DNA of 50,243 nt from IMG/VR virus record IMGVR_UViG_3300003319_000320, positions 1 to 50,243 of that record; one strand, written 5' to 3'. Source of the stretch: a virus. The position numbers and the translations under genes were made by a program. The notes under the pieces were generated by a model, which had not been told where the DNA came from, ran no database searches, and saw nothing but the letters and a program-made list of their open reading frames with translations. Positions 1 to 50,243 of this stretch are shown here, one piece after another; positions within the stretch are counted from its first letter, which is position 1, and each line of letters opens with the position of its first letter.

Positions 1-144
1 AAGGGAACCCCGCTTTGGGCGTTTGTGAGGGACATGACGGGAGTGGGGAGCACCTCCGCCAACCTGTTGTGTAGCCTGCTCGGCTGGAACCCCGATTCAG
101 ACGTGCGTAGAGTCAGGTTGGAGTGGAAGGGTAAACTAAAATGA
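1..144 (+). CDS. 3' end of an unidentified protein (partial)
   Basis: The first reading frame is open from the first base of the window to a TGA at 142-144 and gives 47 C-terminal residues. That TGA overlaps the ATG of the next gene in an ATGA junction, the same coupling used throughout this genome, which is the main reason to accept it as coding. The visible part has a small hydrophobic stretch and a basic C-terminus (ending WKGKLK). No domain can be recognised from this fragment, and its start lies outside the window. Confidence 0.55.
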   Translation, partial: KGTPLWAFVRDMTGVGSTSANLLCSLLGWNPDSDVRRVRLEWKGKLK

Positions 145-422
145 GAATACAAGTCAGTGTGGCGTCTCGCAAAAGGGACGCCGGAATAGAGAAGGATGGT
201 GTCGGCTCCTTAACAATGAGGGCTGAAAACGATTTTGATCGCAAAGTGTTAACTGCGCTATGGCATCTTTTTGGCCTGCGCGGTTTGATGAGTGTAAAAC
301 AAAAGTTCGAATCCATCACTTTCATGAGAAAGATACTCGACTCCTATGGATCAATCAAAAACCCGGAAGAAAATGAGCGGCCAGCTCAAGGTGAAGGAAC
401 GGACGGGACTGACCAAGACTGA
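141..422 (+). CDS. Hypothetical protein, 93 aa
   Basis: A small basic protein with a charged C-terminal tail rich in Glu, Gly and Asp. Its ATG overlaps the stop of the upstream partial gene (ATGA), so it belongs to the short plus-strand operon at the left edge. The last 25 or so codons overlap the next gene in another frame and are compositionally simple, so the real boundary between the two genes is uncertain. I recognise no family, and no membrane segment or zinc motif is visible. Confidence 0.5.
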   Translation: MRIQVSVASRKRDAGIEKDGVGSLTMRAENDFDRKVLTALWHLFGLRGLMSVKQKFESITFMRKILDSYGSIKNPEENERPAQGEGTDGTDQD

Positions 423-669
423 GGAGGAAGCGCTGCTGCTCTTTTGTCTGTCAGACGACTATCCGCGTGAGCACGTAGTGGAGAGGACGGGAACCAAGTT
501 CATCCTGCGTGGGGAAAGAGAGGCGAGGTTGCTGTGGAGAAGGATCAAGAGACAGAACCCTCAGTTTGACAGAGCCTATGGCACCTTGATCGCTGGCACA
601 AAGATTACCGGATACCTATTTGATTTTGAAGCAGACTTTTGGGAGAGGAAATGGCTGGACCGAATGTAA
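346..669 (+). CDS. Hypothetical protein, up to 107 aa
   Basis: A small charged protein, mostly helical by appearance, with basic patches (RGEREARLLWRRIKRQ). The first ATG at 346 would overlap the preceding gene by 77 bases. The internal ATG at 373, preceded by GGAAG, would shorten the protein to 98 residues. Neither start can be chosen firmly. The C-terminal half has aromatic residues (FDFEADFWERKW). I do not recognise a family. It overlaps the following gene by about 19 bases, which supports co-translation in the same operon. Confidence 0.55.
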   Translation: MDQSKTRKKMSGQLKVKERTGLTKTEEEALLLFCLSDDYPREHVVERTGTKFILRGEREARLLWRRIKRQNPQFDRAYGTLIAGTKITGYLFDFEADFWERKWLDRM

Positions 670-1253
670 CGGACTTGAAAAAACAGGCTAAGGAGATCTT
701 AGGACCGCTCAAAGGGTGGAAACACGATTGCCACGCGGCGAGCGTGCGCCTAGTGAAAATGGGTTTTGGCACTCGGGTGGCGAGAGGATGGTGTGACGGT
801 GTGCGCGGACAGCACTCCTGGGTGGTGATGGGAGACGACTGCTACTCGCACAAGGCCCTCATTGTCGATCCAACTCTCTGGTCCTACCGCGAGGACGTGA
901 AAGGAATCTACGTTGGCAACGTTCAAAAGTATGGGCACATACCTCACGGGCACGGCTCCATCTGGGAAGCCGGTAAACCAACTAGAGGCAATGGCCCCAT
1001 AATCAAGCTCACACCGGAGAAGGAGCTGTCCGCCGCGGCTGACGTCTTTCTGGATCTTCTCGGTCCCCTTGACTTTCAGGGCTGGAATCAGTTGGCTAAC
1101 TCTCCGGTTGGTGGTTGGCCGGCAAAAGAAATACTCACCGCGATCTATCAAACCAAAGACATCCGGTCAACAATACCCATAGACATCGTGGGAATGGTTA
1201 CGGACTTGAATCCACACGGGCTGTACATGAGGGAAAATGGCAAAAAAAGTTAG
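651..1253 (+). CDS. Putative transglutaminase/papain-fold protein
   Basis: A 200-residue protein read from the ATG at 651. The purine-rich GGGAGAGGAA stands directly before this ATG; an earlier in-frame TTG at 639 is less likely. It shows a possible Cys-His-Asp triad in the order and context of transglutaminase-like enzymes: Cys27 in HDCHAAS at the start of a helix, His55 in GQHSWVV on a strand, and Asp73 in IVDPTLW. In that fold the Cys attacks an amide or acyl bond. Overall similarity to a named family is not evident, so the fold assignment is an inference from motif spacing. It could equally be a structural protein that keeps these residues by chance. Confidence 0.55.
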   Translation: MAGPNVTDLKKQAKEILGPLKGWKHDCHAASVRLVKMGFGTRVARGWCDGVRGQHSWVVMGDDCYSHKALIVDPTLWSYREDVKGIYVGNVQKYGHIPHGHGSIWEAGKPTRGNGPIIKLTPEKELSAAADVFLDLLGPLDFQGWNQLANSPVGGWPAKEILTAIYQTKDIRSTIPIDIVGMVTDLNPHGLYMRENGKKS

Positions 1254-1683
1254 TGACGAACAGTTTGGACTCGTGTTTGCTGATGAGGAGGATGGTGGCC
1301 TGGTGTTTGAAGAAGACACGGGTCTAGTGTTTGACACGGACAGCAACCCCTTGGCGGACATTTGCGAAGGCGACTGTCCCATGTGCTTGGGCAAGACCTG
1401 TCGCTGGTGTGGTTTCGGGTGTTGGGATGTCGATCAAGTGAACTGTCAACACGATCTACTTGATCGACATCGTTGGGAACCGTCAGAATACGCCCGTCGC
1501 AGAGAGCGAATAATCGCGGAGGTTCGAAGACATGGGGCTGAGCACGTGCTGGAGACGGTGCTCGCCCCCGATGAGTACACAACCATAGACCGTGTCGAAT
1601 GTTTCAAGTGCCACAAACCGGTGGAACGTGGGTCCTCCTGTCTTTACTCCCTTGAGGGCACCAGCCACTTACGATGTAAATAG
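1237..1683 (+). CDS. Cys-rich putative zinc-binding protein with GLVF repeats
   Basis: This 148-residue protein begins with three closely spaced GLVF motifs, each followed by acidic residues (residues about 10-33). A dense cysteine cluster follows (CEGDCPMC, CRWCGFGC, then CQHD, residues about 46-71) and a second CxxC...C...C group lies near the C-terminus (CFKCHKP through HLRCK). The cysteine pattern suggests two structural zinc sites. The N-terminal repeats resemble the LVFEDD element in the C-terminal tail of the phage DNA polymerase. The ATG follows GAGGGAAA and overlaps the preceding gene. Its 3' end overlaps the convergent MazG-like gene by 15 bases. Function unknown. Confidence 0.65.
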   Translation: MAKKVSDEQFGLVFADEEDGGLVFEEDTGLVFDTDSNPLADICEGDCPMCLGKTCRWCGFGCWDVDQVNCQHDLLDRHRWEPSEYARRRERIIAEVRRHGAEHVLETVLAPDEYTTIDRVECFKCHKPVERGSSCLYSLEGTSHLRCK

Positions 1684-2076
1684 TCCTTCTTTTTCAGCGT
1701 CAGGGTCGCGGTTGATGGCCTGATGCTCATTGAACTTGTCAGGATAACGACGCCGCAACTTCTCGATCACCTTGAACGCCGCCTCTCCAAGCTCCTTGTC
1801 AATCGCGCTGAGGGCGATGGCCAAGTACCATAACTTGTCTCCGATCTCCTCGAGCAGGTTTCCCTCGTCCAGTGGAGATCCGTAGAAAATGTGGCGTTTG
1901 AGTTGATCGGTAAACTCTCCGGTCTCAGTGCACATGCCCATGGAGGCGTGAATCAATCGTATGACCTTGACGTCACTGAGACGCTTTGAGATGGCCGCAA
2001 AGTCGGCGGACTCCGACCTGATGGCCAGGGACACAAAATTGTTAAGGGCGGACTGTTCCGTCAGTTGTTCACTCAT
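1669..2076 (-). CDS. MazG-like all-alpha NTP pyrophosphohydrolase
   Basis: A 135-residue helical protein with the metal-binding signature of the MazG/dUTPase-2 superfamily: an E-x2-E-type segment (CTETGEFTDQ) followed by E-x2-D (LLEEIGDKLWYLA). These enzymes hydrolyse (d)NTPs to the monophosphate and pyrophosphate. In phages they clean or rebalance the nucleotide pool, or lower alarmones. The ATG overlaps the stop of the HslV-like gene (ATGA). It is the last gene of the long minus-strand array and converges with the plus-strand genes. The exact substrate cannot be read from the sequence. Confidence 0.8.
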   Translation of the reverse strand: MSEQLTEQSALNNFVSLAIRSESADFAAISKRLSDVKVIRLIHASMGMCTETGEFTDQLKRHIFYGSPLDEGNLLEEIGDKLWYLAIALSAIDKELGEAAFKVIEKLRRRYPDKFNEHQAINRDPDAEKEGLFTS

Positions 2077-2582
2077 TGAACTTTTCTCCTTGGTATGTTG
2101 ATGATGTTGATGGGTTCTTCACAGGCCGCGCTCAGTTGTATCGCCACCGCCACGGCCTCCTCCACACTGTGCCCTAAGTGCAGCGCCGCCAAGGCGAAGT
2201 CACTTCCCGCACCAATGGCGAAAAATGTGGACACCTCTTTGACGTAGAAGCTGTGGAACAAAAACACGCGCTCCTCAAAGATTAAAAAGTAACTGTTGTC
2301 TAACTTGGCGTTGCTGTCACCGGCGCTCTTGCGGTGCCACTCTTGGAACTCTGAGAAAAAGCGAATTACGCTCAGCTCATTGGGGGCGTCTGGCTTGTGG
2401 GTCTGACAGAACAGGTGAAAGAGTCCTCCCTCCGCGCTCCATCCGCTGTATCCCACGGTGACACCGTTCTCTTGAAAAAGCTTGGCGAGCCTGTCCTTTT
2501 CCTGCGTCCACCCTCGCAGCCTAATGCTGTCGGCGCCTATCTGTATTTGCTCTCCCGTGACAGTCACCGCCACCACGCTCAT
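2073..2582 (-). CDS. HslV/proteasome beta-like Ntn hydrolase
   Basis: A 169-residue protein close in length to HslV (about 175). The start is well defined: an ATGA overlap with the upstream gene and a strong GGAGGAG site 8 bases before the ATG. The protein begins Met-Ser-Val-Val, so Met removal would expose Ser as residue 1. Counting from that Ser, Asp is at 17 (GADS) and Lys at 33 (LAKLF), the positions of the proteasome/HslV catalytic residues, and a GYSG turn follows near 45. The C-terminal half has the family-like AIGAGSDFALAA segment. No HslU-type partner sits next to it; the AAA+ ATPase at 25042 is far away. The fold call is fairly strong, but activity and role (self-assembled protease or inactive relative) are open. 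Confidence 0.75.
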   Translation of the reverse strand: MSVVAVTVTGEQIQIGADSIRLRGWTQEKDRLAKLFQENGVTVGYSGWSAEGGLFHLFCQTHKPDAPNELSVIRFFSEFQEWHRKSAGDSNAKLDNSYFLIFEERVFLFHSFYVKEVSTFFAIGAGSDFALAALHLGHSVEEAVAVAIQLSAACEEPINIINIPRRKVQ

Positions 2583-3097
2583 AGGTTTTTCTCCTCCACC
2601 AAAGATATGAATTCACTTGCCCGGTCACTCAAATGATTCTGAGGGTCACCGGTGACGACAGATGGCCCCTTCTGGGTGTGATACGGGCACGGTTTTCCAA
2701 CCCTTTTGTCCGAGCAGTACGGGCACCTTCTCGAACTGAGGGTTGTTTTCACCCGCTCCTCGGCTTCGAGGCGCTTCCAGGTGGCGGTGAACTTACTCAC
2801 CGAAGGGGCGAAGTTGCTGTCGTGCTCGTTGAACACTATCTTCGCCACCTCGTCCACTCTGTCAGCCATCAGACCAGCGTCCCAAAAGCGTTTCGCCCAA
2901 ATATCTCTGTCGCGCTCTAACTCAGCGGTCGTCATCTTCCGGGACGAGAAAAAAGTCCTCTGAATCTCCTCCAGCAGCTCCCGGACCTTCATCCGCAGCA
3001 GCAAGTTCTCTTTCGAACTCCTCGAGCTCTTGCCTGTCTCTTGTTTGGAGTTCGTCATGGGCGACGGTGCTCGAGGGTTTGATTGGTTGTCCGCCAT
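2579..3097 (-). CDS. Putative replication accessory/helicase-loader-like zinc protein
   Basis: A 172-residue protein if the ATG at 3097 is used; TGGAG lies 8 bases before it, and the ATGs at 3058, 2992 and 2935 have poorer or too-close sites. A Ser/Lys-rich low-complexity start is followed by a helical region (WAKRFWDAGLMADRV through TWKRLEAEE). A C-terminal putative zinc knuckle CPYC...CPYH lies at about residues 125-139. It follows a DUF1376 gene, the usual place of a phage helicase loader or lambda P-like protein, but I cannot show homology. It overlaps the DUF1376 gene by 176 bases in another frame, which is unusually long. Confidence 0.5.
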   Translation of the reverse strand: MADNQSNPRAPSPMTNSKQETGKSSRSSKENLLLRMKVRELLEEIQRTFFSSRKMTTAELERDRDIWAKRFWDAGLMADRVDEVAKIVFNEHDSNFAPSVSKFTATWKRLEAEERVKTTLSSRRCPYCSDKRVGKPCPYHTQKGPSVVTGDPQNHLSDRASEFISLVEEKNL

Positions 3098-3992
3098 TCT
3101 TATTTCTCCAGTCAAAGTCACCTGGTCTGTACTTGTATCGTGTCACCTCATTGTCAACGAAGGTATAGAACGTTAACCTCCAGGAAACCGCCAACTTTCC
3201 ATGGAACACGCTCTTGAACTTGGTGATCATGTAGTCAATGTCACCCTGGACAAACTCCGGGTACTTGGTGTCTATCCAAATCCTCATCGCCTCGTTGAGG
3301 GTGAAGCGCTTTGCGTCAAACTTCACGCGGCGGGCCTTTTCCTCTTTTTCTCTGGGCACTTCCACGCCCCACTTTTCGCGGAGCTTGGACTCCTTGACCT
3401 TGCCCACTCTCAAGTCTTTGTTGATGTGCGCTCCAGAGCCAAAGCACTCTCGACACAGTGGCTGAACGTTGGTGATATTGTTGTTGCCCTCTGGGTTTAT
3501 CAGCACCGGCAACACCTCTTCTGAAGCGCCGCATCCAAGGCAGGCTCCAGAGAAGTAGTCCGACATTTGTCGCCACAGATTAAGCGTGAATGGGGACTTG
3601 GTGATGAGAGTGCCAAAGCGCTGGTTACGTGATGACACATTGTTGCCCCAACGCCGATTCATAGCCTCTCTTCCGGCCTTGGCCCTGCGCTCACGGCGGC
3701 TCATCATTGACTCCCACTCCTGCTCCATTCGTTTTTGGTGCCAGCGATTGTCGGTTTGTAACTTCCAAGGGGCCATAACGCTCTCGCGCATTATCTCCCA
3801 CTGCTCGTAACTCACCCTGGCCCACCTCGCCAGCACCTTGTCGTCATTGGGAACTGTTCCAGCGGGTTCCTCTTTCCAGGCCTTCAGCAGGAGAAGAAAA
3901 TACGCCCCCACCTCAGCGGTGTCCATCGCCTCTACTTTGGGATCGGCCGCGAAGTCGTTAACGTAACAGGGGAAGTACGGGGGTTTGGGCAT
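2922..3992 (-). CDS. DUF1376 (YdaU-like) replication protein with degenerate HNH-like insert
   Basis: The N-terminal 110 residues match the DUF1376/YdaU pattern (PYFPCYVNDFAAD, then VGAYFLLLLKAWKEE), found in phage replication-initiation proteins that bind DNA near the origin. At residues 151-183 there is an HNH-like zinc ribbon, C-x2-C...NITNVQPLC-x2-C. The usual catalytic DH and the final Asn-rich helix are missing (LPVLINPEG instead), so nuclease activity is unlikely. After a second helical domain, the last 60 residues are acidic and simple and are also read in another frame by the next gene. It probably acts at replication start together with the DnaB helicase encoded at 34059. Confidence 0.65.
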   Translation of the reverse strand: MPKPPYFPCYVNDFAADPKVEAMDTAEVGAYFLLLLKAWKEEPAGTVPNDDKVLARWARVSYEQWEIMRESVMAPWKLQTDNRWHQKRMEQEWESMMSRRERRAKAGREAMNRRWGNNVSSRNQRFGTLITKSPFTLNLWRQMSDYFSGACLGCGASEEVLPVLINPEGNNNITNVQPLCRECFGSGAHINKDLRVGKVKESKLREKWGVEVPREKEEKARRVKFDAKRFTLNEAMRIWIDTKYPEFVQGDIDYMITKFKSVFHGKLAVSWRLTFYTFVDNEVTRYKYRPGDFDWRNKNGGQPIKPSSTVAHDELQTRDRQELEEFERELAAADEGPGAAGGDSEDFFLVPEDDDR

Positions 3993-4002
3993 CGGTCCGG
4001 TG

Positions 4003-4380
4003 TTAAGCCCTCAAATGCGAATAAGCCGTTTTGAATATGCTTGACAGCGCAAGAGCTGCCGCCTCGGTCAAGTGTTTATCCTTCAGCAATAGTTCCTCAA
4101 TCAATTCTGGAGTTGGACGACAAGGCTGAACAACCACGACACTGCGGGGTTGAGAGGGAAAGAATATAGCTGACCTCACCTCCAACCAAGAGCACAGCGT
4201 TTCCAGGTTGTCAGAGTCAGGAACACCCTTGGCGTTCTCTATCCGAGAGAGGGTGGAGAAGGGAATACCAGTGACCTCACTCAACTTTCTCTGACTCCAG
4301 CCAAGGTTTTCCCTCTTACTCCTCACCATACGGCTCAATTTTTTGATGGCCATCTGTGACTCAGGTACGTTCTTTTTCAA
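4003..4380 (-). CDS. Cro/CI (XRE) family transcriptional regulator
   Basis: This 125-residue protein has a clear XRE helix-turn-helix at residues 14-70 (RENLGWSQRKLSEVTGIPFSTLSRIE), followed by a C-terminal region of unknown type. The start is TTG at 4380. It overlaps the TGA of the DUF4326 gene as TTGA and follows a strong GAGGAG site 8 bases upstream; the ATG nine codons later has no good site. It may control a subset of accessory genes. Its position inside the operon, without its own upstream gap, argues against a classical lysogeny switch. Confidence 0.8.
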   Translation of the reverse strand: MKKNVPESQMAIKKLSRMVRSKRENLGWSQRKLSEVTGIPFSTLSRIENAKGVPDSDNLETLCSWLEVRSAIFFPSQPRSVVVVQPCRPTPELIEELLLKDKHLTEAAALALSSIFKTAYSHLRA

Positions 4381-4670
4381 AACAGCGTCTCCTCATTCAC
4401 TATCTTCATGAGCACCTCTCCGTGGCACCGTTGTGGCGCGCACCAACAAACCAGGTCTCTCCCAGCCAACTCACGCTTTGCCTCCTCAACCAGCTCTGGC
4501 TGAGACAGGAGCCACTCTTCATACTTGGAGATGGCCTCCTCCCTTGTTGACACCTGCTCAGCGGTGCCGGGAAGATGTGAAAACGGGTTACCCCACTTAC
4601 TGGGTCGGCCTATGTAAATCGCTTCCGGCGGATAGTCACCGCGCATGTTGAACAACCGCGGCTCTCTCAT
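4377..4670 (-). CDS. DUF4326 domain protein
   Basis: A 97-residue protein matching the DUF4326 pattern: IGRPSKWGNPF near the N-terminus, a helix with REEAISKYEEWL, and the C-terminal LVCWCAPQRCHGEVL. The biochemical role of the family is not established to my knowledge. The ATG at 4670 forms an ATGA overlap with the macro-domain gene. The open frame extends upstream to 4733, but a start there would be buried in that gene. Direct coupling to the macro domain suggests a joint role in ADP-ribose, NAD or nucleotide chemistry, which is inference only. Confidence 0.75.
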   Translation of the reverse strand: MREPRLFNMRGDYPPEAIYIGRPSKWGNPFSHLPGTAEQVSTREEAISKYEEWLLSQPELVEEAKRELAGRDLVCWCAPQRCHGEVLMKIVNEETLF

Positions 4671-5104
4671 CTGGTGATGGTCACCACGTTGAGTGGAAGA
4701 ATTGGTTCCAACAATAAGCGAACCTCCTCCCAATTTAGGTTGCCATTTCTACACCCGGGTCGGGGGAGATAGAAGAGCGTGTCAGACTCCCTGTGGGCCA
4801 ACTCTGTCAAGGCCAGGGCCGACTTACATATGAGTTCCGGGTCCGAGTCCCGGTACCACTCGTGCTTTGTGGGAAAGGTGACCAGGCGTATTTTTTCCAG
4901 GTACATTAGCACATTGCCATTCTGCTGGATGTGCTCCCCCAGTTTTTTCGGCAGCCACGGCCATCTTCGCGCCGCCTCCAGTGCCACCCCAGCGCCCATC
5001 ACCGCCTCCCCATCCCGTTTGACCACACCATTGGTGGTGACACACGCTATGCAATACGGGTCCTGCGAGTAGAAGTGCCAAATATTACCGCGTACTTCTC
5101 TCAT
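4667..5104 (-). CDS. Macro domain protein, DarG/TARG1-like ADP-ribosylglycohydrolase
   Basis: A 145-residue stand-alone macro domain. It has the early substrate loop (TTNGVVKRDGEAVMGAGVALEAAR, broken here by residue: T24-N25, then G37-A38-G39), the FPTK motif with Lys80, and the C-terminal PxxGCxNGxLxW loop at residues 114-125. In DarG and TARG1 the lysine of the equivalent motif is catalytic and removes ADP-ribose from DNA bases or protein acids. The start is supported by GGAGG 9 bases before the ATG. A phage enzyme of this type could undo host DarT or other ADP-ribosylation defences, or process ADP-ribose phosphates. The fold is well supported; the substrate is not shown. Confidence 0.8.
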   Translation of the reverse strand: MREVRGNIWHFYSQDPYCIACVTTNGVVKRDGEAVMGAGVALEAARRWPWLPKKLGEHIQQNGNVLMYLEKIRLVTFPTKHEWYRDSDPELICKSALALTELAHRESDTLFYLPRPGCRNGNLNWEEVRLLLEPILPLNVVTITR

Positions 5105-5543
5105 CGAGTTTTTCCTCCATCAGTTGCTCTCGCTGCTGACCGTTGATTATTCCCCGACGGCACAGATCATCCAACACCCATCGCGGGTACCTGGCCTCAC
5201 TCTCCACAAACCGATCGTCAACGAACCCACTCCTCAACAATGGTTGAAAGGCGTCGTGTATCTTGTCTCGTCCCATCATGGGAGGAACTTTGTTTGACAG
5301 TATTTGAAAGACTATTTCCTCCATGGTGAGGTACGCCTCCGTGGCATCCTGTCGGACTTTTCCAAAGATGAGTTGCTCCAGCCTGTAGGTGAGCTCCCGC
5401 TGAAGGTACTCTATGGCCTTAATGTCATTAACCAGTTGAGGTCCCAGCTTGCTCTCCACCCACACCTTAATCGTGCCGTGATACGTGCGAGAGCCGTCTT
5501 TGTTGTCTTTGGAGGTGATGCACACCGCCCGTTTGGAGATCAT
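5085..5543 (-). CDS. Hypothetical protein, 152 aa
   Basis: A mixed alpha/beta protein without a recognised domain. The ATG at 5543 forms an ATGA overlap with the upstream gene and has AAGGA 9 bases before it, so it is preferred to the in-frame TTG at 5570. The N-terminal 50 residues alternate in a strand-like way (DGSRTYHGTIKVWV). The C-terminal half is helical and rich in Arg and Glu. It overlaps the macro-domain gene by 20 bases and so is co-translated with it. No function can be offered. Confidence 0.6.
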   Translation of the reverse strand: MISKRAVCITSKDNKDGSRTYHGTIKVWVESKLGPQLVNDIKAIEYLQRELTYRLEQLIFGKVRQDATEAYLTMEEIVFQILSNKVPPMMGRDKIHDAFQPLLRSGFVDDRFVESEARYPRWVLDDLCRRGIINGQQREQLMEEKLDERSTR

Positions 5544-5815
5544 GCTGCGTTTTCCTTTTGAGCTCGACAACGCTCTTCAATGTGTCCCCGCTCGTGACGC
5601 ACACGGCTCAACGTGGGTGTCACCAACTCAAACTTTTTGTCGTCAAACTCCTCGCAATGAATGGCCTTGATCTTTCCCACCACGCTGTTGGTTTTCATCC
5701 AACCACGGCGTTTCTGGCCCTCACTGGTGTATAGCTCCCTCACGATCACAATCGGTCTTCCACACCCTCCGCGCTTCTCTCTACAGATGAGCATTTCCTC
5801 TATTTGTTGGCTCAC
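5540..5815 (-). CDS. Hypothetical small protein with Cys/His motifs
   Basis: A 91-residue protein from a GTG at 5815, overlapping the upstream stop as GTGA. It has CREKRGGC near the N-terminus and HCEE and a final HIEERC downstream, a spacing compatible with one zinc site but not matching a named finger. The rest is basic. It lies in a run of small unknown genes (5085-7517) that probably act early against the host. Nothing specific is recognised. Confidence 0.55.
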   Translation of the reverse strand: MSQQIEEMLICREKRGGCGRPIVIVRELYTSEGQKRRGWMKTNSVVGKIKAIHCEEFDDKKFELVTPTLSRVRHERGHIEERCRAQKENAA

Positions 5816-6018
5816 GACAGTATTATCCCTCCCGGACCTACTCGATGACTGTCTTCATCCAGGGAATGGCACTTTTCCGCCATCCACTCCTCCTCGTACC
5901 ACATTCCACAAGCGTCACAAATGTATTCCAATATCGGCGGGTGACAGGCCCAAGCCTGACTCTCCTTCTCGTACTCCCGGTGGCACGTCTGACACCGCCA
6001 AACAGCTTTTGGTCTCAA
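5812..6018 (-). CDS. Small two-finger zinc protein
   Basis: A 68-residue protein containing two repeated zinc modules: C-x2-C-x11-C-x-H (CQTCHREY...ACH) and C-x2-C-x11-C-x-H (CDACGMWY...KCH). The open frame reaches an ATG at 6066, but that would overlap the previous gene by 52 bases without a ribosome site. The TTG at 6018 makes a TTGA overlap and has AGGAGAG 8 bases before it, so I take it as the start. Duplicated fingers of this kind usually bind nucleic acid or protein. No family name can be given. Confidence 0.65.
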   Translation of the reverse strand: MRPKAVWRCQTCHREYEKESQAWACHPPILEYICDACGMWYEEEWMAEKCHSLDEDSHRVGPGGIILS

Positions 6019-6638
6019 AGTTGGAACTCTCCTGCGACCCTGCTCTTGAGCTCCTGAAACATGCACCCATTGCCCACCACGTACCCGTTTCTCGTCTTCA
6101 CCCAGACCTCCAGCGATCCGGAGGTTTCATTCTTTTTGATCTGACCGTTTGAACCTATGAGTGTCATTGGCAGAGGCTTGTTGCTCACCAACTGATACGG
6201 TATGAAGTGTCGCAACGCACCGTCCTGAATGACCGCGCCAACATTGCCAAACCGCCACAGCTCCAACACTCCTTTTCTATCCTCAGGAGGAAGGCACGGG
6301 CGTATGGCGAAAGACGGAGTGTTGACTTTGACCGCTCCACGAATCCAAGTTGAAAAATACTTCTCCAAGTCCGTGGGGCAAGTCTGGGGGTTTGATGTGC
6401 GAACAGCCTCACAAAACGCGTTGAATGCCCCGCTCTCTTTGGCGATGGTGACGATGGGGTTTTCTGGAACAACCGGTTTTGGAGTGGACTCTTCTTCATC
6501 CAATGGACGCACGCTTCGCACGTGCACCTCCATTCGAAACTTCAGCCTCATGTTACAACCGGGACAGTTAAACACTTTGCTGTCTCGCTCCTCGGTTACG
6601 TCCACGACACCCTCGATAAGCTGAGGATCATCTTCCAT
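6015..6638 (-). CDS. Hypothetical protein, 207 aa, with N-terminal CxxC
   Basis: This protein opens with an acidic segment, then CPGCNMRLKF (residues about 25-34), a zinc-knuckle-like half site, and a proline-rich linker to about residue 60. A globular domain without recognised motifs covers residues 60-207 and looks strand-rich toward the end (SGSLEVWVKTRNGYVV). It is followed by a small zinc-finger gene, and the two may act together. Its start overlaps the upstream gene by 11 bases. Confidence 0.55.
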   Translation of the reverse strand: MEDDPQLIEGVVDVTEERDSKVFNCPGCNMRLKFRMEVHVRSVRPLDEEESTPKPVVPENPIVTIAKESGAFNAFCEAVRTSNPQTCPTDLEKYFSTWIRGAVKVNTPSFAIRPCLPPEDRKGVLELWRFGNVGAVIQDGALRHFIPYQLVSNKPLPMTLIGSNGQIKKNETSGSLEVWVKTRNGYVVGNGCMFQELKSRVAGEFQL

Positions 6639-6972
6639 TGGATGCCGCCTCCCTGAGCATTTCAGCTTCCCACTCGTGAATTATCGCGGCCTCACTCACG
6701 GTCAGTTGTATCAGATTCTGACCCTTGTCCGTCATATCAATCGCCCTCAAAAACTCCACGGCCTTAGCCTCTGCGCGTCCCATGTACTCCCAAGGAGCTG
6801 TCTTGTAATTGCGAAGGCGTTCCAACGCCTGTGCCCTGGTGGTCGCTTTGAATATGCGACGCTTCATTTCCCAGTCAACCCAGTGCTCTTTCAAAGCGTC
6901 TCGTATGGCGCGCTCTTGATTTGATTTGAAGATGGCGGCCCCGAGCACTCGCTGTGTTCTCACTAATGGCAT
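6628..6972 (-). CDS. Hypothetical helical protein
   Basis: About 114 residues from the ATG at 6972, preceded by GAGGGA; a GTG at 6984 overlapping the upstream stop as GTGA is an alternative. The protein is strongly helical and charged (KSNQERAIRDALKEHWVDWEMKRRIF), with no cysteines. It lacks recognisable domains. It sits between two other unknown genes of the accessory block. Confidence 0.55.
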   Translation of the reverse strand: MPLVRTQRVLGAAIFKSNQERAIRDALKEHWVDWEMKRRIFKATTRAQALERLRNYKTAPWEYMGRAEAKAVEFLRAIDMTDKGQNLIQLTVSEAAIIHEWEAEMLREAASNGR

Positions 6973-6980
6973 ATCGTCCC

Positions 6981-7517
6981 TCACTTGTCGCTGGAAAGTG
7001 CCCTCAGGGCCGCTTGAATGAGCGCGTGATTGGCCACATCAGCTTGACCGATGTGCCTCTGACTCCAAACATTGGAGACCCCTGTTCCTCGCTTGAGAAA
7101 CTCAGCGTCATAAATTATCCCGTCTTTGCCCCTCGGATTGGGACAGGCATAAAACCGGAGTAGATAGTCGAGCTTCGCCATCCGTTCCACTATGGGTAAA
7201 AAGAACTGATGACCATCGCTGGTTGTGTTTGTGTACCAAGGGAGAGGGTCCGCAATGCCCTGTGAGTCATCCTTACCATTCCGGTACATCTGGGCGTTGC
7301 AAGAGTTACTATCCCAAGAGTACTGAATGAGACCTGGAAAGTTCACGTCGTCATAAAAGAGGTGAACCTCTCGGCCGTGATACCACTCGGGAGTGATTAT
7401 CTCCTCCCGAAAACCGAAGATTATCTTAACCACAAGAATGTCCCACTGAGAGCCCTCCGTCACAGCGAACTCCTCAGGACGCTCATTCAGCATATCAATG
7501 GCTTCCCTTAAATTCAT
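6981..7517 (-). CDS. Hypothetical protein, 178 aa
   Basis: A soluble protein starting at an ATG with AGAGG 8 bases upstream. It has many aromatic residues (WDILVVKIIFGF, WYHGREVHLFYDD, LPWYTNTTSDGHQFF) and looks mixed alpha/beta. I recognise no family. It overlaps the next gene by three bases and follows the Nudix gene with a gap of only two, so it is part of the same transcript. Confidence 0.6.
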   Translation of the reverse strand: MNLREAIDMLNERPEEFAVTEGSQWDILVVKIIFGFREEIITPEWYHGREVHLFYDDVNFPGLIQYSWDSNSCNAQMYRNGKDDSQGIADPLPWYTNTTSDGHQFFLPIVERMAKLDYLLRFYACPNPRGKDGIIYDAEFLKRGTGVSNVWSQRHIGQADVANHALIQAALRALSSDK

Positions 7518-7519
7518 GG

Positions 7520-8026
7520 TTAATACCTCTCCGTCACCACGAACAACGACGCCCGGTCATTGTCCATGCTCAGTGCCATCTTGATGGCCCAAGGCACGGG
7601 GGTGACAAACCCTTTGATGCGCACTCGATCTTCTGGGACTGCTTGGGTGTAGTGGGCCAAAGCTAGATTGACGTCTAATTTGACTACCACCTCATTAGTC
7701 TTAGTCTCACACTGATTGAACAGCTCCGTGTCAAAACATCGGTAAAAATACACTGTCCAGTTGGTGCGCGCCGCGGCGGCGCAGCTGTCGACCGGAGAGT
7801 GTCCGATGAGAGTTAAAAACAGGTCCCATCCCTCGCCTTCAATCTCAGGGCCAGCCTCTTCTTTGAACTCCCGAGTCATGGCCATGTCCGGTGATTCTCT
7901 CTCTTTCACCTCGCCGCCAGGACCATTGAGTAGGCCCTTTTGCCATTCCGGTCGAAGCTTCTCAATCAACACCACTTGGTCACCGTGGTCTGTGAAAAGA
8001 AAGCCAACAACATAAGACTGGTGCAC
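7520..8026 (-). CDS. Nudix hydrolase
   Basis: A 168-residue protein with a complete Nudix box, G-x5-E-x7-REFKEEAG, at about residues 37-58; the final hydrophobic position is Pro. Nudix enzymes cleave a nucleoside diphosphate linked to another group (oxidised dNTPs, ADP-ribose, NAD, capped RNA ends). It uses a GTG start with AAAGGA 8 bases before it. It lies just downstream of a stem-loop and in the same block as the macro-domain protein, which makes an ADP-ribose type substrate conceivable but unproven. Confidence 0.85.
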   Translation of the reverse strand: MHQSYVVGFLFTDHGDQVVLIEKLRPEWQKGLLNGPGGEVKERESPDMAMTREFKEEAGPEIEGEGWDLFLTLIGHSPVDSCAAAARTNWTVYFYRCFDTELFNQCETKTNEVVVKLDVNLALAHYTQAVPEDRVRIKGFVTPVPWAIKMALSMDNDRASLFVVTERY

Positions 8027-8058
8027 AGGAATAATCCTTTCCTCTGATGCAAACGCTC

Positions 8059-8084
8059 GTGAGCCGTTGGGGGTGACGGCTCAC
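8059..8084 (-). terminator. Stem-loop between Ig-like and Nudix genes
   Basis: A perfect 9-bp stem (GTGAGCCGT paired with ACGGCTCAC, 8059-8067 with 8076-8084) encloses an 8-base loop in the 81-base gap 8027-8107. This is the longest gap inside the minus-strand array. On the minus strand it is followed by GAGCGTTTG, which lacks a clear U-tract, so it may be a weak terminator, an RNA processing site or a stabilising 3' hairpin. Confidence 0.45.
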
Positions 8085-8107
8085 TCTGCGCTTGGACGTT
8101 ACTTGAC

Positions 8108-8656
8108 CTACGCCGGAGGGTTCTCTTCAACCGGGGCTGGGGTCTCGTCGGGTTGATCTTCCGGTGTACCCGCGCTGAGACTCAGGATGTCCGCGTCACC
8201 CGGAATGACGTTGACGGCGAGCTCCGCCACCAATGGAGTCACTCCGTCACCGGTGTCCGCGTCCACGGTGAGACGCACGATTCCCACCGCCTCATCTCCA
8301 CCTGCACTCTGAGGATTGGCCTTGACCAGGGCGCTGAGCTCATTGTTTGGGTCAGGCGTCACCGTGAAGTGACCCGGATTGGTGCTCTCCCAAACAGCGG
8401 AGCCGGCTTGAATGGCCGCTGGTCCGCCCTGTTTGTTGGTGAATGAAGCTGTCACGTGAAACTGTTGGTCGTTTTTAAGGTTCATCTTTGTAATGTCTCC
8501 CTGAATTAAGTCACCCGCGTACGTTCGCACGAGGGCAAATCGCAAACCAGCGGACCGGCTCTGGGTTATGGCGTCGGCGACCCGATCTATCGCCGACACA
8601 AGCAGTAGGATGCAGCGTTTTAAGTTGGTTACCTTCACGTCAAAGAAGGCTTTCAT
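8108..8656 (-). CDS. Ig-like/BIG-type domain protein
   Basis: A 182-residue protein from the ATG at 8656, chosen because AGGGGGG stands 8 bases upstream; the GTG at 8680 is weaker. After about 60 basic, partly helical residues, a strand-rich region (FHVTASFTNKQGG, AVWESTNPGHFTV, GIVRLTVDADT, VAELAVNVIPG) resembles the bacterial Ig-like domains found in phage decoration and tail proteins. The C-terminus is a Pro/Glu-rich tail. It is odd to find it between the clamp and the accessory enzymes rather than among virion genes. Confidence 0.6.
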   Translation of the reverse strand: MKAFFDVKVTNLKRCILLLVSAIDRVADAITQSRSAGLRFALVRTYAGDLIQGDITKMNLKNDQQFHVTASFTNKQGGPAAIQAGSAVWESTNPGHFTVTPDPNNELSALVKANPQSAGGDEAVGIVRLTVDADTGDGVTPLVAELAVNVIPGDADILSLSAGTPEDQPDETPAPVEENPPA

Positions 8657-8672
8657 TGGCAAATCCCCCCTC

Positions 8673-9788
8673 TCAAGCACTCTTTGCCTGAACGTTTACT
8701 TTCCGTAGTGGAACCGTTAAATACTGGAAATCAAAGTCCGCCTCCAGGGGAGAGAAACGCACCGGCACTTTGTCCTTGACTTCTATGGACACGTCACCAT
8801 CAAATCTCGATAGCCCGTGCTCCACGTGATCACAGCGAAGGCCTATCTCCACCGGCTCAGTTGATTCTTCCGACCCGGTTAAGACCATGGACTCTTCGGA
8901 TTCCCCCTTAATCGGGTCTTGAGATTGCACCAAGACCGTGTTGTGGGAAAAGGTGCACCACACGTCCCCTTTTGGCCCGGAGGACAACGCCGCCCGTTTG
9001 CAGAGGAGTATGAAGTCCTTCACCTTCACCTGAAACCTCTTATCGTATTGGCTCGGAATTATCATCTCCACGTTGGGGAACTTACCAGCCATGAGCCTGG
9101 TGGAGATAAACCCCCTCTCTGTGGTGACGCTGAAATCGTTCTCACTTCCAGCGATAACAGCCTCACCTCCACAGTCAGCCACCTTCAAAATGGCTGTCAC
9201 CGCAGATATTGGAACAAGACACTCCATTTCTTTGAGTACAGTCACCGGTGTTGAAGCCAACGCTACTTGATGCCCATCAGAAGATCTTATGGCTAGGTTG
9301 TTTTCTTTCGTCTTCACACTCACGCAGGTGAGCATCCAGGCCCCCGAGTTGTCCTTCGCCGCCGCGATGTGACCACACGACATCATTTCCTTGAGAAGTT
9401 TGGCCGGCAAGGTTGCGTACTTGACTGTGGCCACCTCTGGTTGAGGGAACTCCTCAACTCGGTACAGTGGCAGCTTGTGTCTGGAGCGTCCACTCTTAAC
9501 GATGAGCACACTGTCCCCCAACTCAAAAGAAACCTCGTCCTTACTCAAGAGCTTGACCAGTGACAGCAGTTGTTTGTAGGGCACGCACACCTTGAAGTCT
9601 TGCTCAACCACCGACAAGAACTCCGTGCTTACGATCATGTCCAAGTCGGTGGTGGTGGCTTTGACCGAGAGACCAGAACCCTCCAACATCACGCAGTGGA
9701 GTATCGGCTGAGTTTTCACCGAGGTGATACAGCTCGACACCAGATTCAGCGCTGATGAGATGACCTCTTTGTCTACTGAGAAGGTCAA
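8673..9788 (-). CDS. dnaN: DNA polymerase sliding clamp (beta subunit)
   Basis: 371 residues, the usual length of bacterial DnaN (about 366), with the three-repeat clamp pattern. It starts FSVDKEVISSALNLVSS, has the TTDLDMIVST element typical of domain 1, continues through FISTRLMAGKFPNVEMIIP in domain 2, and ends in a third repeat. The ring clamp tethers polymerase and repair enzymes to DNA. The start is TTG at 9788, overlapping the previous stop as TTGA with GGAAGG upstream. Its partner here is a family A polymerase two genes upstream, not a PolIII alpha subunit, which is unusual. Identification is firm. Confidence 0.92.
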   Translation of the reverse strand: MTFSVDKEVISSALNLVSSCITSVKTQPILHCVMLEGSGLSVKATTTDLDMIVSTEFLSVVEQDFKVCVPYKQLLSLVKLLSKDEVSFELGDSVLIVKSGRSRHKLPLYRVEEFPQPEVATVKYATLPAKLLKEMMSCGHIAAAKDNSGAWMLTCVSVKTKENNLAIRSSDGHQVALASTPVTVLKEMECLVPISAVTAILKVADCGGEAVIAGSENDFSVTTERGFISTRLMAGKFPNVEMIIPSQYDKRFQVKVKDFILLCKRAALSSGPKGDVWCTFSHNTVLVQSQDPIKGESEESMVLTGSEESTEPVEIGLRCDHVEHGLSRFDGDVSIEVKDKVPVRFSPLEADFDFQYLTVPLRKVNVQAKSA

Positions 9789-10039
9789 ATCACACCTTCC
9801 GTGACTTCAAAAAAGAGGGAGTTTGGTCCGCAGAAAGTCAGCCCACAGTGTTTGAAGTGGGCCAACACGCCTTTCTCTTTCAATCGGACCACGGCGGAGT
9901 TGATCATCGCCTCTGTTTTGTGTATCCCACTTCGAAGATGGAGAAGCCCGTGGCGACCTCCCTGGCGAATCACGGAGTCAATCACATCCATCTCCACCTC
10001 ATCCAACTCGCGAAGTTTCTTAATCAAATCTTTATCCAT
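9785..10039 (-). CDS. Small winged-helix-like hypothetical protein
   Basis: An 84-residue protein from the ATG at 10039 (GGAAG a few bases upstream; a GTG at 10060 is possible). The helical N-terminus and the segment RSGIHKTEAMINSAVVRLKEKGVLAHF look like a winged-helix reading head, in which a recognition helix is followed by a wing. A short CGLTFCG segment ends the domain. It lies between the dCMP deaminase and clamp genes and overlaps both. Confidence 0.5.
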   Translation of the reverse strand: MDKDLIKKLRELDEVEMDVIDSVIRQGGRHGLLHLRSGIHKTEAMINSAVVRLKEKGVLAHFKHCGLTFCGPNSLFFEVTEGVI

Positions 10040-10449
10040 GCTCTTCCGGCCTTTCTCCACAGGTATTCAGCGTTGTTCGGGTAGTCCTCCAAAAACACGA
10101 TTCGTGAACAGGAGGTGTTTAGAAGCAGCTTTGTGCACGACACGCATGGGCTGGCCGACACATAGCAAGTTCTGATTTTATACACGTCCGGAACGGTTAT
10201 GACAGCGTTCTGCTCCGCGTGTATGGCGTCACATAGATCTAATCCCTGGCCAGACTCAAAGTTAGCCCCTTGACATGGAGAGTCTAGGCAGTGTGGTAGT
10301 CCTCGGGCCACGCCGTTGTAGCCCATTCCCAGCACCCTGGTGTACTCATCCACCAGGATACAGCCGACAGCCCTTCTGACACAGGTGGAGCGGGCGGCCA
10401 CCAGGGGAAGCATGTCAGTGAAGTAAATGTCTATCGCTGGGCGCTTCAT
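10024..10449 (-). CDS. dCMP deaminase
   Basis: 141 residues with the cytidine-deaminase zinc site: HAEQNA (His ligand, catalytic Glu) at about residues 77-82 and PCVSC (two Cys ligands) about 25 residues later. The long insert with additional Cys (CLDSPCQG) is typical of deoxycytidylate deaminases. It converts dCMP to dUMP, which the ThyA encoded at 18631 turns into dTMP. ATGA-coupled to the upstream gene. T4 pairs the same enzyme with its hydroxymethylcytosine pathway, a pairing repeated here. Confidence 0.9.
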   Translation of the reverse strand: MKRPAIDIYFTDMLPLVAARSTCVRRAVGCILVDEYTRVLGMGYNGVARGLPHCLDSPCQGANFESGQGLDLCDAIHAEQNAVITVPDVYKIRTCYVSASPCVSCTKLLLNTSCSRIVFLEDYPNNAEYLWRKAGRAWIKI

Positions 10450-10823
10450 GGGAGAACAAGGTCTCCAATCTTTAGGTCATCCTGCGCACCTGTGAAAGTG
10501 GCAGCTTGAATTTTGATGCGCTGACGCCTGGCGATAGCTATCTCTCCGGCCACCCCCACAGACTTGTCCCAACCATCAAGAGTGAGCACCCAAAGTTGAT
10601 CACATCGTATGAGTATGTTTTCATTCTGAGGCTGCCAGAGCTTCCATCCTCTTCCAAGATCCCGGTGAAGGATCAATGGGTGATTATGCACAATGGGAGA
10701 AAACACAGATAAGCCCATGTGGAGCACCGTGCAGGCTGCTCGCACGGCAGCTTTGTATCTTCTCTCCCGTATCTCTGGATCGGGAGAATTGTACGGGCTA
10801 GCTAAGTAGATAAGATTTGTCAT
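10446..10823 (-). CDS. DUF1937 (deoxyribosyltransferase-like fold) protein
   Basis: A 125-residue protein with the DUF1937 pattern: YLASPYNSPDPEIRERRY at the N-terminus, FSPIVHNHPL in the middle and CDQLWVLTLDGWDKSVGVAGEI at the end. This Rossmann-like fold is related to nucleoside 2-deoxyribosyltransferases and SLOG proteins, which bind or cleave nucleotides at the glycosidic bond. The usual acidic catalytic residue may be the Glu in GVAGEI. The substrate is unknown. ATGA-coupled to the polymerase gene. Confidence 0.75.
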   Translation of the reverse strand: MTNLIYLASPYNSPDPEIRERRYKAAVRAACTVLHMGLSVFSPIVHNHPLILHRDLGRGWKLWQPQNENILIRCDQLWVLTLDGWDKSVGVAGEIAIARRQRIKIQAATFTGAQDDLKIGDLVLP

Positions 10824-12931
10824 TGAACTATACCAGTCTCCTCAATCACATCGTCCTCAAACACCAACTCTGGTTCAGGGTCCCCTTCCATAACCAGTCC
10901 AGCCCAGCACTGATGCCCCTCTTTTTTGACGTCCCAACACTCCAAGCACATCTCTTTCTTCTGCGCCCAGCTCGGAAAACCTTTGGACACCTCAACTGGC
11001 AGGAAAGTCTCTATGTGTCTCTTCTCCATGGCGTCTCTGAGCTGAGGGATGATCATTCTCTCTTCATCGTAGGGCACCTCAAAAATCAGTTCGTCGTGCA
11101 CTTGGAGCAGCATCTTGGTGCGACACTCAACCCTCTTTAAGAGCTTGTCAACTTCAAGCATGCTGCGCTTCACAATGTCGGCTGAAGTACCTTGGATAAG
11201 ATAATTGACGGCGGTGTAAGCCTTATCCCGAACAACGTCATAGCGTCTTCCGAATCTATTCTTGACGTAACCACGCGTTTCAATGGTGCGACTCACGTTG
11301 CCTATGAACGCCTTGGCTTTGGGGAAGCGGGCGAAGTAATCATCCTTGTAAACTTTGGCCTCCTCCTCCGATTTTTGAATTTGGGCTGCTAGCTTCTCTA
11401 GCCCAATTCCGTAGATGAGACCAAAGTTGATGGCTTTGGCAAGAGTCCTGTAGAACTTCCACAGAGCGTGATCTTTGTCGACGTGCCACACTTGGGCTGC
11501 GACGTGGCCGTGGAAGTCAAAGTTGGGGTCCTCAAGCAAGGCCGTGAGTTGGTCGTCCTTGACGTAGTCAGCAAAAACCCGCATTTCCATCTGAGAGAAG
11601 TCTATGAACCAGAGGTTGTGCCCCTCTCGGGGAACGTATAGTCTCCTCACCGACACGGTCAAGTCATCATCCACAAATGAGGTGGTCACACCCTTGACTG
11701 TGGCTCCAGTAACAGAGCTCACTTTGGTGCCACCGGAAAGGTCCACATGTTGCCCTTGATAGGCGCCCAGCATGGCCTGAAAGGCTTTGAGCACCTCTTC
11801 ACTCATTTCCTCCCCCAGCAAGTTTTGACTACCGCGGCTGATGTTTTGGAGGTTCGGCTCCTTACAGCTCATGCGTCCCGTGACAGTCCCCCAAGGAAGG
11901 AAACGACAGTGTAAGATGTGGTCCTTCCACTCCAATAGTGGTTCAAAGTAGGTATTCTTAATCTTTTCAATGGTCCTGATTTCAATGATCATTCCCACTG
12001 CCGGGTGATTGAGTTGCATCAGCTCCGCAACGCCCCACTGGGCCTTACGCTTTCCGGTCTTCACATGGGGCTTGCCCCAGGCCACAGGTTTTACACCAAC
12101 TCGAGAAAAGGCCTCGGTGAGTTGGTCCGTGCTGGCAATGTTGAACTCCATACCGAAAATTTCCCAGACCTGCTTCTCCAGCTGCCTCAACCTGGCCTCC
12201 AACTTGGGAATACGGTCCATGCAGTAGGCATAGTCAAACTGAACTCCAGCGCGCTCCATCTCCCAAAGTATCTTTAGGAGGTGGCACTCCTGTTCCCACA
12301 CGTCCTGCTGTCCGGTGTGGTGAATGTGTTGGACCAGCGTCTCTCTCAACTCCCAGGTATTTCCCAAGTCGCCAACACAGTAGGGACCCACCAATGAGGC
12401 CGGGGCTTGATCAAAGTGCCCCTTCCAGCCTCCACGCTCAAGCTCCCTTATGAACTTCTTTTTCCATTGATCGTTCTTCTTAAGAACATTGTGCACCAGG
12501 CCATCCAGGCTAAGGTCTGGGTGCTTGTCTGCCGACTGAAGGCGTCCCCCAGTCATGGTGTCTTCCAACACCTGGTGCTCACCTGGGATGTATCCATCCA
12601 TGTGAAGCGCCGTGACGTCGAACTTGATGTTGTGACCGATGAGCACTGGCACCCGCTGTATGGCGTCCATCACCGTGGGGAGCGTCTCCAATGGGAGGTT
12701 GTCGTTGGGAGCGGTGATGTTGGCGAACAGCGGCATGTCACCTTGATTTATCTGATGCCTATAGGAGAGATAGAAGTAGTCCTTGCCCTCCAATCCGAGG
12801 CCGATACCGCACAGTCGATCTCTTTTCCAGAGTTCCACACCCGTGGTTTCCGTGTCTAACACCGCCTCCTTGGCGGAAGCTAGCATCGGAAGAAATGCCT
12901 CAAGGTCATTGACTCGGGTGATGATGTTCAT
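10820..12931 (-). CDS. polA: DNA polymerase, family A, with proofreading domain
   Basis: 703 residues without a 5'-3' exonuclease domain. The 3'-5' proofreading site looks complete: DTETTG (Exo I, D26/E28), HNIKFD (Exo II) and YCVGD (Exo III). The polymerase motifs are present: motif A DFSQMEMR near 443, motif B R-x3-K-x3-F-x3-YG near 495 and motif C QVHDE near 612. The motif B Phe suggests normal dNTP-over-ddNTP selectivity. The C-terminus carries CLECWD with another CW downstream and ends in an acidic ELVFEDD tail. It is the replicative polymerase candidate, acting with the phage clamp, helicase and primase. Confidence 0.93.
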   Translation of the reverse strand: MNIITRVNDLEAFLPMLASAKEAVLDTETTGVELWKRDRLCGIGLGLEGKDYFYLSYRHQINQGDMPLFANITAPNDNLPLETLPTVMDAIQRVPVLIGHNIKFDVTALHMDGYIPGEHQVLEDTMTGGRLQSADKHPDLSLDGLVHNVLKKNDQWKKKFIRELERGGWKGHFDQAPASLVGPYCVGDLGNTWELRETLVQHIHHTGQQDVWEQECHLLKILWEMERAGVQFDYAYCMDRIPKLEARLRQLEKQVWEIFGMEFNIASTDQLTEAFSRVGVKPVAWGKPHVKTGKRKAQWGVAELMQLNHPAVGMIIEIRTIEKIKNTYFEPLLEWKDHILHCRFLPWGTVTGRMSCKEPNLQNISRGSQNLLGEEMSEEVLKAFQAMLGAYQGQHVDLSGGTKVSSVTGATVKGVTTSFVDDDLTVSVRRLYVPREGHNLWFIDFSQMEMRVFADYVKDDQLTALLEDPNFDFHGHVAAQVWHVDKDHALWKFYRTLAKAINFGLIYGIGLEKLAAQIQKSEEEAKVYKDDYFARFPKAKAFIGNVSRTIETRGYVKNRFGRRYDVVRDKAYTAVNYLIQGTSADIVKRSMLEVDKLLKRVECRTKMLLQVHDELIFEVPYDEERMIIPQLRDAMEKRHIETFLPVEVSKGFPSWAQKKEMCLECWDVKKEGHQCWAGLVMEGDPEPELVFEDDVIEETGIVQ

Positions 12932-13473
12932 TCGAAAAATGGGTCAAGGAAGTAAACAGCGCGCTCCACTAGCTCATCCACGTCCGTGTCATTGTTGACT
13001 CTACACTTCTTCATCTCACACTGAGCGTAAGAGAGATCGAACAAGTCCCGTTGGAGCTCAAACTCCCTCTCCTCCAACATTGGTTCCCTATTGCGAAATT
13101 GCATCCACAGTTGAAACCAAAGCGGATACCTGATGTCCACCAGGATCACCACGGCCTTTTCTAAGGCGGCCAACTCCATGATGTCTGGTCTCATGATGGA
13201 GGGGCGACCAAAGTATTCGGAGTAGACCCGCTCGGACAAGGAATATCGAGTTTTAACAAATCCTCTTCCGGAGTGGACGAATTGAGTCTGTTGAAGGTTA
13301 ATGCCTCCCACTATGTAAGTCCAAGCGGTGGAGTCAAACATCGTCAAGCCCTCTCTGAACGGACCGTTGTCGATGTACATCAGGCCGTAGTGTTGAGCCA
13401 GTCGCTTGGCCAACTCGGTTTTTCCGCAACCATCCACACCCTCAATAAAGATGATGGCGTCCTTAGATTCCAT
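12928..13473 (-). CDS. dNMP kinase (thymidylate-kinase-like)
   Basis: 181 residues, P-loop EGVDGCGKT at about residues 10-18 in the form seen in thymidylate kinases (FIEGVDGCGKTELAKRLA). A mid-protein region with Arg-rich residues (YSLSERVYSEYFGRP) may serve nucleotide binding. It would phosphorylate a dNMP to dNDP. It is the first biochemical step after the hydroxymethylase encoded four genes away, so 5-hydroxymethyl-dCMP is a sensible substrate, as for T4 gene 1 kinase. Coupled by ATGA to polA and by 11 bases of overlap to the glycosyltransferase. Confidence 0.75.
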   Translation of the reverse strand: MESKDAIIFIEGVDGCGKTELAKRLAQHYGLMYIDNGPFREGLTMFDSTAWTYIVGGINLQQTQFVHSGRGFVKTRYSLSERVYSEYFGRPSIMRPDIMELAALEKAVVILVDIRYPLWFQLWMQFRNREPMLEEREFELQRDLFDLSYAQCEMKKCRVNNDTDVDELVERAVYFLDPFFE

Positions 13474-14785
13474 GTATCTCCTCTATGACTTTGGCAAAGT
13501 TTGGGGTGTACCTTACATAGTGCTCGTTGACATAAAAGTTTTCAAGCACTTTTTCATGCGCGGATGTTCCATAGAGGTTGGTGATCATGTTGTACTTGAC
13601 TGGGCCAAGCTCATCCAGATTGGAGATCAAGTAGGGTGGCATCACATCTCGAAACCAAGACTGACACTCAAAACGGTTGAGGCTCACTGGCAGGGCTCTT
13701 CCATAGGCCACAACCTCCCTGATTGAGATGCCACCATACCGCTCATGCTCGTACAAACAGATGCCAACATGCGCCCTTCTGCAAATGTTCACATACTGAT
13801 CTCTTGTGAGACCTCGACTCACCCAGATCTTTTTGTTGGGAGAGACGTTGAAGTTGAGTCTTTCCCCGAATAGCTCCAGTGACTCTTGAGAGTAGTTGTC
13901 CACCCAGCGGCTGACAGGTGACGGGCCGGTTTCCACCAACACGTCCCAGCCCTTGTCCCGGGAGGGATTGCAAATGATCACACGCCCATTCGTGCTGTCA
14001 TCTGTGAAGAGTTGGAACACCTTTTCCCAGTTGGTGTACTTGGACTCCGTAATGCGGGCGGGAAAGACGGCCGTTAACTGGTCAAATTTTTTTGCTCGAG
14101 GCTCATCTGCCAAGCCGAGTTCATCCAGGTCCAGGTAAGGAAAGTGCGTGGCTGATGGCGTCATAGCGAAGGTCAATGGTATACCCGTGTGATTGAGGGC
14201 CTCCTTCCACCCCTCCAACGAGGATCGACAGTTGAACACATTGAGGTCGCTGCTCAAGTACCCGTCGAGCTGCCTCCAAAAATACGAGAAAGTATTGCCA
14301 TTGCGCCAACTTGTCACGAGCTTGTTTTCGTGTATGTAGTCCGGAAAGTGGTGACAACTGATGATCGGCAAGTACCGAGGGCCAAGCAGAGCTCGAATGT
14401 TTCTGGTGATCTCAGGTATGTTGTTGATGACGGCGTCAGCGTGGGTCAGATGACTTCGCCAGTCATTGGGGCAAAAGTTATATCGATTGATGATCGGAGA
14501 CAACTCCCCGTCACCCCACAGGTATTGAACATCCAGTCGGTCCTGACACCCCTCAACGAGTTTTGCGATGTCGCTGTAGAACACAGTCTCCTTCACCACG
14601 TCCGCGGGAGGAACTATCACTCTGATCAAGTACCCCGGATCTTCCTTATCGTTTTCCAAGTGATTCTTAAAGTATTTGAGCACGATCTTGAGCATCAGGA
14701 AAGCTCCATCTGCGTCGATGAAGGCGTACTCCTTATCGTTCATGCTGAACTGTGGTATGTAAAGTATTCGCTTTCTATTTTTCAT
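13463..14785 (-). CDS. GT-B glycosyltransferase (GT1/GT4-like)
   Basis: 440 residues from the ATG at 14785, which overlaps the mutase stop as ATGA. The C-terminal half looks like the donor-binding domain of GT-B enzymes, with an E-x7-E type element in YEHERYGGISIREVVAYG and an upstream VSRGLTRDQYVNICRRAHVGI segment. The N-terminal half (ILYIPQFSMND; HADAVINNIPEITRN; SCHHFPDYI) would bind the acceptor. Being sandwiched between UDP-galactopyranose mutase and a dNMP kinase, and followed by a hydroxymethylase, it is a strong candidate to transfer galactofuranose or a related furanose to a hydroxymethylated base. Transfer to a protein or a cell-surface glycan cannot be excluded. Confidence 0.75.
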   Translation of the reverse strand: MKNRKRILYIPQFSMNDKEYAFIDADGAFLMLKIVLKYFKNHLENDKEDPGYLIRVIVPPADVVKETVFYSDIAKLVEGCQDRLDVQYLWGDGELSPIINRYNFCPNDWRSHLTHADAVINNIPEITRNIRALLGPRYLPIISCHHFPDYIHENKLVTSWRNGNTFSYFWRQLDGYLSSDLNVFNCRSSLEGWKEALNHTGIPLTFAMTPSATHFPYLDLDELGLADEPRAKKFDQLTAVFPARITESKYTNWEKVFQLFTDDSTNGRVIICNPSRDKGWDVLVETGPSPVSRWVDNYSQESLELFGERLNFNVSPNKKIWVSRGLTRDQYVNICRRAHVGICLYEHERYGGISIREVVAYGRALPVSLNRFECQSWFRDVMPPYLISNLDELGPVKYNMITNLYGTSAHEKVLENFYVNEHYVRYTPNFAKVIEEIHGI

Positions 14786-15891
14786 AGGCTGAGCTCCCTG
14801 TCCGCTAATTGAAGGGCGGCTGGAATGGTTTGATGCATGTCCCAATACTTGTAGCTGGCGAGACGTCCCCCAAATAAAGTATCGCTCTCTCGGTCAGCCA
14901 ACTCCCTGTACATGGAAAACAGATGTAAGTTGTGAGCATCCCCAACGGGATAATACGGAATTTTCCCCTCCGCATAAGTGTCCGGGGTTTCATAGGTGAT
15001 CCACGAGTGCTTGACGCTCTTCATCTGAAAGTGGTGGTGCTCTATGATGCGCGTGTAGTCCACCGTGTGGTCGGTGTAGTTGATGGCTGCGTTTCCCTGC
15101 CAATCCGGAACTCCGTTGAGAAACACGTGATTAAACTTCAGACCGCGATACTCAAGGCGGCCGAATCGATAGTCGTAGTACTCATCCAGCATTCCCGTGA
15201 ACAGTGTCTTCTTGGCCAGCTCGTCAAGCGCACGCTTGTCCTTGAAGTAGTCACAGTCTAGAAAGACCTTCACTCCCTGAAGCATCTTTTGAAACATCGG
15301 AGTGTAGCCACCGACCGGTATACCTTGGTAAGGATCATCAAAGTAATTGTCATCATAAGTGAGACGGATTGGTATTCGCTTCAGTATGGAGGCGGGAAGT
15401 TCTCTAGGCTCTCTACCCCACTGCTTCTTGGTGTAGCCATAAATGAAGATGCGATAGAGCCACTCTCCCAGCTGAGACAGGCCGTACTCCTCCAGATTTT
15501 GAGGATCAGCTATCCCCACCTTGGCCCTCTCTCGTGCCAACACCTCCCGGGCCCGGTCAGGAGTGGTGCATCCAAACACCTGGTAAAGAGTCATCAAGTT
15601 GATTGGGAATGAGTAGATCTTATTCTTGAAGGCCACCTTGGGACGATAAGTAAAGTGATTGAACGTGGCGAATTGATTCACGTGTTCCCACACCGACTTG
15701 TTAGTGCAGTGAAAGATGTGAGGCCCGTACATGTGGATATTGATGTCGTCACGGTCCTCAGTGTAGCAGTTACCCCCGATGTGGGCCCGCTTGTCTATCA
15801 CCAGACAGCGCTTGCCGGCTTGAGTCATTTTCCAGGCGAAGGTGGCACCAAAGAGACCGGCGCCAACGATCAAGTAATCGTACTGTTTCAC
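14782..15891 (-). CDS. glf: UDP-galactopyranose mutase
   Basis: 369 residues from GTG 15891 (GTGA overlap; a GTG at 15903 is possible). It has the FAD-binding start YLIVGAGLFGATFA, the second FAD motif RAHIGGNCYTE and the family hallmark YGPHIFHCTNKSVWEHVNQF, followed by the substrate-binding region (YSFPINLMTL) and conserved aromatic/Arg residues. The enzyme interconverts UDP-galactopyranose and UDP-galactofuranose using reduced FAD; some homologues also act on UDP-arabinopyranose. Length matches bacterial Glf (about 370). Directly followed by a glycosyltransferase, it probably supplies that enzyme's sugar donor. Very clear identification; rare in a phage replication module as far as I know. 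Confidence 0.93.
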   Translation of the reverse strand: MKQYDYLIVGAGLFGATFAWKMTQAGKRCLVIDKRAHIGGNCYTEDRDDINIHMYGPHIFHCTNKSVWEHVNQFATFNHFTYRPKVAFKNKIYSFPINLMTLYQVFGCTTPDRAREVLARERAKVGIADPQNLEEYGLSQLGEWLYRIFIYGYTKKQWGREPRELPASILKRIPIRLTYDDNYFDDPYQGIPVGGYTPMFQKMLQGVKVFLDCDYFKDKRALDELAKKTLFTGMLDEYYDYRFGRLEYRGLKFNHVFLNGVPDWQGNAAINYTDHTVDYTRIIEHHHFQMKSVKHSWITYETPDTYAEGKIPYYPVGDAHNLHLFSMYRELADRESDTLFGGRLASYKYWDMHQTIPAALQLADRELSL

Positions 15892-16286
15892 GCCTCCAGC
15901 CACTCCTTTAACTTCTTGTCCAATGGCTCCTCATACTCAGTTTCTCCCAAGATGAGTATGCGAAATGAATCAAGTGCATATTTTCCGATGCCTGGCAGTG
16001 ATGCCACCTGCTCCACGTTAAATTGATGGCCATCTTCAAAGGTGTCAAACACCGCGCTCATGGAGATGATTCGAATGGAGCGCTGGCGCTGAAAACCCAG
16101 TGGTCTCAGCACCTCTTCCATGTGTCGCACCTGACCGATCACGTAGCGCGGTCCAGGAAAACGCTTAAAAAACTCCGGCATGACCTTGCGAGCCGCGTCG
16201 CCACTCACCTTATTGAGACAGATGCAGCACACCAAAAACTCCCACAAGTTGTCCTTGTGCTCATTTTGTAACAGTGGTGGTTTCAC
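15888..16286 (-). CDS. HhH-GPD DNA glycosylase, MBD4-like
   Basis: A minimal 132-residue glycosylase domain. It has the helix-hairpin-helix LPGIGKYALDS (residues 97-107) and an Asp at 123 in EPLDKKLKEW at the place of the catalytic Asp. The start NLWEFLVCCICLNKVSGDAA and VLRPLGFQRQRS resemble the catalytic domain of MBD4, which removes T or 5-hydroxymethyluracil opposite G. No iron-sulphur cluster cysteines follow. It lies between the mutase and the hydroxymethylase, where it could repair hydroxymethylcytosine that has deaminated. GTG start; ribosome site weak. Fold firm; substrate inferred. Confidence 0.8.
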   Translation of the reverse strand: MKPPLLQNEHKDNLWEFLVCCICLNKVSGDAARKVMPEFFKRFPGPRYVIGQVRHMEEVLRPLGFQRQRSIRIISMSAVFDTFEDGHQFNVEQVASLPGIGKYALDSFRILILGETEYEEPLDKKLKEWLEA

Positions 16287-17049
16287 CTGATTGGGTGTAC
16301 CCCTTTCTCACCAGCATCGGCTCTGACTCCATGCGGATAACCTTTTCAACCAACTCCTGCTGACTGGAGAAGTAGTGGGCTGATCCACAGTTCTGATAAT
16401 ATCGCCCCATGACCAGCCTGCCTTTGTAGCCCCACTTCAGGCGGTTGTAAACGTACTCCTGGAGCATGGTGAAGTTGAAAACGTCATAAACCAAGGTAGT
16501 GACCATGTTGTTACTGCGCATCTTTACTTGGCAGTGGAGCTCGTTCTCACGTATGAAAAAGGAGAGGCTCTCAGTGCAGGGAAACTCCTCCTTGGTTCCC
16601 GTGCCGAGCATAGCCAAATCTCCCTCGTCCAGGATGCTGATCACGGCTCGCCTACTTCCAGGGTCTCTCTCCAGTTCTCCTATCACCGCATCGAGTTGCC
16701 TCGCCACTCGAGGTCCGTATGCCGTGGAGAACTTTGGAGCCTGAACATCTGCTTTGTTGGGATTCAAATATGACTTGGCGTTAGGGTTGACGTCGGCCAC
16801 GTACTCAAAATCGTCACATCCATTGAGCATCCAAATAAAAAACCTCATGGCAAAATCATAGTTGGTGGCTCTACCTTTGTTCCAAACCAGACGGTCATAC
16901 GGATTGGTGAGCTCAAAAGAGAGGTTCAAGATCTCTCTGGCCTCCTCTCCCCTGGTGTTGACCACGTATTCCGGGCGCTCATTCAACTCCGTCAATATTC
17001 GGATGTACAGGGACTCAAAGCTACAGTCGACAAAGTATTTTGTGCTCAC
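16261..17049 (-). CDS. Thymidylate-synthase-family dCMP hydroxymethylase (probable)
   Basis: 262 residues with the thymidylate synthase core: SRRAV (residues 132-136), catalytic Cys158 in EFPCTES and MRSNN (177-181), corresponding to the Arg-Ser pair that binds phosphate. The residue equivalent to Asn177 of E. coli ThyA, which reads the uracil ring, is Asp189 (LVYDVFNF). Asn-to-Asp at this site is the known mark of dCMP hydroxymethylases such as T4 gp42. A canonical ThyA is encoded at 18631, so this copy is free to have another substrate. Expected reaction: dCMP plus methylene-tetrahydrofolate to 5-hydroxymethyl-dCMP. GTG start, GTGA-coupled to the dCTPase-like gene. Confidence 0.8.
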   Translation of the reverse strand: MSTKYFVDCSFESLYIRILTELNERPEYVVNTRGEEAREILNLSFELTNPYDRLVWNKGRATNYDFAMRFFIWMLNGCDDFEYVADVNPNAKSYLNPNKADVQAPKFSTAYGPRVARQLDAVIGELERDPGSRRAVISILDEGDLAMLGTGTKEEFPCTESLSFFIRENELHCQVKMRSNNMVTTLVYDVFNFTMLQEYVYNRLKWGYKGRLVMGRYYQNCGSAHYFSSQQELVEKVIRMESEPMLVRKGYTQSGETTTVTK

Positions 17050-17591
17050 TCGTTGTTGTGCTCCTCATCAAATCTCTGCTCCACTAGCTGGGACTTTCTC
17101 CAGAACTCTCTGCAAAACTCCTCTTCACTGATACACCAGATGATGGCCAGCCCCCAGAGAAACTTCTGCACGTCTATCATCTCTTGTGCCACGTTCTGAG
17201 GATTGAGATTCTCCGGTTGTTTGCGGTGTTTTTTCCAATCGGTGTTTTGCAACACTTCGGTGAGCTCCGCGTGGAGTGAGAGCAAGTATTCCCTTGTCAG
17301 GTCGGTCCTTTGCTCATCAGTGAGGGAGTCGAGACTCAGTCCACGCGAGGTCAACACCTTCTCGGTGAAGTTGCGCTGGCAGGCGTACATCGCCTCAAAG
17401 TCCATACCGGGCCCAGCCACCCCCAGCAAGTGTCGGCGACCGTATATGGCGCACATGACGATGCTCTTGAAAAAATTTCTCTCATAACGTGACACTTGAT
17501 CCGGTGGCTTTCCAGTGGCCAAGGACGCTGCTGCACGGTATGGATCTTCCCTGAATGGAGCGATGTCTATCTCTACGTTATCAGTGTCCAA
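17046..17591 (-). CDS. dCTPase/dUTPase-like all-alpha pyrophosphatase with odd N-terminus
   Basis: 181 residues. The C-terminal two thirds carry the dimeric dUTPase/dCTPase signature E109-x2-E112 (HAELTEVL) and E137-x2-D140 (AQEMIDVQKFLWGLAI), then a late K/R-rich helix. T4 gp56 dCTPase belongs to this superfamily and keeps unmodified dCTP out of DNA. The first 55 residues instead resemble the fingers of family A polymerases: DPYRAAASL, then R38-x3-K42-x3-M46-x3-Y50-G51. The TTG start has GAAGGAG 9 bases upstream. It is coupled to the hydroxymethylase, which supports a dCTP or dUTP substrate. Confidence 0.7.
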   Translation of the reverse strand: MDTDNVEIDIAPFREDPYRAAASLATGKPPDQVSRYERNFFKSIVMCAIYGRRHLLGVAGPGMDFEAMYACQRNFTEKVLTSRGLSLDSLTDEQRTDLTREYLLSLHAELTEVLQNTDWKKHRKQPENLNPQNVAQEMIDVQKFLWGLAIIWCISEEEFCREFWRKSQLVEQRFDEEHNNE

Positions 17592-17887
17592 ACTTGTGTA
17601 CTCCTTCCAGTGTCAGGATTAACTTTGGTTGATCCACTGAGTTTAACCCTGTTGGCTCTGCTCAGCGGCTGGAGATGGGGAGAAATGTAATCCCTTGGCA
17701 CACCCATGATGTCGGCTATCTCCCACGTCGGCAATCCTCCAGGGTTCGCAGCTAGGACCTCTAGAATCCTTTTCCGGACTCCTTCCGAGTCTACCCTCAC
17801 CGCCGCCTCTTTGGAGGTAGCAGGATCTTTTCTCCTCGCCCTCAAGGGAGGAAAACTTAGAGAGTCTTGAACCACCTCTACCGGCAT
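17573..17887 (-). CDS. Winged-helix DNA-binding protein
   Basis: A 104-residue basic protein. Residues 38-84 form a typical winged helix-turn-helix (RILEVLAANPGGLPTWEIADIMGVPRDYISPHLQPL), preceded by an Arg/Lys-rich arm (RARRKDPATSKEAA). Small phage proteins of this type are often gene-local regulators. It sits 30 bases after the DUF5664 gene and overlaps the dCTPase-like gene, so it could control nucleotide genes. Its target is unknown. Confidence 0.7.
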   Translation of the reverse strand: MPVEVVQDSLSFPPLRARRKDPATSKEAAVRVDSEGVRKRILEVLAANPGGLPTWEIADIMGVPRDYISPHLQPLSRANRVKLSGSTKVNPDTGRSTQVWTLIT

Positions 17888-17917
17888 AGACCCCCAATCG
17901 CTGGTGACACCACTGAC

Positions 17918-18634
17918 CTAGTCGCTTTTGCTCGCGGTCTTCACGGTCTTTGACGTCACGTTGTAAAAAGGAATGTCCGCCAACTCTACCGGAAGGTGAC
18001 CGGCGTGGATCATCTCTTCCGTGTGTATCAAACACATCACGTTCCAAAGAGCGGCGGAAAGGTGATCCTCACTGCGATCACCGAGGCGCCACTGATTGAG
18101 GTGCCGTTTGGCCCCATCCTCATACCAGGACAGAGGCATACCCTTTTCCCAGTTTCGACAACCCCCACCCTGCCTGTACTTGATGTCAGCCAGCTCCATG
18201 TGAAGGGCTAAGCGCTCGAGCGCTATGGGACTGATGGCGTCAAAGCGACCCTTTCCGGTGGCCCTCTCTCGAAGGGCTCCAGTGGGCATCTCCACGCGGT
18301 GACCCGTGTCGTTGAGTCGCCTCTCCCCAATGCGGCGGTCTTCGGCGATTTGACGGTCACAGTCCTCAATCACCTGTTCGTTTTCTGCGATCAACTCGGG
18401 AATGGTCATGTTGTATCCGAGCTTGTCACGGGCCGCCTTCATCAAGGTATGGAACAGCTTAGGATCTGGCGACACATCCCCTTTTATGCCAGCCCAGGTG
18501 AACTCCGACTCGGCGATCATCGCGAGCCTATCCATCTCGGCCACGGAAAACCGCAGGTTAGCTTGATTAAAACGCCGATCCATGTAATGTAGGAACTCAA
18601 CCTCGTTCATTTCCAAGCTGCTCTTCTCGCTCAC
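17918..18634 (-). CDS. DUF5664 (dATP/dGTP diphosphohydrolase-like) protein
   Basis: 238 residues from GTG 18634, which overlaps the thyA stop as GTGA with GGAGG 5 bases upstream; a TTG at 18664 is less likely. The C-terminal 110 residues match DUF5664: RFDAISPIALERLALHMELADIKY, NWEKGMPLSWYEDGAKRHLNQWRLG and a final helix EDHLSAALWNVMCLIHTEE, with the His and Asp/Glu residues expected to bind metal. The first 120 residues are helical and not recognised. Members are annotated as dATP/dGTP diphosphohydrolases, but the exact reaction here is not proven. Confidence 0.7.
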   Translation of the reverse strand: MSEKSSLEMNEVEFLHYMDRRFNQANLRFSVAEMDRLAMIAESEFTWAGIKGDVSPDPKLFHTLMKAARDKLGYNMTIPELIAENEQVIEDCDRQIAEDRRIGERRLNDTGHRVEMPTGALRERATGKGRFDAISPIALERLALHMELADIKYRQGGGCRNWEKGMPLSWYEDGAKRHLNQWRLGDRSEDHLSAALWNVMCLIHTEEMIHAGHLPVELADIPFYNVTSKTVKTASKSD

Positions 18635-19527
18635 ACCGCCACCTCCGCTTCGATCTTTGGCCAAGAGTCGTACCCGTCGAGTTTTAAGTCCGTGTACCGC
18701 ATTGACAATAGCCGCTCCAAGGGTGCCAAACCCACTCTACTATCGCCATCATTTATCTCAAGCACGGGTAATGGGCGTGGCTCTCTGGAGAGAAGTAGCT
18801 CCACTTGCTCAAGGTGATTTTTATAGATGTGAAGGTCACCGAATGAGATGATCAAGTACTTGGGTTCGTACCCAGTGCAGTAAGCGATCATTGAGAGTAG
18901 AAGGCCATAGGAAGCTATGTTGAATGGAAGACCCAAAAAGCTGTCAATGCTCCTCGCATAGAGGTGAAGGGACATGTACTGGTTTGGATGCACCTTGATC
19001 TGCCACAGCGTGTGGCACGGGGGAAGAGAGACTATGTCACAGGACTCGGGGTCCCAACCGGTCACGATGTGCCTCCGACTGTTTGGGTTGTTTTCAATGT
19101 CGCACATGAGACGGGCGATCTGATCCACTCCCCAGGCGGAACTGTTCTGTATACCCAATTCCCTTTGGTATCTGACGGGATGGTAGCGCATGCCGAAGTG
19201 GCGCCACAGCCAGCCATACACCGGGCCAAGGTCTCCCGGTTCCCTGCGGAATTTTGCGCATTCCTCCGGGGTGGCCCACTCTTTCCAAATGTCCACCCCA
19301 GCCGCTCTTAGTGCTCCTTCATCGGTGCTCCCACTGAGAAACCAAAACAGCTCTTCCGCGACCCAGCGAAAAGGTACACGCTTGCTGGTGATCAATGGAA
19401 ACCCTGTGCGCATGTCGTGAAAGAACACCGTTCCGTCAAAAACGGAGAGAGTTCCCACGCCGGTGCGATCATCGTGACTCTCCCCGCATTTCAAGATGTG
19501 TTTGAGAAGATCTTGATAGGCTTTCAT
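18631..19527 (-). CDS. thyA: Thymidylate synthase
   Basis: 298 residues with all hallmarks of ThyA: DDRTGVGT near the start, catalytic Cys171 in LPPCHTLWQ, ARSIDSFLGLPFNIASYG with Asn203 for dUMP, and the final folate-binding region GDLHIYKNH. It methylates dUMP to dTMP using methylene-tetrahydrofolate. It is coupled to neighbours by ATGA and GTGA overlaps and works downstream of the dCMP deaminase. Its intact Asn contrasts with the Asp in the paralogue at 16261. Confidence 0.95.
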   Translation of the reverse strand: MKAYQDLLKHILKCGESHDDRTGVGTLSVFDGTVFFHDMRTGFPLITSKRVPFRWVAEELFWFLSGSTDEGALRAAGVDIWKEWATPEECAKFRREPGDLGPVYGWLWRHFGMRYHPVRYQRELGIQNSSAWGVDQIARLMCDIENNPNSRRHIVTGWDPESCDIVSLPPCHTLWQIKVHPNQYMSLHLYARSIDSFLGLPFNIASYGLLLSMIAYCTGYEPKYLIISFGDLHIYKNHLEQVELLLSREPRPLPVLEINDGDSRVGLAPLERLLSMRYTDLKLDGYDSWPKIEAEVAV

Positions 19528-20213
19528 GATGTTGGTCTGAGCCTTTTCTGAACGTTCACTCTAGTCCAATATGACTCTTTGGTCATCTCCTCCAGCCAGC
19601 GCACTTCTTTGCCCTGTGACAGCGCGTAAGTGATCTCTTTGAAAGTGCTGTTGCCGATGTAACCGCCCCGGGACACCACATATATGAAGTCGGACATGTC
19701 TATTTTTCGGAGGTGAAGGGCGTCAAGCCGAGATTTTAAGTCCTCACCCAACACGTCTTCCGGCACGCCGCCACCATCACTGTGAGTGAAGGCTGTGATT
19801 GTGAGCACGACGCAACCGTGCTCCATTCCCCAATAGCGTTGAGCCTCCAAGAACTCCTCTTTGAATTTGGTGGAACCGCACAACGTGACCACCTTTGGCC
19901 TGTCCGGTTTCCGCTGGCCTGAATGGAGGCGTTGATCATTGATGTTGGCCTTGGCTTCCATCATTTGTTGGAGAGATGCGATAGGGCTGAGAAGGTCGTT
20001 CTTCGCGGCCACCTGGAGAAGTATCGTGAGACAGAGGCCGCAGTCGGCGGCCTCCATCCTAACATTGGTTAGGTTGCCATTTTCATAACTCAGAGCTATC
20101 GCCTCTCCCAGTTCGCCCACCTCCTCCAGGAGTTTCTTGTACACCTCGGTCAGCGTAGCTCCCGGGTGACGGCGGAGACGGTAGGAATTCACTTGTCGCT
20201 CGAGTTCATTCAT
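19524..20213 (-). CDS. MazG-like domain fused to deoxyribosyltransferase-like domain
   Basis: 229 residues from the ATG at 20213 (GTG at 20222 possible). Residues 1-85 carry a MazG-type pattern (LTEVYKKLLEEVGELGEAIAL, MEAADCGLCLTILLQ) with E-x2-E and E-x2-D metal residues. Residues 105-215 match the deoxyribosyltransferase-like/DUF4406 pattern: VTLCGSTKFKEEFLEAQ, LDALHLRKIDMSDFIYVV and YIGNSTFKEITYA. The fusion suggests a nucleotide-sanitising or salvage step in which a triphosphate is trimmed and its glycosidic bond handled by one chain. Substrates are not known. The stop overlaps thyA. Confidence 0.7.
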   Translation of the reverse strand: MNELERQVNSYRLRRHPGATLTEVYKKLLEEVGELGEAIALSYENGNLTNVRMEAADCGLCLTILLQVAAKNDLLSPIASLQQMMEAKANINDQRLHSGQRKPDRPKVVTLCGSTKFKEEFLEAQRYWGMEHGCVVLTITAFTHSDGGGVPEDVLGEDLKSRLDALHLRKIDMSDFIYVVSRGGYIGNSTFKEITYALSQGKEVRWLEEMTKESYWTRVNVQKRLRPTS

Positions 20214-20222
20214 GGCCCTCAC

Positions 20223-21686
20223 CTATTTTTTCACGATGGTTTTCAAGAACGCTATGAACTGCTCCATGGCTTTGTGATTGAGACTCTCAAGATCTACCTT
20301 GAGCACACTCTGCACAGAAGCAGCGAGCTTGGCGTTGAGGCGTTGAGCCTCTTTGTTTGCGCGCTCCATCTGTTCATCCGTGTACTTCTCATCCTCACTC
20401 TCCCAGGTCAGCCTCTTGGGAAACGTGATGCCTCGGTGTTCCACTCCTGGCTGATTGATCGGATCATCTGATTCCTCAGTGATCACGGTCTCCGCTGAGC
20501 CCTGGTCCTCAACCACCTCGCCTTCAGTCTCGACCGGGAGCTCATCACTGACCAGTCCAGCGTCCTCGTCGCTCACTGGCTCCGCGACCGTATCTGGCTC
20601 AACGTCTGGTTCACTCACGGATGGAGGAGGATCTTCCTGTTGTTTTTTCGGCTCTTGCTTCTTAGAGTCCGGCTGCTTTCTCTCTTTCTTGTCCTCAGCC
20701 GGCTTAGACGGTTGAGACGGGGCGGTCTTTTTCTTGTCGGCCTCCACCTGCTCTCTGGCTGCCGCGTTGCCACTGGCTTTGGCGCTGGTGTCGTCACCCT
20801 TGCGGTCCTTGCGAGTGAGCTTTCGCACCTCATCCAAGTTCTCCATCACCGACTTCCAAGAGGTAATCTCCTCATCTTTGAAAGCGCCCCACAGTGCCTG
20901 AAGGTTGAGTATCTCGGCCGGTGTGACTTGGTCCAGGGAGTGTTCCAGGTAGTCCTCAAGATCAGTGACCTTGACCCCAAAGCGAGCGAAGGCGTCAATG
21001 ATGCTGCGCTTCGCGGCCTCCGGATTTTCGGTGATTCCCTTCTTTCTGATGTCCAGGATGATTCGCTTGCACTCCGCCTGCAAGTCGCCCGGCACCAGGC
21101 GAAGCGTCTGCGTCCTCAGTGCTTTGGAAATGAGCGCGGCCTCTTTGTTGAGTAGGTCATCGTCAGTGGCAGGCACTATGAAAACGTCACGTCCCTCACT
21201 GTTGAGGCGTCTGCTCAAGTACGTGCCGTCGCTGAGTGGTTTGCTGCGCTCAACCGTCTTGCTTACCGTGATGGTTTTGGAGTGCGAAGCGTTGGATTCC
21301 AAGTCGAGGATGAGCACCTTGATGGTGCGCTTCCAGTCGTCTTCGGAGATGGTGAAAGCTTCGCTCAACACGTTGGTGAGGCAGCGGATGGCCACCTCGG
21401 CGAAGCGGATTCCCAATCCCTCGACACCTTTTCCGATTGGCTTGTGATAGTAGGCGCTGGGGTCGTTGGCGAACTCTGGGTTGCTGCACTCCTTGATCAA
21501 GTTTTGACGAACAACGTCCCACTTTCTGGGGTTGTTGAGGGCCATCACGTACCTGGCCTCAACCATTGCTTTGGCCTCCGCGGCCGACGCGGTGATGGAA
21601 CTCTCTATGGATCTGTCCACGCGTTCCATTTCATTCATGCCCCTGGTGACAAGGGCCTGCTGTCTGGCGGCATCCGTTGCGCTCAT
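20223..21686 (-). CDS. Putative single-strand annealing/recombination protein
   Basis: 487 residues. Residues 1-290 are a conserved-looking globular region (AEAKAMVEARYVMALNNPRKWD, SAYYHKPIGKGVEGLGIRFAEVAIRCLTNV, VSKTVERSKPLSDGTYLS, PATDDDLLNKEAALISKALRT) of a type I associate with phage recombination genes beside YqaJ exonucleases. Residues 300-430 are a highly charged, Lys/Glu/Pro/Ser linker, probably disordered. The C-terminus is a helical tail. Its ATG has a strong AAGGAG 6 bases upstream, which itself lies in the end of the exonuclease gene. By analogy with Red beta/RecT it would pair DNA made single-stranded by the exonuclease. Confidence 0.55.
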   Translation of the reverse strand: MSATDAARQQALVTRGMNEMERVDRSIESSITASAAEAKAMVEARYVMALNNPRKWDVVRQNLIKECSNPEFANDPSAYYHKPIGKGVEGLGIRFAEVAIRCLTNVLSEAFTISEDDWKRTIKVLILDLESNASHSKTITVSKTVERSKPLSDGTYLSRRLNSEGRDVFIVPATDDDLLNKEAALISKALRTQTLRLVPGDLQAECKRIILDIRKKGITENPEAAKRSIIDAFARFGVKVTDLEDYLEHSLDQVTPAEILNLQALWGAFKDEEITSWKSVMENLDEVRKLTRKDRKGDDTSAKASGNAAAREQVEADKKKTAPSQPSKPAEDKKERKQPDSKKQEPKKQQEDPPPSVSEPDVEPDTVAEPVSDEDAGLVSDELPVETEGEVVEDQGSAETVITEESDDPINQPGVEHRGITFPKRLTWESEDEKYTDEQMERANKEAQRLNAKLAASVQSVLKVDLESLNHKAMEQFIAFLKTIVKK

Positions 21687-21689
21687 CTT

Positions 21690-22637
21690 CTACTCCTTCA
21701 ATTTTTTTGGTAAGAACTTCCGTGAACCGATCCTAGGAATCAGGTATTGTTGGTATAACTCTGGCTCATCTTGTGCGAGGAGCTCTTTGTTGAGCTGCTC
21801 CCCGTCACGGTCTTTTTTCCAGGTGGCCAGTATCTGTCCATTGTGCATGAGGTGGGAGGCATCTTTCATAAAGCTCTTGATTATGAGCTCTGAGGCGCTG
21901 ACCTTCTCCTCAAGCTCTTTTATTTCCTGTTTGGTCTTCATGAGGCTAGAGTGCGTCTCCACTATAAAGTCCTCCGCCTCAACTATCGTTCCGTTGTCTT
22001 TTGGATAAACCAGCTGAAAATCGCTCAACCTTTCGGGTCTTGGCAAGCGCTCCTCTTGTATGCAGTTCCAGACATAACTCGCCCGCTCGATGATGGCGTA
22101 CTCCAGCTCCACGTCAGCCGGCACCACAAAGACCTTGATTGGCGGCAATTTCCCGGTGAGTAAGAGTTTCAGCGCCTCTTCATTGATGAAGCACACTGGT
22201 ATGTGGGTTGTGCGTATGCGGGAGACCGCCATTTGAGCCTGAACCTGCCAGAGGACGCGAAGCGGTATTTCATCTCCGCCGTCTCCCCAATCACTGCGTT
22301 TGTACCAGCCCACAGTTTTGCACTCCGTGTTGATCCGTTGCTCTAGCTGAATGGCCACCTCGTCCAGGTGGGCCCCGAACCACGGGTGCTCGGGATGGAA
22401 CATAGTGTCCGGAGATCTTTCGTATGACAGGGCGGGATATTGCTGCTCGTAGGCGTCCAGCACTTTGGGCTCAATTATTTGACCCAATTGGACTTCTACC
22501 ACATCATCGAGGTCGGCTGGCTCCTTTTGTCCAAGCTTCTCCATGGCGAGTGGGACGCTGTCTCCGGAGAAGATCCTCGATACGTCGCTGGCAAATATGC
22601 CCTTCTTGCGTCTCTCACGCTGCTCTTTGGTAATCAT
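21690..22637 (-). CDS. YqaJ-like recombination exonuclease
   Basis: 315 residues with the YqaJ/lambda-exonuclease-type PD-(D/E)XK nuclease layout. It starts with GIFASDVSRIFSGD (the G-x-SD motif), followed by VVEVQLGQIIEPKVLDAYEQQY, the motif II Asp in WFGAHLDEVA and the motif III ExK in NTECKTVGW, then VLWQVQAQMAV. It would resect double-strand ends for the annealing protein encoded next. The C-terminal 90 residues contain a coiled-coil stretch (LMKTKQEIKELEEKVSASE). The ATG has no visible ribosome site and lies 8 bases after a TATAAC, so the message may be leaderless. Confidence 0.85.
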   Translation of the reverse strand: MITKEQRERRKKGIFASDVSRIFSGDSVPLAMEKLGQKEPADLDDVVEVQLGQIIEPKVLDAYEQQYPALSYERSPDTMFHPEHPWFGAHLDEVAIQLEQRINTECKTVGWYKRSDWGDGGDEIPLRVLWQVQAQMAVSRIRTTHIPVCFINEEALKLLLTGKLPPIKVFVVPADVELEYAIIERASYVWNCIQEERLPRPERLSDFQLVYPKDNGTIVEAEDFIVETHSSLMKTKQEIKELEEKVSASELIIKSFMKDASHLMHNGQILATWKKDRDGEQLNKELLAQDEPELYQQYLIPRIGSRKFLPKKLKE

Positions 22638-22680
22638 GGGGGATAGTTATAGTCACACGTACAGTGCGCGACGATTGGTC
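22638..22680 (-). promoter_or_regulatory. Possible promoter of the minus-strand array
   Basis: On the minus strand TATAAC (22646-22651) lies 8 bases before the ATG of the exonuclease gene, with TGAC just upstream that could act as an extended -10. No good TTGACA is seen 17 bases further up. The absence of a ribosome site before this ATG and the 74-base gap after the regulator gene fit a separate promoter giving a near-leaderless message for the 21 kb array. Confidence 0.3.
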
Positions 22681-22711
22681 GCTGAGAAGGCCAAGCTAAA
22701 GGAGTGGATCC

Positions 22712-22993
22712 TTACGCCGTGGCGCTCAGGTTCTCAAGGTCCAGGATGCGCTGGATGCGCTCCAAAGTCGATGAGAGCCTGGATATACCTGTTTTGCTGA
22801 TCAGAGTCTTCGCGGGCACCGCGTAGTATTCGGCCAACTTCTCCACGTGCTCGATTGGGGCTTTGGCACGGCCGCACTCATATTGGGTTAGTCTGCCGTG
22901 CGGCACTCCGGCCGCCTCTTCCACGTCTGGCTGACTTTTGCCTTGTGAAACTCTGAGGGCTCGTAGTTTCTTGGAATTGATCTCCACAGTCAC
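22712..22993 (-). CDS. Cro/CI (XRE) family regulator
   Basis: 93 residues with an XRE helix-turn-helix at residues 8-63 (LRALRVSQGKSQPDVEEAAGVPHGRLTQYECG) and a short C-terminal helix that may dimerise. It faces the divergent region 22994-23224, and a regulator at such a point usually controls both directions. It starts with GTG and lacks a ribosome site, as in leaderless lambda cI from PRM. The inverted repeat at 23098-23119 is a possible operator. No integrase is present, so this is not evidence for lysogeny. Confidence 0.8.
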   Translation of the reverse strand: MTVEINSKKLRALRVSQGKSQPDVEEAAGVPHGRLTQYECGRAKAPIEHVEKLAEYYAVPAKTLISKTGISRLSSTLERIQRILDLENLSATA

Positions 22994-23224
22994 GGGGTGA
23001 ACTTTACATCGCTGGAAAACAAAAGTAAACCTTTTTCCGTGCGCCTCTGTGTTTTATGAACAGGTCCGTGGAGACTTTTACAAATGACACGTAAGACGTA
23101 AAATCAAAAACAATTTTACTTTTTTTTGACCAGGTGATATGGTGGTTGAGGTTGAAAACCATGGGGCACCGGCTGGCCATGAGCGAGTCAGTGGTCCATG
23201 GTCCAAGTGAAAGGACAAAAGACA
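22994..23224. promoter_or_regulatory. Divergent regulatory region
   Basis: 231 bases without a credible gene, between the minus-strand regulator and the plus-strand GHKL gene. It is visibly richer in A/T than its surroundings from about 23020 to 23130 and contains the inverted repeat GTAAAAT-n8-ATTTTAC followed by eight T and TTGACC (23125-23130). TTGACC could be a -35 box for the plus strand, but no matching TATAAT is seen 17 bases on. AAAGGA lies 9 bases before the ATG at 23225. It is also a candidate origin because of its composition and position between divergent replication operons. Confidence 0.5.
23098..23119 (+). repeat. Inverted-repeat element, copy 1
   Basis: GTAAAAT (23098-23104) and ATTTTAC (23113-23119) pair perfectly around the 8-base centre CAAAAACA. 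A run of T and TTGA follows. The 20-base core is identical but for one base to copy 2 at 27910-27929. Here it lies in a divergent promoter region, so an operator or promoter element is more likely than a terminator. Confidence 0.7.
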
Positions 23225-24694
23225 ATGGCCAACCGCGACTGGGTCAAAGTGGACCTGGACGGACTTGAGAAGACACTCTCCAGACGAGGCAAATCAATCA
23301 TTCTTGGCGAGCTGGTGCGAAACGCGTGGGACGAGGACGGCGTCACCGTAGTCACCGTAGACACCCTCAAACTCGCTGGCACTCCAAAGGCACAAATCCG
23401 GGTCATCGACAACGCACCTCAAGGTTTTCAGAATCTGGACCAGACATTCACCATGTTCGCCGAGTCCTATAAGAAAGGTGACCCGCTCAAGGCGGGGAGG
23501 TTCAACGTTGGCGACAAACTGGTGCTCGCTTTTTGTGAGGAGGCGACAATCGTGTCCACCACAGGAGGCGTGGAGTTCACGGCTGAGGGGAGGAAACGAC
23601 TGCGTCGCAGTCGCAAGTTCGGCACCGACGTCGACGTGCTTGTGCGCATGAACAGGGAAGAATACGACGAGCTACTCGCTTACGCAAAGCGCCTGATTGT
23701 GCCAAACGGAATTCGATACTTGCTCAATGGCGAGCCAGTGCTGCAGCCGACGCTCGTAGCTGAGCTCCCAGGAAAGCTGACAACAGAGATCAGCGATGCG
23801 TCAGGGGTGCTCAAACGGGTACTCAGAGACACCGACGTTCGAGTATACGAACCACTTCCGGGAGACACTCCCGCCCTGTATGAGCTCGGTATACCAGTCA
23901 TGGAGCTCGATGGCAAGTACCACGTTGACGTGCAGCAGAAAGTGCCACTTACGTTGGAACGAGACGCGGTCCCTCCGAGCTTCCTGCGCCAGGTCAACAC
24001 TCTGTTGGTGAATGAACTATTTGAAAAGCTCACACCTGAGGACGCCGCCGCCGACTGGGTGCGCACGGCCACGGGCTCAAAAGACATCCGAGTTGACGCG
24101 TTTGAGCAGGTGATGAAACTGCGCTTTGGGGACAAGCGAGTGGCGTACGATCTGAGTGATTCAGAGGCGAATAAGATCGCCGTGTCAGAGGGCTACACCG
24201 TGGTGCACGGAGGCTCGCTCTCCAAAGAGGAATGGAAAGTTGCTAGAGCGGAAGGTATCATCCGCCCAGCCGGACAGGTGACGCCCAGCCCCAAGGCTTT
24301 TCATCCTGGTGGCAAGCCTCTCAAGGTCATACCTCCGGACAACTGGACCCACGACATGAACCGCCTGGCGGTGTTCGCCACCAAGCTCGCTGAGAGGTTG
24401 CTGAACGGCAAGTTGATAACTGTGACCATGGTGAATGATCCCGCCTGGGGACACGCTGGAGCTTATGGTCCAAAGGGAATCTTGTACATCAACCTGCCCC
24501 GAGTCGGCGGACACACCTGGTACAAGTCTGGGCCGAGTGTGGAGCAGATGGAGTTTCTTTTTCACGAGTTCGCTCATGAGACCGTGAGTGACCATCTGAG
24601 CCGACAGTTCGCAGATGAGGTAGCCAGGCTGGGAGCGTCCACCGTTCTTCTGGTGATGGAGAACTATGACTTGTTTGAAAGGTGGGGAGAATGA
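23225..24694 (+). CDS. GHKL (Bergerat-fold) ATPase with C-terminal HEXXH motif
   Basis: 489 residues from the ATG at 23225, chosen for AAAGGA 9 bases upstream (an ATG at 23198 has no site). The N-terminus shows the Bergerat ATP-binding motifs: N box ELVRNAWDE (Asn33), G1 DNAPQGF (Asp62) and G2 GRFNVGDKL (Gly91-Gly96), as in Hsp90, MutL, gyrase B and MORC proteins. A central region of about 250 residues is not recognised. The C-terminus has FHEFAHET, an HEXXH zinc-metallopeptidase motif at residues 447-451, with His457 as a possible third ligand. It heads the plus-strand operon. I know of no described system with this fusion. Confidence 0.75.
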   Translation: MANRDWVKVDLDGLEKTLSRRGKSIILGELVRNAWDEDGVTVVTVDTLKLAGTPKAQIRVIDNAPQGFQNLDQTFTMFAESYKKGDPLKAGRFNVGDKLVLAFCEEATIVSTTGGVEFTAEGRKRLRRSRKFGTDVDVLVRMNREEYDELLAYAKRLIVPNGIRYLLNGEPVLQPTLVAELPGKLTTEISDASGVLKRVLRDTDVRVYEPLPGDTPALYELGIPVMELDGKYHVDVQQKVPLTLERDAVPPSFLRQVNTLLVNELFEKLTPEDAAADWVRTATGSKDIRVDAFEQVMKLRFGDKRVAYDLSDSEANKIAVSEGYTVVHGGSLSKEEWKVARAEGIIRPAGQVTPSPKAFHPGGKPLKVIPPDNWTHDMNRLAVFATKLAERLLNGKLITVTMVNDPAWGHAGAYGPKGILYINLPRVGGHTWYKSGPSVEQMEFLFHEFAHETVSDHLSRQFADEVARLGASTVLLVMENYDLFERWGE

Positions 24695-25038
24695 AGCACA
24701 CGCACACAGTGTTCAAACCCATGGCCATGATCGTGTTTACCGACGTGGAGATCAAAACTCTGCTGAAGTGTTCCGCGGCACACTACGACTATGAGTGCAA
24801 AGCGGCCGGCCAAGAGGGCGGGTTTTTATACGGAATCAACAACCGTCAGAGCATGGGCACCGACACCGCTCACGAGTTGAGTCCCCACCAGATCGACACT
24901 TTGTTAAAGATCATGGAAGTCTATGGGCACGTATTAAGGCCAGAGGAGTCTGGACCCTGGCTGACGCTGACTTCCGGGTTGACTGGCGCCTTCAAGGCCC
25001 TGAACGAGGTTGCATTGCTTAGATTGGACACGGAGTGA
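24691..25038 (+). CDS. Hypothetical protein, 115 aa
   Basis: Starts at an ATG that overlaps the GHKL stop (ATGA) and follows GGTGGGGAGA. A soluble protein with a motif-free alpha/beta look. The middle (LSPHQIDTLLKIMEVYGHV) is helical, and there are two cysteines in the first third (KCSAAHYDYECKAAG). The tight coupling suggests it serves the GHKL ATPase. Nothing is recognised. Confidence 0.6.
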   Translation: MKHTHTVFKPMAMIVFTDVEIKTLLKCSAAHYDYECKAAGQEGGFLYGINNRQSMGTDTAHELSPHQIDTLLKIMEVYGHVLRPEESGPWLTLTSGLTGAFKALNEVALLRLDTE

Positions 25039-25041
25039 CGA

Positions 25042-26793
25042 ATGAACTTAAAACCCACGGTTAAACTTATCAAGGAACTCATCAAGGACTTAAAGAGCAC
25101 AAACCCCTTTCTCACCGCCGCCATCAAGTACTCCAGCGACGACCGAAAAGTTGAGATCGACTTGGACGATCTCACCCTGGAAGAGGTGGAAGCCTTTCGA
25201 GTAGTGTGTGAACGCTACAAGAAAACCAACAAACACGCGAAGGATTTGGAGTTTTACATCAGGCAGTATCAAACGTTGCGCAAAGATCCCACCGGACGAA
25301 CAGTGGGAAAATTACTAGACGTTCCGATTGCCGTCAAAGGATTCATGAAGGACCTCCCCAACAAATGGGTGTTCATGGAGAACAAAGACGACAACTGCGC
25401 ACTCCCCTGGTTCGTGGAAGACGTGGAGTATCACCCGCCTTACAAGCGAATTCCGGCCTACGTGACCATTGAGCTGAAGGCCTTCAAGCGTGGCAAGGTC
25501 GTGTCCCGCAACGTGCACCTCCACCGCAGTGACATGGGAAGAAAGATCGATGAAATCCTGCTGTTACAGGGCCTTTACATGGAAGACCCGGCAGCAGTGG
25601 AAGAGCATCAGAAACAGGTCACTCAGTTCAAACTGACAATCAACAATTTAGGGGCTCTCTACATGGCGGGGGGAGTGGCGTATAGCTTTAATGAAGACCG
25701 TGACAGTTGGCGCGGGCCCACAATGCTCCAAATGATTCGCGATGGGCGTCAAACCAAGGTCATCATTGACGACAATCCGGAGAACGACAGCGACAAGGCG
25801 GAGCGATCAACCAAGTCAGAAGATGACACAGCCGACATGGCCTTTTGGACCAGCGCTGAGGAGCGTCAAGAGCTGAAGAACAGTGAAGATGACGACATCG
25901 GACGAGAAGAGGTGGTGGTGAGCCCCCCGTCGATACCGTTGCATCCATACGTTCGCTGCTTTGACATGGACAAGCACTTGTTTGTGGAGACCCACATCTC
26001 CAACCTAACAGAATACAAGTACGATCCAACCCTGATTGAGAAATTGGTGCTTCCCAGCGAAACTAAGAGCCTCATCAGCATACTGATGGAAGGAAGCCAA
26101 TTCCAGTTGGAGGACGTGATTCAGGGCAAAATGCCAGGCATCATCGTCATTGCCACTGGAGAACCTGGCACTGGAAAGACACTTACCGCGGAGGTGTTCT
26201 CAGAGGTGATAGAGCGCCCTCTTTACGTGGTTCAGTGCTCTCAACTAGGGATTGACGTAGACACGGTGGAAAAGCGCCTTCGGGTAGTGATGAGACGAGC
26301 CCAGCGCTGGAACGCTCTACTACTGCTCGATGAGGCGGACGTTTACATCCATGAGCGAGGGGACGACATGGAACAGAATGCCGTGATCGGCATTTTCCTC
26401 CGAGTGCTCGAGTACTATCGGGGAGTGCTCTTCATGACCAGCAATCGCGGTGACATCATCGACGACGCCATCATGTCGCGGGCAACGGCCTGGATCAAAT
26501 ACGTTCGTCCGGAGACTACGGATGAGGTGCGCCAACTGTTTCAGATATTATCCGAGCAGTTTCAGGTGAAGTTCAAAAGCGCCAAAGTGATTGAGGCTAT
26601 GATCGGAGAATACCCACGCCTCTCTGGGAGAGAGATCAGGAATGTGCTCAAATTGGTTCGTTTACTGTCGCTGAAAGAAAAGAAGCCAGTTGACGAGGCA
26701 ATGCTGCTTCACGCTGCCAGCTTCCAGGACCTCAGCGGAGCCGGTCAGCGACCGGCGCTTGAAGTACTCAGCAAGGAAAGGGCGGCCAAATGA
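25042..26793 (+). CDS. AAA+ ATPase with novel N-terminal region
   Basis: 583 residues. The AAA+ module covers about residues 345-540: Walker A GEPGTGKT (about 373-380), Walker B LLLLDEAD (about 427-434), sensor-1 FMTSNR and a downstream AIMSRA that may hold the Arg finger. It most resembles FtsH/p97-type AAA domains. Residues 1-230 are an unrecognised alpha/beta region and residues 235-295 an acidic linker. The C-terminal 60 residues look like the AAA lid (PRLSGREIRNVLKLVRLL). It could remodel a replication or host protein complex, and its co-expression with the GHKL protein hints at a joint machine. Confidence 0.8.
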   Translation: MNLKPTVKLIKELIKDLKSTNPFLTAAIKYSSDDRKVEIDLDDLTLEEVEAFRVVCERYKKTNKHAKDLEFYIRQYQTLRKDPTGRTVGKLLDVPIAVKGFMKDLPNKWVFMENKDDNCALPWFVEDVEYHPPYKRIPAYVTIELKAFKRGKVVSRNVHLHRSDMGRKIDEILLLQGLYMEDPAAVEEHQKQVTQFKLTINNLGALYMAGGVAYSFNEDRDSWRGPTMLQMIRDGRQTKVIIDDNPENDSDKAERSTKSEDDTADMAFWTSAEERQELKNSEDDDIGREEVVVSPPSIPLHPYVRCFDMDKHLFVETHISNLTEYKYDPTLIEKLVLPSETKSLISILMEGSQFQLEDVIQGKMPGIIVIATGEPGTGKTLTAEVFSEVIERPLYVVQCSQLGIDVDTVEKRLRVVMRRAQRWNALLLLDEADVYIHERGDDMEQNAVIGIFLRVLEYYRGVLFMTSNRGDIIDDAIMSRATAWIKYVRPETTDEVRQLFQILSEQFQVKFKSAKVIEAMIGEYPRLSGREIRNVLKLVRLLSLKEKKPVDEAMLLHAASFQDLSGAGQRPALEVLSKERAAK

Positions 26794-27122
26794 GAGTGGG
26801 AGAGGATGCGCACATACCGGAGGTGGTCATTGAAGGTCGAGAGCGCCTGTGGGGCTGGTTCGGACTGGACCGCGCATCGTTTCTCACCTTGCCACGCGTG
26901 CTCATGCACGAGATGCCAGATGAGTGGCAAAAAAAGATGGCGGCGCTGTTGGAGGAATACGACGAGGTGTTCAACAATCAGCCGAACATAGGATCTAAGG
27001 TGTTTATCACTGACCTCAATGGGAGGCTGATCAAGACGCCTTCCTGGCTGCTGAACTACAGGCATCCAAACAAAGAGTTGATCGAGAGTTTCAAACGACC
27101 AGTAGAAAGGAAGACAGACTAA
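26790..27122 (+). CDS. Hypothetical protein, 110 aa
   Basis: ATGA-coupled to the AAA+ gene. The protein has a short strand-like start and a helix MPDEWQKKMAALLEEYDEVFNN, then VFITDLNGRLIKTPSWLLNYRHP. No domain is recognised. Its stop codon overlaps the next ATG (TAATG), so it is inside a tightly spaced operon and is probably made together with the ATPase. Confidence 0.6.
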   Translation: MRVGEDAHIPEVVIEGRERLWGWFGLDRASFLTLPRVLMHEMPDEWQKKMAALLEEYDEVFNNQPNIGSKVFITDLNGRLIKTPSWLLNYRHPNKELIESFKRPVERKTD

Positions 27123-27601
27123 TGGCTTTGAGCAACGGACAGGACACGGTGGAATCAACACCCGAGGTCATCAGCGCCCTGAGCGCGAATGAGGGTAAGA
27201 ACTGGCTCACTATGGGTGACGCCATGAACGCGGCTGGTGTATCCTCCTCCACCATTCACAACTGGATAACGCGTAAGCAAGTGGTGTCCAAAAAAGTGCG
27301 GGACAACAGTCGCGCTGGGTTCCACTACGAGGTAACCGAGGAAAGCCTCATGAAAAGAAAGGCAACAAAGAACACTCGAGGGCGCCGCAAAACCGCCACG
27401 AAACAGCACTCCCAAGGAAAAAGGAAAGGACAACAGACACATGAAGACCAAAACCAAAAAGACACCGGAATCGACCCCGTCTCCTACCTCTACGGCCACT
27501 GCGAGACTTTCATCAGCATCTACGCGAGAGGCATTGGCGTATCTGAGGCCGCTCTTGCCCGCGGGGTTGCTCAGCGCCTTCTCGCTTCGACGGGCGGGTA
27601 A
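27122..27601 (+). CDS. Helix-turn-helix protein
   Basis: 159 residues. A MerR/excisionase-like helix-turn-helix lies at residues 28-75 (WLTMGDAMNAAGVSSSTIHNWITRKQVVSKKV). A long basic low-complexity segment (residues 80-118, many K, R, Q, T) follows, then a helical C-terminus (FISIYARGIGVSEAALARGVAQRLL). It probably binds DNA, as a regulator or architectural factor. The last 161 bases overlap another reading frame starting at 27441. Confidence 0.65.
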   Translation: MALSNGQDTVESTPEVISALSANEGKNWLTMGDAMNAAGVSSSTIHNWITRKQVVSKKVRDNSRAGFHYEVTEESLMKRKATKNTRGRRKTATKQHSQGKRKGQQTHEDQNQKDTGIDPVSYLYGHCETFISIYARGIGVSEAALARGVAQRLLASTGG

Positions 27602-27737
27602 GTACTTCGGGCTCTCCATCATTTGCCCCACCTGTTTGGCCAAGCCTCCGCACGAGATCAAATATGGGTCGCAGCGTTGGCGTTGGTTGAGCGTACACAT
27701 GACGCTCCACACCAAGAACGGGCAGCCGTCTAAATGA
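27441..27737 (+). CDS. Hypothetical protein with a CxxC segment (start uncertain)
   Basis: Read from ATG 27441 (GGAAAGGA 10 bases upstream) it has 98 residues. The first half is Ser/Thr/Ala-rich and lies within the preceding gene in another frame. The second half (YFGLSIICPTCLAKPPHEI and a basic WRWLSVHMTLHTK) is unshared and looks like real protein, with one C-x2-C and two His that could bind zinc. Its stop overlaps the next ATG as ATGA. A later non-ATG start or a frameshift from the upstream gene remains possible. Confidence 0.45.
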   Translation: MKTKTKKTPESTPSPTSTATARLSSASTREALAYLRPLLPAGLLSAFSLRRAGKYFGLSIICPTCLAKPPHEIKYGSQRWRWLSVHMTLHTKNGQPSK

Positions 27738-27970
27738 TCGCCGCAACCACCATCGGAGGCGTGTTACGCGTGGAAGCGGAGATGCGCATACCCAATGCCA
27801 AGGGCGGGGTGTGGGACCCCGCCAGGATCGCCAAACTTGTTCAATTGATTCAGGATGTGGTGAACGCGGCGGAGATGGTGGATGAAGCCGATGCAGCAGT
27901 GGCCTCAAATAAAATCAAAAACCATTTTATTTTTGAGCGCCCTCGTGATAAAGTTGGAGTAACAAAATGA
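27734..27970 (+). CDS. Hypothetical protein, 78 aa
   Basis: ATGA-coupled at both ends. It has a strand-like start (IGGVLRVEAEMRIP) and a helix RIAKLVQLIQDVVNAAEMVDEADAA. The C-terminal codons run through the second copy of the inverted-repeat element (27907-27932), giving the odd IKNHFIF segment. No family is recognised. Confidence 0.5.
   Translation: MIAATTIGGVLRVEAEMRIPNAKGGVWDPARIAKLVQLIQDVVNAAEMVDEADAAVASNKIKNHFIFERPRDKVGVTK
27907..27932 (+). repeat. Inverted-repeat element, copy 2
   Basis: AAATAAAAT (27907-27915) pairs with ATTTTATTT (27924-27932) across CAAAAACC. The 20-base core differs by one base from copy 1 at 23099-23118, with the same orientation and a T-rich right flank leading to TTGA. 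It lies inside the end of a small gene, 35 bases before the ATG of the membrane-anchored protein at 27967, so it could mark an internal promoter or operator. Confidence 0.7.
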
Positions 27971-28359
27971 AGCGATTACACCTCTATATACTGTTGAGTG
28001 CGCTGTGCGTAATGGCCCTGATTGCCTACATCGCAGCCAACGCCAACAGCGCTGATGTGACCATTGAGGTGGCTGGCCCACCGGCCGTTCACGAGGCGCC
28101 ACAGACGCCAGTATCCAGCCCTCCTCAAGACGTGTTCATCTGGTTCAATCACGAGGCGCAGGCCGCTTATCTCAGCGACAAGCAGTGGTCCTCCATGGTG
28201 GAGTTGGTATTTTTCTTCGGCCCGGAAGGGCACTCCAAGGACACTGGCGCCATCGCCAAGTGCACGCTGAGCAGGGAGTACGTGGACAGCTACATCTCCA
28301 AAAGCTACCTCGGTGAGCTGAGGGTCCCCCGGTCCAAGTGCAGGGAGGTTCATCCGTGA
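27967..28359 (+). CDS. Small membrane-anchored or secreted protein
   Basis: 130 residues with a basic start (MKRLH) and one hydrophobic segment (LYILLSALCVMALIAYIA, residues 6-23), which is either an uncleaved anchor or a signal peptide ending near Ala-Asn-Ala. A Pro-rich linker follows, then a small outside domain with two Cys (CTLS and SKCREV). It would face the periplasm or cell exterior, so exclusion of other phages or a surface role is conceivable. No homologue is recognised. Confidence 0.6.
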   Translation: MKRLHLYILLSALCVMALIAYIAANANSADVTIEVAGPPAVHEAPQTPVSSPPQDVFIWFNHEAQAAYLSDKQWSSMVELVFFFGPEGHSKDTGAIAKCTLSREYVDSYISKSYLGELRVPRSKCREVHP

Positions 28360-28862
28360 AGTTTTATACGGGGGTGGGATCCCGGGAAACCCCAGAAGCT
28401 GTGCTTCAGATCATGGAGCGTATCGGCGCCGCCATGGCTCGAAAGGGCTGGACGCTCAGGTCCGGCGCGGCCGACGGGGCTGACGCAGCCTTCGAGCGTG
28501 GATGTGACTCGGTGGACTCTCAACTCAAGGAGATATTTCTTCCCTGGAAGAATTTCAACAATCACCCTTCCCCACTGTACGAGGTGCGGGACAAGGCTCT
28601 GTTGGAAAGGGCGGAGTTGATCATCTCCGTAATACATCCGCGCTGGAAGTTTCTCACTTTTGGCGCCAAGAAGCTGCACACCAGAAACGTGTTTCAGGTG
28701 CTCGGACAAGATCTTGAAGAACCATCTGAGGTGGTGTTTTGTTGGACCAAAAACGGTAAGGCTGTGGGTGGAACCGCAACCGCCATCAACCTGGCTGGAC
28801 AACGCGACATATCAGTTATCAACTTGGCCACCATGGAGGTCCCCGAGATGTATTTGATTTGA
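28356..28862 (+). CDS. SLOG-superfamily (DprA/LOG-like) nucleotide-binding protein
   Basis: 169 residues from GTG 28356: it overlaps the previous stop as GTGA and has GGGAGG 7 bases upstream. The pattern FYTGVGSRETP, then GWTLRSGAADGADAAFERG is the SLOG nucleotide-binding signature. Later segments (RAELIISVIHPRW; VVFCWTKNGKAVGGTATAINLA) complete the Rossmann-like fold. SLOG proteins sense or cleave nucleotides such as ADP-ribose derivatives, or handle DNA as in DprA. The role in the phage is not known. Confidence 0.75.
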   Translation: MKFYTGVGSRETPEAVLQIMERIGAAMARKGWTLRSGAADGADAAFERGCDSVDSQLKEIFLPWKNFNNHPSPLYEVRDKALLERAELIISVIHPRWKFLTFGAKKLHTRNVFQVLGQDLEEPSEVVFCWTKNGKAVGGTATAINLAGQRDISVINLATMEVPEMYLI

Positions 28863-28873
28863 GTTTGACGAAA

Positions 28874-28919
28874 TGGTCTCTACGGTGTCAGCGCCTAGTC
28901 AGCGTCCTTCTGGAGACCA
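28874..28919 (+). other. Stem-loop A upstream of the 1091-aa gene
   Basis: TGGTCTC (28874-28880) pairs with GAGACCA (28913-28919). The loop contains two direct GTCAGCG copies (28887 and 28899). It lies in the 118-base gap 28863-28980, directly before a second, stronger hairpin. Confidence 0.5.
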
Positions 28920-28930
28920 GTAAACGAAGA

Positions 28931-28966
28931 TCCCGGTGCTGTTATTAGTGACACCGAGCACCGGGA
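28931..28966 (+). promoter_or_regulatory. Stem-loop B upstream of the 1091-aa gene
   Basis: A perfect 10-bp stem, TCCCGGTGCT with AGCACCGGGA, and a 16-base loop. It ends 14 bases before the ATG at 28981 and is followed by AAATTGAAAGG, not a U-tract. It could stall ribosomes, protect the message or end upstream transcription. Its presence argues against the in-frame GTG at 28936, which is inside the stem. Confidence 0.55.
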
Positions 28967-28980
28967 AATTGAAAGGCAAA

Positions 28981-31900
28981 ATGACTAAGCCAATGAACCC
29001 TTCCAAATTTACTAGAGAGGAGAATGTTCCTCTCACACTGCAACCAGGACACTACTATAGGTGCATAGCCGGAGATGGACCAGACATCCCAGCCGGCACG
29101 TTGGTGCTGATCACCAAAATTGTAAACACCACGGTTCACTTCGTTCACTTGGACCACGGGTGGTATACCGACGAAGCGGAGTTCATGCTCAAGTATGAGT
29201 ACGCTCCCCACGGAAAAGAGGAGCGTGATCGAGAAATGCACTCTCTACTCTCGCGGTTGAGTGATATGCGCAGAGAGGAGGTTGAGCTTGGAGAGAAGCT
29301 CACGAACCTCGACCGCCCTCTCATCGCCCCACATCAAGAGGAGGCTGAAAACGCGGCCGCTCAGGTGGTGGGAAAAGATGAAGTGGCAGAAAATCAGAAC
29401 ACAGCGCTGTTGGTGCAGACACCGGACGCCATCCAGGCAAGGCGCATCAAGAAGGGCGTGTCGCTCATACGAAATGAGGCTATCAAGTTCGAGAAGCGCA
29501 TGAAGGGTTTACAGGCAGACATTCTGCGCCTCAAAAAAGAGCAAGAGGCTTACCTGGACGCCATCATCAAGCAAGCCTCTGGTTTGCAGAAGCTCGTGAA
29601 AGTGGCGGAAGAAGTGATCTGGACGGTGAGCATATACCTGGGACGTGGTGAAGAGATTGTCCAAATACAGGAGGGTGAGCCTGCGGAACCAGGTGAAAAG
29701 ATAGCGGTGAGACAACTCGTGTTGTTCGCGGATGAGGAGATGGCGATTCGACCCTTGGAGGGTGGCGCTGACTTCAACGACTTGCAAAAACTTGACGAGT
29801 GGCTTAAGGTGCCGGCCAATCTTCAGCAAGTGCTTCCAAACGTCCGCGGAGTGGTGGCGTTTCGTCCTCGCAGGAAGAGCAAGGACTACTTCGAAGGCGA
29901 CAACAGTATGGCGGCCGCCATGGCCAACGCAGAAATCAACAAAAAGAATCACAAAGTTTACTTCCTGCTGAGAAACGGTGCCAACCTGTACCGTGTCACC
30001 ACTGACGTGGAGGTGGGAGAGGTGCTGGTGCCGACTCCCACTGAGTTCGACAGTCTGTTTGACAAAGAGGAGTATGAGTGGGGTGGCAGGTTTGGCAGTG
30101 AGAGAAAATCTAAGGGTAAGACCAAGGTCAAGCCCGGTACGGCGGAGTTCGCCAAAGCGATGGAGATGGCGGATGAACTTCAAAGACACTATGGTCGCAC
30201 CCTTTTGTTCTTACAAGGAATCATCGATAGGACCAAGATCTTCGCTCCCTTGATCGATGAGGCTCTCAGAGTTAACCTACTTGACCGAAAGAGTCACGAG
30301 TCTTACATTCAATATGTTTATGACGCCCAAAATCTACTTCCCACCGGCAAGCTGCCATTCTGGAAGTGGGTGCAAGAGGTGAACAAAAACGTCGATGTGG
30401 GCCACCGCATCATAGGGATATTCAATGATTATGATCACGGGGTGCATAGGCGAAACAACGATGGCAGAATTCACCCTCGTGGGGCTGAACTGCCAGAAAA
30501 CCTTGCACTCCACACCAGGTTCTCCATCACTTATAAACGAACGGAAAAGGTTTACATTCCGAACATTTGGGTGGAGAGCAAAACCCGCCCCGGATGGGGT
30601 CACTATGGTGATTATCGGCTGCCCAAAACAAAGGCGTCGTGTTTGATTTACCGGGATGATCGATTTTACTTAGACTTTGACAATGTTGAAGTTGAAGACA
30701 TGCGGTTCTACCTCCAGAGTCGTGTTGACCGGCACAATTACATCACCATGTTTCCCCTATTGGAAACCTGCCTGGAGCTCAAAGAGAGGGAGCTTCAGGA
30801 AGAGGCTCCATTTAGAAAGCTCTTGATCGCGCTGATGATGAAGGCGCAGTCAGTTTCCGCGGAAGAGGCGGAGCTTTCTGTGGATGAGCTGATCAAGTGG
30901 TGGAAGTTAAAAAATAGAACACATCGAGCGCTGTTGTCAAACGACAAAAAAGCAGCCGAGATGATAGTCGCTGAGTATGGACTTAGGTTGCGACGAATGG
31001 ATGAGGTTTCCAAGCTCCAAAAAGAAACGGACACTGTGGTCAACCTCATTATTGATGCAAGCAGGGAACTCTATCCAGGCACGGACCTCATTTATCTTGG
31101 CCACAAAACAGGTGATCAGTTTATAGCCTTGGTGGCTCCGAACGAAGAAAATCTTTTTGTTCACGAAATAATTTGGGTTTACACAAAGACCAAGCAACGT
31201 GTTCGGGTGCTTGAAAAAAGGGAGTGGCGCACGGTAGATGGTCGTCGACTGCGCTGGAAAGAGCTACACACCGGACCACGCTGGGCCGAATGGAGATTCG
31301 ATGCCAGGAGGGAGCAATATCTGAGCGGTCCCGAGATTGAGTCACTGATTCAAGGGGCGTGGAAAAGCGTAGAAGAGAAGGTTAAAAAGAGGTGGGATCG
31401 CAAAGAGGAGCAGGGCACGGAGGTGTTCTGGCCATTAGCGATTAGTCTTGACTACGATCAAGACATCAAGTTTTGGGTTTACGCAAAAAAACCAAAGCAG
31501 GACCCGACCGCCGACTTCCTAGCTGACAGGGAGAAATTTGTAGTTTGTCCCCAACTCATCACCGTGGACCTGCACTGGAAGCGCAAGCACGGAAAAGTGG
31601 AGGCGAGGTACTTTGGTGAAACCAGTAGTCACTACTGCCATGACAACTGGCACAGGGATCCAAAAGACAGCGACAAGGTAGAGCGTCACTGGGCCGTGTC
31701 TGACCGTGAAAAATACAGGCTTGAGCCGGGACAAGTAAAGAAGCGTCTACTCTGGGAGGACAAAGACAACATCAAAAAATTGGATGAGGAGTTTGAGCGC
31801 TGGAAACAAGCAAAGCACATATTAAATCGGTGGGATGATAGGCTTCAGGACTGTGTCAATCAAGCTAGAACCGCAATGACTGATCGGTGGGAGGCCATCA

Positions 31901-32256
31901 TGTATCAGCACTTTCTCAATCAAGAGGACGGTGACCCGGAGCTCTGGGGTGATAGACTCTCCGAGCTGCGAAGTAAGCGCTCATTTCGCCTCGAGCCAGA
32001 GGGCTTTGAAAAAGCGTGCAGGGTGTTGATTACTAAAGAGATGAAGTTGGTGGGGAAAACGGTGGAAAGAATACTTGAGTCAGCTCCCTCTATCAAACTC
32101 AGTGAGGTTGAAGAGCGGTATCTTCCCCTGGACCTCAAAATAAAACCCAAGAAAAAGGGTGGCTCAACGCAAGAGGATGAAGAGACAGACTCAGAAGAAG
32201 ATTATGAGGTAGAGCCAATAGATGAAGAAGAGCTGGAAGACGAGGATAATGAATAA
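28981..32256 (+). CDS. 1091-aa protein of unknown function
   Basis: The largest gene outside the tail module. The ATG at 28981 follows GAAAGG; an in-frame GTG at 28936 lies inside a hairpin. An N-terminal beta-like domain (residues 1-75: HYYRCIAGDGPDIPAGTLVLI) is followed by a helical, coiled-coil-prone region (75-215). A mixed region with HKVYFLLRNGANLYRV (about 320-345) comes next, then a large charged and Trp-rich half. The C-terminal 45 residues are extremely acidic. No P-loop, polymerase or nuclease motif is visible. It is TAATG-coupled to primase, so it may be a replication or host-takeover factor. Confidence 0.75.
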   Translation: MTKPMNPSKFTREENVPLTLQPGHYYRCIAGDGPDIPAGTLVLITKIVNTTVHFVHLDHGWYTDEAEFMLKYEYAPHGKEERDREMHSLLSRLSDMRREEVELGEKLTNLDRPLIAPHQEEAENAAAQVVGKDEVAENQNTALLVQTPDAIQARRIKKGVSLIRNEAIKFEKRMKGLQADILRLKKEQEAYLDAIIKQASGLQKLVKVAEEVIWTVSIYLGRGEEIVQIQEGEPAEPGEKIAVRQLVLFADEEMAIRPLEGGADFNDLQKLDEWLKVPANLQQVLPNVRGVVAFRPRRKSKDYFEGDNSMAAAMANAEINKKNHKVYFLLRNGANLYRVTTDVEVGEVLVPTPTEFDSLFDKEEYEWGGRFGSERKSKGKTKVKPGTAEFAKAMEMADELQRHYGRTLLFLQGIIDRTKIFAPLIDEALRVNLLDRKSHESYIQYVYDAQNLLPTGKLPFWKWVQEVNKNVDVGHRIIGIFNDYDHGVHRRNNDGRIHPRGAELPENLALHTRFSITYKRTEKVYIPNIWVESKTRPGWGHYGDYRLPKTKASCLIYRDDRFYLDFDNVEVEDMRFYLQSRVDRHNYITMFPLLETCLELKERELQEEAPFRKLLIALMMKAQSVSAEEAELSVDELIKWWKLKNRTHRALLSNDKKAAEMIVAEYGLRLRRMDEVSKLQKETDTVVNLIIDASRELYPGTDLIYLGHKTGDQFIALVAPNEENLFVHEIIWVYTKTKQRVRVLEKREWRTVDGRRLRWKELHTGPRWAEWRFDARREQYLSGPEIESLIQGAWKSVEEKVKKRWDRKEEQGTEVFWPLAISLDYDQDIKFWVYAKKPKQDPTADFLADREKFVVCPQLITVDLHWKRKHGKVEARYFGETSSHYCHDNWHRDPKDSDKVERHWAVSDREKYRLEPGQVKKRLLWEDKDNIKKLDEEFERWKQAKHILNRWDDRLQDCVNQARTAMTDRWEAIMYQHFLNQEDGDPELWGDRLSELRSKRSFRLEPEGFEKACRVLITKEMKLVGKTVERILESAPSIKLSEVEERYLPLDLKIKPKKKGGSTQEDEETDSEEDYEVEPIDEEELEDEDNE

Positions 32257-34016
32257 TGGGCTTCTCCACCTCCTTCATTGACCACCTCAAGAGCCAGGCA
32301 GACATAGTCACCATCGCTCAAGGATATATCGAACTCAAAAAGAAGGGTAACAACTGGATGGGCTGTTGTCCCTTTCACCGGGAAAAGACCGCATCTTTTT
32401 CAGTCAATTCCGAAAAAGAGATCTTTCACTGCTTTGGATGTAAAAAGGGTGGGTCCGTGTTTTCCCTGGTGATGGAGCTGGAGGGCGTGAGCTTTCCTGA
32501 GGCGGTGCGCATCGTGGCCGAGAAAGCCGGGGTGGAAATTCCCAAGGACGTGGTGTTCGCTGGGCGCAGTGAGGCTGACGACGTGATTCAGCTCAACACT
32601 TGGGCGATGGAGTGGTGGGAGGCACAGTTAAACGACACGGGAAGGCTGTCCAAAGAGCACCTGGACAAGCGGGCGATGCAGGAGGAGACTATCAAGCGCT
32701 TTCACCTCGGACACGCCCCCGACCGTTGGGACGGACTACTCTCCCACCTCAAGCGACAAGGCGCCACCAAACTTCAACTGGAGAGGAGTGGGTTGGTCGT
32801 CTTCAAAGAGGACAAAGTGTACGATCGCTTTCGCAATCGCTTGATGTTTCCCATCATGGACACCCACGGAAAGGTGATAGCGTTCAGTGGGCGCGCTCTC
32901 AAAGACGACGACATCAAATACATCAACTCCCCGGAAACGGCGGCTTATGTGAAGGGCAGCACTCTCTATGGCCTTCACTTGGCAAAGGGTGAGATGCGCT
33001 CCAAGAAATTCTGCATACTGATGGAGGGTAACTTTGATCTCATCACCTCGGCTCAGGCCGGTGTCACTAACGCCGTGGCCACGCTGGGAACCGCTCTCAC
33101 TGGACGCCAAGCCAAACTGGTTTCCAAGTTCACGGACAAAGTGGTGATCAATTACGATGGCGACAACGCGGGATTGCAGGCGGCCAAAAAGGCGGTGGAC
33201 ATTTTACTTCTGGAGGGAATTGAGGTTAAAGTTTTGGTCCTTCCAGGAAGACTGGACCCAGACCAATTCATACGTGAAAAGGGTGTCGTTGAGTACAATC
33301 GTCAGCGTGGCCAAGCGAAGAGTCACTTGAGGTTTTTGGTGGATCAGGCCTGTGCAGAACGGAACTTGACTAACCCCGTGGAGAAGGCCGGAGCCGTGGA
33401 GGATGTGCTGCCACACCTTCGAGCTGTCACCAATCCCGTGCAAAAACGAGAACTATTCGACATGGCAATGGACTCCCTGCGCATAAGAGAGCAGTCCCTG
33501 GTGACTCACCTCTGGAGGGAGGTGACACGTGGGTCCGAGGCGAAGCGCATGGGCGACGTGGTGCGCAAGTCTACGCTCAAACCCACTCAAGCGGAGCTCG
33601 AGCTGCTAGACATGCTCTTCTCCAGCTCGGAGGTCAGGGACTTCGCTTGTGAGGAGCTTCAATCACTGGACCTGGAAGGGTTTGCCACCGGGGTGTTGTT
33701 ACAAGCGGTGATGCACGTCACCCTCACCGGTATCGACCTGACGTTTGACAGCCTCTCGCCACACATCGAGGGGGATCGGTTGGCCGAGGAGCTGACACCA
33801 ATGCTACTCCTCGTCACAGAAGAAGGAAAACTCTCAGACAAGGATAGGCTCATCAGAGCGAGTAGGTGCCTGGATGCGCTCCGTCGACTCAACCTTGATA
33901 AAGAGCTGCGCGAGGCTCAATCCCAGCTCGCACAGGCCCAGAGGGACGGGGACGTTGAGGCCCAGCAAAGTCTCTCAATGCGCGCGGTGGAGCTAGCGCG
34001 AAAACTCCAAAGATAG
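32256..34016 (+). CDS. dnaG: DNA primase
   Basis: 586 residues with all DnaG domains. The CHC2 zinc finger is at residues 38-62 (CPFH, then CFGC). The RNA polymerase/Toprim core includes FPIMDTHGKVIAFSGRAL, MEGNFDLI (the Toprim Glu at about 254) and VINYDGDNAGLQAAKKA (Asp-x-Asp). The C-terminal 200 residues probably bind the helicase. It makes RNA primers for the lagging strand. The ATG overlaps the stop of the 1091-aa gene. Identification is clear. Confidence 0.95.
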   Translation: MGFSTSFIDHLKSQADIVTIAQGYIELKKKGNNWMGCCPFHREKTASFSVNSEKEIFHCFGCKKGGSVFSLVMELEGVSFPEAVRIVAEKAGVEIPKDVVFAGRSEADDVIQLNTWAMEWWEAQLNDTGRLSKEHLDKRAMQEETIKRFHLGHAPDRWDGLLSHLKRQGATKLQLERSGLVVFKEDKVYDRFRNRLMFPIMDTHGKVIAFSGRALKDDDIKYINSPETAAYVKGSTLYGLHLAKGEMRSKKFCILMEGNFDLITSAQAGVTNAVATLGTALTGRQAKLVSKFTDKVVINYDGDNAGLQAAKKAVDILLLEGIEVKVLVLPGRLDPDQFIREKGVVEYNRQRGQAKSHLRFLVDQACAERNLTNPVEKAGAVEDVLPHLRAVTNPVQKRELFDMAMDSLRIREQSLVTHLWREVTRGSEAKRMGDVVRKSTLKPTQAELELLDMLFSSSEVRDFACEELQSLDLEGFATGVLLQAVMHVTLTGIDLTFDSLSPHIEGDRLAEELTPMLLLVTEEGKLSDKDRLIRASRCLDALRRLNLDKELREAQSQLAQAQRDGDVEAQQSLSMRAVELARKLQR

Positions 34017-34058
34017 GGACTTTTCTGAGCCCTAGAAGCAGAGGTGGGTGTAAATTCC

Positions 34059-35435
34059 ATGGCGAGTGACAAAAAAGGCCAGGAGAATCCTCTAGAGCGT
34101 CAACTGCCCCATAACAGCGAGGTTGAGCGGGCCACCGTCGGGTCCATAATGCTGGACAATGACCTGGTCTTTGAGGCAATAACCAGTCTCGGGGTCGACC
34201 ATTTTTATCACGCACCACTGCGGTACGTGTTCGACTGCATCGTCACCTTGTTTCATCAGAGCAAGGAAATCAACCCCGTCACCCTGAGCCACGAGCTTCA
34301 AAAGCGAGGCCAACTGGAGCAGGTCGGAGGCTACCCCTTTCTGGCGAGCCTGACACTTGACATCCCACGTCAAGACTCACTGAGCACCTTCATAGAAATA
34401 CTGGAGGGCAAGCGCATCTTGCGCCAAGCCATTAAGGAGGACGCGCTCAACACCTCCGAGGCCCTTGAAGGGGCAGATGAACCCGACGCGCTCATCTCGC
34501 GGCGTCTTCAACGCGCGATCGACATGTCCCGGGGGCAGCAAGGAGAGGGTCTCACCAGTTTGCACTCCATCGGCGCACAGGTCATCGAGAGAAGCAAAGA
34601 GCTTGTCTCTGGGCAGCGAGAGATCTCTGGACTCCGAACTGGTTTTCCAGACGTTGATCAAATGATAGGAGGCATGGAGAGGGGCAACTTGGTCTATGTC
34701 GCCGCGAGGCCCTCAATGGGAAAGACCAGTTACCTGCTCAACTGTATAGACAACATTACGGACATGGACCCTCAAGCCGTGATAGCCGTGTTTTCGTATG
34801 AAACCACCAAACAGGCTCTGTTGTTAAGGATGATTTGCTCCAGAGCCAGGGTGAACTTACAAAGGTACAAATCCAACTTCATGAGTGAGGCGGATTGGAA
34901 AAGGTTTGATCAAGCGATGTTTGAGCTCCGGCAAAAGAACATCTTCTTTGACGACAGCTACTCCACCAACACCTCCACAATGTTGGCAAAGTGTCTCCAA
35001 CTCAAAGCCATAAAAGGCAGGTTGGACTTTGTGGCCGCCGACTATTTGCAGCTGATGCCACCTCCCCCAGTAAAACTGCGCTATGAAAATCGTCAACAGG
35101 AGGTGAGCACCCAGTCGAGAGAGTTGAAGGGTACCGCCAAGATCTTGGATTGTCCTTTGATGGCTTTGTCTCAGTTGAGTCGAGCGCCGGAATCAAGAGC
35201 AGATCACCGACCACAACTGGCTGACCTGAGGGAGTCCGGCTCCCTTGAACAGGACGCGGACATCGTCAAGTTCATTTTTAGAAAGCCCTGGTACTTAAAG
35301 CAGGCGGGACAGCCGGTGGAAGACCCCACAGAGTCAGAAGTCATCGTAGCCAAAAACAGGGATGGTGAGACGGGAACTATACCCCTTAGGTTTGATGAGG
35401 TACACACCAGGTTTGACAGCCGAGCTGACTTTTGA
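34059..35435 (+). CDS. dnaB: Replicative DNA helicase
   Basis: 458 residues from ATG 34059 (a GTG at 34044 is possible). The N-terminal domain (PHNSEVERATVGSIMLDNDLVFEA) is the DnaB primase-binding head, followed by the linker and RecA-like motor. Walker A is ARPSMGKT near 217-225, and later motifs are FSYETTKQ, AADYLQLM (Walker B) and LSQLSRAPE ... LADLRESGSLEQDAD. The hexamer unwinds DNA at the fork and recruits DnaG, whose gene is 42 bases upstream. Clear assignment. Confidence 0.95.
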   Translation: MASDKKGQENPLERQLPHNSEVERATVGSIMLDNDLVFEAITSLGVDHFYHAPLRYVFDCIVTLFHQSKEINPVTLSHELQKRGQLEQVGGYPFLASLTLDIPRQDSLSTFIEILEGKRILRQAIKEDALNTSEALEGADEPDALISRRLQRAIDMSRGQQGEGLTSLHSIGAQVIERSKELVSGQREISGLRTGFPDVDQMIGGMERGNLVYVAARPSMGKTSYLLNCIDNITDMDPQAVIAVFSYETTKQALLLRMICSRARVNLQRYKSNFMSEADWKRFDQAMFELRQKNIFFDDSYSTNTSTMLAKCLQLKAIKGRLDFVAADYLQLMPPPPVKLRYENRQQEVSTQSRELKGTAKILDCPLMALSQLSRAPESRADHRPQLADLRESGSLEQDADIVKFIFRKPWYLKQAGQPVEDPTESEVIVAKNRDGETGTIPLRFDEVHTRFDSRADF

Positions 35436-35444
35436 GGTGGTCCC

Positions 35445-35633
35445 ATGAATATAATTGAACGTCTTAAGAACAGAGAGACCTACGCAGCACATCACCAATT
35501 TTTTCCCATAAACGCCTTGAGGAAGTGGTCCTCGGCTGAAGTTATCACCGGGCATCCACCTCCTCAACGTGAGAGCTGTTTTAAGCAGCTACTCTCAAAG
35601 TTAAAACTGCGACGCAGGCTGCGACGCCACTAG
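35445..35633 (+). CDS. Small basic hypothetical protein, 62 aa
   Basis: Begins at an ATG with GAGGTGG just upstream, 9 bases after dnaB. It ends in an Arg/Lys-rich helix (LLSKLKLRRRLRRH) that may bind nucleic acid. Two bases separate its stop from the end of the convergent beta-helix gene. Nothing else is recognised, and a gene of this size could be spurious. Confidence 0.45.
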   Translation: MNIIERLKNRETYAAHHQFFPINALRKWSSAEVITGHPPPQRESCFKQLLSKLKLRRRLRRH

Positions 35634-35635
35634 CT

Positions 35636-37567
35636 TTACCTCCTCACACAATAAACGTAGTTTCCGGTTTGCTCAAAGGAGTGGGGGTCACATCCATAGG
35701 CAACCGCGTTGTTCAATGTCGCCACGCGCTTAGCCTGGTCATTTGGCCACGACCAGTAACACCACTTGCCGATGGCGCACGAGTTTAGAGGAGGGATGGG
35801 CGTCGGTGTCGGCACCGGCGTGGGTGTTGGGGTTGGCGTTGGGGTGGGAGTAGGTGTCGGAGTTGGACTCGGGCTGGGTGACGGTGATGGACTGGGTGAT
35901 GGACTCGGCTTTGGTGACGGTGTTGGGGTTGGCGTTGGGGAGGACCCCGCTTGCGCCGCCTCAAGCGCATCTATGTCGCACCCGATGTCTTTACCGTCCG
36001 TGGCAGCATTTTTGTATGGACTGCTTGCAACCAGCCTGAAGTTGGAGTTAGCTGCGTCCACAAACTGACCATCCAGCGACTCCGGATAGAAGCTGCCGGG
36101 AGGATATACGGAGGGCCAGTTGAAGGGACCATCGGGTGTAGTTCTTGGACCGGCGAGCACGTTGTTGACGTATGCGTAACCGAATTTATCCAAAGCTACA
36201 CTTCCCATTCCAGCCCCGTCCCCTATGATTCCGTAGCCGGTGTAAAGGCCCAGGTTATCTCGCATGAGTGAGCCTGGTGACGGCGAGCCATGGAGGGTGG
36301 CGGTGTTGAATCTGCCGTTCTGTAAGTGCGTGTTGTGTTCGAGAGAGACGCTTTGCACGCCGCCATTTTGGAACCAAATGCCAGTCAACTTGAGCCAGAG
36401 GTTGTTCTTGATCCTGATGTTGCTTGTGACAGGCGCGCCAGGCTGGTCCGCCGGGTTGAAATCTCGCGCCACCAGGTTGATTCCTCCTTCGGTGTTTTTG
36501 ATGATGTTGTTGGTCACATCCACGTTTTCTGTCACGCACCACGTGCAAGCGCCGTTTTGATTGGCGCTCTTGAGCAGGATGCCAAATCCAACCTGCACAT
36601 CCGTCCAGGTGTTTTCAAAAATGTTGCCGTTGATCTTCACATTGCGCGCATTTTTCAGCTCAAACCCGTTGACCACTGACCAATGATTCAACCATGGCGC
36701 ATCGGGAGGAGCCGGGATGGGAACAAAGGATGGATCGGCGGGATTCCAGAAAAGTGGTTTGAACGCGTGATTGCGCTCAAAGATCACATTGTCAGTGACA
36801 AGTCCCGGGATGGACGGGTCATTTCCCCCCAGCATGAAACTCATTCCGGAGCAGGAAAGAAAGTTGTCGGTTATCACATAAGGGCCGGTTCCGTTCCATC
36901 CACCGATAGCCTGGGTCTGCACCCCCTGCATGTGGATGTCACTGATCGTGTTGTTGGTCACGCTCGTCGTGCCGCTGTTGAGAGCCAATCCGCGTTGCAC
37001 TTGTTGTAAGGTGCCGCCGTGAATCCAGCTCTTTTCAAGGAATAGGTCATGCGCTTGCTCTTCGACGGTGTCCTGCGCAGATCCATCGGAGCCAAATCGC
37101 ACTATGCCAAATGCAGTTCCTCCGTCTAATGCTGCGGTTATCTCTAGTCCCCGCAGCTTGTAAAATTGAGCGCGTGGTTGTGTTGCGAACGTGGAGGTAG
37201 CGCTGTTTGTTGAGCGAATTCTCGCAAGTAAAGTCGCCTGTGATGGCCCGGCCCTGCCAATGATCCGGTCAACCCCAGAAGATTCGATGCTGATCATTCC
37301 AGGTTTCTTCTCGGGAAGAACGCAATCACAGACGTAGTCTTGATTCTCTTGGAGGACTATGCGCACACTGGGGGCAGCTCCAGAGTTGATCATGGTGACC
37401 GCGCTGTTTATTGCGGCTTGAACATCTCCACCGGCGGGAACGTTGATCACTGCCGCTTGGAGCATAGCTGTGGTGGCGAGTGGTAAAACTACAAACGTGG
37501 CTATTATCACAACGATGACAGCCAGCATGGGGTTAAATCGTTGATTCTTCATAAACATGGTCTTCAT
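35636..37567 (-). CDS. Secreted-type right-handed beta-helix protein with Pro-Thr/Ser linker
   Basis: 643 residues from ATG 37567, with AAAGGAAG 7 bases upstream. A basic start and a hydrophobic segment ([18 protein letters not shown], residues 14-31) look like a Sec signal or anchor. Residues 45-520 contain repeated short strands with N-rich turns ([29 protein letters not shown]) typical of parallel beta-helices in polysaccharide lyases and phage tailspikes. A linker of alternating Pro with Thr or Ser covers about 535-590, and a small Cys-containing C-terminal domain follows. Last gene of the tail module. It may be a depolymerase or host-surface protein; a signal peptide is odd for a virion protein. 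Confidence 0.7.
35800..35945 (-). repeat. Short tandem repeat encoding the Pro-Thr/Ser linker
   Basis: About 145 bases of imperfect 6-base repeats (GTTGGG/GTCGGT-like on the plus strand) encode alternating Pro-Thr and Pro-Ser. Such tracts change length easily by slippage. On the opposite strand they produce a false Gly-Val repeat frame. Confidence 0.75.
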
Positions 37568-37587
37568 TGGGGGTCTTCCTTTCAGGG

Positions 37588-38085
37588 TTAGGCGGCCTCG
37601 TAACAGAACTGGCCAGCCAATTCGTCCCCAGTTCCCCACGTGAATGGGATTGTTGAGGACAGGTCAACAGCTTTTAGATGTGTGGCGGAAGCGTCATAAA
37701 CTCCGATTCTGGCCACCGATGTGCTCGAGTAAATGATCACCCCTTCAAACGCGTTGGCTCCGTCAAAATGCCTCGCTAATCCAAAGGGTGTTGTCCCAGC
37801 CGTGCCAGGATAAGCCACGGCGGTGATTGGAAGGGCCACAGTCACGGCCCCAGCCACGGATGAAGTTGAACCGAGCGTCAAGTGAAACCGCACGTGAACC
37901 ATTCGGCCCACTCGCATCCACTTGGCCACGATGGTTCCATTACCCACAGTGAGTCCAGTGAACGCTGGAGTGTAGGAGGTCCAGGCCACATCTCCACCAG
38001 ACATGAACGCGTCCAAGTAGTCCCACACCGCAACCAATTGTTGCAGCAGCAAAGTGATTGGTCCGATCGGTCTCGTGAGTGCCAC
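37588..38085 (-). CDS. Small tail fibre/receptor-binding-type protein
   Basis: 165 residues from GTG 38085 with AGGAG 7 bases upstream. After a short helical start ([18 protein letters not shown]) the rest is strand-rich ([37 protein letters not shown]), a jelly-roll-like pattern common at the ends of phage fibres and baseplates. It lies directly after the tip protein in the tail operon, where receptor-binding proteins are usual. No specific sugar or protein target is evident. Confidence 0.6.
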
Positions 38086-38095
38086 GACTGCTCTC

Positions 38096-41000
38096 CTATG
38101 GTCTCGTAAAGCTGGCGTATTTCCAGGCGCTGGGAGGACCCAAGGGATGCGCCGACTTTTTCCTCACGCCCACGTGAATTGTTGACGGAAGAGAGCCACT
38201 GTTGTCCTGTTTTTGCTGTTCTCCCGTGTAGATGTACTCTGGCATGTTGCGAAGCCAACGAGCATTTTTAATGTTCACTATGCGAAGGCTGCCGCCAAGG
38301 CCAGTGGTGTAGGGAACGTTGATGAAGCGCACACTGTACTCCGCCGTAAGGTCCAACGCTGTTCCAGAGACGTACCAAGGGTCCGAGATCGCTCCCAGGT
38401 AATTAATGTAGTAAGCGACGGTGCCATCAGGCTGAACCACCAACGTGAAGCGGTCTCCTTTGACCATGTGATATATCTTGCCGATCGGCGCGCCCTGAGG
38501 AATGATCACGTCTGGATTGATAGAACCGTGTTTTGTCCAGCCGGCTTTAATGGTGGCTACATTTCGAGCGACGCTGGCCAACTCTATTCCGATCAAACTG
38601 GGAAACAGGTTGTTGCTGATGGGGTCCTCCGGAACTTGAACCTCCAGCATAAAACCCCCCGCGATTTTAACCGGGCTTTCACTTTCCACATACGCCTTTA
38701 GTGGAGAAACATCCCACTCCGTATCGCTCTGAGTGGAGAAAAAACCACCAGGATCAAGGTATGTATATCGAGTGGTTGGTAGATATGAGACATCTGGCTG
38801 AAAAGCTTTCAGTGGTGGAGTTCCACTGATTCTCTGTAAATCGATGGGTTTGATGGTGAGGGGACCTCGCTTCACCGTACCACCACCATCGGCGGCGCTA
38901 CGGAATATGAGCTCGTAAGAATCATCGGTGAGCTGACCCAATAGTGTCTCATCCAGCCAATCAAGCAACAAGTGTCCTCCAGCGCTTAAATCAAAGACGC
39001 CGGTCAACGTTGCTGGAGTCTCAGCTTTGAAGCTGTTGGCCTTCCAAGTGAAATTAACTTCGGCGGCGTCGATCAGTGACTGACCAAACGTGACCGCTCT
39101 TAGAGCAAAGGTGGTGTTGATGGCGGAGTCCGGAAGTGGGACAAACTTAACGGCATCGTCCAATAACACAAAGAATGTTCCCGCTAAGGTGTCACCAATG
39201 TGGTCGGCGGTGTTGTCCTGGCCATTCAACAGCTTGGTCAGCGTCCATCTATTCGGAAAGGCGGGGTCCTGCGTCGCAGTTGCAAATCCAAACACCATTT
39301 CCCCCACCACGGCGCGATTGGCTCCAGCCACCATGTCGGCCTCGGGAACGCTGGTCAAAAACCCGTCGTTGTAAAGATCAACCACAATTGAGCCGGTGTT
39401 GTCAACCACGGCGGGGTTTGTCGACAGGGACGTAGCGCTCACCACTTTGCCCATGATGGAGATTCCAGTGATCGTGGCCAAGCTTACCCATTGATCATTC
39501 TGCTGGTACCAAACGGTGAACCCGCGATAGGCTTGTCCGACGTTTGTCCTGGGACATCCAGCCACCAAAATTCCTTGAAGCTCCGCTGGAGTTCTGGCGG
39601 GAATGTCGATGTAAGCCGCGACCGTCATGGTGGAGACGGTTTGCCCTGGATTGTAGTCAGGCACCAGGGAGCTCGAGACCGGTTGAGTGAAGGCCTGCAC
39701 CTCCAACGCCACCCCCTCACACTCCAACAACAAGCCGCTCGTGATTGAGAGCAGGCGAAATACGTATGTGAATCCGTCGCTGGTGGTGGTTGTGATCCGG
39801 TATCCAGGATAGAGGTATAAGTACGTCCAGGGAAGCGTGAACTTATACTTGGTTCCCATCACATATTCTTGATACAGCACCCTCTGCGCGGCGGCCCTGG
39901 CCTCATCAGAAAGAGCCGTGACGTTGACTTCAATGGTCTTGACCTCTCGACCATCAGTGTTGCGCCTTTGATCCGACTGCATGTCTACATCCCAATCGGA
40001 TCCTGGGTGAATGTATTTGACTTCCACCAGGCGTGGTAAGCTGGCTTGTTTTTCAACCACCGGCACGATGGTTTGAACAACGTCTTGAACCTCCGACTCA
40101 GCGTCAACCCATCCAAAATCACTCTCTGGTATGACAACAGTAGGTTCCTCACCATTTTCATAGGCGAGCAATTTTCCAGCGCCTTCGGTGGTGAAGTAAT
40201 TGAACATCGCCTGAAGCTCGGGAGAGTCCATCACGGCGGCTGGAGAGTAGCGACCACCCTCGATTTTCAGCCCTCTCACCCAGGCTGAGCTCACGCTGGT
40301 AAAATCGAAGTCTTCAGAGGAAGAGGTGACGAATGGGCAGTCGAGACCCACCCCTCCGTTGTACAAAGCGGAAGCCTCGGAGTCGCTGAGAACCCTCTTC
40401 CAAAAGCCCCAACCATCCAGCACTCCGTCAAAGAAAAGACCTCCAGCATTCTCATTTTTACCAAAGAGCAGATTACTGGTTCCTCCAAAAACACCGGTGC
40501 TGTGAGCTGTAGTCGCCAGCGTTCCTTCATTGATGCGTATGTTGATGGTGTTGGATACGGAGTTGTGCCAGGCCCTGATGAAATACCAGGTACCCGCCAC
40601 CATAGTGGTGGCGGACAAAACATTAACTGCGGACGTGCCATTGTTGGACACCCAAAACACCATTTTGTCGGTGGCATTGTCGAACTGAAGTATGAAAACC
40701 AGTTGACCTGTGGTGCCCCACATCCCCACAACTGCTTGGTCGGACGTGGTGTTTTCCAGCTTCACCCAACCAGCCCAGGTGAAGTCGATGTCGCCGTGCA
40801 ACAAAGAGGCGTTGTGGGTGACCGTGAGGAACTGACTTGATCCAGACTCCAGATCGGCTCCATAACGAAGTTTGCCCACAGCCCTCGCTATCGACCCGGT
40901 GGGCACCAAGTGATTGGTCGCGATGGAATCCAAACGATCCCCCGAGACTTCATCAAACTTCCAGAATGATACCAGTCCGGTTGATAGGGCTGAGCCTCTC

Positions 41001-42526
41001 AATCCCTCTCGTTCACAAAAGGAGGCGAAGATCTGTGACAGGGTTTTGAGCTGTTGATGCTCCCAAACTCCGGTAAAGTTTGGGACAACTCCTTGCCATC
41101 GATCAAGTTTGAAGTTGGCGTGAACCACGTAGGCTCTTCCCCGATAGGCAGGAGTTGAGCCGTCCCCAAAACGCCCGTCAATGTCCGCTTCAATGGTGGG
41201 GTCCTGAAGTTGGGTGTATGAGCCTGGATAGATATTGGAAGGTGCGCCGCCTCCCTGAAAGCCTCCCCCAAAACCCCCTCCGCCACCTCCGGTGGGATCA
41301 TCAGGAGGTGTGGGATCAAAGGGATCCACTGGCTCCAGAACAGAATTCAACCGGTTAAACGATTTGAGGTATCCTTCCTGCGGATCTGGCATGGAAGCCA
41401 AGGTGTAATCGGAGTCAGCCCCAACACCGGAGTCATAAACCCCACTGGCCAACGCCAGCTGTGGATCTTGATTGTAGATGATGTCGGCGTTAGCATACTC
41501 ACGCGTCATGGTGAGTGGTCCCCTGGCAAACATCAGAGCTATGTCCAGGTCGTAGGACACCTGAATCACTGTCTCGGTTGGGGTGTGACCTTTTCCACCC
41601 CGTGTCTGTTGTTGAACTGGGGTCTCATGTTTGCGGAGTCCACTGGTCCAGATAATGATGGCCGGGACCTTCACTCCGCCGGCACCAGCGTTGGGTGCCG
41701 GTCCAATGTCGGTGGCCACCAATACTTTGCACTCCTGCATGCCAGCGCCGGTGCTCTGCACCGCTATTCCCAGCCAGAGAGGATAGGTGGGAGTGGGGAA
41801 AGTAAAGTTGGCGGGGATTATTTCGGCCGCCCCCTTGTAGAGCCTAAACCTGCCTTTTCTCAATTCCAGGGTGAATTCATCTCCGGTGGCCCAAGTGGTC
41901 ACTCCCGCCAAACCCTGATTGTTGTTGTGCCTCAAGGTGATGGAGTTGTCCGGGGGATTCCATTGGATTCCGAATTTGAAGTCACTGTTGGCGTTGGTGG
42001 GACTGGCCGTGGTGGAGAATCCCGCTCCGGCGTACCCCGTCCCAATTTTGAACCGGATAAACGCCTCGTCCCCATCGTTTATTTGAACGTTGTGGGACAT
42101 GCCGCAGTTCCAAAGACTTCCAGAACCAGACGTCTTGGTGTAGCCACCATCCCCCTCCGAAGTGCCGTTGACATTGTTTTGAGGAACTGGATTGGCGCCC
42201 ACGGTGGGTGAGAAGCTGGGACTACCTCCGTATATTTCCGGAATAAACAGGCCCTGCTCAGAGTTCTGAAGCTGTATATTTCCGGTGAGCTGACCAACCC
42301 GCTGAGGTTTTTGTTTCGGACCAAAGGCGCGACTCAATGCATAACTTCCCATGGACACCGCGGTCGATACGGCGACCGCGATCAATATGCTCACAGGGTC
42401 CTTGAGCAGGCCGTCGCGAATGGCCTGAGCCAGTTCCTCCCGTTTTTGGTCAGCGACATCATCCAGTCGTTGGACCAACGGCTTAGGTTCCCACTTCACA
42501 AGAGCAGTGATCTCCTTCTTTTTCAC
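38096..42526 (-). CDS. Tail-tip/host-specificity J-like protein with LamG-type insert
   Basis: About 1476 residues from GTG 42526 (GTGA overlap with NlpC/P60; a TTG at 42568 is possible). The N-terminus has a hydrophobic stretch (DPVSILIAVAVSTAVSMGSYAL) typical of J-like tip proteins. The region around GLRKHETPVQQQ and PDPQEGYLKSFNRLNS through KLDRWQGVVPNF, and the later VKYIHPGSDWD, belong to the tip core seen in gene-transfer-agent megatron-like proteins. Residues about 514-730 are a concanavalin/LamG-like domain (GLVSFWKFDE ... DGVLDGWGFWKRVLSDSE) inserted into the core. The C-terminus is strand-rich and may contact the receptor. Confidence 0.8.
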   Translation of the reverse strand: MKKKEITALVKWEPKPLVQRLDDVADQKREELAQAIRDGLLKDPVSILIAVAVSTAVSMGSYALSRAFGPKQKPQRVGQLTGNIQLQNSEQGLFIPEIYGGSPSFSPTVGANPVPQNNVNGTSEGDGGYTKTSGSGSLWNCGMSHNVQINDGDEAFIRFKIGTGYAGAGFSTTASPTNANSDFKFGIQWNPPDNSITLRHNNNQGLAGVTTWATGDEFTLELRKGRFRLYKGAAEIIPANFTFPTPTYPLWLGIAVQSTGAGMQECKVLVATDIGPAPNAGAGGVKVPAIIIWTSGLRKHETPVQQQTRGGKGHTPTETVIQVSYDLDIALMFARGPLTMTREYANADIIYNQDPQLALASGVYDSGVGADSDYTLASMPDPQEGYLKSFNRLNSVLEPVDPFDPTPPDDPTGGGGGGFGGGFQGGGAPSNIYPGSYTQLQDPTIEADIDGRFGDGSTPAYRGRAYVVHANFKLDRWQGVVPNFTGVWEHQQLKTLSQIFASFCEREGLRGSALSTGLVSFWKFDEVSGDRLDSIATNHLVPTGSIARAVGKLRYGADLESGSSQFLTVTHNASLLHGDIDFTWAGWVKLENTTSDQAVVGMWGTTGQLVFILQFDNATDKMVFWVSNNGTSAVNVLSATTMVAGTWYFIRAWHNSVSNTINIRINEGTLATTAHSTGVFGGTSNLLFGKNENAGGLFFDGVLDGWGFWKRVLSDSEASALYNGGVGLDCPFVTSSSEDFDFTSVSSAWVRGLKIEGGRYSPAAVMDSPELQAMFNYFTTEGAGKLLAYENGEEPTVVIPESDFGWVDAESEVQDVVQTIVPVVEKQASLPRLVEVKYIHPGSDWDVDMQSDQRRNTDGREVKTIEVNVTALSDEARAAAQRVLYQEYVMGTKYKFTLPWTYLYLYPGYRITTTTSDGFTYVFRLLSITSGLLLECEGVALEVQAFTQPVSSSLVPDYNPGQTVSTMTVAAYIDIPARTPAELQGILVAGCPRTNVGQAYRGFTVWYQQNDQWVSLATITGISIMGKVVSATSLSTNPAVVDNTGSIVVDLYNDGFLTSVPEADMVAGANRAVVGEMVFGFATATQDPAFPNRWTLTKLLNGQDNTADHIGDTLAGTFFVLLDDAVKFVPLPDSAINTTFALRAVTFGQSLIDAAEVNFTWKANSFKAETPATLTGVFDLSAGGHLLLDWLDETLLGQLTDDSYELIFRSAADGGGTVKRGPLTIKPIDLQRISGTPPLKAFQPDVSYLPTTRYTYLDPGGFFSTQSDTEWDVSPLKAYVESESPVKIAGGFMLEVQVPEDPISNNLFPSLIGIELASVARNVATIKAGWTKHGSINPDVIIPQGAPIGKIYHMVKGDRFTLVVQPDGTVAYYINYLGAISDPWYVSGTALDLTAEYSVRFINVPYTTGLGGSLRIVNIKNARWLRNMPEYIYTGEQQKQDNSGSLPSTIHVGVRKKSAHPLGPPSAWKYASFTRP

Positions 42527-42978
42527 GCCCCCACGGCCCTCCACACTGAGTGTATCCTTCGCTCCCAACGACCATCCATTCTGTGACGCCGCACACCACG
42601 CTCAGTGGCGTCAATGATGTACGTTGTGTATGACAACACTTGGTGAACAATGACCAAGTGCCTAGGAACATCTTTTTCTCTGCACTCTTCGTCACACACC
42701 GCCAAAACATCTCCGGCTTGACGAGACCCGTCCTTCACTCTTCGCAATTTTTTGTGTAGAACAAAAAGCATTTCTGCGCCGTCTTCCCTGAGGCGATAGT
42801 TGTTGATAAACACTTCTTCTTCCGGGCTGATCAAACCCACTGAGGGAGCCAGCGCCACCAAATAAATGAAGTTTGCGCAGTCCACAGCGCGACCCTTGAT
42901 CCTACCCTGGTGGCGAAACGGGGTGTTGACCCAAGAGCGCGCTTCTTCAGCAATTCTGTCACCCAACGACTTAGTCAT
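42523..42978 (-). CDS. NlpC/P60 family tail peptidase
   Basis: 151 residues from ATG 42978 with GGAG 5 bases upstream. NlpC/P60 features: WVNTPFRHQGR, then the catalytic Cys34 in VDCANFI, and a downstream His in RHLVIVHQV, followed by a C-terminal ERRIHSVWR. In this tail position the enzyme cuts peptidoglycan peptides during DNA entry, as gene 14 product does in gene transfer agents. It is coupled to DUF2163 upstream and the J-like gene downstream. Confidence 0.85.
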   Translation of the reverse strand: MTKSLGDRIAEEARSWVNTPFRHQGRIKGRAVDCANFIYLVALAPSVGLISPEEEVFINNYRLREDGAEMLFVLHKKLRRVKDGSRQAGDVLAVCDEECREKDVPRHLVIVHQVLSYTTYIIDATERGVRRHRMDGRWERRIHSVWRAVGA

Positions 42979-42980
42979 AA

Positions 42981-45263
42981 TCACTCCGGATAGGTCAGTA
43001 TCTTCTTCAACCCAGGTAGATCTGGCTCCGAGTTGGAGTCGATCATATCATTGAATTTGTCCCTGGCCTGTTCTCTGGTTCCATCGTATCCGGCTACCAG
43101 TTGAATAAGATCGTACTTGGTGATCGGCCAAGGAGTGGGCAGTTGTATTTCCAAACTGTTTCCAGAGTTTGATTTGACCTCCATACTTTGAAAACCAGAA
43201 CCTATTCCCAGCTTTGCTCTGTCCAGGGTGGCTGAAGTGGCGAATAGAGCTATGTCCACTATCAACAGCTTCGCTGGCGTCACCAGGGAGGTGTACTTCA
43301 ACGTCTCCACGCCGGCAGAGCTGACCAGGTAGTACCGAATCTTGTTGTCCGCGTCGTACTTGATGCGGATGTAGTCAGTGTCCGTGAAGCTGAACGCCGA
43401 GCCCTGGTACACTCCCAGCTCTTTTACTTGAGCAGAGCGAACTCCGGCAGTGTTGCCAAACTCCACGCCAAATTCTATCGTGGCTTGGGTCCCGTCACGA
43501 TTCACACTGGACAATCCAAATGTCCGATACAGGTTGGCTGACGGAGCGCTGAGAAGACACTGTGCGTATTGACCGGCGGAAATGAACTCCACGCTGGCAG
43601 CTCCAGCGTTCCAAGCTGTGCCCCCAGACGTTTTTTGAAGTTGATTGTCAGCATTTAGTGTCACGTTCACCAGGTCTACCCAGGTGACCTGCCTGGTCAA
43701 AAAGGTTGCCAAGCCGTAACGGAAATAGTTATTTGGCTGTATCGTGCCGTCAACTGTGAAGTTGCGCCGGTCAGTGACAGCCGTGACCATCCGGTTGGAA
43801 GTGAAGCTGGTGGGATTGATTCCGGCTGGAAATGAATTCCTGTCAGTGGGAGAGGTGAGCTCTCCGAGCAGTGGTTGAAGGGCCTCTGACTTAGAGAGAA
43901 ACTCCATCTTATAGGCCACGGAGTTCAGTATTTCCACCTTTCCCAAGAATCCTTCAATCCTTCCAGTAGAACCCTCACCCAAGTTCAGGTAATCAATGTA
44001 TTCAAACACTATTGACGCCCTGCTCCAACGTCCCAGTTCCAGATCCCTTCGAGTGACAACCTCATCGAACACCCCCATGACCTCCACGCTGTTGGGACTG
44101 AGTCCTATTTTTTGAAGAGGCCTGGTGACCTCTGTGGAGGACACGGCGTAGGTCACTCCATTGAACACCAGCTGTCGAGTGTGTTGGGCGTACGCGGCCA
44201 CCAAGCCGTCTTTGGACGTGATCTTCCAGATGGGACAAATGAAAGTTACGTTGCTCTGAAGCCTCTCCAACAAAGTGCTGGAGATGGGAGCGGCTGGAGT
44301 GGTGACAGACTGTTCTGTTAGATAAGCGCTATCGCCACTCGCGTTGCGTGCCCTTACTCTATAAAAATAGGTGGTGCTCTGAGCGACGGTGGTGTCGCTG
44401 TAGGTGACATCGTTGGCCGCGTTGGAATCGATCTCAGCGTACACGCCACCGGGGCCGGTTTTTCTCTCTATGCGGAACGAGGTCTCATCACCGGAATTAT
44501 CGGTCCAGGTGAGATCGACTTGGGCATGGGAGACCGCCACCAAAATCAGGTTTGACGGCGCCGCGGGAGGTGATCCCGCCACGACAACATCCGCAGGAAC
44601 CAGAGGAGCAAAAGAGTAAATCACCCTTGGGTGGGCTATGACGGTTGTTCCACTAACAGTGGGTGCGCCCCGTTTGAGACTGATTATGTCGCGGATGAGC
44701 GGGATGTACTCCACCAATCCGTTGGAAATGCACAGTGGAGACAAACCTTTGCCCAACGCGGCTCGCTCACCGGCGCTGAGAATCCTGTTCCAAATGGCAA
44801 ACTCGGCGAGGTAGCCATCCCAATTTCTGGCTGAATCATTGCCGCGATTTCCGATGTTGTACTTTTGGGTTTCAGTCGCCGTGAACGTGCCCACAGGTGT
44901 GGTGGCCTCGGTCACCGTCTGGGGTGTCCCGTCCTGATCAATTATTGGGTCGTTCGTTGTGGCGCCATTGTCATATCCGATAAAGAAGTTGTGCCACTCA
45001 TTGGCGTTGGGGCGAGGCACTGTCCAGGCGCCGTTGGTGGATGAGAACTGATGACCAAAATCGTAAGTGTTGCCAACGTTATTGTTGCTGAAGTTGATGC
45101 TGGAGTTACCACCAACCGCGTCACCCTTGTTGAACATGCGGCCACCAGCCCCTCCACCGTTTCCAATGCGGTACGCCCAGATGAAATAACTGGCCTGGGC
45201 CGGCTCATTGGTCAGCGCTGACTGGACGATGTCGCTTGAAGCCCCTCCAAACTGGCGTCCCAT
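42981..45263 (-). CDS. DUF2163 tail hub protein with LamG and FN3 domains
   Basis: 760 residues. Residues 1-180 form a concanavalin/LamG-like domain (ending YLAEFAIWNRILSAGERAALG). Residues about 232-322 form one fibronectin type III repeat (VDLTWTDNSGDETSFRIER ... YFYRVRARN). From about 330 the protein follows the DUF2163/BR0599 pattern of tail hubs (FICPIWKITSKDG, LELGRWSRASIVFEYIDY, IEGFLGKVEI, and the C-terminal TPWPITKYDLIQLVAGYDGT). In related tails DUF2163 connects the distal tail ring to the tip. The LamG and FN3 parts are additions at its N-terminus. TAATG coupling to the upstream gene. Confidence 0.8.
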   Translation of the reverse strand: MGRQFGGASSDIVQSALTNEPAQASYFIWAYRIGNGGGAGGRMFNKGDAVGGNSSINFSNNNVGNTYDFGHQFSSTNGAWTVPRPNANEWHNFFIGYDNGATTNDPIIDQDGTPQTVTEATTPVGTFTATETQKYNIGNRGNDSARNWDGYLAEFAIWNRILSAGERAALGKGLSPLCISNGLVEYIPLIRDIISLKRGAPTVSGTTVIAHPRVIYSFAPLVPADVVVAGSPPAAPSNLILVAVSHAQVDLTWTDNSGDETSFRIERKTGPGGVYAEIDSNAANDVTYSDTTVAQSTTYFYRVRARNASGDSAYLTEQSVTTPAAPISSTLLERLQSNVTFICPIWKITSKDGLVAAYAQHTRQLVFNGVTYAVSSTEVTRPLQKIGLSPNSVEVMGVFDEVVTRRDLELGRWSRASIVFEYIDYLNLGEGSTGRIEGFLGKVEILNSVAYKMEFLSKSEALQPLLGELTSPTDRNSFPAGINPTSFTSNRMVTAVTDRRNFTVDGTIQPNNYFRYGLATFLTRQVTWVDLVNVTLNADNQLQKTSGGTAWNAGAASVEFISAGQYAQCLLSAPSANLYRTFGLSSVNRDGTQATIEFGVEFGNTAGVRSAQVKELGVYQGSAFSFTDTDYIRIKYDADNKIRYYLVSSAGVETLKYTSLVTPAKLLIVDIALFATSATLDRAKLGIGSGFQSMEVKSNSGNSLEIQLPTPWPITKYDLIQLVAGYDGTREQARDKFNDMIDSNSEPDLPGLKKILTYPE
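44297..44568 (-). repeat. Fibronectin type III repeat, copy C
   Basis: About 90 codons of the DUF2163 hub protein that are clearly related to the two repeats at 47476-47750 and 47768-48040. Shared blocks include LTWTDNS, FRIERKTG, TTYFYRVRARN and YLTEQSVTTP, visible also at the DNA level. It marks recent exchange or duplication between tail genes. Confidence 0.7.
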
Positions 45264-45763
45264 TAGGTCTCCTTCAGCTCAACGGCCACTAATTCAAGAT
45301 CTCCTGTAGCGGTGTCGTTGGTGGTGTCACTGGGCTTTCTTTGTACTTTCAAACGGAAGGCTTCCCCCACGGCTATTGAGTCTATCTGTGCCCCGTTGGT
45401 GTGAACCACATTGACGATGTCCACGTTTCCGCTGGTTCCAGGCACGGCCGCCACGTTGACCCCATTGGCCGAAGCAAATCCGTCGGAGTCAATGTCCTGC
45501 TGAGCGTTTCCAATTCTCTCAAAGGACGTCTCCAATCTCACCTTACCTGTCGTGGCCGAGGTCATCGCGTAGTGCAGGTACACGGTGATGCCGCCGCCAG
45601 CGTAGCGACGCGGTAACACTCCAGTGAATATGGCCGTCTCATCAGTGGTGTCGTCAAAATCCAATACGGCGTGACCATTTCGAGTGTCAAACGTCGCGTT
45701 ATTTGACGCGGGGGGCTCATTCATGAGCGGAGTAAAAATTAAAAGGGTATCTCCTGAAGCCAT
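45263..45763 (-). CDS. Virion structural protein, strand-rich
   Basis: 166 residues, strand-rich (HAVLDFDDTTDETAIFTGVLPRRYAGGGITVYLHYAMTS in pieces; GKVRLETSFER; AFRLKVQRKPSD). A pattern like this is met in small virion or decoration-type proteins, here part of the block inserted between DUF2460 and DUF2163. No catalytic residues are evident. Its stop overlaps the DUF2163 start. Confidence 0.6.
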   Translation of the reverse strand: MASGDTLLIFTPLMNEPPASNNATFDTRNGHAVLDFDDTTDETAIFTGVLPRRYAGGGITVYLHYAMTSATTGKVRLETSFERIGNAQQDIDSDGFASANGVNVAAVPGTSGNVDIVNVVHTNGAQIDSIAVGEAFRLKVQRKPSDTTNDTATGDLELVAVELKET

Positions 45764-45773
45764 GTCATTCTCC

Positions 45774-46157
45774 CTATTCGGCCAATGTCACCTCAGCCTT
45801 GCAAGACAACTTTCCAATCTCCGGAGTGTAGTGCTTATTTGCACTGGTCTTTATCTGAATGTCGTAGTCATACTCCGTTCCAGGGGTCAACAGTTTGGTG
45901 TTCGTTGAGGTCAAATAGAACTTCAACACCGCGGTGCCATCGCCGGCGCCATTGTCGCTGATGTGGCCTTGAGCCGCGTCGTCCACCGTGTCTATGTCCT
46001 TTTGGAATACGCCAGGATCGGCGCCACCGCCAGGGGCTTTAACGGTCAGCCACGCTTGAGTCACGGTCTGACCGGTGGGGATATTGGTGACTGTGCGGAT
46101 AACATCCAGATCGTCACCCTTGACAAAGAGATTGATTACTCCATCAAATGTTGGCAT
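45774..46157 (-). CDS. Small beta-rich tail protein
   Basis: 127 residues resembling an Ig-like or baseplate-upper-protein-like beta domain (VIRTVTNIPTGQTVTQAWLTVKAP; AVLKFYLTSTNTKLL; EYDYDIQIKTSANK). It overlaps the end of the nuclease-bearing protein by 14 bases. It probably attaches to or caps a fibre. Family not certain. Confidence 0.6.
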   Translation of the reverse strand: MPTFDGVINLFVKGDDLDVIRTVTNIPTGQTVTQAWLTVKAPGGGADPGVFQKDIDTVDDAAQGHISDNGAGDGTAVLKFYLTSTNTKLLTPGTEYDYDIQIKTSANKHYTPEIGKLSCKAEVTLAE

Positions 46158-48609
46158 TGTTCGTCGCTCCTACGCTGATTGATGCTGAAAGGCCGGTATT
46201 TTGGTGAGTTACAGACACCAGAGCCGTGTCATTCGGGTCTATAGTTCTCGTGCTAGCGGAGTCCGTGTGATCCACTGAGATAGTGGCGGCGTTGACCCAC
46301 ACAGCCGGGTCTGAAGATGCACCACTCTCATCTGAAGGAAGGTTAAAAATGGCTTGCATGGGGTTGTGGTCGGAGTCCCGAACACCAGCATCTCCCGACG
46401 TTCCCGTCAATTCCACCACTTCCGGCACGCACTGGCCAGAGCCATTGAGACCATGAGGGCACTGAGCCCTGGTGTCCACCACCTCTATAGAGCGGAGAGT
46501 CAGTGTTGAATCTTGATATAACTTAAATCCATCTATCTCCCTAGTGTCATGCGTAATTACGGCGCTTAGGGTTTGGTCTGGACCATTGCCGTCACGGTCT
46601 CCCCAATTCGCTATTGCTTTTCCAGCCGCCACACCGGCCGACCACTGGTGAACTAGTCCCTTTCCAGTGAAGAGATCTTCTTGCAATCCATTTATGTAAT
46701 TAACCCCTGATCCGTTTGTGGTCAGGTTGATAGCCGCGCCTCCAGGTGTCAACGATAGTTTGAGAGAATTAGTAGTGACATCCCTGACATAGTAAGTGGT
46801 GGACGGAGCCAGTGGTGATGGCAAGGTGCCCCCATCAGTGAACACCGTGACCGGCTGATTGGCAACCCACCAGTGATCAGTCGCCGTGAGCACATCGGTG
46901 GTGGAGTCGGCGGTGAATTGCACTTTTCTCGGGTAATCAGCAAACTGGAAATTGAAATCCGCCGCTATGATGTAATTGGGGTCAGATCCCACGATGGATG
47001 CTATCCAGGTCAATAGCTCTTTGATCTGCGCAACCCGGATGGTGGAGTAGGTAGACTGAAAAGCGTCCGCCCCGGCTGACCAAGCCAAATGGGTGCAAAA
47101 TACATAGAACTGAAACCCGTCCACCGCCACCTTGACACCGACAGCCGCCTTATCCACAATGGTGCCATTCCAGGGAGCAAAGGCACCCTCACTCAAATCA
47201 TGCTGATAGAACTGGATGAGGGTAACTCGAGAATTTTTGATCCAAATGGCCGGACCGTCTTGTTGACCAGCATCGTTCTCACGATAAACTGGCTGTGAAA
47301 ACCCAGCCGCAGTGAGTCCAGCGTTGGCCCAGCCGTTATCTCCCGTGCCCTGTTCTTGGGTGCACAGAATGTCATTGGCGACCTTCATGCGATTCACTTG
47401 ACGGGTGTAATTGGCTGGGAGACCATCCGTGCCCTCTCCGTGCTGTACATTCCACAGCCAAATAGATACGGTTCTAGGGGTGGTAACTGATTGCTCTGTT
47501 AAATACGCGCTGTCACCGTTGGAGTTGCGAGCCCTCACTCTGTAGAAATAGGTAGTGTTTGCCTGGGTGGTGACGTCGGAGAACTTCACCACATTGGACG
47601 ACACAGACCCTATTTCAACGTATGTTCCTCCTGCGCCTATCTTCCTCTCAATCTGAAAGGAGGTTTCATTGTTGGAGTTATCAGTCCACAACAGGTCCAC
47701 CTGGAGAGCGGACTTGGCTGTGAGTACCAAAGCTGAGGGGGCTGTTGGGGCTGATCCCCCTGATGCCGGGGTTGTGACAGACTGCTCCGCCAAATATGCG
47801 CTATCCCCTGCATTGTTTCTGGCTCGAACCCTATAAAAATACGTGGTGTTTGCAACAACGGTGTTATCACTGTAAGTGGAGTCATCGGCAAGGTTAGAGC
47901 CTATCTCCACATACGTTCCTCCCACCCCCGTCTTGCGCTCAATTCGAAAGCTATCTTCGTTGTTGGAGTTGTCAGTCCAAGTTAAGTTGACTTGGCTGGG
48001 GGAGGCTGCGTCCAGAATCAAATTTGTCGGCGGTGTCGGCACCATGACTCCTGCCTCAAAATCATCCCCAGAATATCCCGTGGTTGAGGACATAGCTCCG
48101 CTGAATCGCAGTCCAACTCGAGTGCCCGTGTGACCGTTAGATATGGTCCAACCGACCCTTTCCACTCCGCCGATCAAAGCCCGAAACTCCACATTGCCAG
48201 CGTTGAATCTTCTTTCGATGCGAGCGAGCCTCGTGTCTGTGGGGCTCAGTGCCTCAGTGAATGTGCCAAGCACTGTGACAGACCCACCGGAAGTGGAGCG
48301 CAGAGACCACTCATTGTTGCCATTGTTGTGGCGCAACCAAACGTAATCATCGTTCGTTGGGTGCAAGCTGATGACGATGGCGGCGTTGACGCTCAACGAA
48401 GACATAAGGGTGAGTGGCATCTGCACGTACCCATCACCGGACACAAGGGTGGAGTGCATCAACAGGGCCACAGAGCTGCTGACGTCCTTGGTCACCTTGT
48501 TGCTAAAGATAACCAGATTGGAGCCACTGATGGGGTGAAGGGACCATCCTCCAAATCCATTCAGAGTGGTGTTGTCTGCTGCGGTGAAGGGTTCTGTGAT
48601 TAGTGGCAT
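46144..48609 (-). CDS. Tail protein with lectin-like, two FN3 and an EEP nuclease domain
   Basis: 821 residues. Residues 1-190 are concanavalin-like; 190-280 and 286-378 are two fibronectin type III repeats. From 380 an endonuclease/exonuclease/phosphatase (EEP) domain follows, with its motifs in order: WNVQH near 387, TQEQG near 415, CTHLAW near 503, IIAADFN near 549, EIDGF near 692 and DSDHNP near 745. Residues about 558-630 form a beta insertion of a kind seen in phage structural proteins. The C-terminal 60 residues are a short beta domain. It would carry DNase or phosphodiesterase/phosphatase activity on the virion surface, perhaps against extracellular DNA. All key motifs look intact. 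Confidence 0.75.
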   Translation of the reverse strand: MPLITEPFTAADNTTLNGFGGWSLHPISGSNLVIFSNKVTKDVSSSVALLMHSTLVSGDGYVQMPLTLMSSLSVNAAIVISLHPTNDDYVWLRHNNGNNEWSLRSTSGGSVTVLGTFTEALSPTDTRLARIERRFNAGNVEFRALIGGVERVGWTISNGHTGTRVGLRFSGAMSSTTGYSGDDFEAGVMVPTPPTNLILDAASPSQVNLTWTDNSNNEDSFRIERKTGVGGTYVEIGSNLADDSTYSDNTVVANTTYFYRVRARNNAGDSAYLAEQSVTTPASGGSAPTAPSALVLTAKSALQVDLLWTDNSNNETSFQIERKIGAGGTYVEIGSVSSNVVKFSDVTTQANTTYFYRVRARNSNGDSAYLTEQSVTTPRTVSIWLWNVQHGEGTDGLPANYTRQVNRMKVANDILCTQEQGTGDNGWANAGLTAAGFSQPVYRENDAGQQDGPAIWIKNSRVTLIQFYQHDLSEGAFAPWNGTIVDKAAVGVKVAVDGFQFYVFCTHLAWSAGADAFQSTYSTIRVAQIKELLTWIASIVGSDPNYIIAADFNFQFADYPRKVQFTADSTTDVLTATDHWWVANQPVTVFTDGGTLPSPLAPSTTYYVRDVTTNSLKLSLTPGGAAINLTTNGSGVNYINGLQEDLFTGKGLVHQWSAGVAAGKAIANWGDRDGNGPDQTLSAVITHDTREIDGFKLYQDSTLTLRSIEVVDTRAQCPHGLNGSGQCVPEVVELTGTSGDAGVRDSDHNPMQAIFNLPSDESGASSDPAVWVNAATISVDHTDSASTRTIDPNDTALVSVTHQNTGLSASISVGATNNANI
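47476..47750 (-). repeat. Fibronectin type III repeat, copy B
   Basis: Second FN3 repeat of the nuclease-bearing tail protein, immediately before the EEP domain. Close relative of copy A and of copy C in the DUF2163 protein, with the same TWTDNS-like, FQIERK and YFYRVRARN blocks. Confidence 0.7.
47768..48040 (-). repeat. Fibronectin type III repeat, copy A
   Basis: First FN3 repeat of the nuclease-bearing tail protein, about 90 codons and separated from copy B by a short Gly/Ser/Ala linker. The adjacent copies form a tandem that could recombine. Confidence 0.7.
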
Positions 48610-48613
48610 ATTT

Positions 48614-49354
48614 TTACGTGAGTCCTAACTCTGCTGGAAGTATTTCCGCCATTTGCACTCCTTTGACTTCCGAGGCTATGTCAGCCCTCAGATTCAAGGA
48701 GTTCTGTAAAAACCTCATGGGCGTGTCGTACTCTCCCGACCAGGAGACCACCACACCATTGGCCGGGGCATTTGTGAAGACCACCGTGCCGGTGGTGTTG
48801 TCTACCGTGTACCCGGAAGCCTGAACTACTCCGTTGAGCATCACGCGAAAGGCCGGTACTCCGTTGGCGGCCGCATCCAAGCTCGGTATCACTCTCTGTG
48901 TGATACCGTCAGCTTCAAACAGGGTGGGGCATCCAGGGGCGAGCAAACTATTGACCACCGGTTTTATGCATCGCTTGTCAAAAATCCTCGCAGTTCCTGG
49001 GCGCTTAAACTCTCGAATGAGCTTCCAGGTTTTGCTCGCCGTTGTTCCGTCACTGATACCCAACACCTGATTGACCACGAAAAAATCGCTGAAGATGCGC
49101 ACTCTCAATCCGTATCCACTGCCCAACCCACCGACCCAGATTTTCATCAAGTACTGAACCATGGCGTAGTTAAGCAGGTTGAGGTCAAAGGTCCACACCT
49201 GTTGAAAGTCAAAGCGAGTGACGTTGGTTTTATATACGCCCGTGGGAGGGTTACGGATCAGGGAGTTGTCGTACTCCGGCCCTCCCACGGCGTCCCCCGC
49301 GGTGAATATGTTTGGATCAAGCAGAATCTCATCAAACAGGTATATGACGGCCAT
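48614..49354 (-). CDS. DUF2460 distal tail protein
   Basis: 246 residues following the DUF2460 pattern: an N-terminal TRFDFQQVWTFDLNLLNYAMVQYL, the middle KTWKLIREFKRPGTARIFDKRCIKPVV, then VMLNGV ... YTVDNTTGTVVFTNAPANGVVVSWSGEYDTPMRF (given in parts). DUF2460 forms the distal tail ring in gene-transfer-agent-like tails, between tail tube and hub. It directly follows the tape-measure gene, as in those systems. Confidence 0.8.
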   Translation of the reverse strand: MAVIYLFDEILLDPNIFTAGDAVGGPEYDNSLIRNPPTGVYKTNVTRFDFQQVWTFDLNLLNYAMVQYLMKIWVGGLGSGYGLRVRIFSDFFVVNQVLGISDGTTASKTWKLIREFKRPGTARIFDKRCIKPVVNSLLAPGCPTLFEADGITQRVIPSLDAAANGVPAFRVMLNGVVQASGYTVDNTTGTVVFTNAPANGVVVSWSGEYDTPMRFLQNSLNLRADIASEVKGVQMAEILPAELGLT

Positions 49355-49361
49355 GTGTCCC

Positions 49362-50243
49362 TCAGTCGAGTGATCTTGAAATTGCTGCGGCCACGGTCTC
49401 AGCTAACTCGCGCTCTGACTTGGGATTGGAGTAGCTGGACTTGCCGCGTCTATCATTGACGTTGATGGTGACGTTGATGTTCTTTTCTTTTCCCTTGTCG
49501 CCAAAGGCTTCATGAGTGGGCATGATGTAACCAGAGCTACTTCCAGTGAAGAACATTGGTTCTGGTCCCCGCTCATTGATGGGGAACACCTCATTAGGGC
49601 CAAAGTATCCTCCAGAGGCCATGCCTCCCACCCTCCTGGGGCGACCAACTCCTCCAGACGGGGCGTCAGTGGGAGTGGCGGTGCTAGTCACGCTCTCCCT
49701 CTTGCCACCGAACTGTCCTCCGATACCCGCACCAAGCCCCTGTAAAGCACCAGTGAGTCCGGCTTGTAACAATCCACTCCAGAACCCCTGCTTGGCCGGA
49801 GTCAGGGCCGAGATGATGCGAGTACCCATGGAGTACATTTGGGTGATCAGGTTACCCACATTGGCGTTGGTGTTGTTGTTACGGTCTCTGGTCTGCTTAG
49901 TTATAGAGGCGGTGATATTGGTGGAGGAGGTGGATATGTCTTTGGACGACGCTGGCGCTGAGGAACCTCCAACCGTTCTTGGGCGCACTTGTCCCGTGCC
50001 TCCGGCGGTGAAAGTAGAACCACCTCCCAGTGACACCGAGTTGTTTCCTCCAAACAATCCGTGAAGCACATCATGGGCCACGCTGGTCAGGTCAAACCCG
50101 CCACCGCCGCCACCCCCGGCCACTCCAGAGGAAAGGGTCATGGTCAAGTTTTGCAGCGCAAGGGTATTGGCGGTCGTAGCCGTGGTGTTGCTGGTGATAG
50201 CGACGTCTGGTCCTTGAGGCGCCCCTTGCCTTCCAAGGCCAAC
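49362..50243 (-). CDS. Tape measure protein, C-terminal part (partial)
   Basis: The frame is open to the window edge, so this is the C-terminal 293 residues of a longer protein; there is no reason to place a start inside. It shows Gly/Ser-rich stretches, helical segments (NLITQMYSMGTRIISAL) and the end pattern typical of tape measure proteins: GGMASGGYFGPNEVFPINERGPEPMFF, given here by its key parts GGYF, INERGPE and a following GYIMPTHEAF, then a beta-rich ITINVND-like strand (NVTINVNDRR). The full protein would set tail length. Confidence 0.75.
   Translation of the reverse strand, partial: VGLGRQGAPQGPDVAITSNTTATTANTLALQNLTMTLSSGVAGGGGGGGFDLTSVAHDVLHGLFGGNNSVSLGGGSTFTAGGTGQVRPRTVGGSSAPASSKDISTSSTNITASITKQTRDRNNNTNANVGNLITQMYSMGTRIISALTPAKQGFWSGLLQAGLTGALQGLGAGIGGQFGGKRESVTSTATPTDAPSGGVGRPRRVGGMASGGYFGPNEVFPINERGPEPMFFTGSSSGYIMPTHEAFGDKGKEKNINVTINVNDRRGKSSYSNPKSERELAETVAAAISRSLD

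Follow-up and report, generated by a model that had tools for sequence, protein, structure and literature searches.

What does a virus gain from a UDP-galactopyranose mutase (UGM) placed among genes for nucleotide modification? The question is raised by six minus-strand ORFs at positions 12928-17591 of the window, which is a whole IMG/VR virus record (50,243 b). An earlier note, made from the DNA letters alone, took the run for a candidate operon that would produce hydroxymethylcytosine DNA carrying a furanose sugar. Our own leading reading, held with about even confidence and built on sequence comparison, is a module for cytosine hypermodification at the nucleotide level, of the RB69/LC53 kind but with a different sugar supply, whose product would be galactofuranosyl-5-hydroxycytosine.

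An overlapping run of nucleotide and sugar genes

As read from the DNA, overlaps join all adjacent gene pairs of the operon and continue into the gene for the family A DNA polymerase (PolA): GTGA between the dCTPase-like gene and the thymidylate-synthase (TS) homologue, 26 nt between the latter and the helix-hairpin-helix (HhH) glycosylase, GTGA between the glycosylase and UGM (whose likely start is GTG 15891), ATGA between UGM and the glycosyltransferase (GT; the ATG start at 14785 is better than TTG 14845), 11 nt between the GT and the kinase, and ATGA between the kinase and PolA (Table 1). The gene content described in the earlier note is thus borne out, namely the single overlapping run, UGM, the TS homologue with its dCMP-type Asp, the MBD4-like glycosylase, a dNMP kinase (at the level of a broad family), a GT-B glycosyltransferase (by way of its relatives), and ThyA and dCMP deaminase nearby.

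Table 1. Genes of the operon and its surroundings, in window coordinates
Feature	Positions	Strand	Basis
All-alpha NTP pyrophosphatase, dUTPase/dCTPase-like	17046..17591	(-)	PF08761 dUTPase_2 1.1e-5
Glu-less TS homologue, probable 5-hydroxy-dCMP synthase	16261..17049	(-)	residues and clade
MBD4-like HhH-GPD DNA glycosylase, catalytic Asp conserved	15888..16286	(-)	family profile vs MBD4 2e-33
UDP-galactopyranose mutase (UGM)	14782..15891	(-)	PF03275 2e-72; 1i8t 1.7e-127
GT4-like glycosyltransferase, probable DNA transferase	13463..14785	(-)	profile of relatives without window 3e-14
Nucleoside-monophosphate kinase-like P-loop protein	12928..13473	(-)	phrog_761 2e-10; related-loci kinases 1.7e-9
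Family A DNA polymerase (PolA), next gene of run	10820..12931	(-)	PF00476 2.6e-82; ATGA overlap
dCMP deaminase-like protein (context)	10024..10449	(-)	homologues adjoin TS homologues in other viruses
Canonical thymidylate synthase paralogue ThyA, Glu and Asn kept	18631..19527	(-)	PF00303 1.6e-86; residues

UGM matches the GLF family and, over its full length, the solved UGM 1i8t. For the kinase, the phrog_761 match ('thymidylate kinase') is a broad-family assignment, and the second match is to kinases of loci that carry the GT family of the window; T4 gp1 is unsupported as a specific relative. The same holds for T4 gp56 and the pyrophosphatase, whose match is to the broad dUTPase_2 family, and this protein may be a plain dUTPase. 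Taken alone, the HhH protein matches PF00730 at 7e-4, below the cut-off, but its family profile identifies MBD4, with the catalytic Asp invariant. Relatives of it lie within a few kb of the module in the loci L154/L156, L175/L176 and L184. MBD4 acts on T:G and hmU:G mismatches. MBD4-like HhH glycosylases are also found in Bradleyvirinae Donnerlittchen and AXL_1 (L017:7914-10032 and L018:7914-10100), where a pyrophosphohydrolase and a TS homologue of the Asp type that keeps its Glu lie nearby, a hint that these phages modify cytosine.

Elsewhere in the window we recognised a DprA-like protein (28338-28862), a glycoside-hydrolase-like protein (48614-49354) and, beside ThyA, a protein of the dATP/dGTP diphosphohydrolase N-terminal family (17918-18664; PF18909, 8e-16). 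The latter prompted a Z-genome reading, which we rejected as the record holds no adenylosuccinate-synthetase-family gene (PurZ). No terminase or capsid genes were recognised among the window ORFs scanned, and no close relatives of the virus were found with PolA as the query.

A thymidylate-synthase homologue in the RB69 clade

The TS homologue matches PF00303 at 3e-10, and its best matches in the PDB are 9iqu and the CMP hydroxymethylase MilA. When aligned with T4 gp42, RB69, SPO1, M6, ThyA and others, it retains residues equivalent to Cys148, Ser169 and Asp179 (T4 numbering), and thus combines a dCMP-type Asp with a deoxy-type Ser. As an Asp179-type residue goes with dCMP (PMC5175136), dCMP is therefore its expected substrate. 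A hypermodification of the hydroxymethyluracil type was rejected, as the SPO1 and M6 enzymes are Asn-type and the window enzyme is Asp-type.

The position of T4 Glu60, on the other hand, is occupied by Phe, and the part of the window enzyme that aligns with this helix contains no Glu, in small and larger alignments alike. One small alignment sets a Glu of RB69 in the Glu60 column, but the larger alignments do not. In T4 dCMP hydroxymethylase and E. coli TS alike, this residue activates the folate cofactor (PMC6400193). Its loss is common to RB69, LC53, Acj9, Acj61, PspYZU05, PTm1, phiM9 and other relatives (with Tyr in L163), and these Glu-less enzymes, together with that of the window, form one clade (support 99/95 with 41 rows and 99/99 with 23 rows), inside which the RB69 and LC53 enzymes are placed. 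In Mosigvirus phages such as RB69, a TS-superfamily enzyme is reported in a 2026 paper to make 5-hydroxy-dCMP, with the arabinose of their DNA joined directly at C5, correcting an earlier arabinosyl-hydroxymethyl reading (PMC13390438). By clade and residues, the window synthase is thus a probable 5-hydroxy-dCMP synthase of the RB69 type, and the sugar is therefore more likely to be bound directly through an oxygen at C5. The use of the Glu loss as a marker of 5-hydroxy-dCMP activity is a proposal of our own analysis.

Scans of the viral collection yielded about 60 loci. By profile annotation, a GT of either the RB69 or the window family lies close to the Glu-less synthases in nearly all cases, a linkage rate that is biased because the sample was partly fetched with the RB69-type GT, although a synthase-driven scan gives the same pattern. 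Exceptions without a nearby GT are contig ends (e.g., L120, L140 and L142). The set also includes 11 dCMP-type enzymes that keep the Glu, and none of them has a GT of these two families nearby.

The glycosyltransferase and its probable sugar supply

Alone, the window GT has no match in Pfam, PHROGs, the PDB or phage records, and direct searches with it returned no relative from phages, viral contigs or bacterial genomes; nor did a pattern scan across 84,980 genomes of bacteria and archaea return a confirmed one. Its relatives surfaced only through the synthase-clade scan, and it is because of them that it can be identified as a GT. They are about 25% identical to it and, in six other distinct loci (L149, L154/L156, L174, L175/L176, L184 and L186/L187), adjoin Glu-less synthases and kinases or kinase-like genes; none of these relatives lies next to a UGM. 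A profile built without the window matches, among the window ORFs, the window GT alone (E 3e-14; the best of 200 shuffles reached E 1.3). The model of the relative from L154 (pLDDT 84) has a GT-B fold and aligns over its full length with retaining GT4 enzymes, such as BshA and MshA (Z about 30); the AlphaFold model of the window GT itself, from five sequences, was poor and was left unused. With the fold taken from the L154 relative and membership from the profile, we classify the window GT as GT4-like, and its gene linkage makes DNA its probable acceptor. A comparison with the family of the RB69 GTs p046/p047 gave only weak collinear motifs, and statistical homology between the two families could not be shown. 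The closest loci to the window by their synthase carry this other, RB69 GT family, so that the operon reads as a mosaic.

The order synthase-GT-kinase is the same in the window, RB69, LC53, Acj9, Acj61, PspYZU05 and Apostate, and around this constant core the sugar genes are swapped. RB69-like phages carry an isomerase, a nucleotidyltransferase and a HAD protein, encoded near the core, and L149, L154, L174, L175 and L184 carry NAD-dependent epimerases/dehydratases, so that another sugar is likely in these large viruses. These also encode further GT-sized ORFs without assignment. In L186 no sugar gene was recognised with the core, and in the window the sugar gene is UGM; no window ORF matches the RB69-type nucleotidyltransferase, isomerase or HAD at E 0.1.

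None of the 16 viral contigs that carry a Glu-less synthase contains UGM, and neither do the seven T4-like or jumbo phage isolates whose genomes were tested (RB69, LC53, Acj9, Acj61, PspYZU05, Apostate and PTm1); in no genome tested did UGM occur together with the arabinose-type nucleotidyltransferase. Conversely, when 80 viral loci were retrieved by their UGM, not one showed a Glu-less synthase within 8 kb, and most viral UGMs therefore do something else.

Two further groups nevertheless combine UGM with cytosine-modification genes. In Pootjesviridae (L194-L201), a Glu-less synthase, an adjacent GT and a UGM occur in all four genomes tested (phiM9, Atu_ph04, RL38J1 and N34), with an RB69-type nucleotidyltransferase in none of them; unlike in the window, their UGM lies elsewhere in the genome, away from the synthase, and their GT is of the RB69 family. 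Counted by genus name, records of the phiM9-type synthase and records of UGM give the same figures (20 Rhizobium, 5 Agrobacterium, 2 Sinorhizobium and 1 Ochrobactrum), although the co-occurrence may reflect common descent within one family. No account of the modification chemistry of Pootjesviridae was found in a partial literature search. An independent case is that of Lactobacillus phage ATCCB (MK504445, L191:4031-7086), in which a dCMP-type TS homologue, a homologue of the T4 beta-glucosyltransferase (31%, 5e-49) and UGM stand side by side. As its synthase keeps the Glu and its GT is of the T4 beta type, unlike those of the window, the expected base in ATCCB is hydroxymethylcytosine, and the gene set suggests a modified sugar on it; the ATCCB paper was not found to mention these genes. 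In Aeromonas phage Aes508 (L016:7451-11230), UGM is followed by ORFs of 358 and 348 residues without family matches; gp42 there is of the T4 type, and a further sugar on hydroxymethylcytosine is possible.

Proposed pathway and its alternatives

In the pathway that we propose, the pyrophosphatase would lower dCTP and yield dCMP, which the Glu-less TS homologue would convert to 5-hydroxy-dCMP; the kinase would begin its conversion to the triphosphate, and the polymerase would insert this into DNA instead of cytosine. UGM, whose enzyme family is clear and whose activity we infer, would turn UDP-galactopyranose into UDP-galactofuranose, and the GT4-like transferase, judging by linkage and fold, would place galactofuranose on the 5-hydroxyl in DNA. 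From its family and linkage, the MBD4-like glycosylase would excise the deaminated modified base, e.g., 5-hydroxyuracil opposite G. The net effect would be DNA that resists host nucleases and is hidden from bacterial defences.

The T4-equivalent pathway of the earlier note survives in its logic, with cytosine modified as a nucleotide and then glycosylated: dCTP removal, dCMP modification, a kinase and a DNA glycosyltransferase are common to T4 (glucosyl-5-hydroxymethylcytosine) and the window. RB69 and LC53 (arabinosyl-5-hydroxycytosine; Mosigvirus and Winklervirus) are the better analogy, as they share with the window the Glu-less TS homologue with its dCMP-type Asp. T4 gp42, in contrast, retains Glu60 and shares only about 20% identity with the window synthase, the window GT is unlike the T4 alpha- or beta-GT, and T4 draws on host UDP-glucose, with no UGM or MBD4-like gene in its cluster. 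From RB69 and LC53 the window differs in having UGM in place of the isomerase, nucleotidyltransferase and HAD, a GT of an apparently different family, an added MBD4-like glycosylase, and a small virus with a family A polymerase around them. The hydroxymethylcytosine of the earlier note is probably wrong. UGM as the sugar supplier stands as the best reading, and the sugar is probably a furanose provided that UGM feeds the GT, with galactofuranose as the predicted identity.

That the base is nonetheless 5-hydroxymethylcytosine bearing galactofuranose, by a T4-like route with another sugar, we consider quite improbable: the Asp179 and Ser169 equivalents are as in T4 gp42, and ATCCB demonstrates that UGM can accompany a dCMP-type synthase with its Glu intact and a homologue of the beta-glucosyltransferase, but the window synthase lacks the folate-activating Glu60 (PMC6400193) and falls inside the RB69 clade. 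Doubts about the sugar weigh somewhat more, although we still regard it as unlikely that the same cytosine module attaches something other than galactofuranose, with UGM acting on another UDP-sugar (e.g., UDP-arabinopyranose), or with the GT using a host sugar (e.g., UDP-glucose) while UGM serves another purpose. Relatives do use arabinose (PMC13390438), the core of L186 manages without a recognised sugar gene, and the substrate range of a UGM is unreadable from its sequence; against this, UGM, which directly precedes the GT, is tied into the operon by an overlap at either end (GTGA and ATGA), no pentose-supply gene was matched in the window, and UGM recurs with cytosine-modification genes in ATCCB and Pootjesviridae.

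A role outside DNA, in which UGM and the GT decorate a glycan of the host or virion surface (e.g., in O-antigen change) and are merely located in a nucleotide-metabolism operon, seems very unlikely to us. Streptococcus phages carry glf, UGM stands among genes of the polysaccharide type on a contig of a gut phage, and surface-glycan enzymes often have a GT4 fold. Yet members of the window GT family are repeatedly neighbours of Glu-less synthases and kinases in other large phages, and the pattern scan of cellular genomes gave no confirmed relative.

Galactofuranose is a sugar of microbial cell surfaces. Its report on any DNA was not found in our literature search, which was incomplete, nor were the window GT family and its linked glycosylase; glycosylated 5-hydroxycytosine, in contrast, is already known (PMC13390438). 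We put forward tentatively, at somewhat less than even confidence, that UGM-made galactofuranose is placed on modified DNA cytosine in several unrelated groups (this virus, the Pootjesviridae of Rhizobium and Agrobacterium, and ATCCB), here as galactofuranosyl-5-hydroxycytosine with a dedicated MBD4-like guard against deamination. With this recurrent glycosylase it could be tested whether phages that modify cytosine bring along a deamination repair of their own, and the loss of the Glu60 equivalent together with an adjoining GT would provide a sequence rule to tell 5-hydroxycytosine from 5-hydroxymethylcytosine phages. The comparison points to the sugar as an exchangeable cassette in the glycosylation of cytosine DNA and lets us expect galactofuranose as a new decoration of DNA, a prediction made directly testable by the isolated phages with similar gene sets (phiM9, Atu_ph04, RL38J1 and ATCCB).

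Follow-up and report, generated by a model that had tools for sequence, protein, structure and literature searches.

Most of the known tail enzymes that aid the passage of phages through the host envelope or matrix hydrolyse polysaccharide or peptidoglycan. The EEP fold is shared by phosphosugar phosphatases, sphingomyelinases and tyrosyl-DNA phosphodiesterases, and in Crc it occurs without catalysis. Among described systems, Dpo7 is reported to be an exopolysaccharide depolymerase (PMC4658415) and TspA of RcGTA a biofilm-degrading tailspike (PMC13420450). In RcGTA itself, the end of the tail and the baseplate are built from the distal-tail, hub and megatron proteins, which have domains that bind sugars, and four cysteines of the hub hold an iron-sulfur cluster (PMC7296036).

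The window analysed here, a virus record of 50,243 bases taken whole, contains a tail operon of this GTA-like kind, in which one gene joins FN3 repeats to an EEP domain (Table 1). We suggest, from sequence comparisons, that its product is a live tail-tip EEP hydrolase, a reading to which we assign a probability of about 0.6. The reading frame is exact from its ATG at 48609 to its stop at 46144; the ATG lies 4 nt past the stop of the DUF2460 gene, and the last 14 nt are shared with the gene that follows. An artefact or frameshift was considered and rejected, as the frame has no internal stop and its composition is like that of its neighbours, with GC and GC3 values close to theirs.

Table 1. 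Positions of the EEP gene, its parts and the neighbouring tail genes in the window.
Feature	Position	Strand	Evidence or remark
Whole EEP gene	46144..48609	minus	821 aa; N-terminal domain, two FN3, EEP with inserted module, C-terminal tail
N-terminal domain, residues 1-190	48040..48609	minus	lectin-like in the first-pass annotation; no family match
FN3 repeat 1, residues 191-283	47761..48039	minus	PF00041; 72% identity to hub FN3 of the same phage
FN3 repeat 2, residues 290-377	47479..47742	minus	PF00041/PF24489, two stretches
EEP first part, residues 379-560	46930..47475	minus	PF03372; N387, E419, H507, D551, N553
Inserted tail-type beta module, residues 565-638	46696..46917	minus	PHROGs 7765, 4711, 9370; tail-protein matches
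EEP second part, residues 639-757	46339..46695	minus	GLVHQW, NWGDR, D693, D747, H748; alignment A6
C-terminal tail, residues 758-821 and stop	46144..46338	minus	from sequence alone
Distal-tail protein (DUF2460)	48614..49354	minus	directly upstream of EEP gene; PF09343, 64.8 bits
127-aa gene inserted in cassette	45774..46157	minus	no significant family match
166-aa gene	45263..45763	minus	LamG-type lectin gene next in many IMG/VR phages
Baseplate hub	42981..45263	minus	PF13385, PF00041, PF09931, PF09356; extra N-terminal LamG and FN3 before attachment domain
Tail-peptidase position in GTA-like cassettes	42523..42984	minus	identity by position only; weak PHROG minor-tail matches
Megatron-type tail-tip protein with LamG	38096..42568	minus	PF13550, PF23666, PF13385; phrog_4271, 232 bits

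The first-pass annotation had placed the domain on a tail protein, and the setting agrees: the gene sits in the tail operon, beside the DUF2460 distal-tail gene. The DUF2460 distal-tail, hub and megatron genes follow the order of a GTA-like cassette, with the first two non-adjacent here. In seven annotated reference phages with such a cassette the hub gene directly adjoins the distal-tail gene, and in this record three genes separate the two, which indicates that the EEP gene was inserted at this point together with two more. The three-gene insert resembles an adhesion cassette, so that any enzyme encoded in it would be expected to act at the host surface. Stand-alone EEPs are found in phage-like contigs (L241-L262; L273), as they might be if the enzyme, though encoded in a tail operon, worked inside the infected cell or was freed at lysis. 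Such a non-virion role is very improbable, because FN3 repeats and a tail-type module occur in one chain and the gene is tightly spaced with distal-tail and baseplate genes; it is from these features that we infer the presence of the protein in the virion.

Two further observations concern the same operon. The 166-aa protein (MASGDTLLIFTP...) and a LamG-type lectin gene form a recurrent pair in otherwise different IMG/VR phage contigs, the 166-aa gene being present at 48 loci (L193-L240) and adjoined by the lectin gene in most. The hub (42981-45263) is without the cysteines conserved in the reference-hub consensus, GCDKTxxxCK being replaced by GYDGTREQAR. Elsewhere in the record, two distinct genes of thymidylate synthase type, each assigned to phrog_160, lie at 16261-17049 and 18631-19527, and a 1106-aa ORF without a PHROG match (28936-32256) adjoins DprA-like, primase and DnaB-like helicase genes.

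The architecture proposed from the sequence alone held up unevenly in the N-terminal half. The two FN3 repeats were recovered by Pfam, and the first resembles the FN3 of the hub (Table 1). The lectin-like label given to residues 1-190 found no support, with nothing significant in Pfam, PHROGs or PDB sequence searches, and a peptide scan of IMG/VR that required shared 8-residue peptides returned no relatives of this domain. Inspection by eye of the 821-aa protein revealed no evident signal peptide. A structure predicted for the full-length protein from its single sequence (pLDDT 35) modelled the FN3 repeats alone, left the N-terminal fold unusable and was set aside.

The enzyme assignment begins from a profile match above threshold. 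While hmmscan of the full-length protein reported FN3-type domains only, PF03372 scored 26.9 bits on the post-FN3 segment alone, against a Pfam cut-off of 24.5, and a search of the whole record with PF03372 gave a single match (27.9 bits, E 3.8e-8), inside the EEP gene. The EEP motifs listed in the first-pass annotation are all present and in order, namely WNVQH at 386-390 (N387), QEQ at 418-420 (E419), ADFN at 550-553 (D551, N553), DGF at 693-695 (D693) and SDHNP at 746-750 (D747, H748); a catalytic-type histidine that it had overlooked, H507 in CTHL, completes the set. As a regular expression, the ordered motifs matched this protein and three other ORFs among 8,652, all three from loci fetched as EEP matches, and they appeared in none of 20,000 shuffles of the domain. 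Profile-profile comparison (hhalign) of the domain with 21 bacterial EEPs gave P 7.4e-6, as compared with 0.43 for the hub of the same phage, used as a control.

The catalytic positions were placed by an alignment, A6, of 15 viral EEPs with 17-23% identity to the phage domain, whose rows are of the ExoIII type. Its invariant columns hold N387, E419, D551, N553, D693, D747 and H748, the last three at columns D315, D369 and H370, and NWGDR aligns onto the WWDYR of the family. H507 falls on the catalytic-type histidine shared by other EEPs, including a bacterial protein with LTD and TSP3 domains, in a second alignment, in which D693 is unaligned; D693 is aligned in A6. The phage protein does not itself show the motif of the ExoIII/AP endonuclease subfamily, in which a tyrosine in a YxPNG-type motif replaces the histidine of THL: it reads CTHLAWS where most ExoIII-type rows of A6 read AYxPNG. 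A search of PDB with the A6 profile was discarded as evidence, the profile being dominated by ExoIII rows and saying little about the phage protein. Overall identity to known EEPs is low, about 20%, and drift would not be expected to leave every catalytic position in place at that distance. Judged by profile and alignment, the post-FN3 segment is a genuine EEP (PF03372) domain with its catalytic positions intact.

The domain is split by a 74-residue module (565-638) that starts 12 residues past N553, in agreement with the beta module of about 70 residues that had been proposed between ADFN and DGF. The module matches PHROGs 7765 and 4711 and the tail-fibre family 9370, and it also matches a 'putative tail protein' of a Rhizobium phage as well as ORFs of prophage type from proteobacterial genomes. 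Identity to these phage and prophage tail-type modules is 36-40%, with the common pattern LP..l...TtYYv...GG.AI, so that the description of the insertion as virion-type is correct as to origin. When the module was deleted, the stretch aligned by hhalign ran past ADFN through GLVHQW, as expected for an insertion. Two bacterial-genome BLAST matches (L122, L124) were judged from their alignments to be due to chance.

Since the module interrupts the active-site half of the domain, it could have destroyed the activity and left an EEP domain kept for binding or spacing, in the company of FN3 and LamG neighbours that are binding modules; binding-only relatives of the EEP fold exist, such as Crc, a PDB match of the A6 profile. 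We consider such a former enzyme distinctly improbable, as drift would hardly have spared every catalytic position in a sequence with an overall identity of about 20%. A fold showing a disrupted active site would have told against the first-pass annotation; this point was addressed by sequence and by a medium-confidence model that renders the module poorly, and in the alignment the catalytic residues before and after the insertion keep their register. From its position in the loop after D-x-N, the module would adjoin the predicted active-site cleft and may reshape it, and it may govern substrate access or mediate contacts within the virion.

Structure prediction, a check that had been called for, yielded an EEP-like fold. 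The alignment-based model has a mean pLDDT of 60.7 and a pTM of 0.67; confidence rises to about 80-90 in the conserved strands of the core and is low in the module and adjoining loops. It contains a four-layer alpha/beta sandwich with Z of about 20 to EEP enzymes, a medium-confidence result in that the input alignment contained remote EEP sequences and partly steered the fold toward EEP. The top structural match is TDP2 (Z 21.5 over 234 residues, 3.0 A), followed by the Bacteroides EEPs 3g6s/3mpr (Z 20.8, 20.7), the mannosyl-6-phosphatase Bt3783 (Z 20.2) and sphingomyelinases (Z 18.7-19.9), with nocturnin also among the best; a Foldseek search was led by TDP2, nocturnin and CNOT6L. ExoIII-type structures were absent among the 50 structural matches listed, which is no proof of distance. 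That His-type EEPs came out on top of a model built with ExoIII-type alignment rows nevertheless lends the fold some independent support.

As these matches span nucleases, phosphatases and a lipase type, the fold does not reveal the substrate. Thus, of the 'nuclease domain' first proposed, the EEP domain stands and the DNase identity does not follow, enzymes with several substrates being matched about equally. DNA is a plausible substrate, phosphosugars or phospholipids possible ones, and for DNA as the main substrate of the putative hydrolase we would give slightly less than even odds. A tail-tip EEP might instead act on phosphorylated surface glycans, teichoic-type polymers or phospholipids, in the manner of tail depolymerases. 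The near equality of Bt3783 and the sphingomyelinases with TDP2, and the place of the gene among lectin-type and FN3 adhesion genes, are consistent with such a substrate; the nearest N-terminal match, however, is a bacterial EEP with LTD and TSP3 domains reminiscent of extracellular nucleases, and no substrate-specific residue was found for either reading. On balance we regard a substrate other than nucleic acid as rather unlikely.

The preferred reading is thus of a live hydrolase at the tail tip, with nucleic acid as the likeliest target. The gene would encode an accessory tail-tip protein of a siphophage with a GTA-like tail, in which the N-terminal domain and the two FN3 repeats attach or space the protein and, during adsorption, provide binding. 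The C-terminal part would be a catalytically competent, metal-dependent EEP hydrolase that cleaves phosphoesters outside the host cell, near the receptor, most likely in extracellular or surface-bound DNA and possibly in a phosphosugar or lipid. The complete picture, in which a surface DNase or phosphoesterase with a cleft reshaped by the module would strip the host surface of nucleic acid or phosphorylated polymer at adsorption, is offered tentatively, and a part in crossing biofilm, as first proposed, may be imagined from the same arrangement. If true, a tail-tip EEP hydrolase would add phosphoesters, and possibly extracellular DNA, to the targets that virions can cleave. It would also provide a case of a domain inserted into an enzyme core with retention of the catalytic residues, and would mark the junction of distal tail and hub in GTA-like tails as an insertion site for adhesion and enzyme genes.

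When 50,697 phage records were searched by tblastn, no relative of the EEP domain was recovered, the inserted module alone being matched, and peptide scans of IMG/VR and of GTDB contigs, which require shared 8-residue peptides and so miss distant relatives, likewise returned none. DUF2460 and primase relatives were also absent from the peptide scan. No FN3-bearing viral contig had PF03372. Of the 48 contigs that carry the 166-aa gene, a single one had it, in a stand-alone EEP with no tail fusion. The same architecture was thus sought in other phages, as had been recommended, and found neither in the phage records nor in the IMG/VR scans nor in the FN3-bearing contigs. The stand-alone EEP encoded beside the 166-aa gene on an IMG/VR contig (L273:328-1509) begins with a hydrophobic N-terminal segment and shows motifs like those of DNase I (FNIQTFG, GDFNTD, SDHFPV).

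The nearest sequences to the phage EEP domain are bacterial EEPs, of which distant examples were recovered from a Chloroflexota sample (one, L125) and a Verrucomicrobiota sample (three, L270-L272). L270, with EEP, lamin-tail and TSP3 domains, has the closest N-terminal motif, WNVQDGVGT as against WNVQHGEGT in the phage, and the phage domain may derive from a bacterial protein of this kind, a suggestion to be taken as a lead and not as a tree. The papers covered, largely outside subscription journals, yielded no tail protein with an EEP domain; the statement that no tail protein with this order had been described is accordingly in keeping with the collections and papers covered. Each ingredient is known, be it the EEP enzyme, the tail enzyme or the tail module; their combination here, a tail-tip operon that encodes an EEP split by a tail module, had no counterpart in those collections and papers.

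Compared with known systems, the phage domain has in common with members of the EEP superfamily (TDP2, 3g6s/3mpr, Bt3783, sphingomyelinases, DNase I) the motifs N, E, H, DxN, D and DH, and differs from them in its fusion to FN3, its place in a tail operon and the tail-type module after DxN. L270, multidomain and probably extracellular, recalls in its architecture the extracellular nuclease ExeM (PMC6085458; compare Xds, PMC6746945). The phage protein, unlike L270, is without the LTD by Pfam, and in this departs from the ExeM type that combines lamin-tail and EEP domains; it also lacks an evident signal peptide and is encoded among tail genes. With the GTA-like tails of RcGTA (PMC7296036) and R4C (PMC10276861) the record shares the order of tape measure, distal tail, hub, peptidase and megatron, and it differs in that three further genes separate distal tail from hub and that the hub has additional LamG and FN3 domains. 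A final likeness is to tail-borne depolymerases and tailspike enzymes, in that a putative enzyme in or near the adsorption apparatus would have an extracellular polymer as its target.
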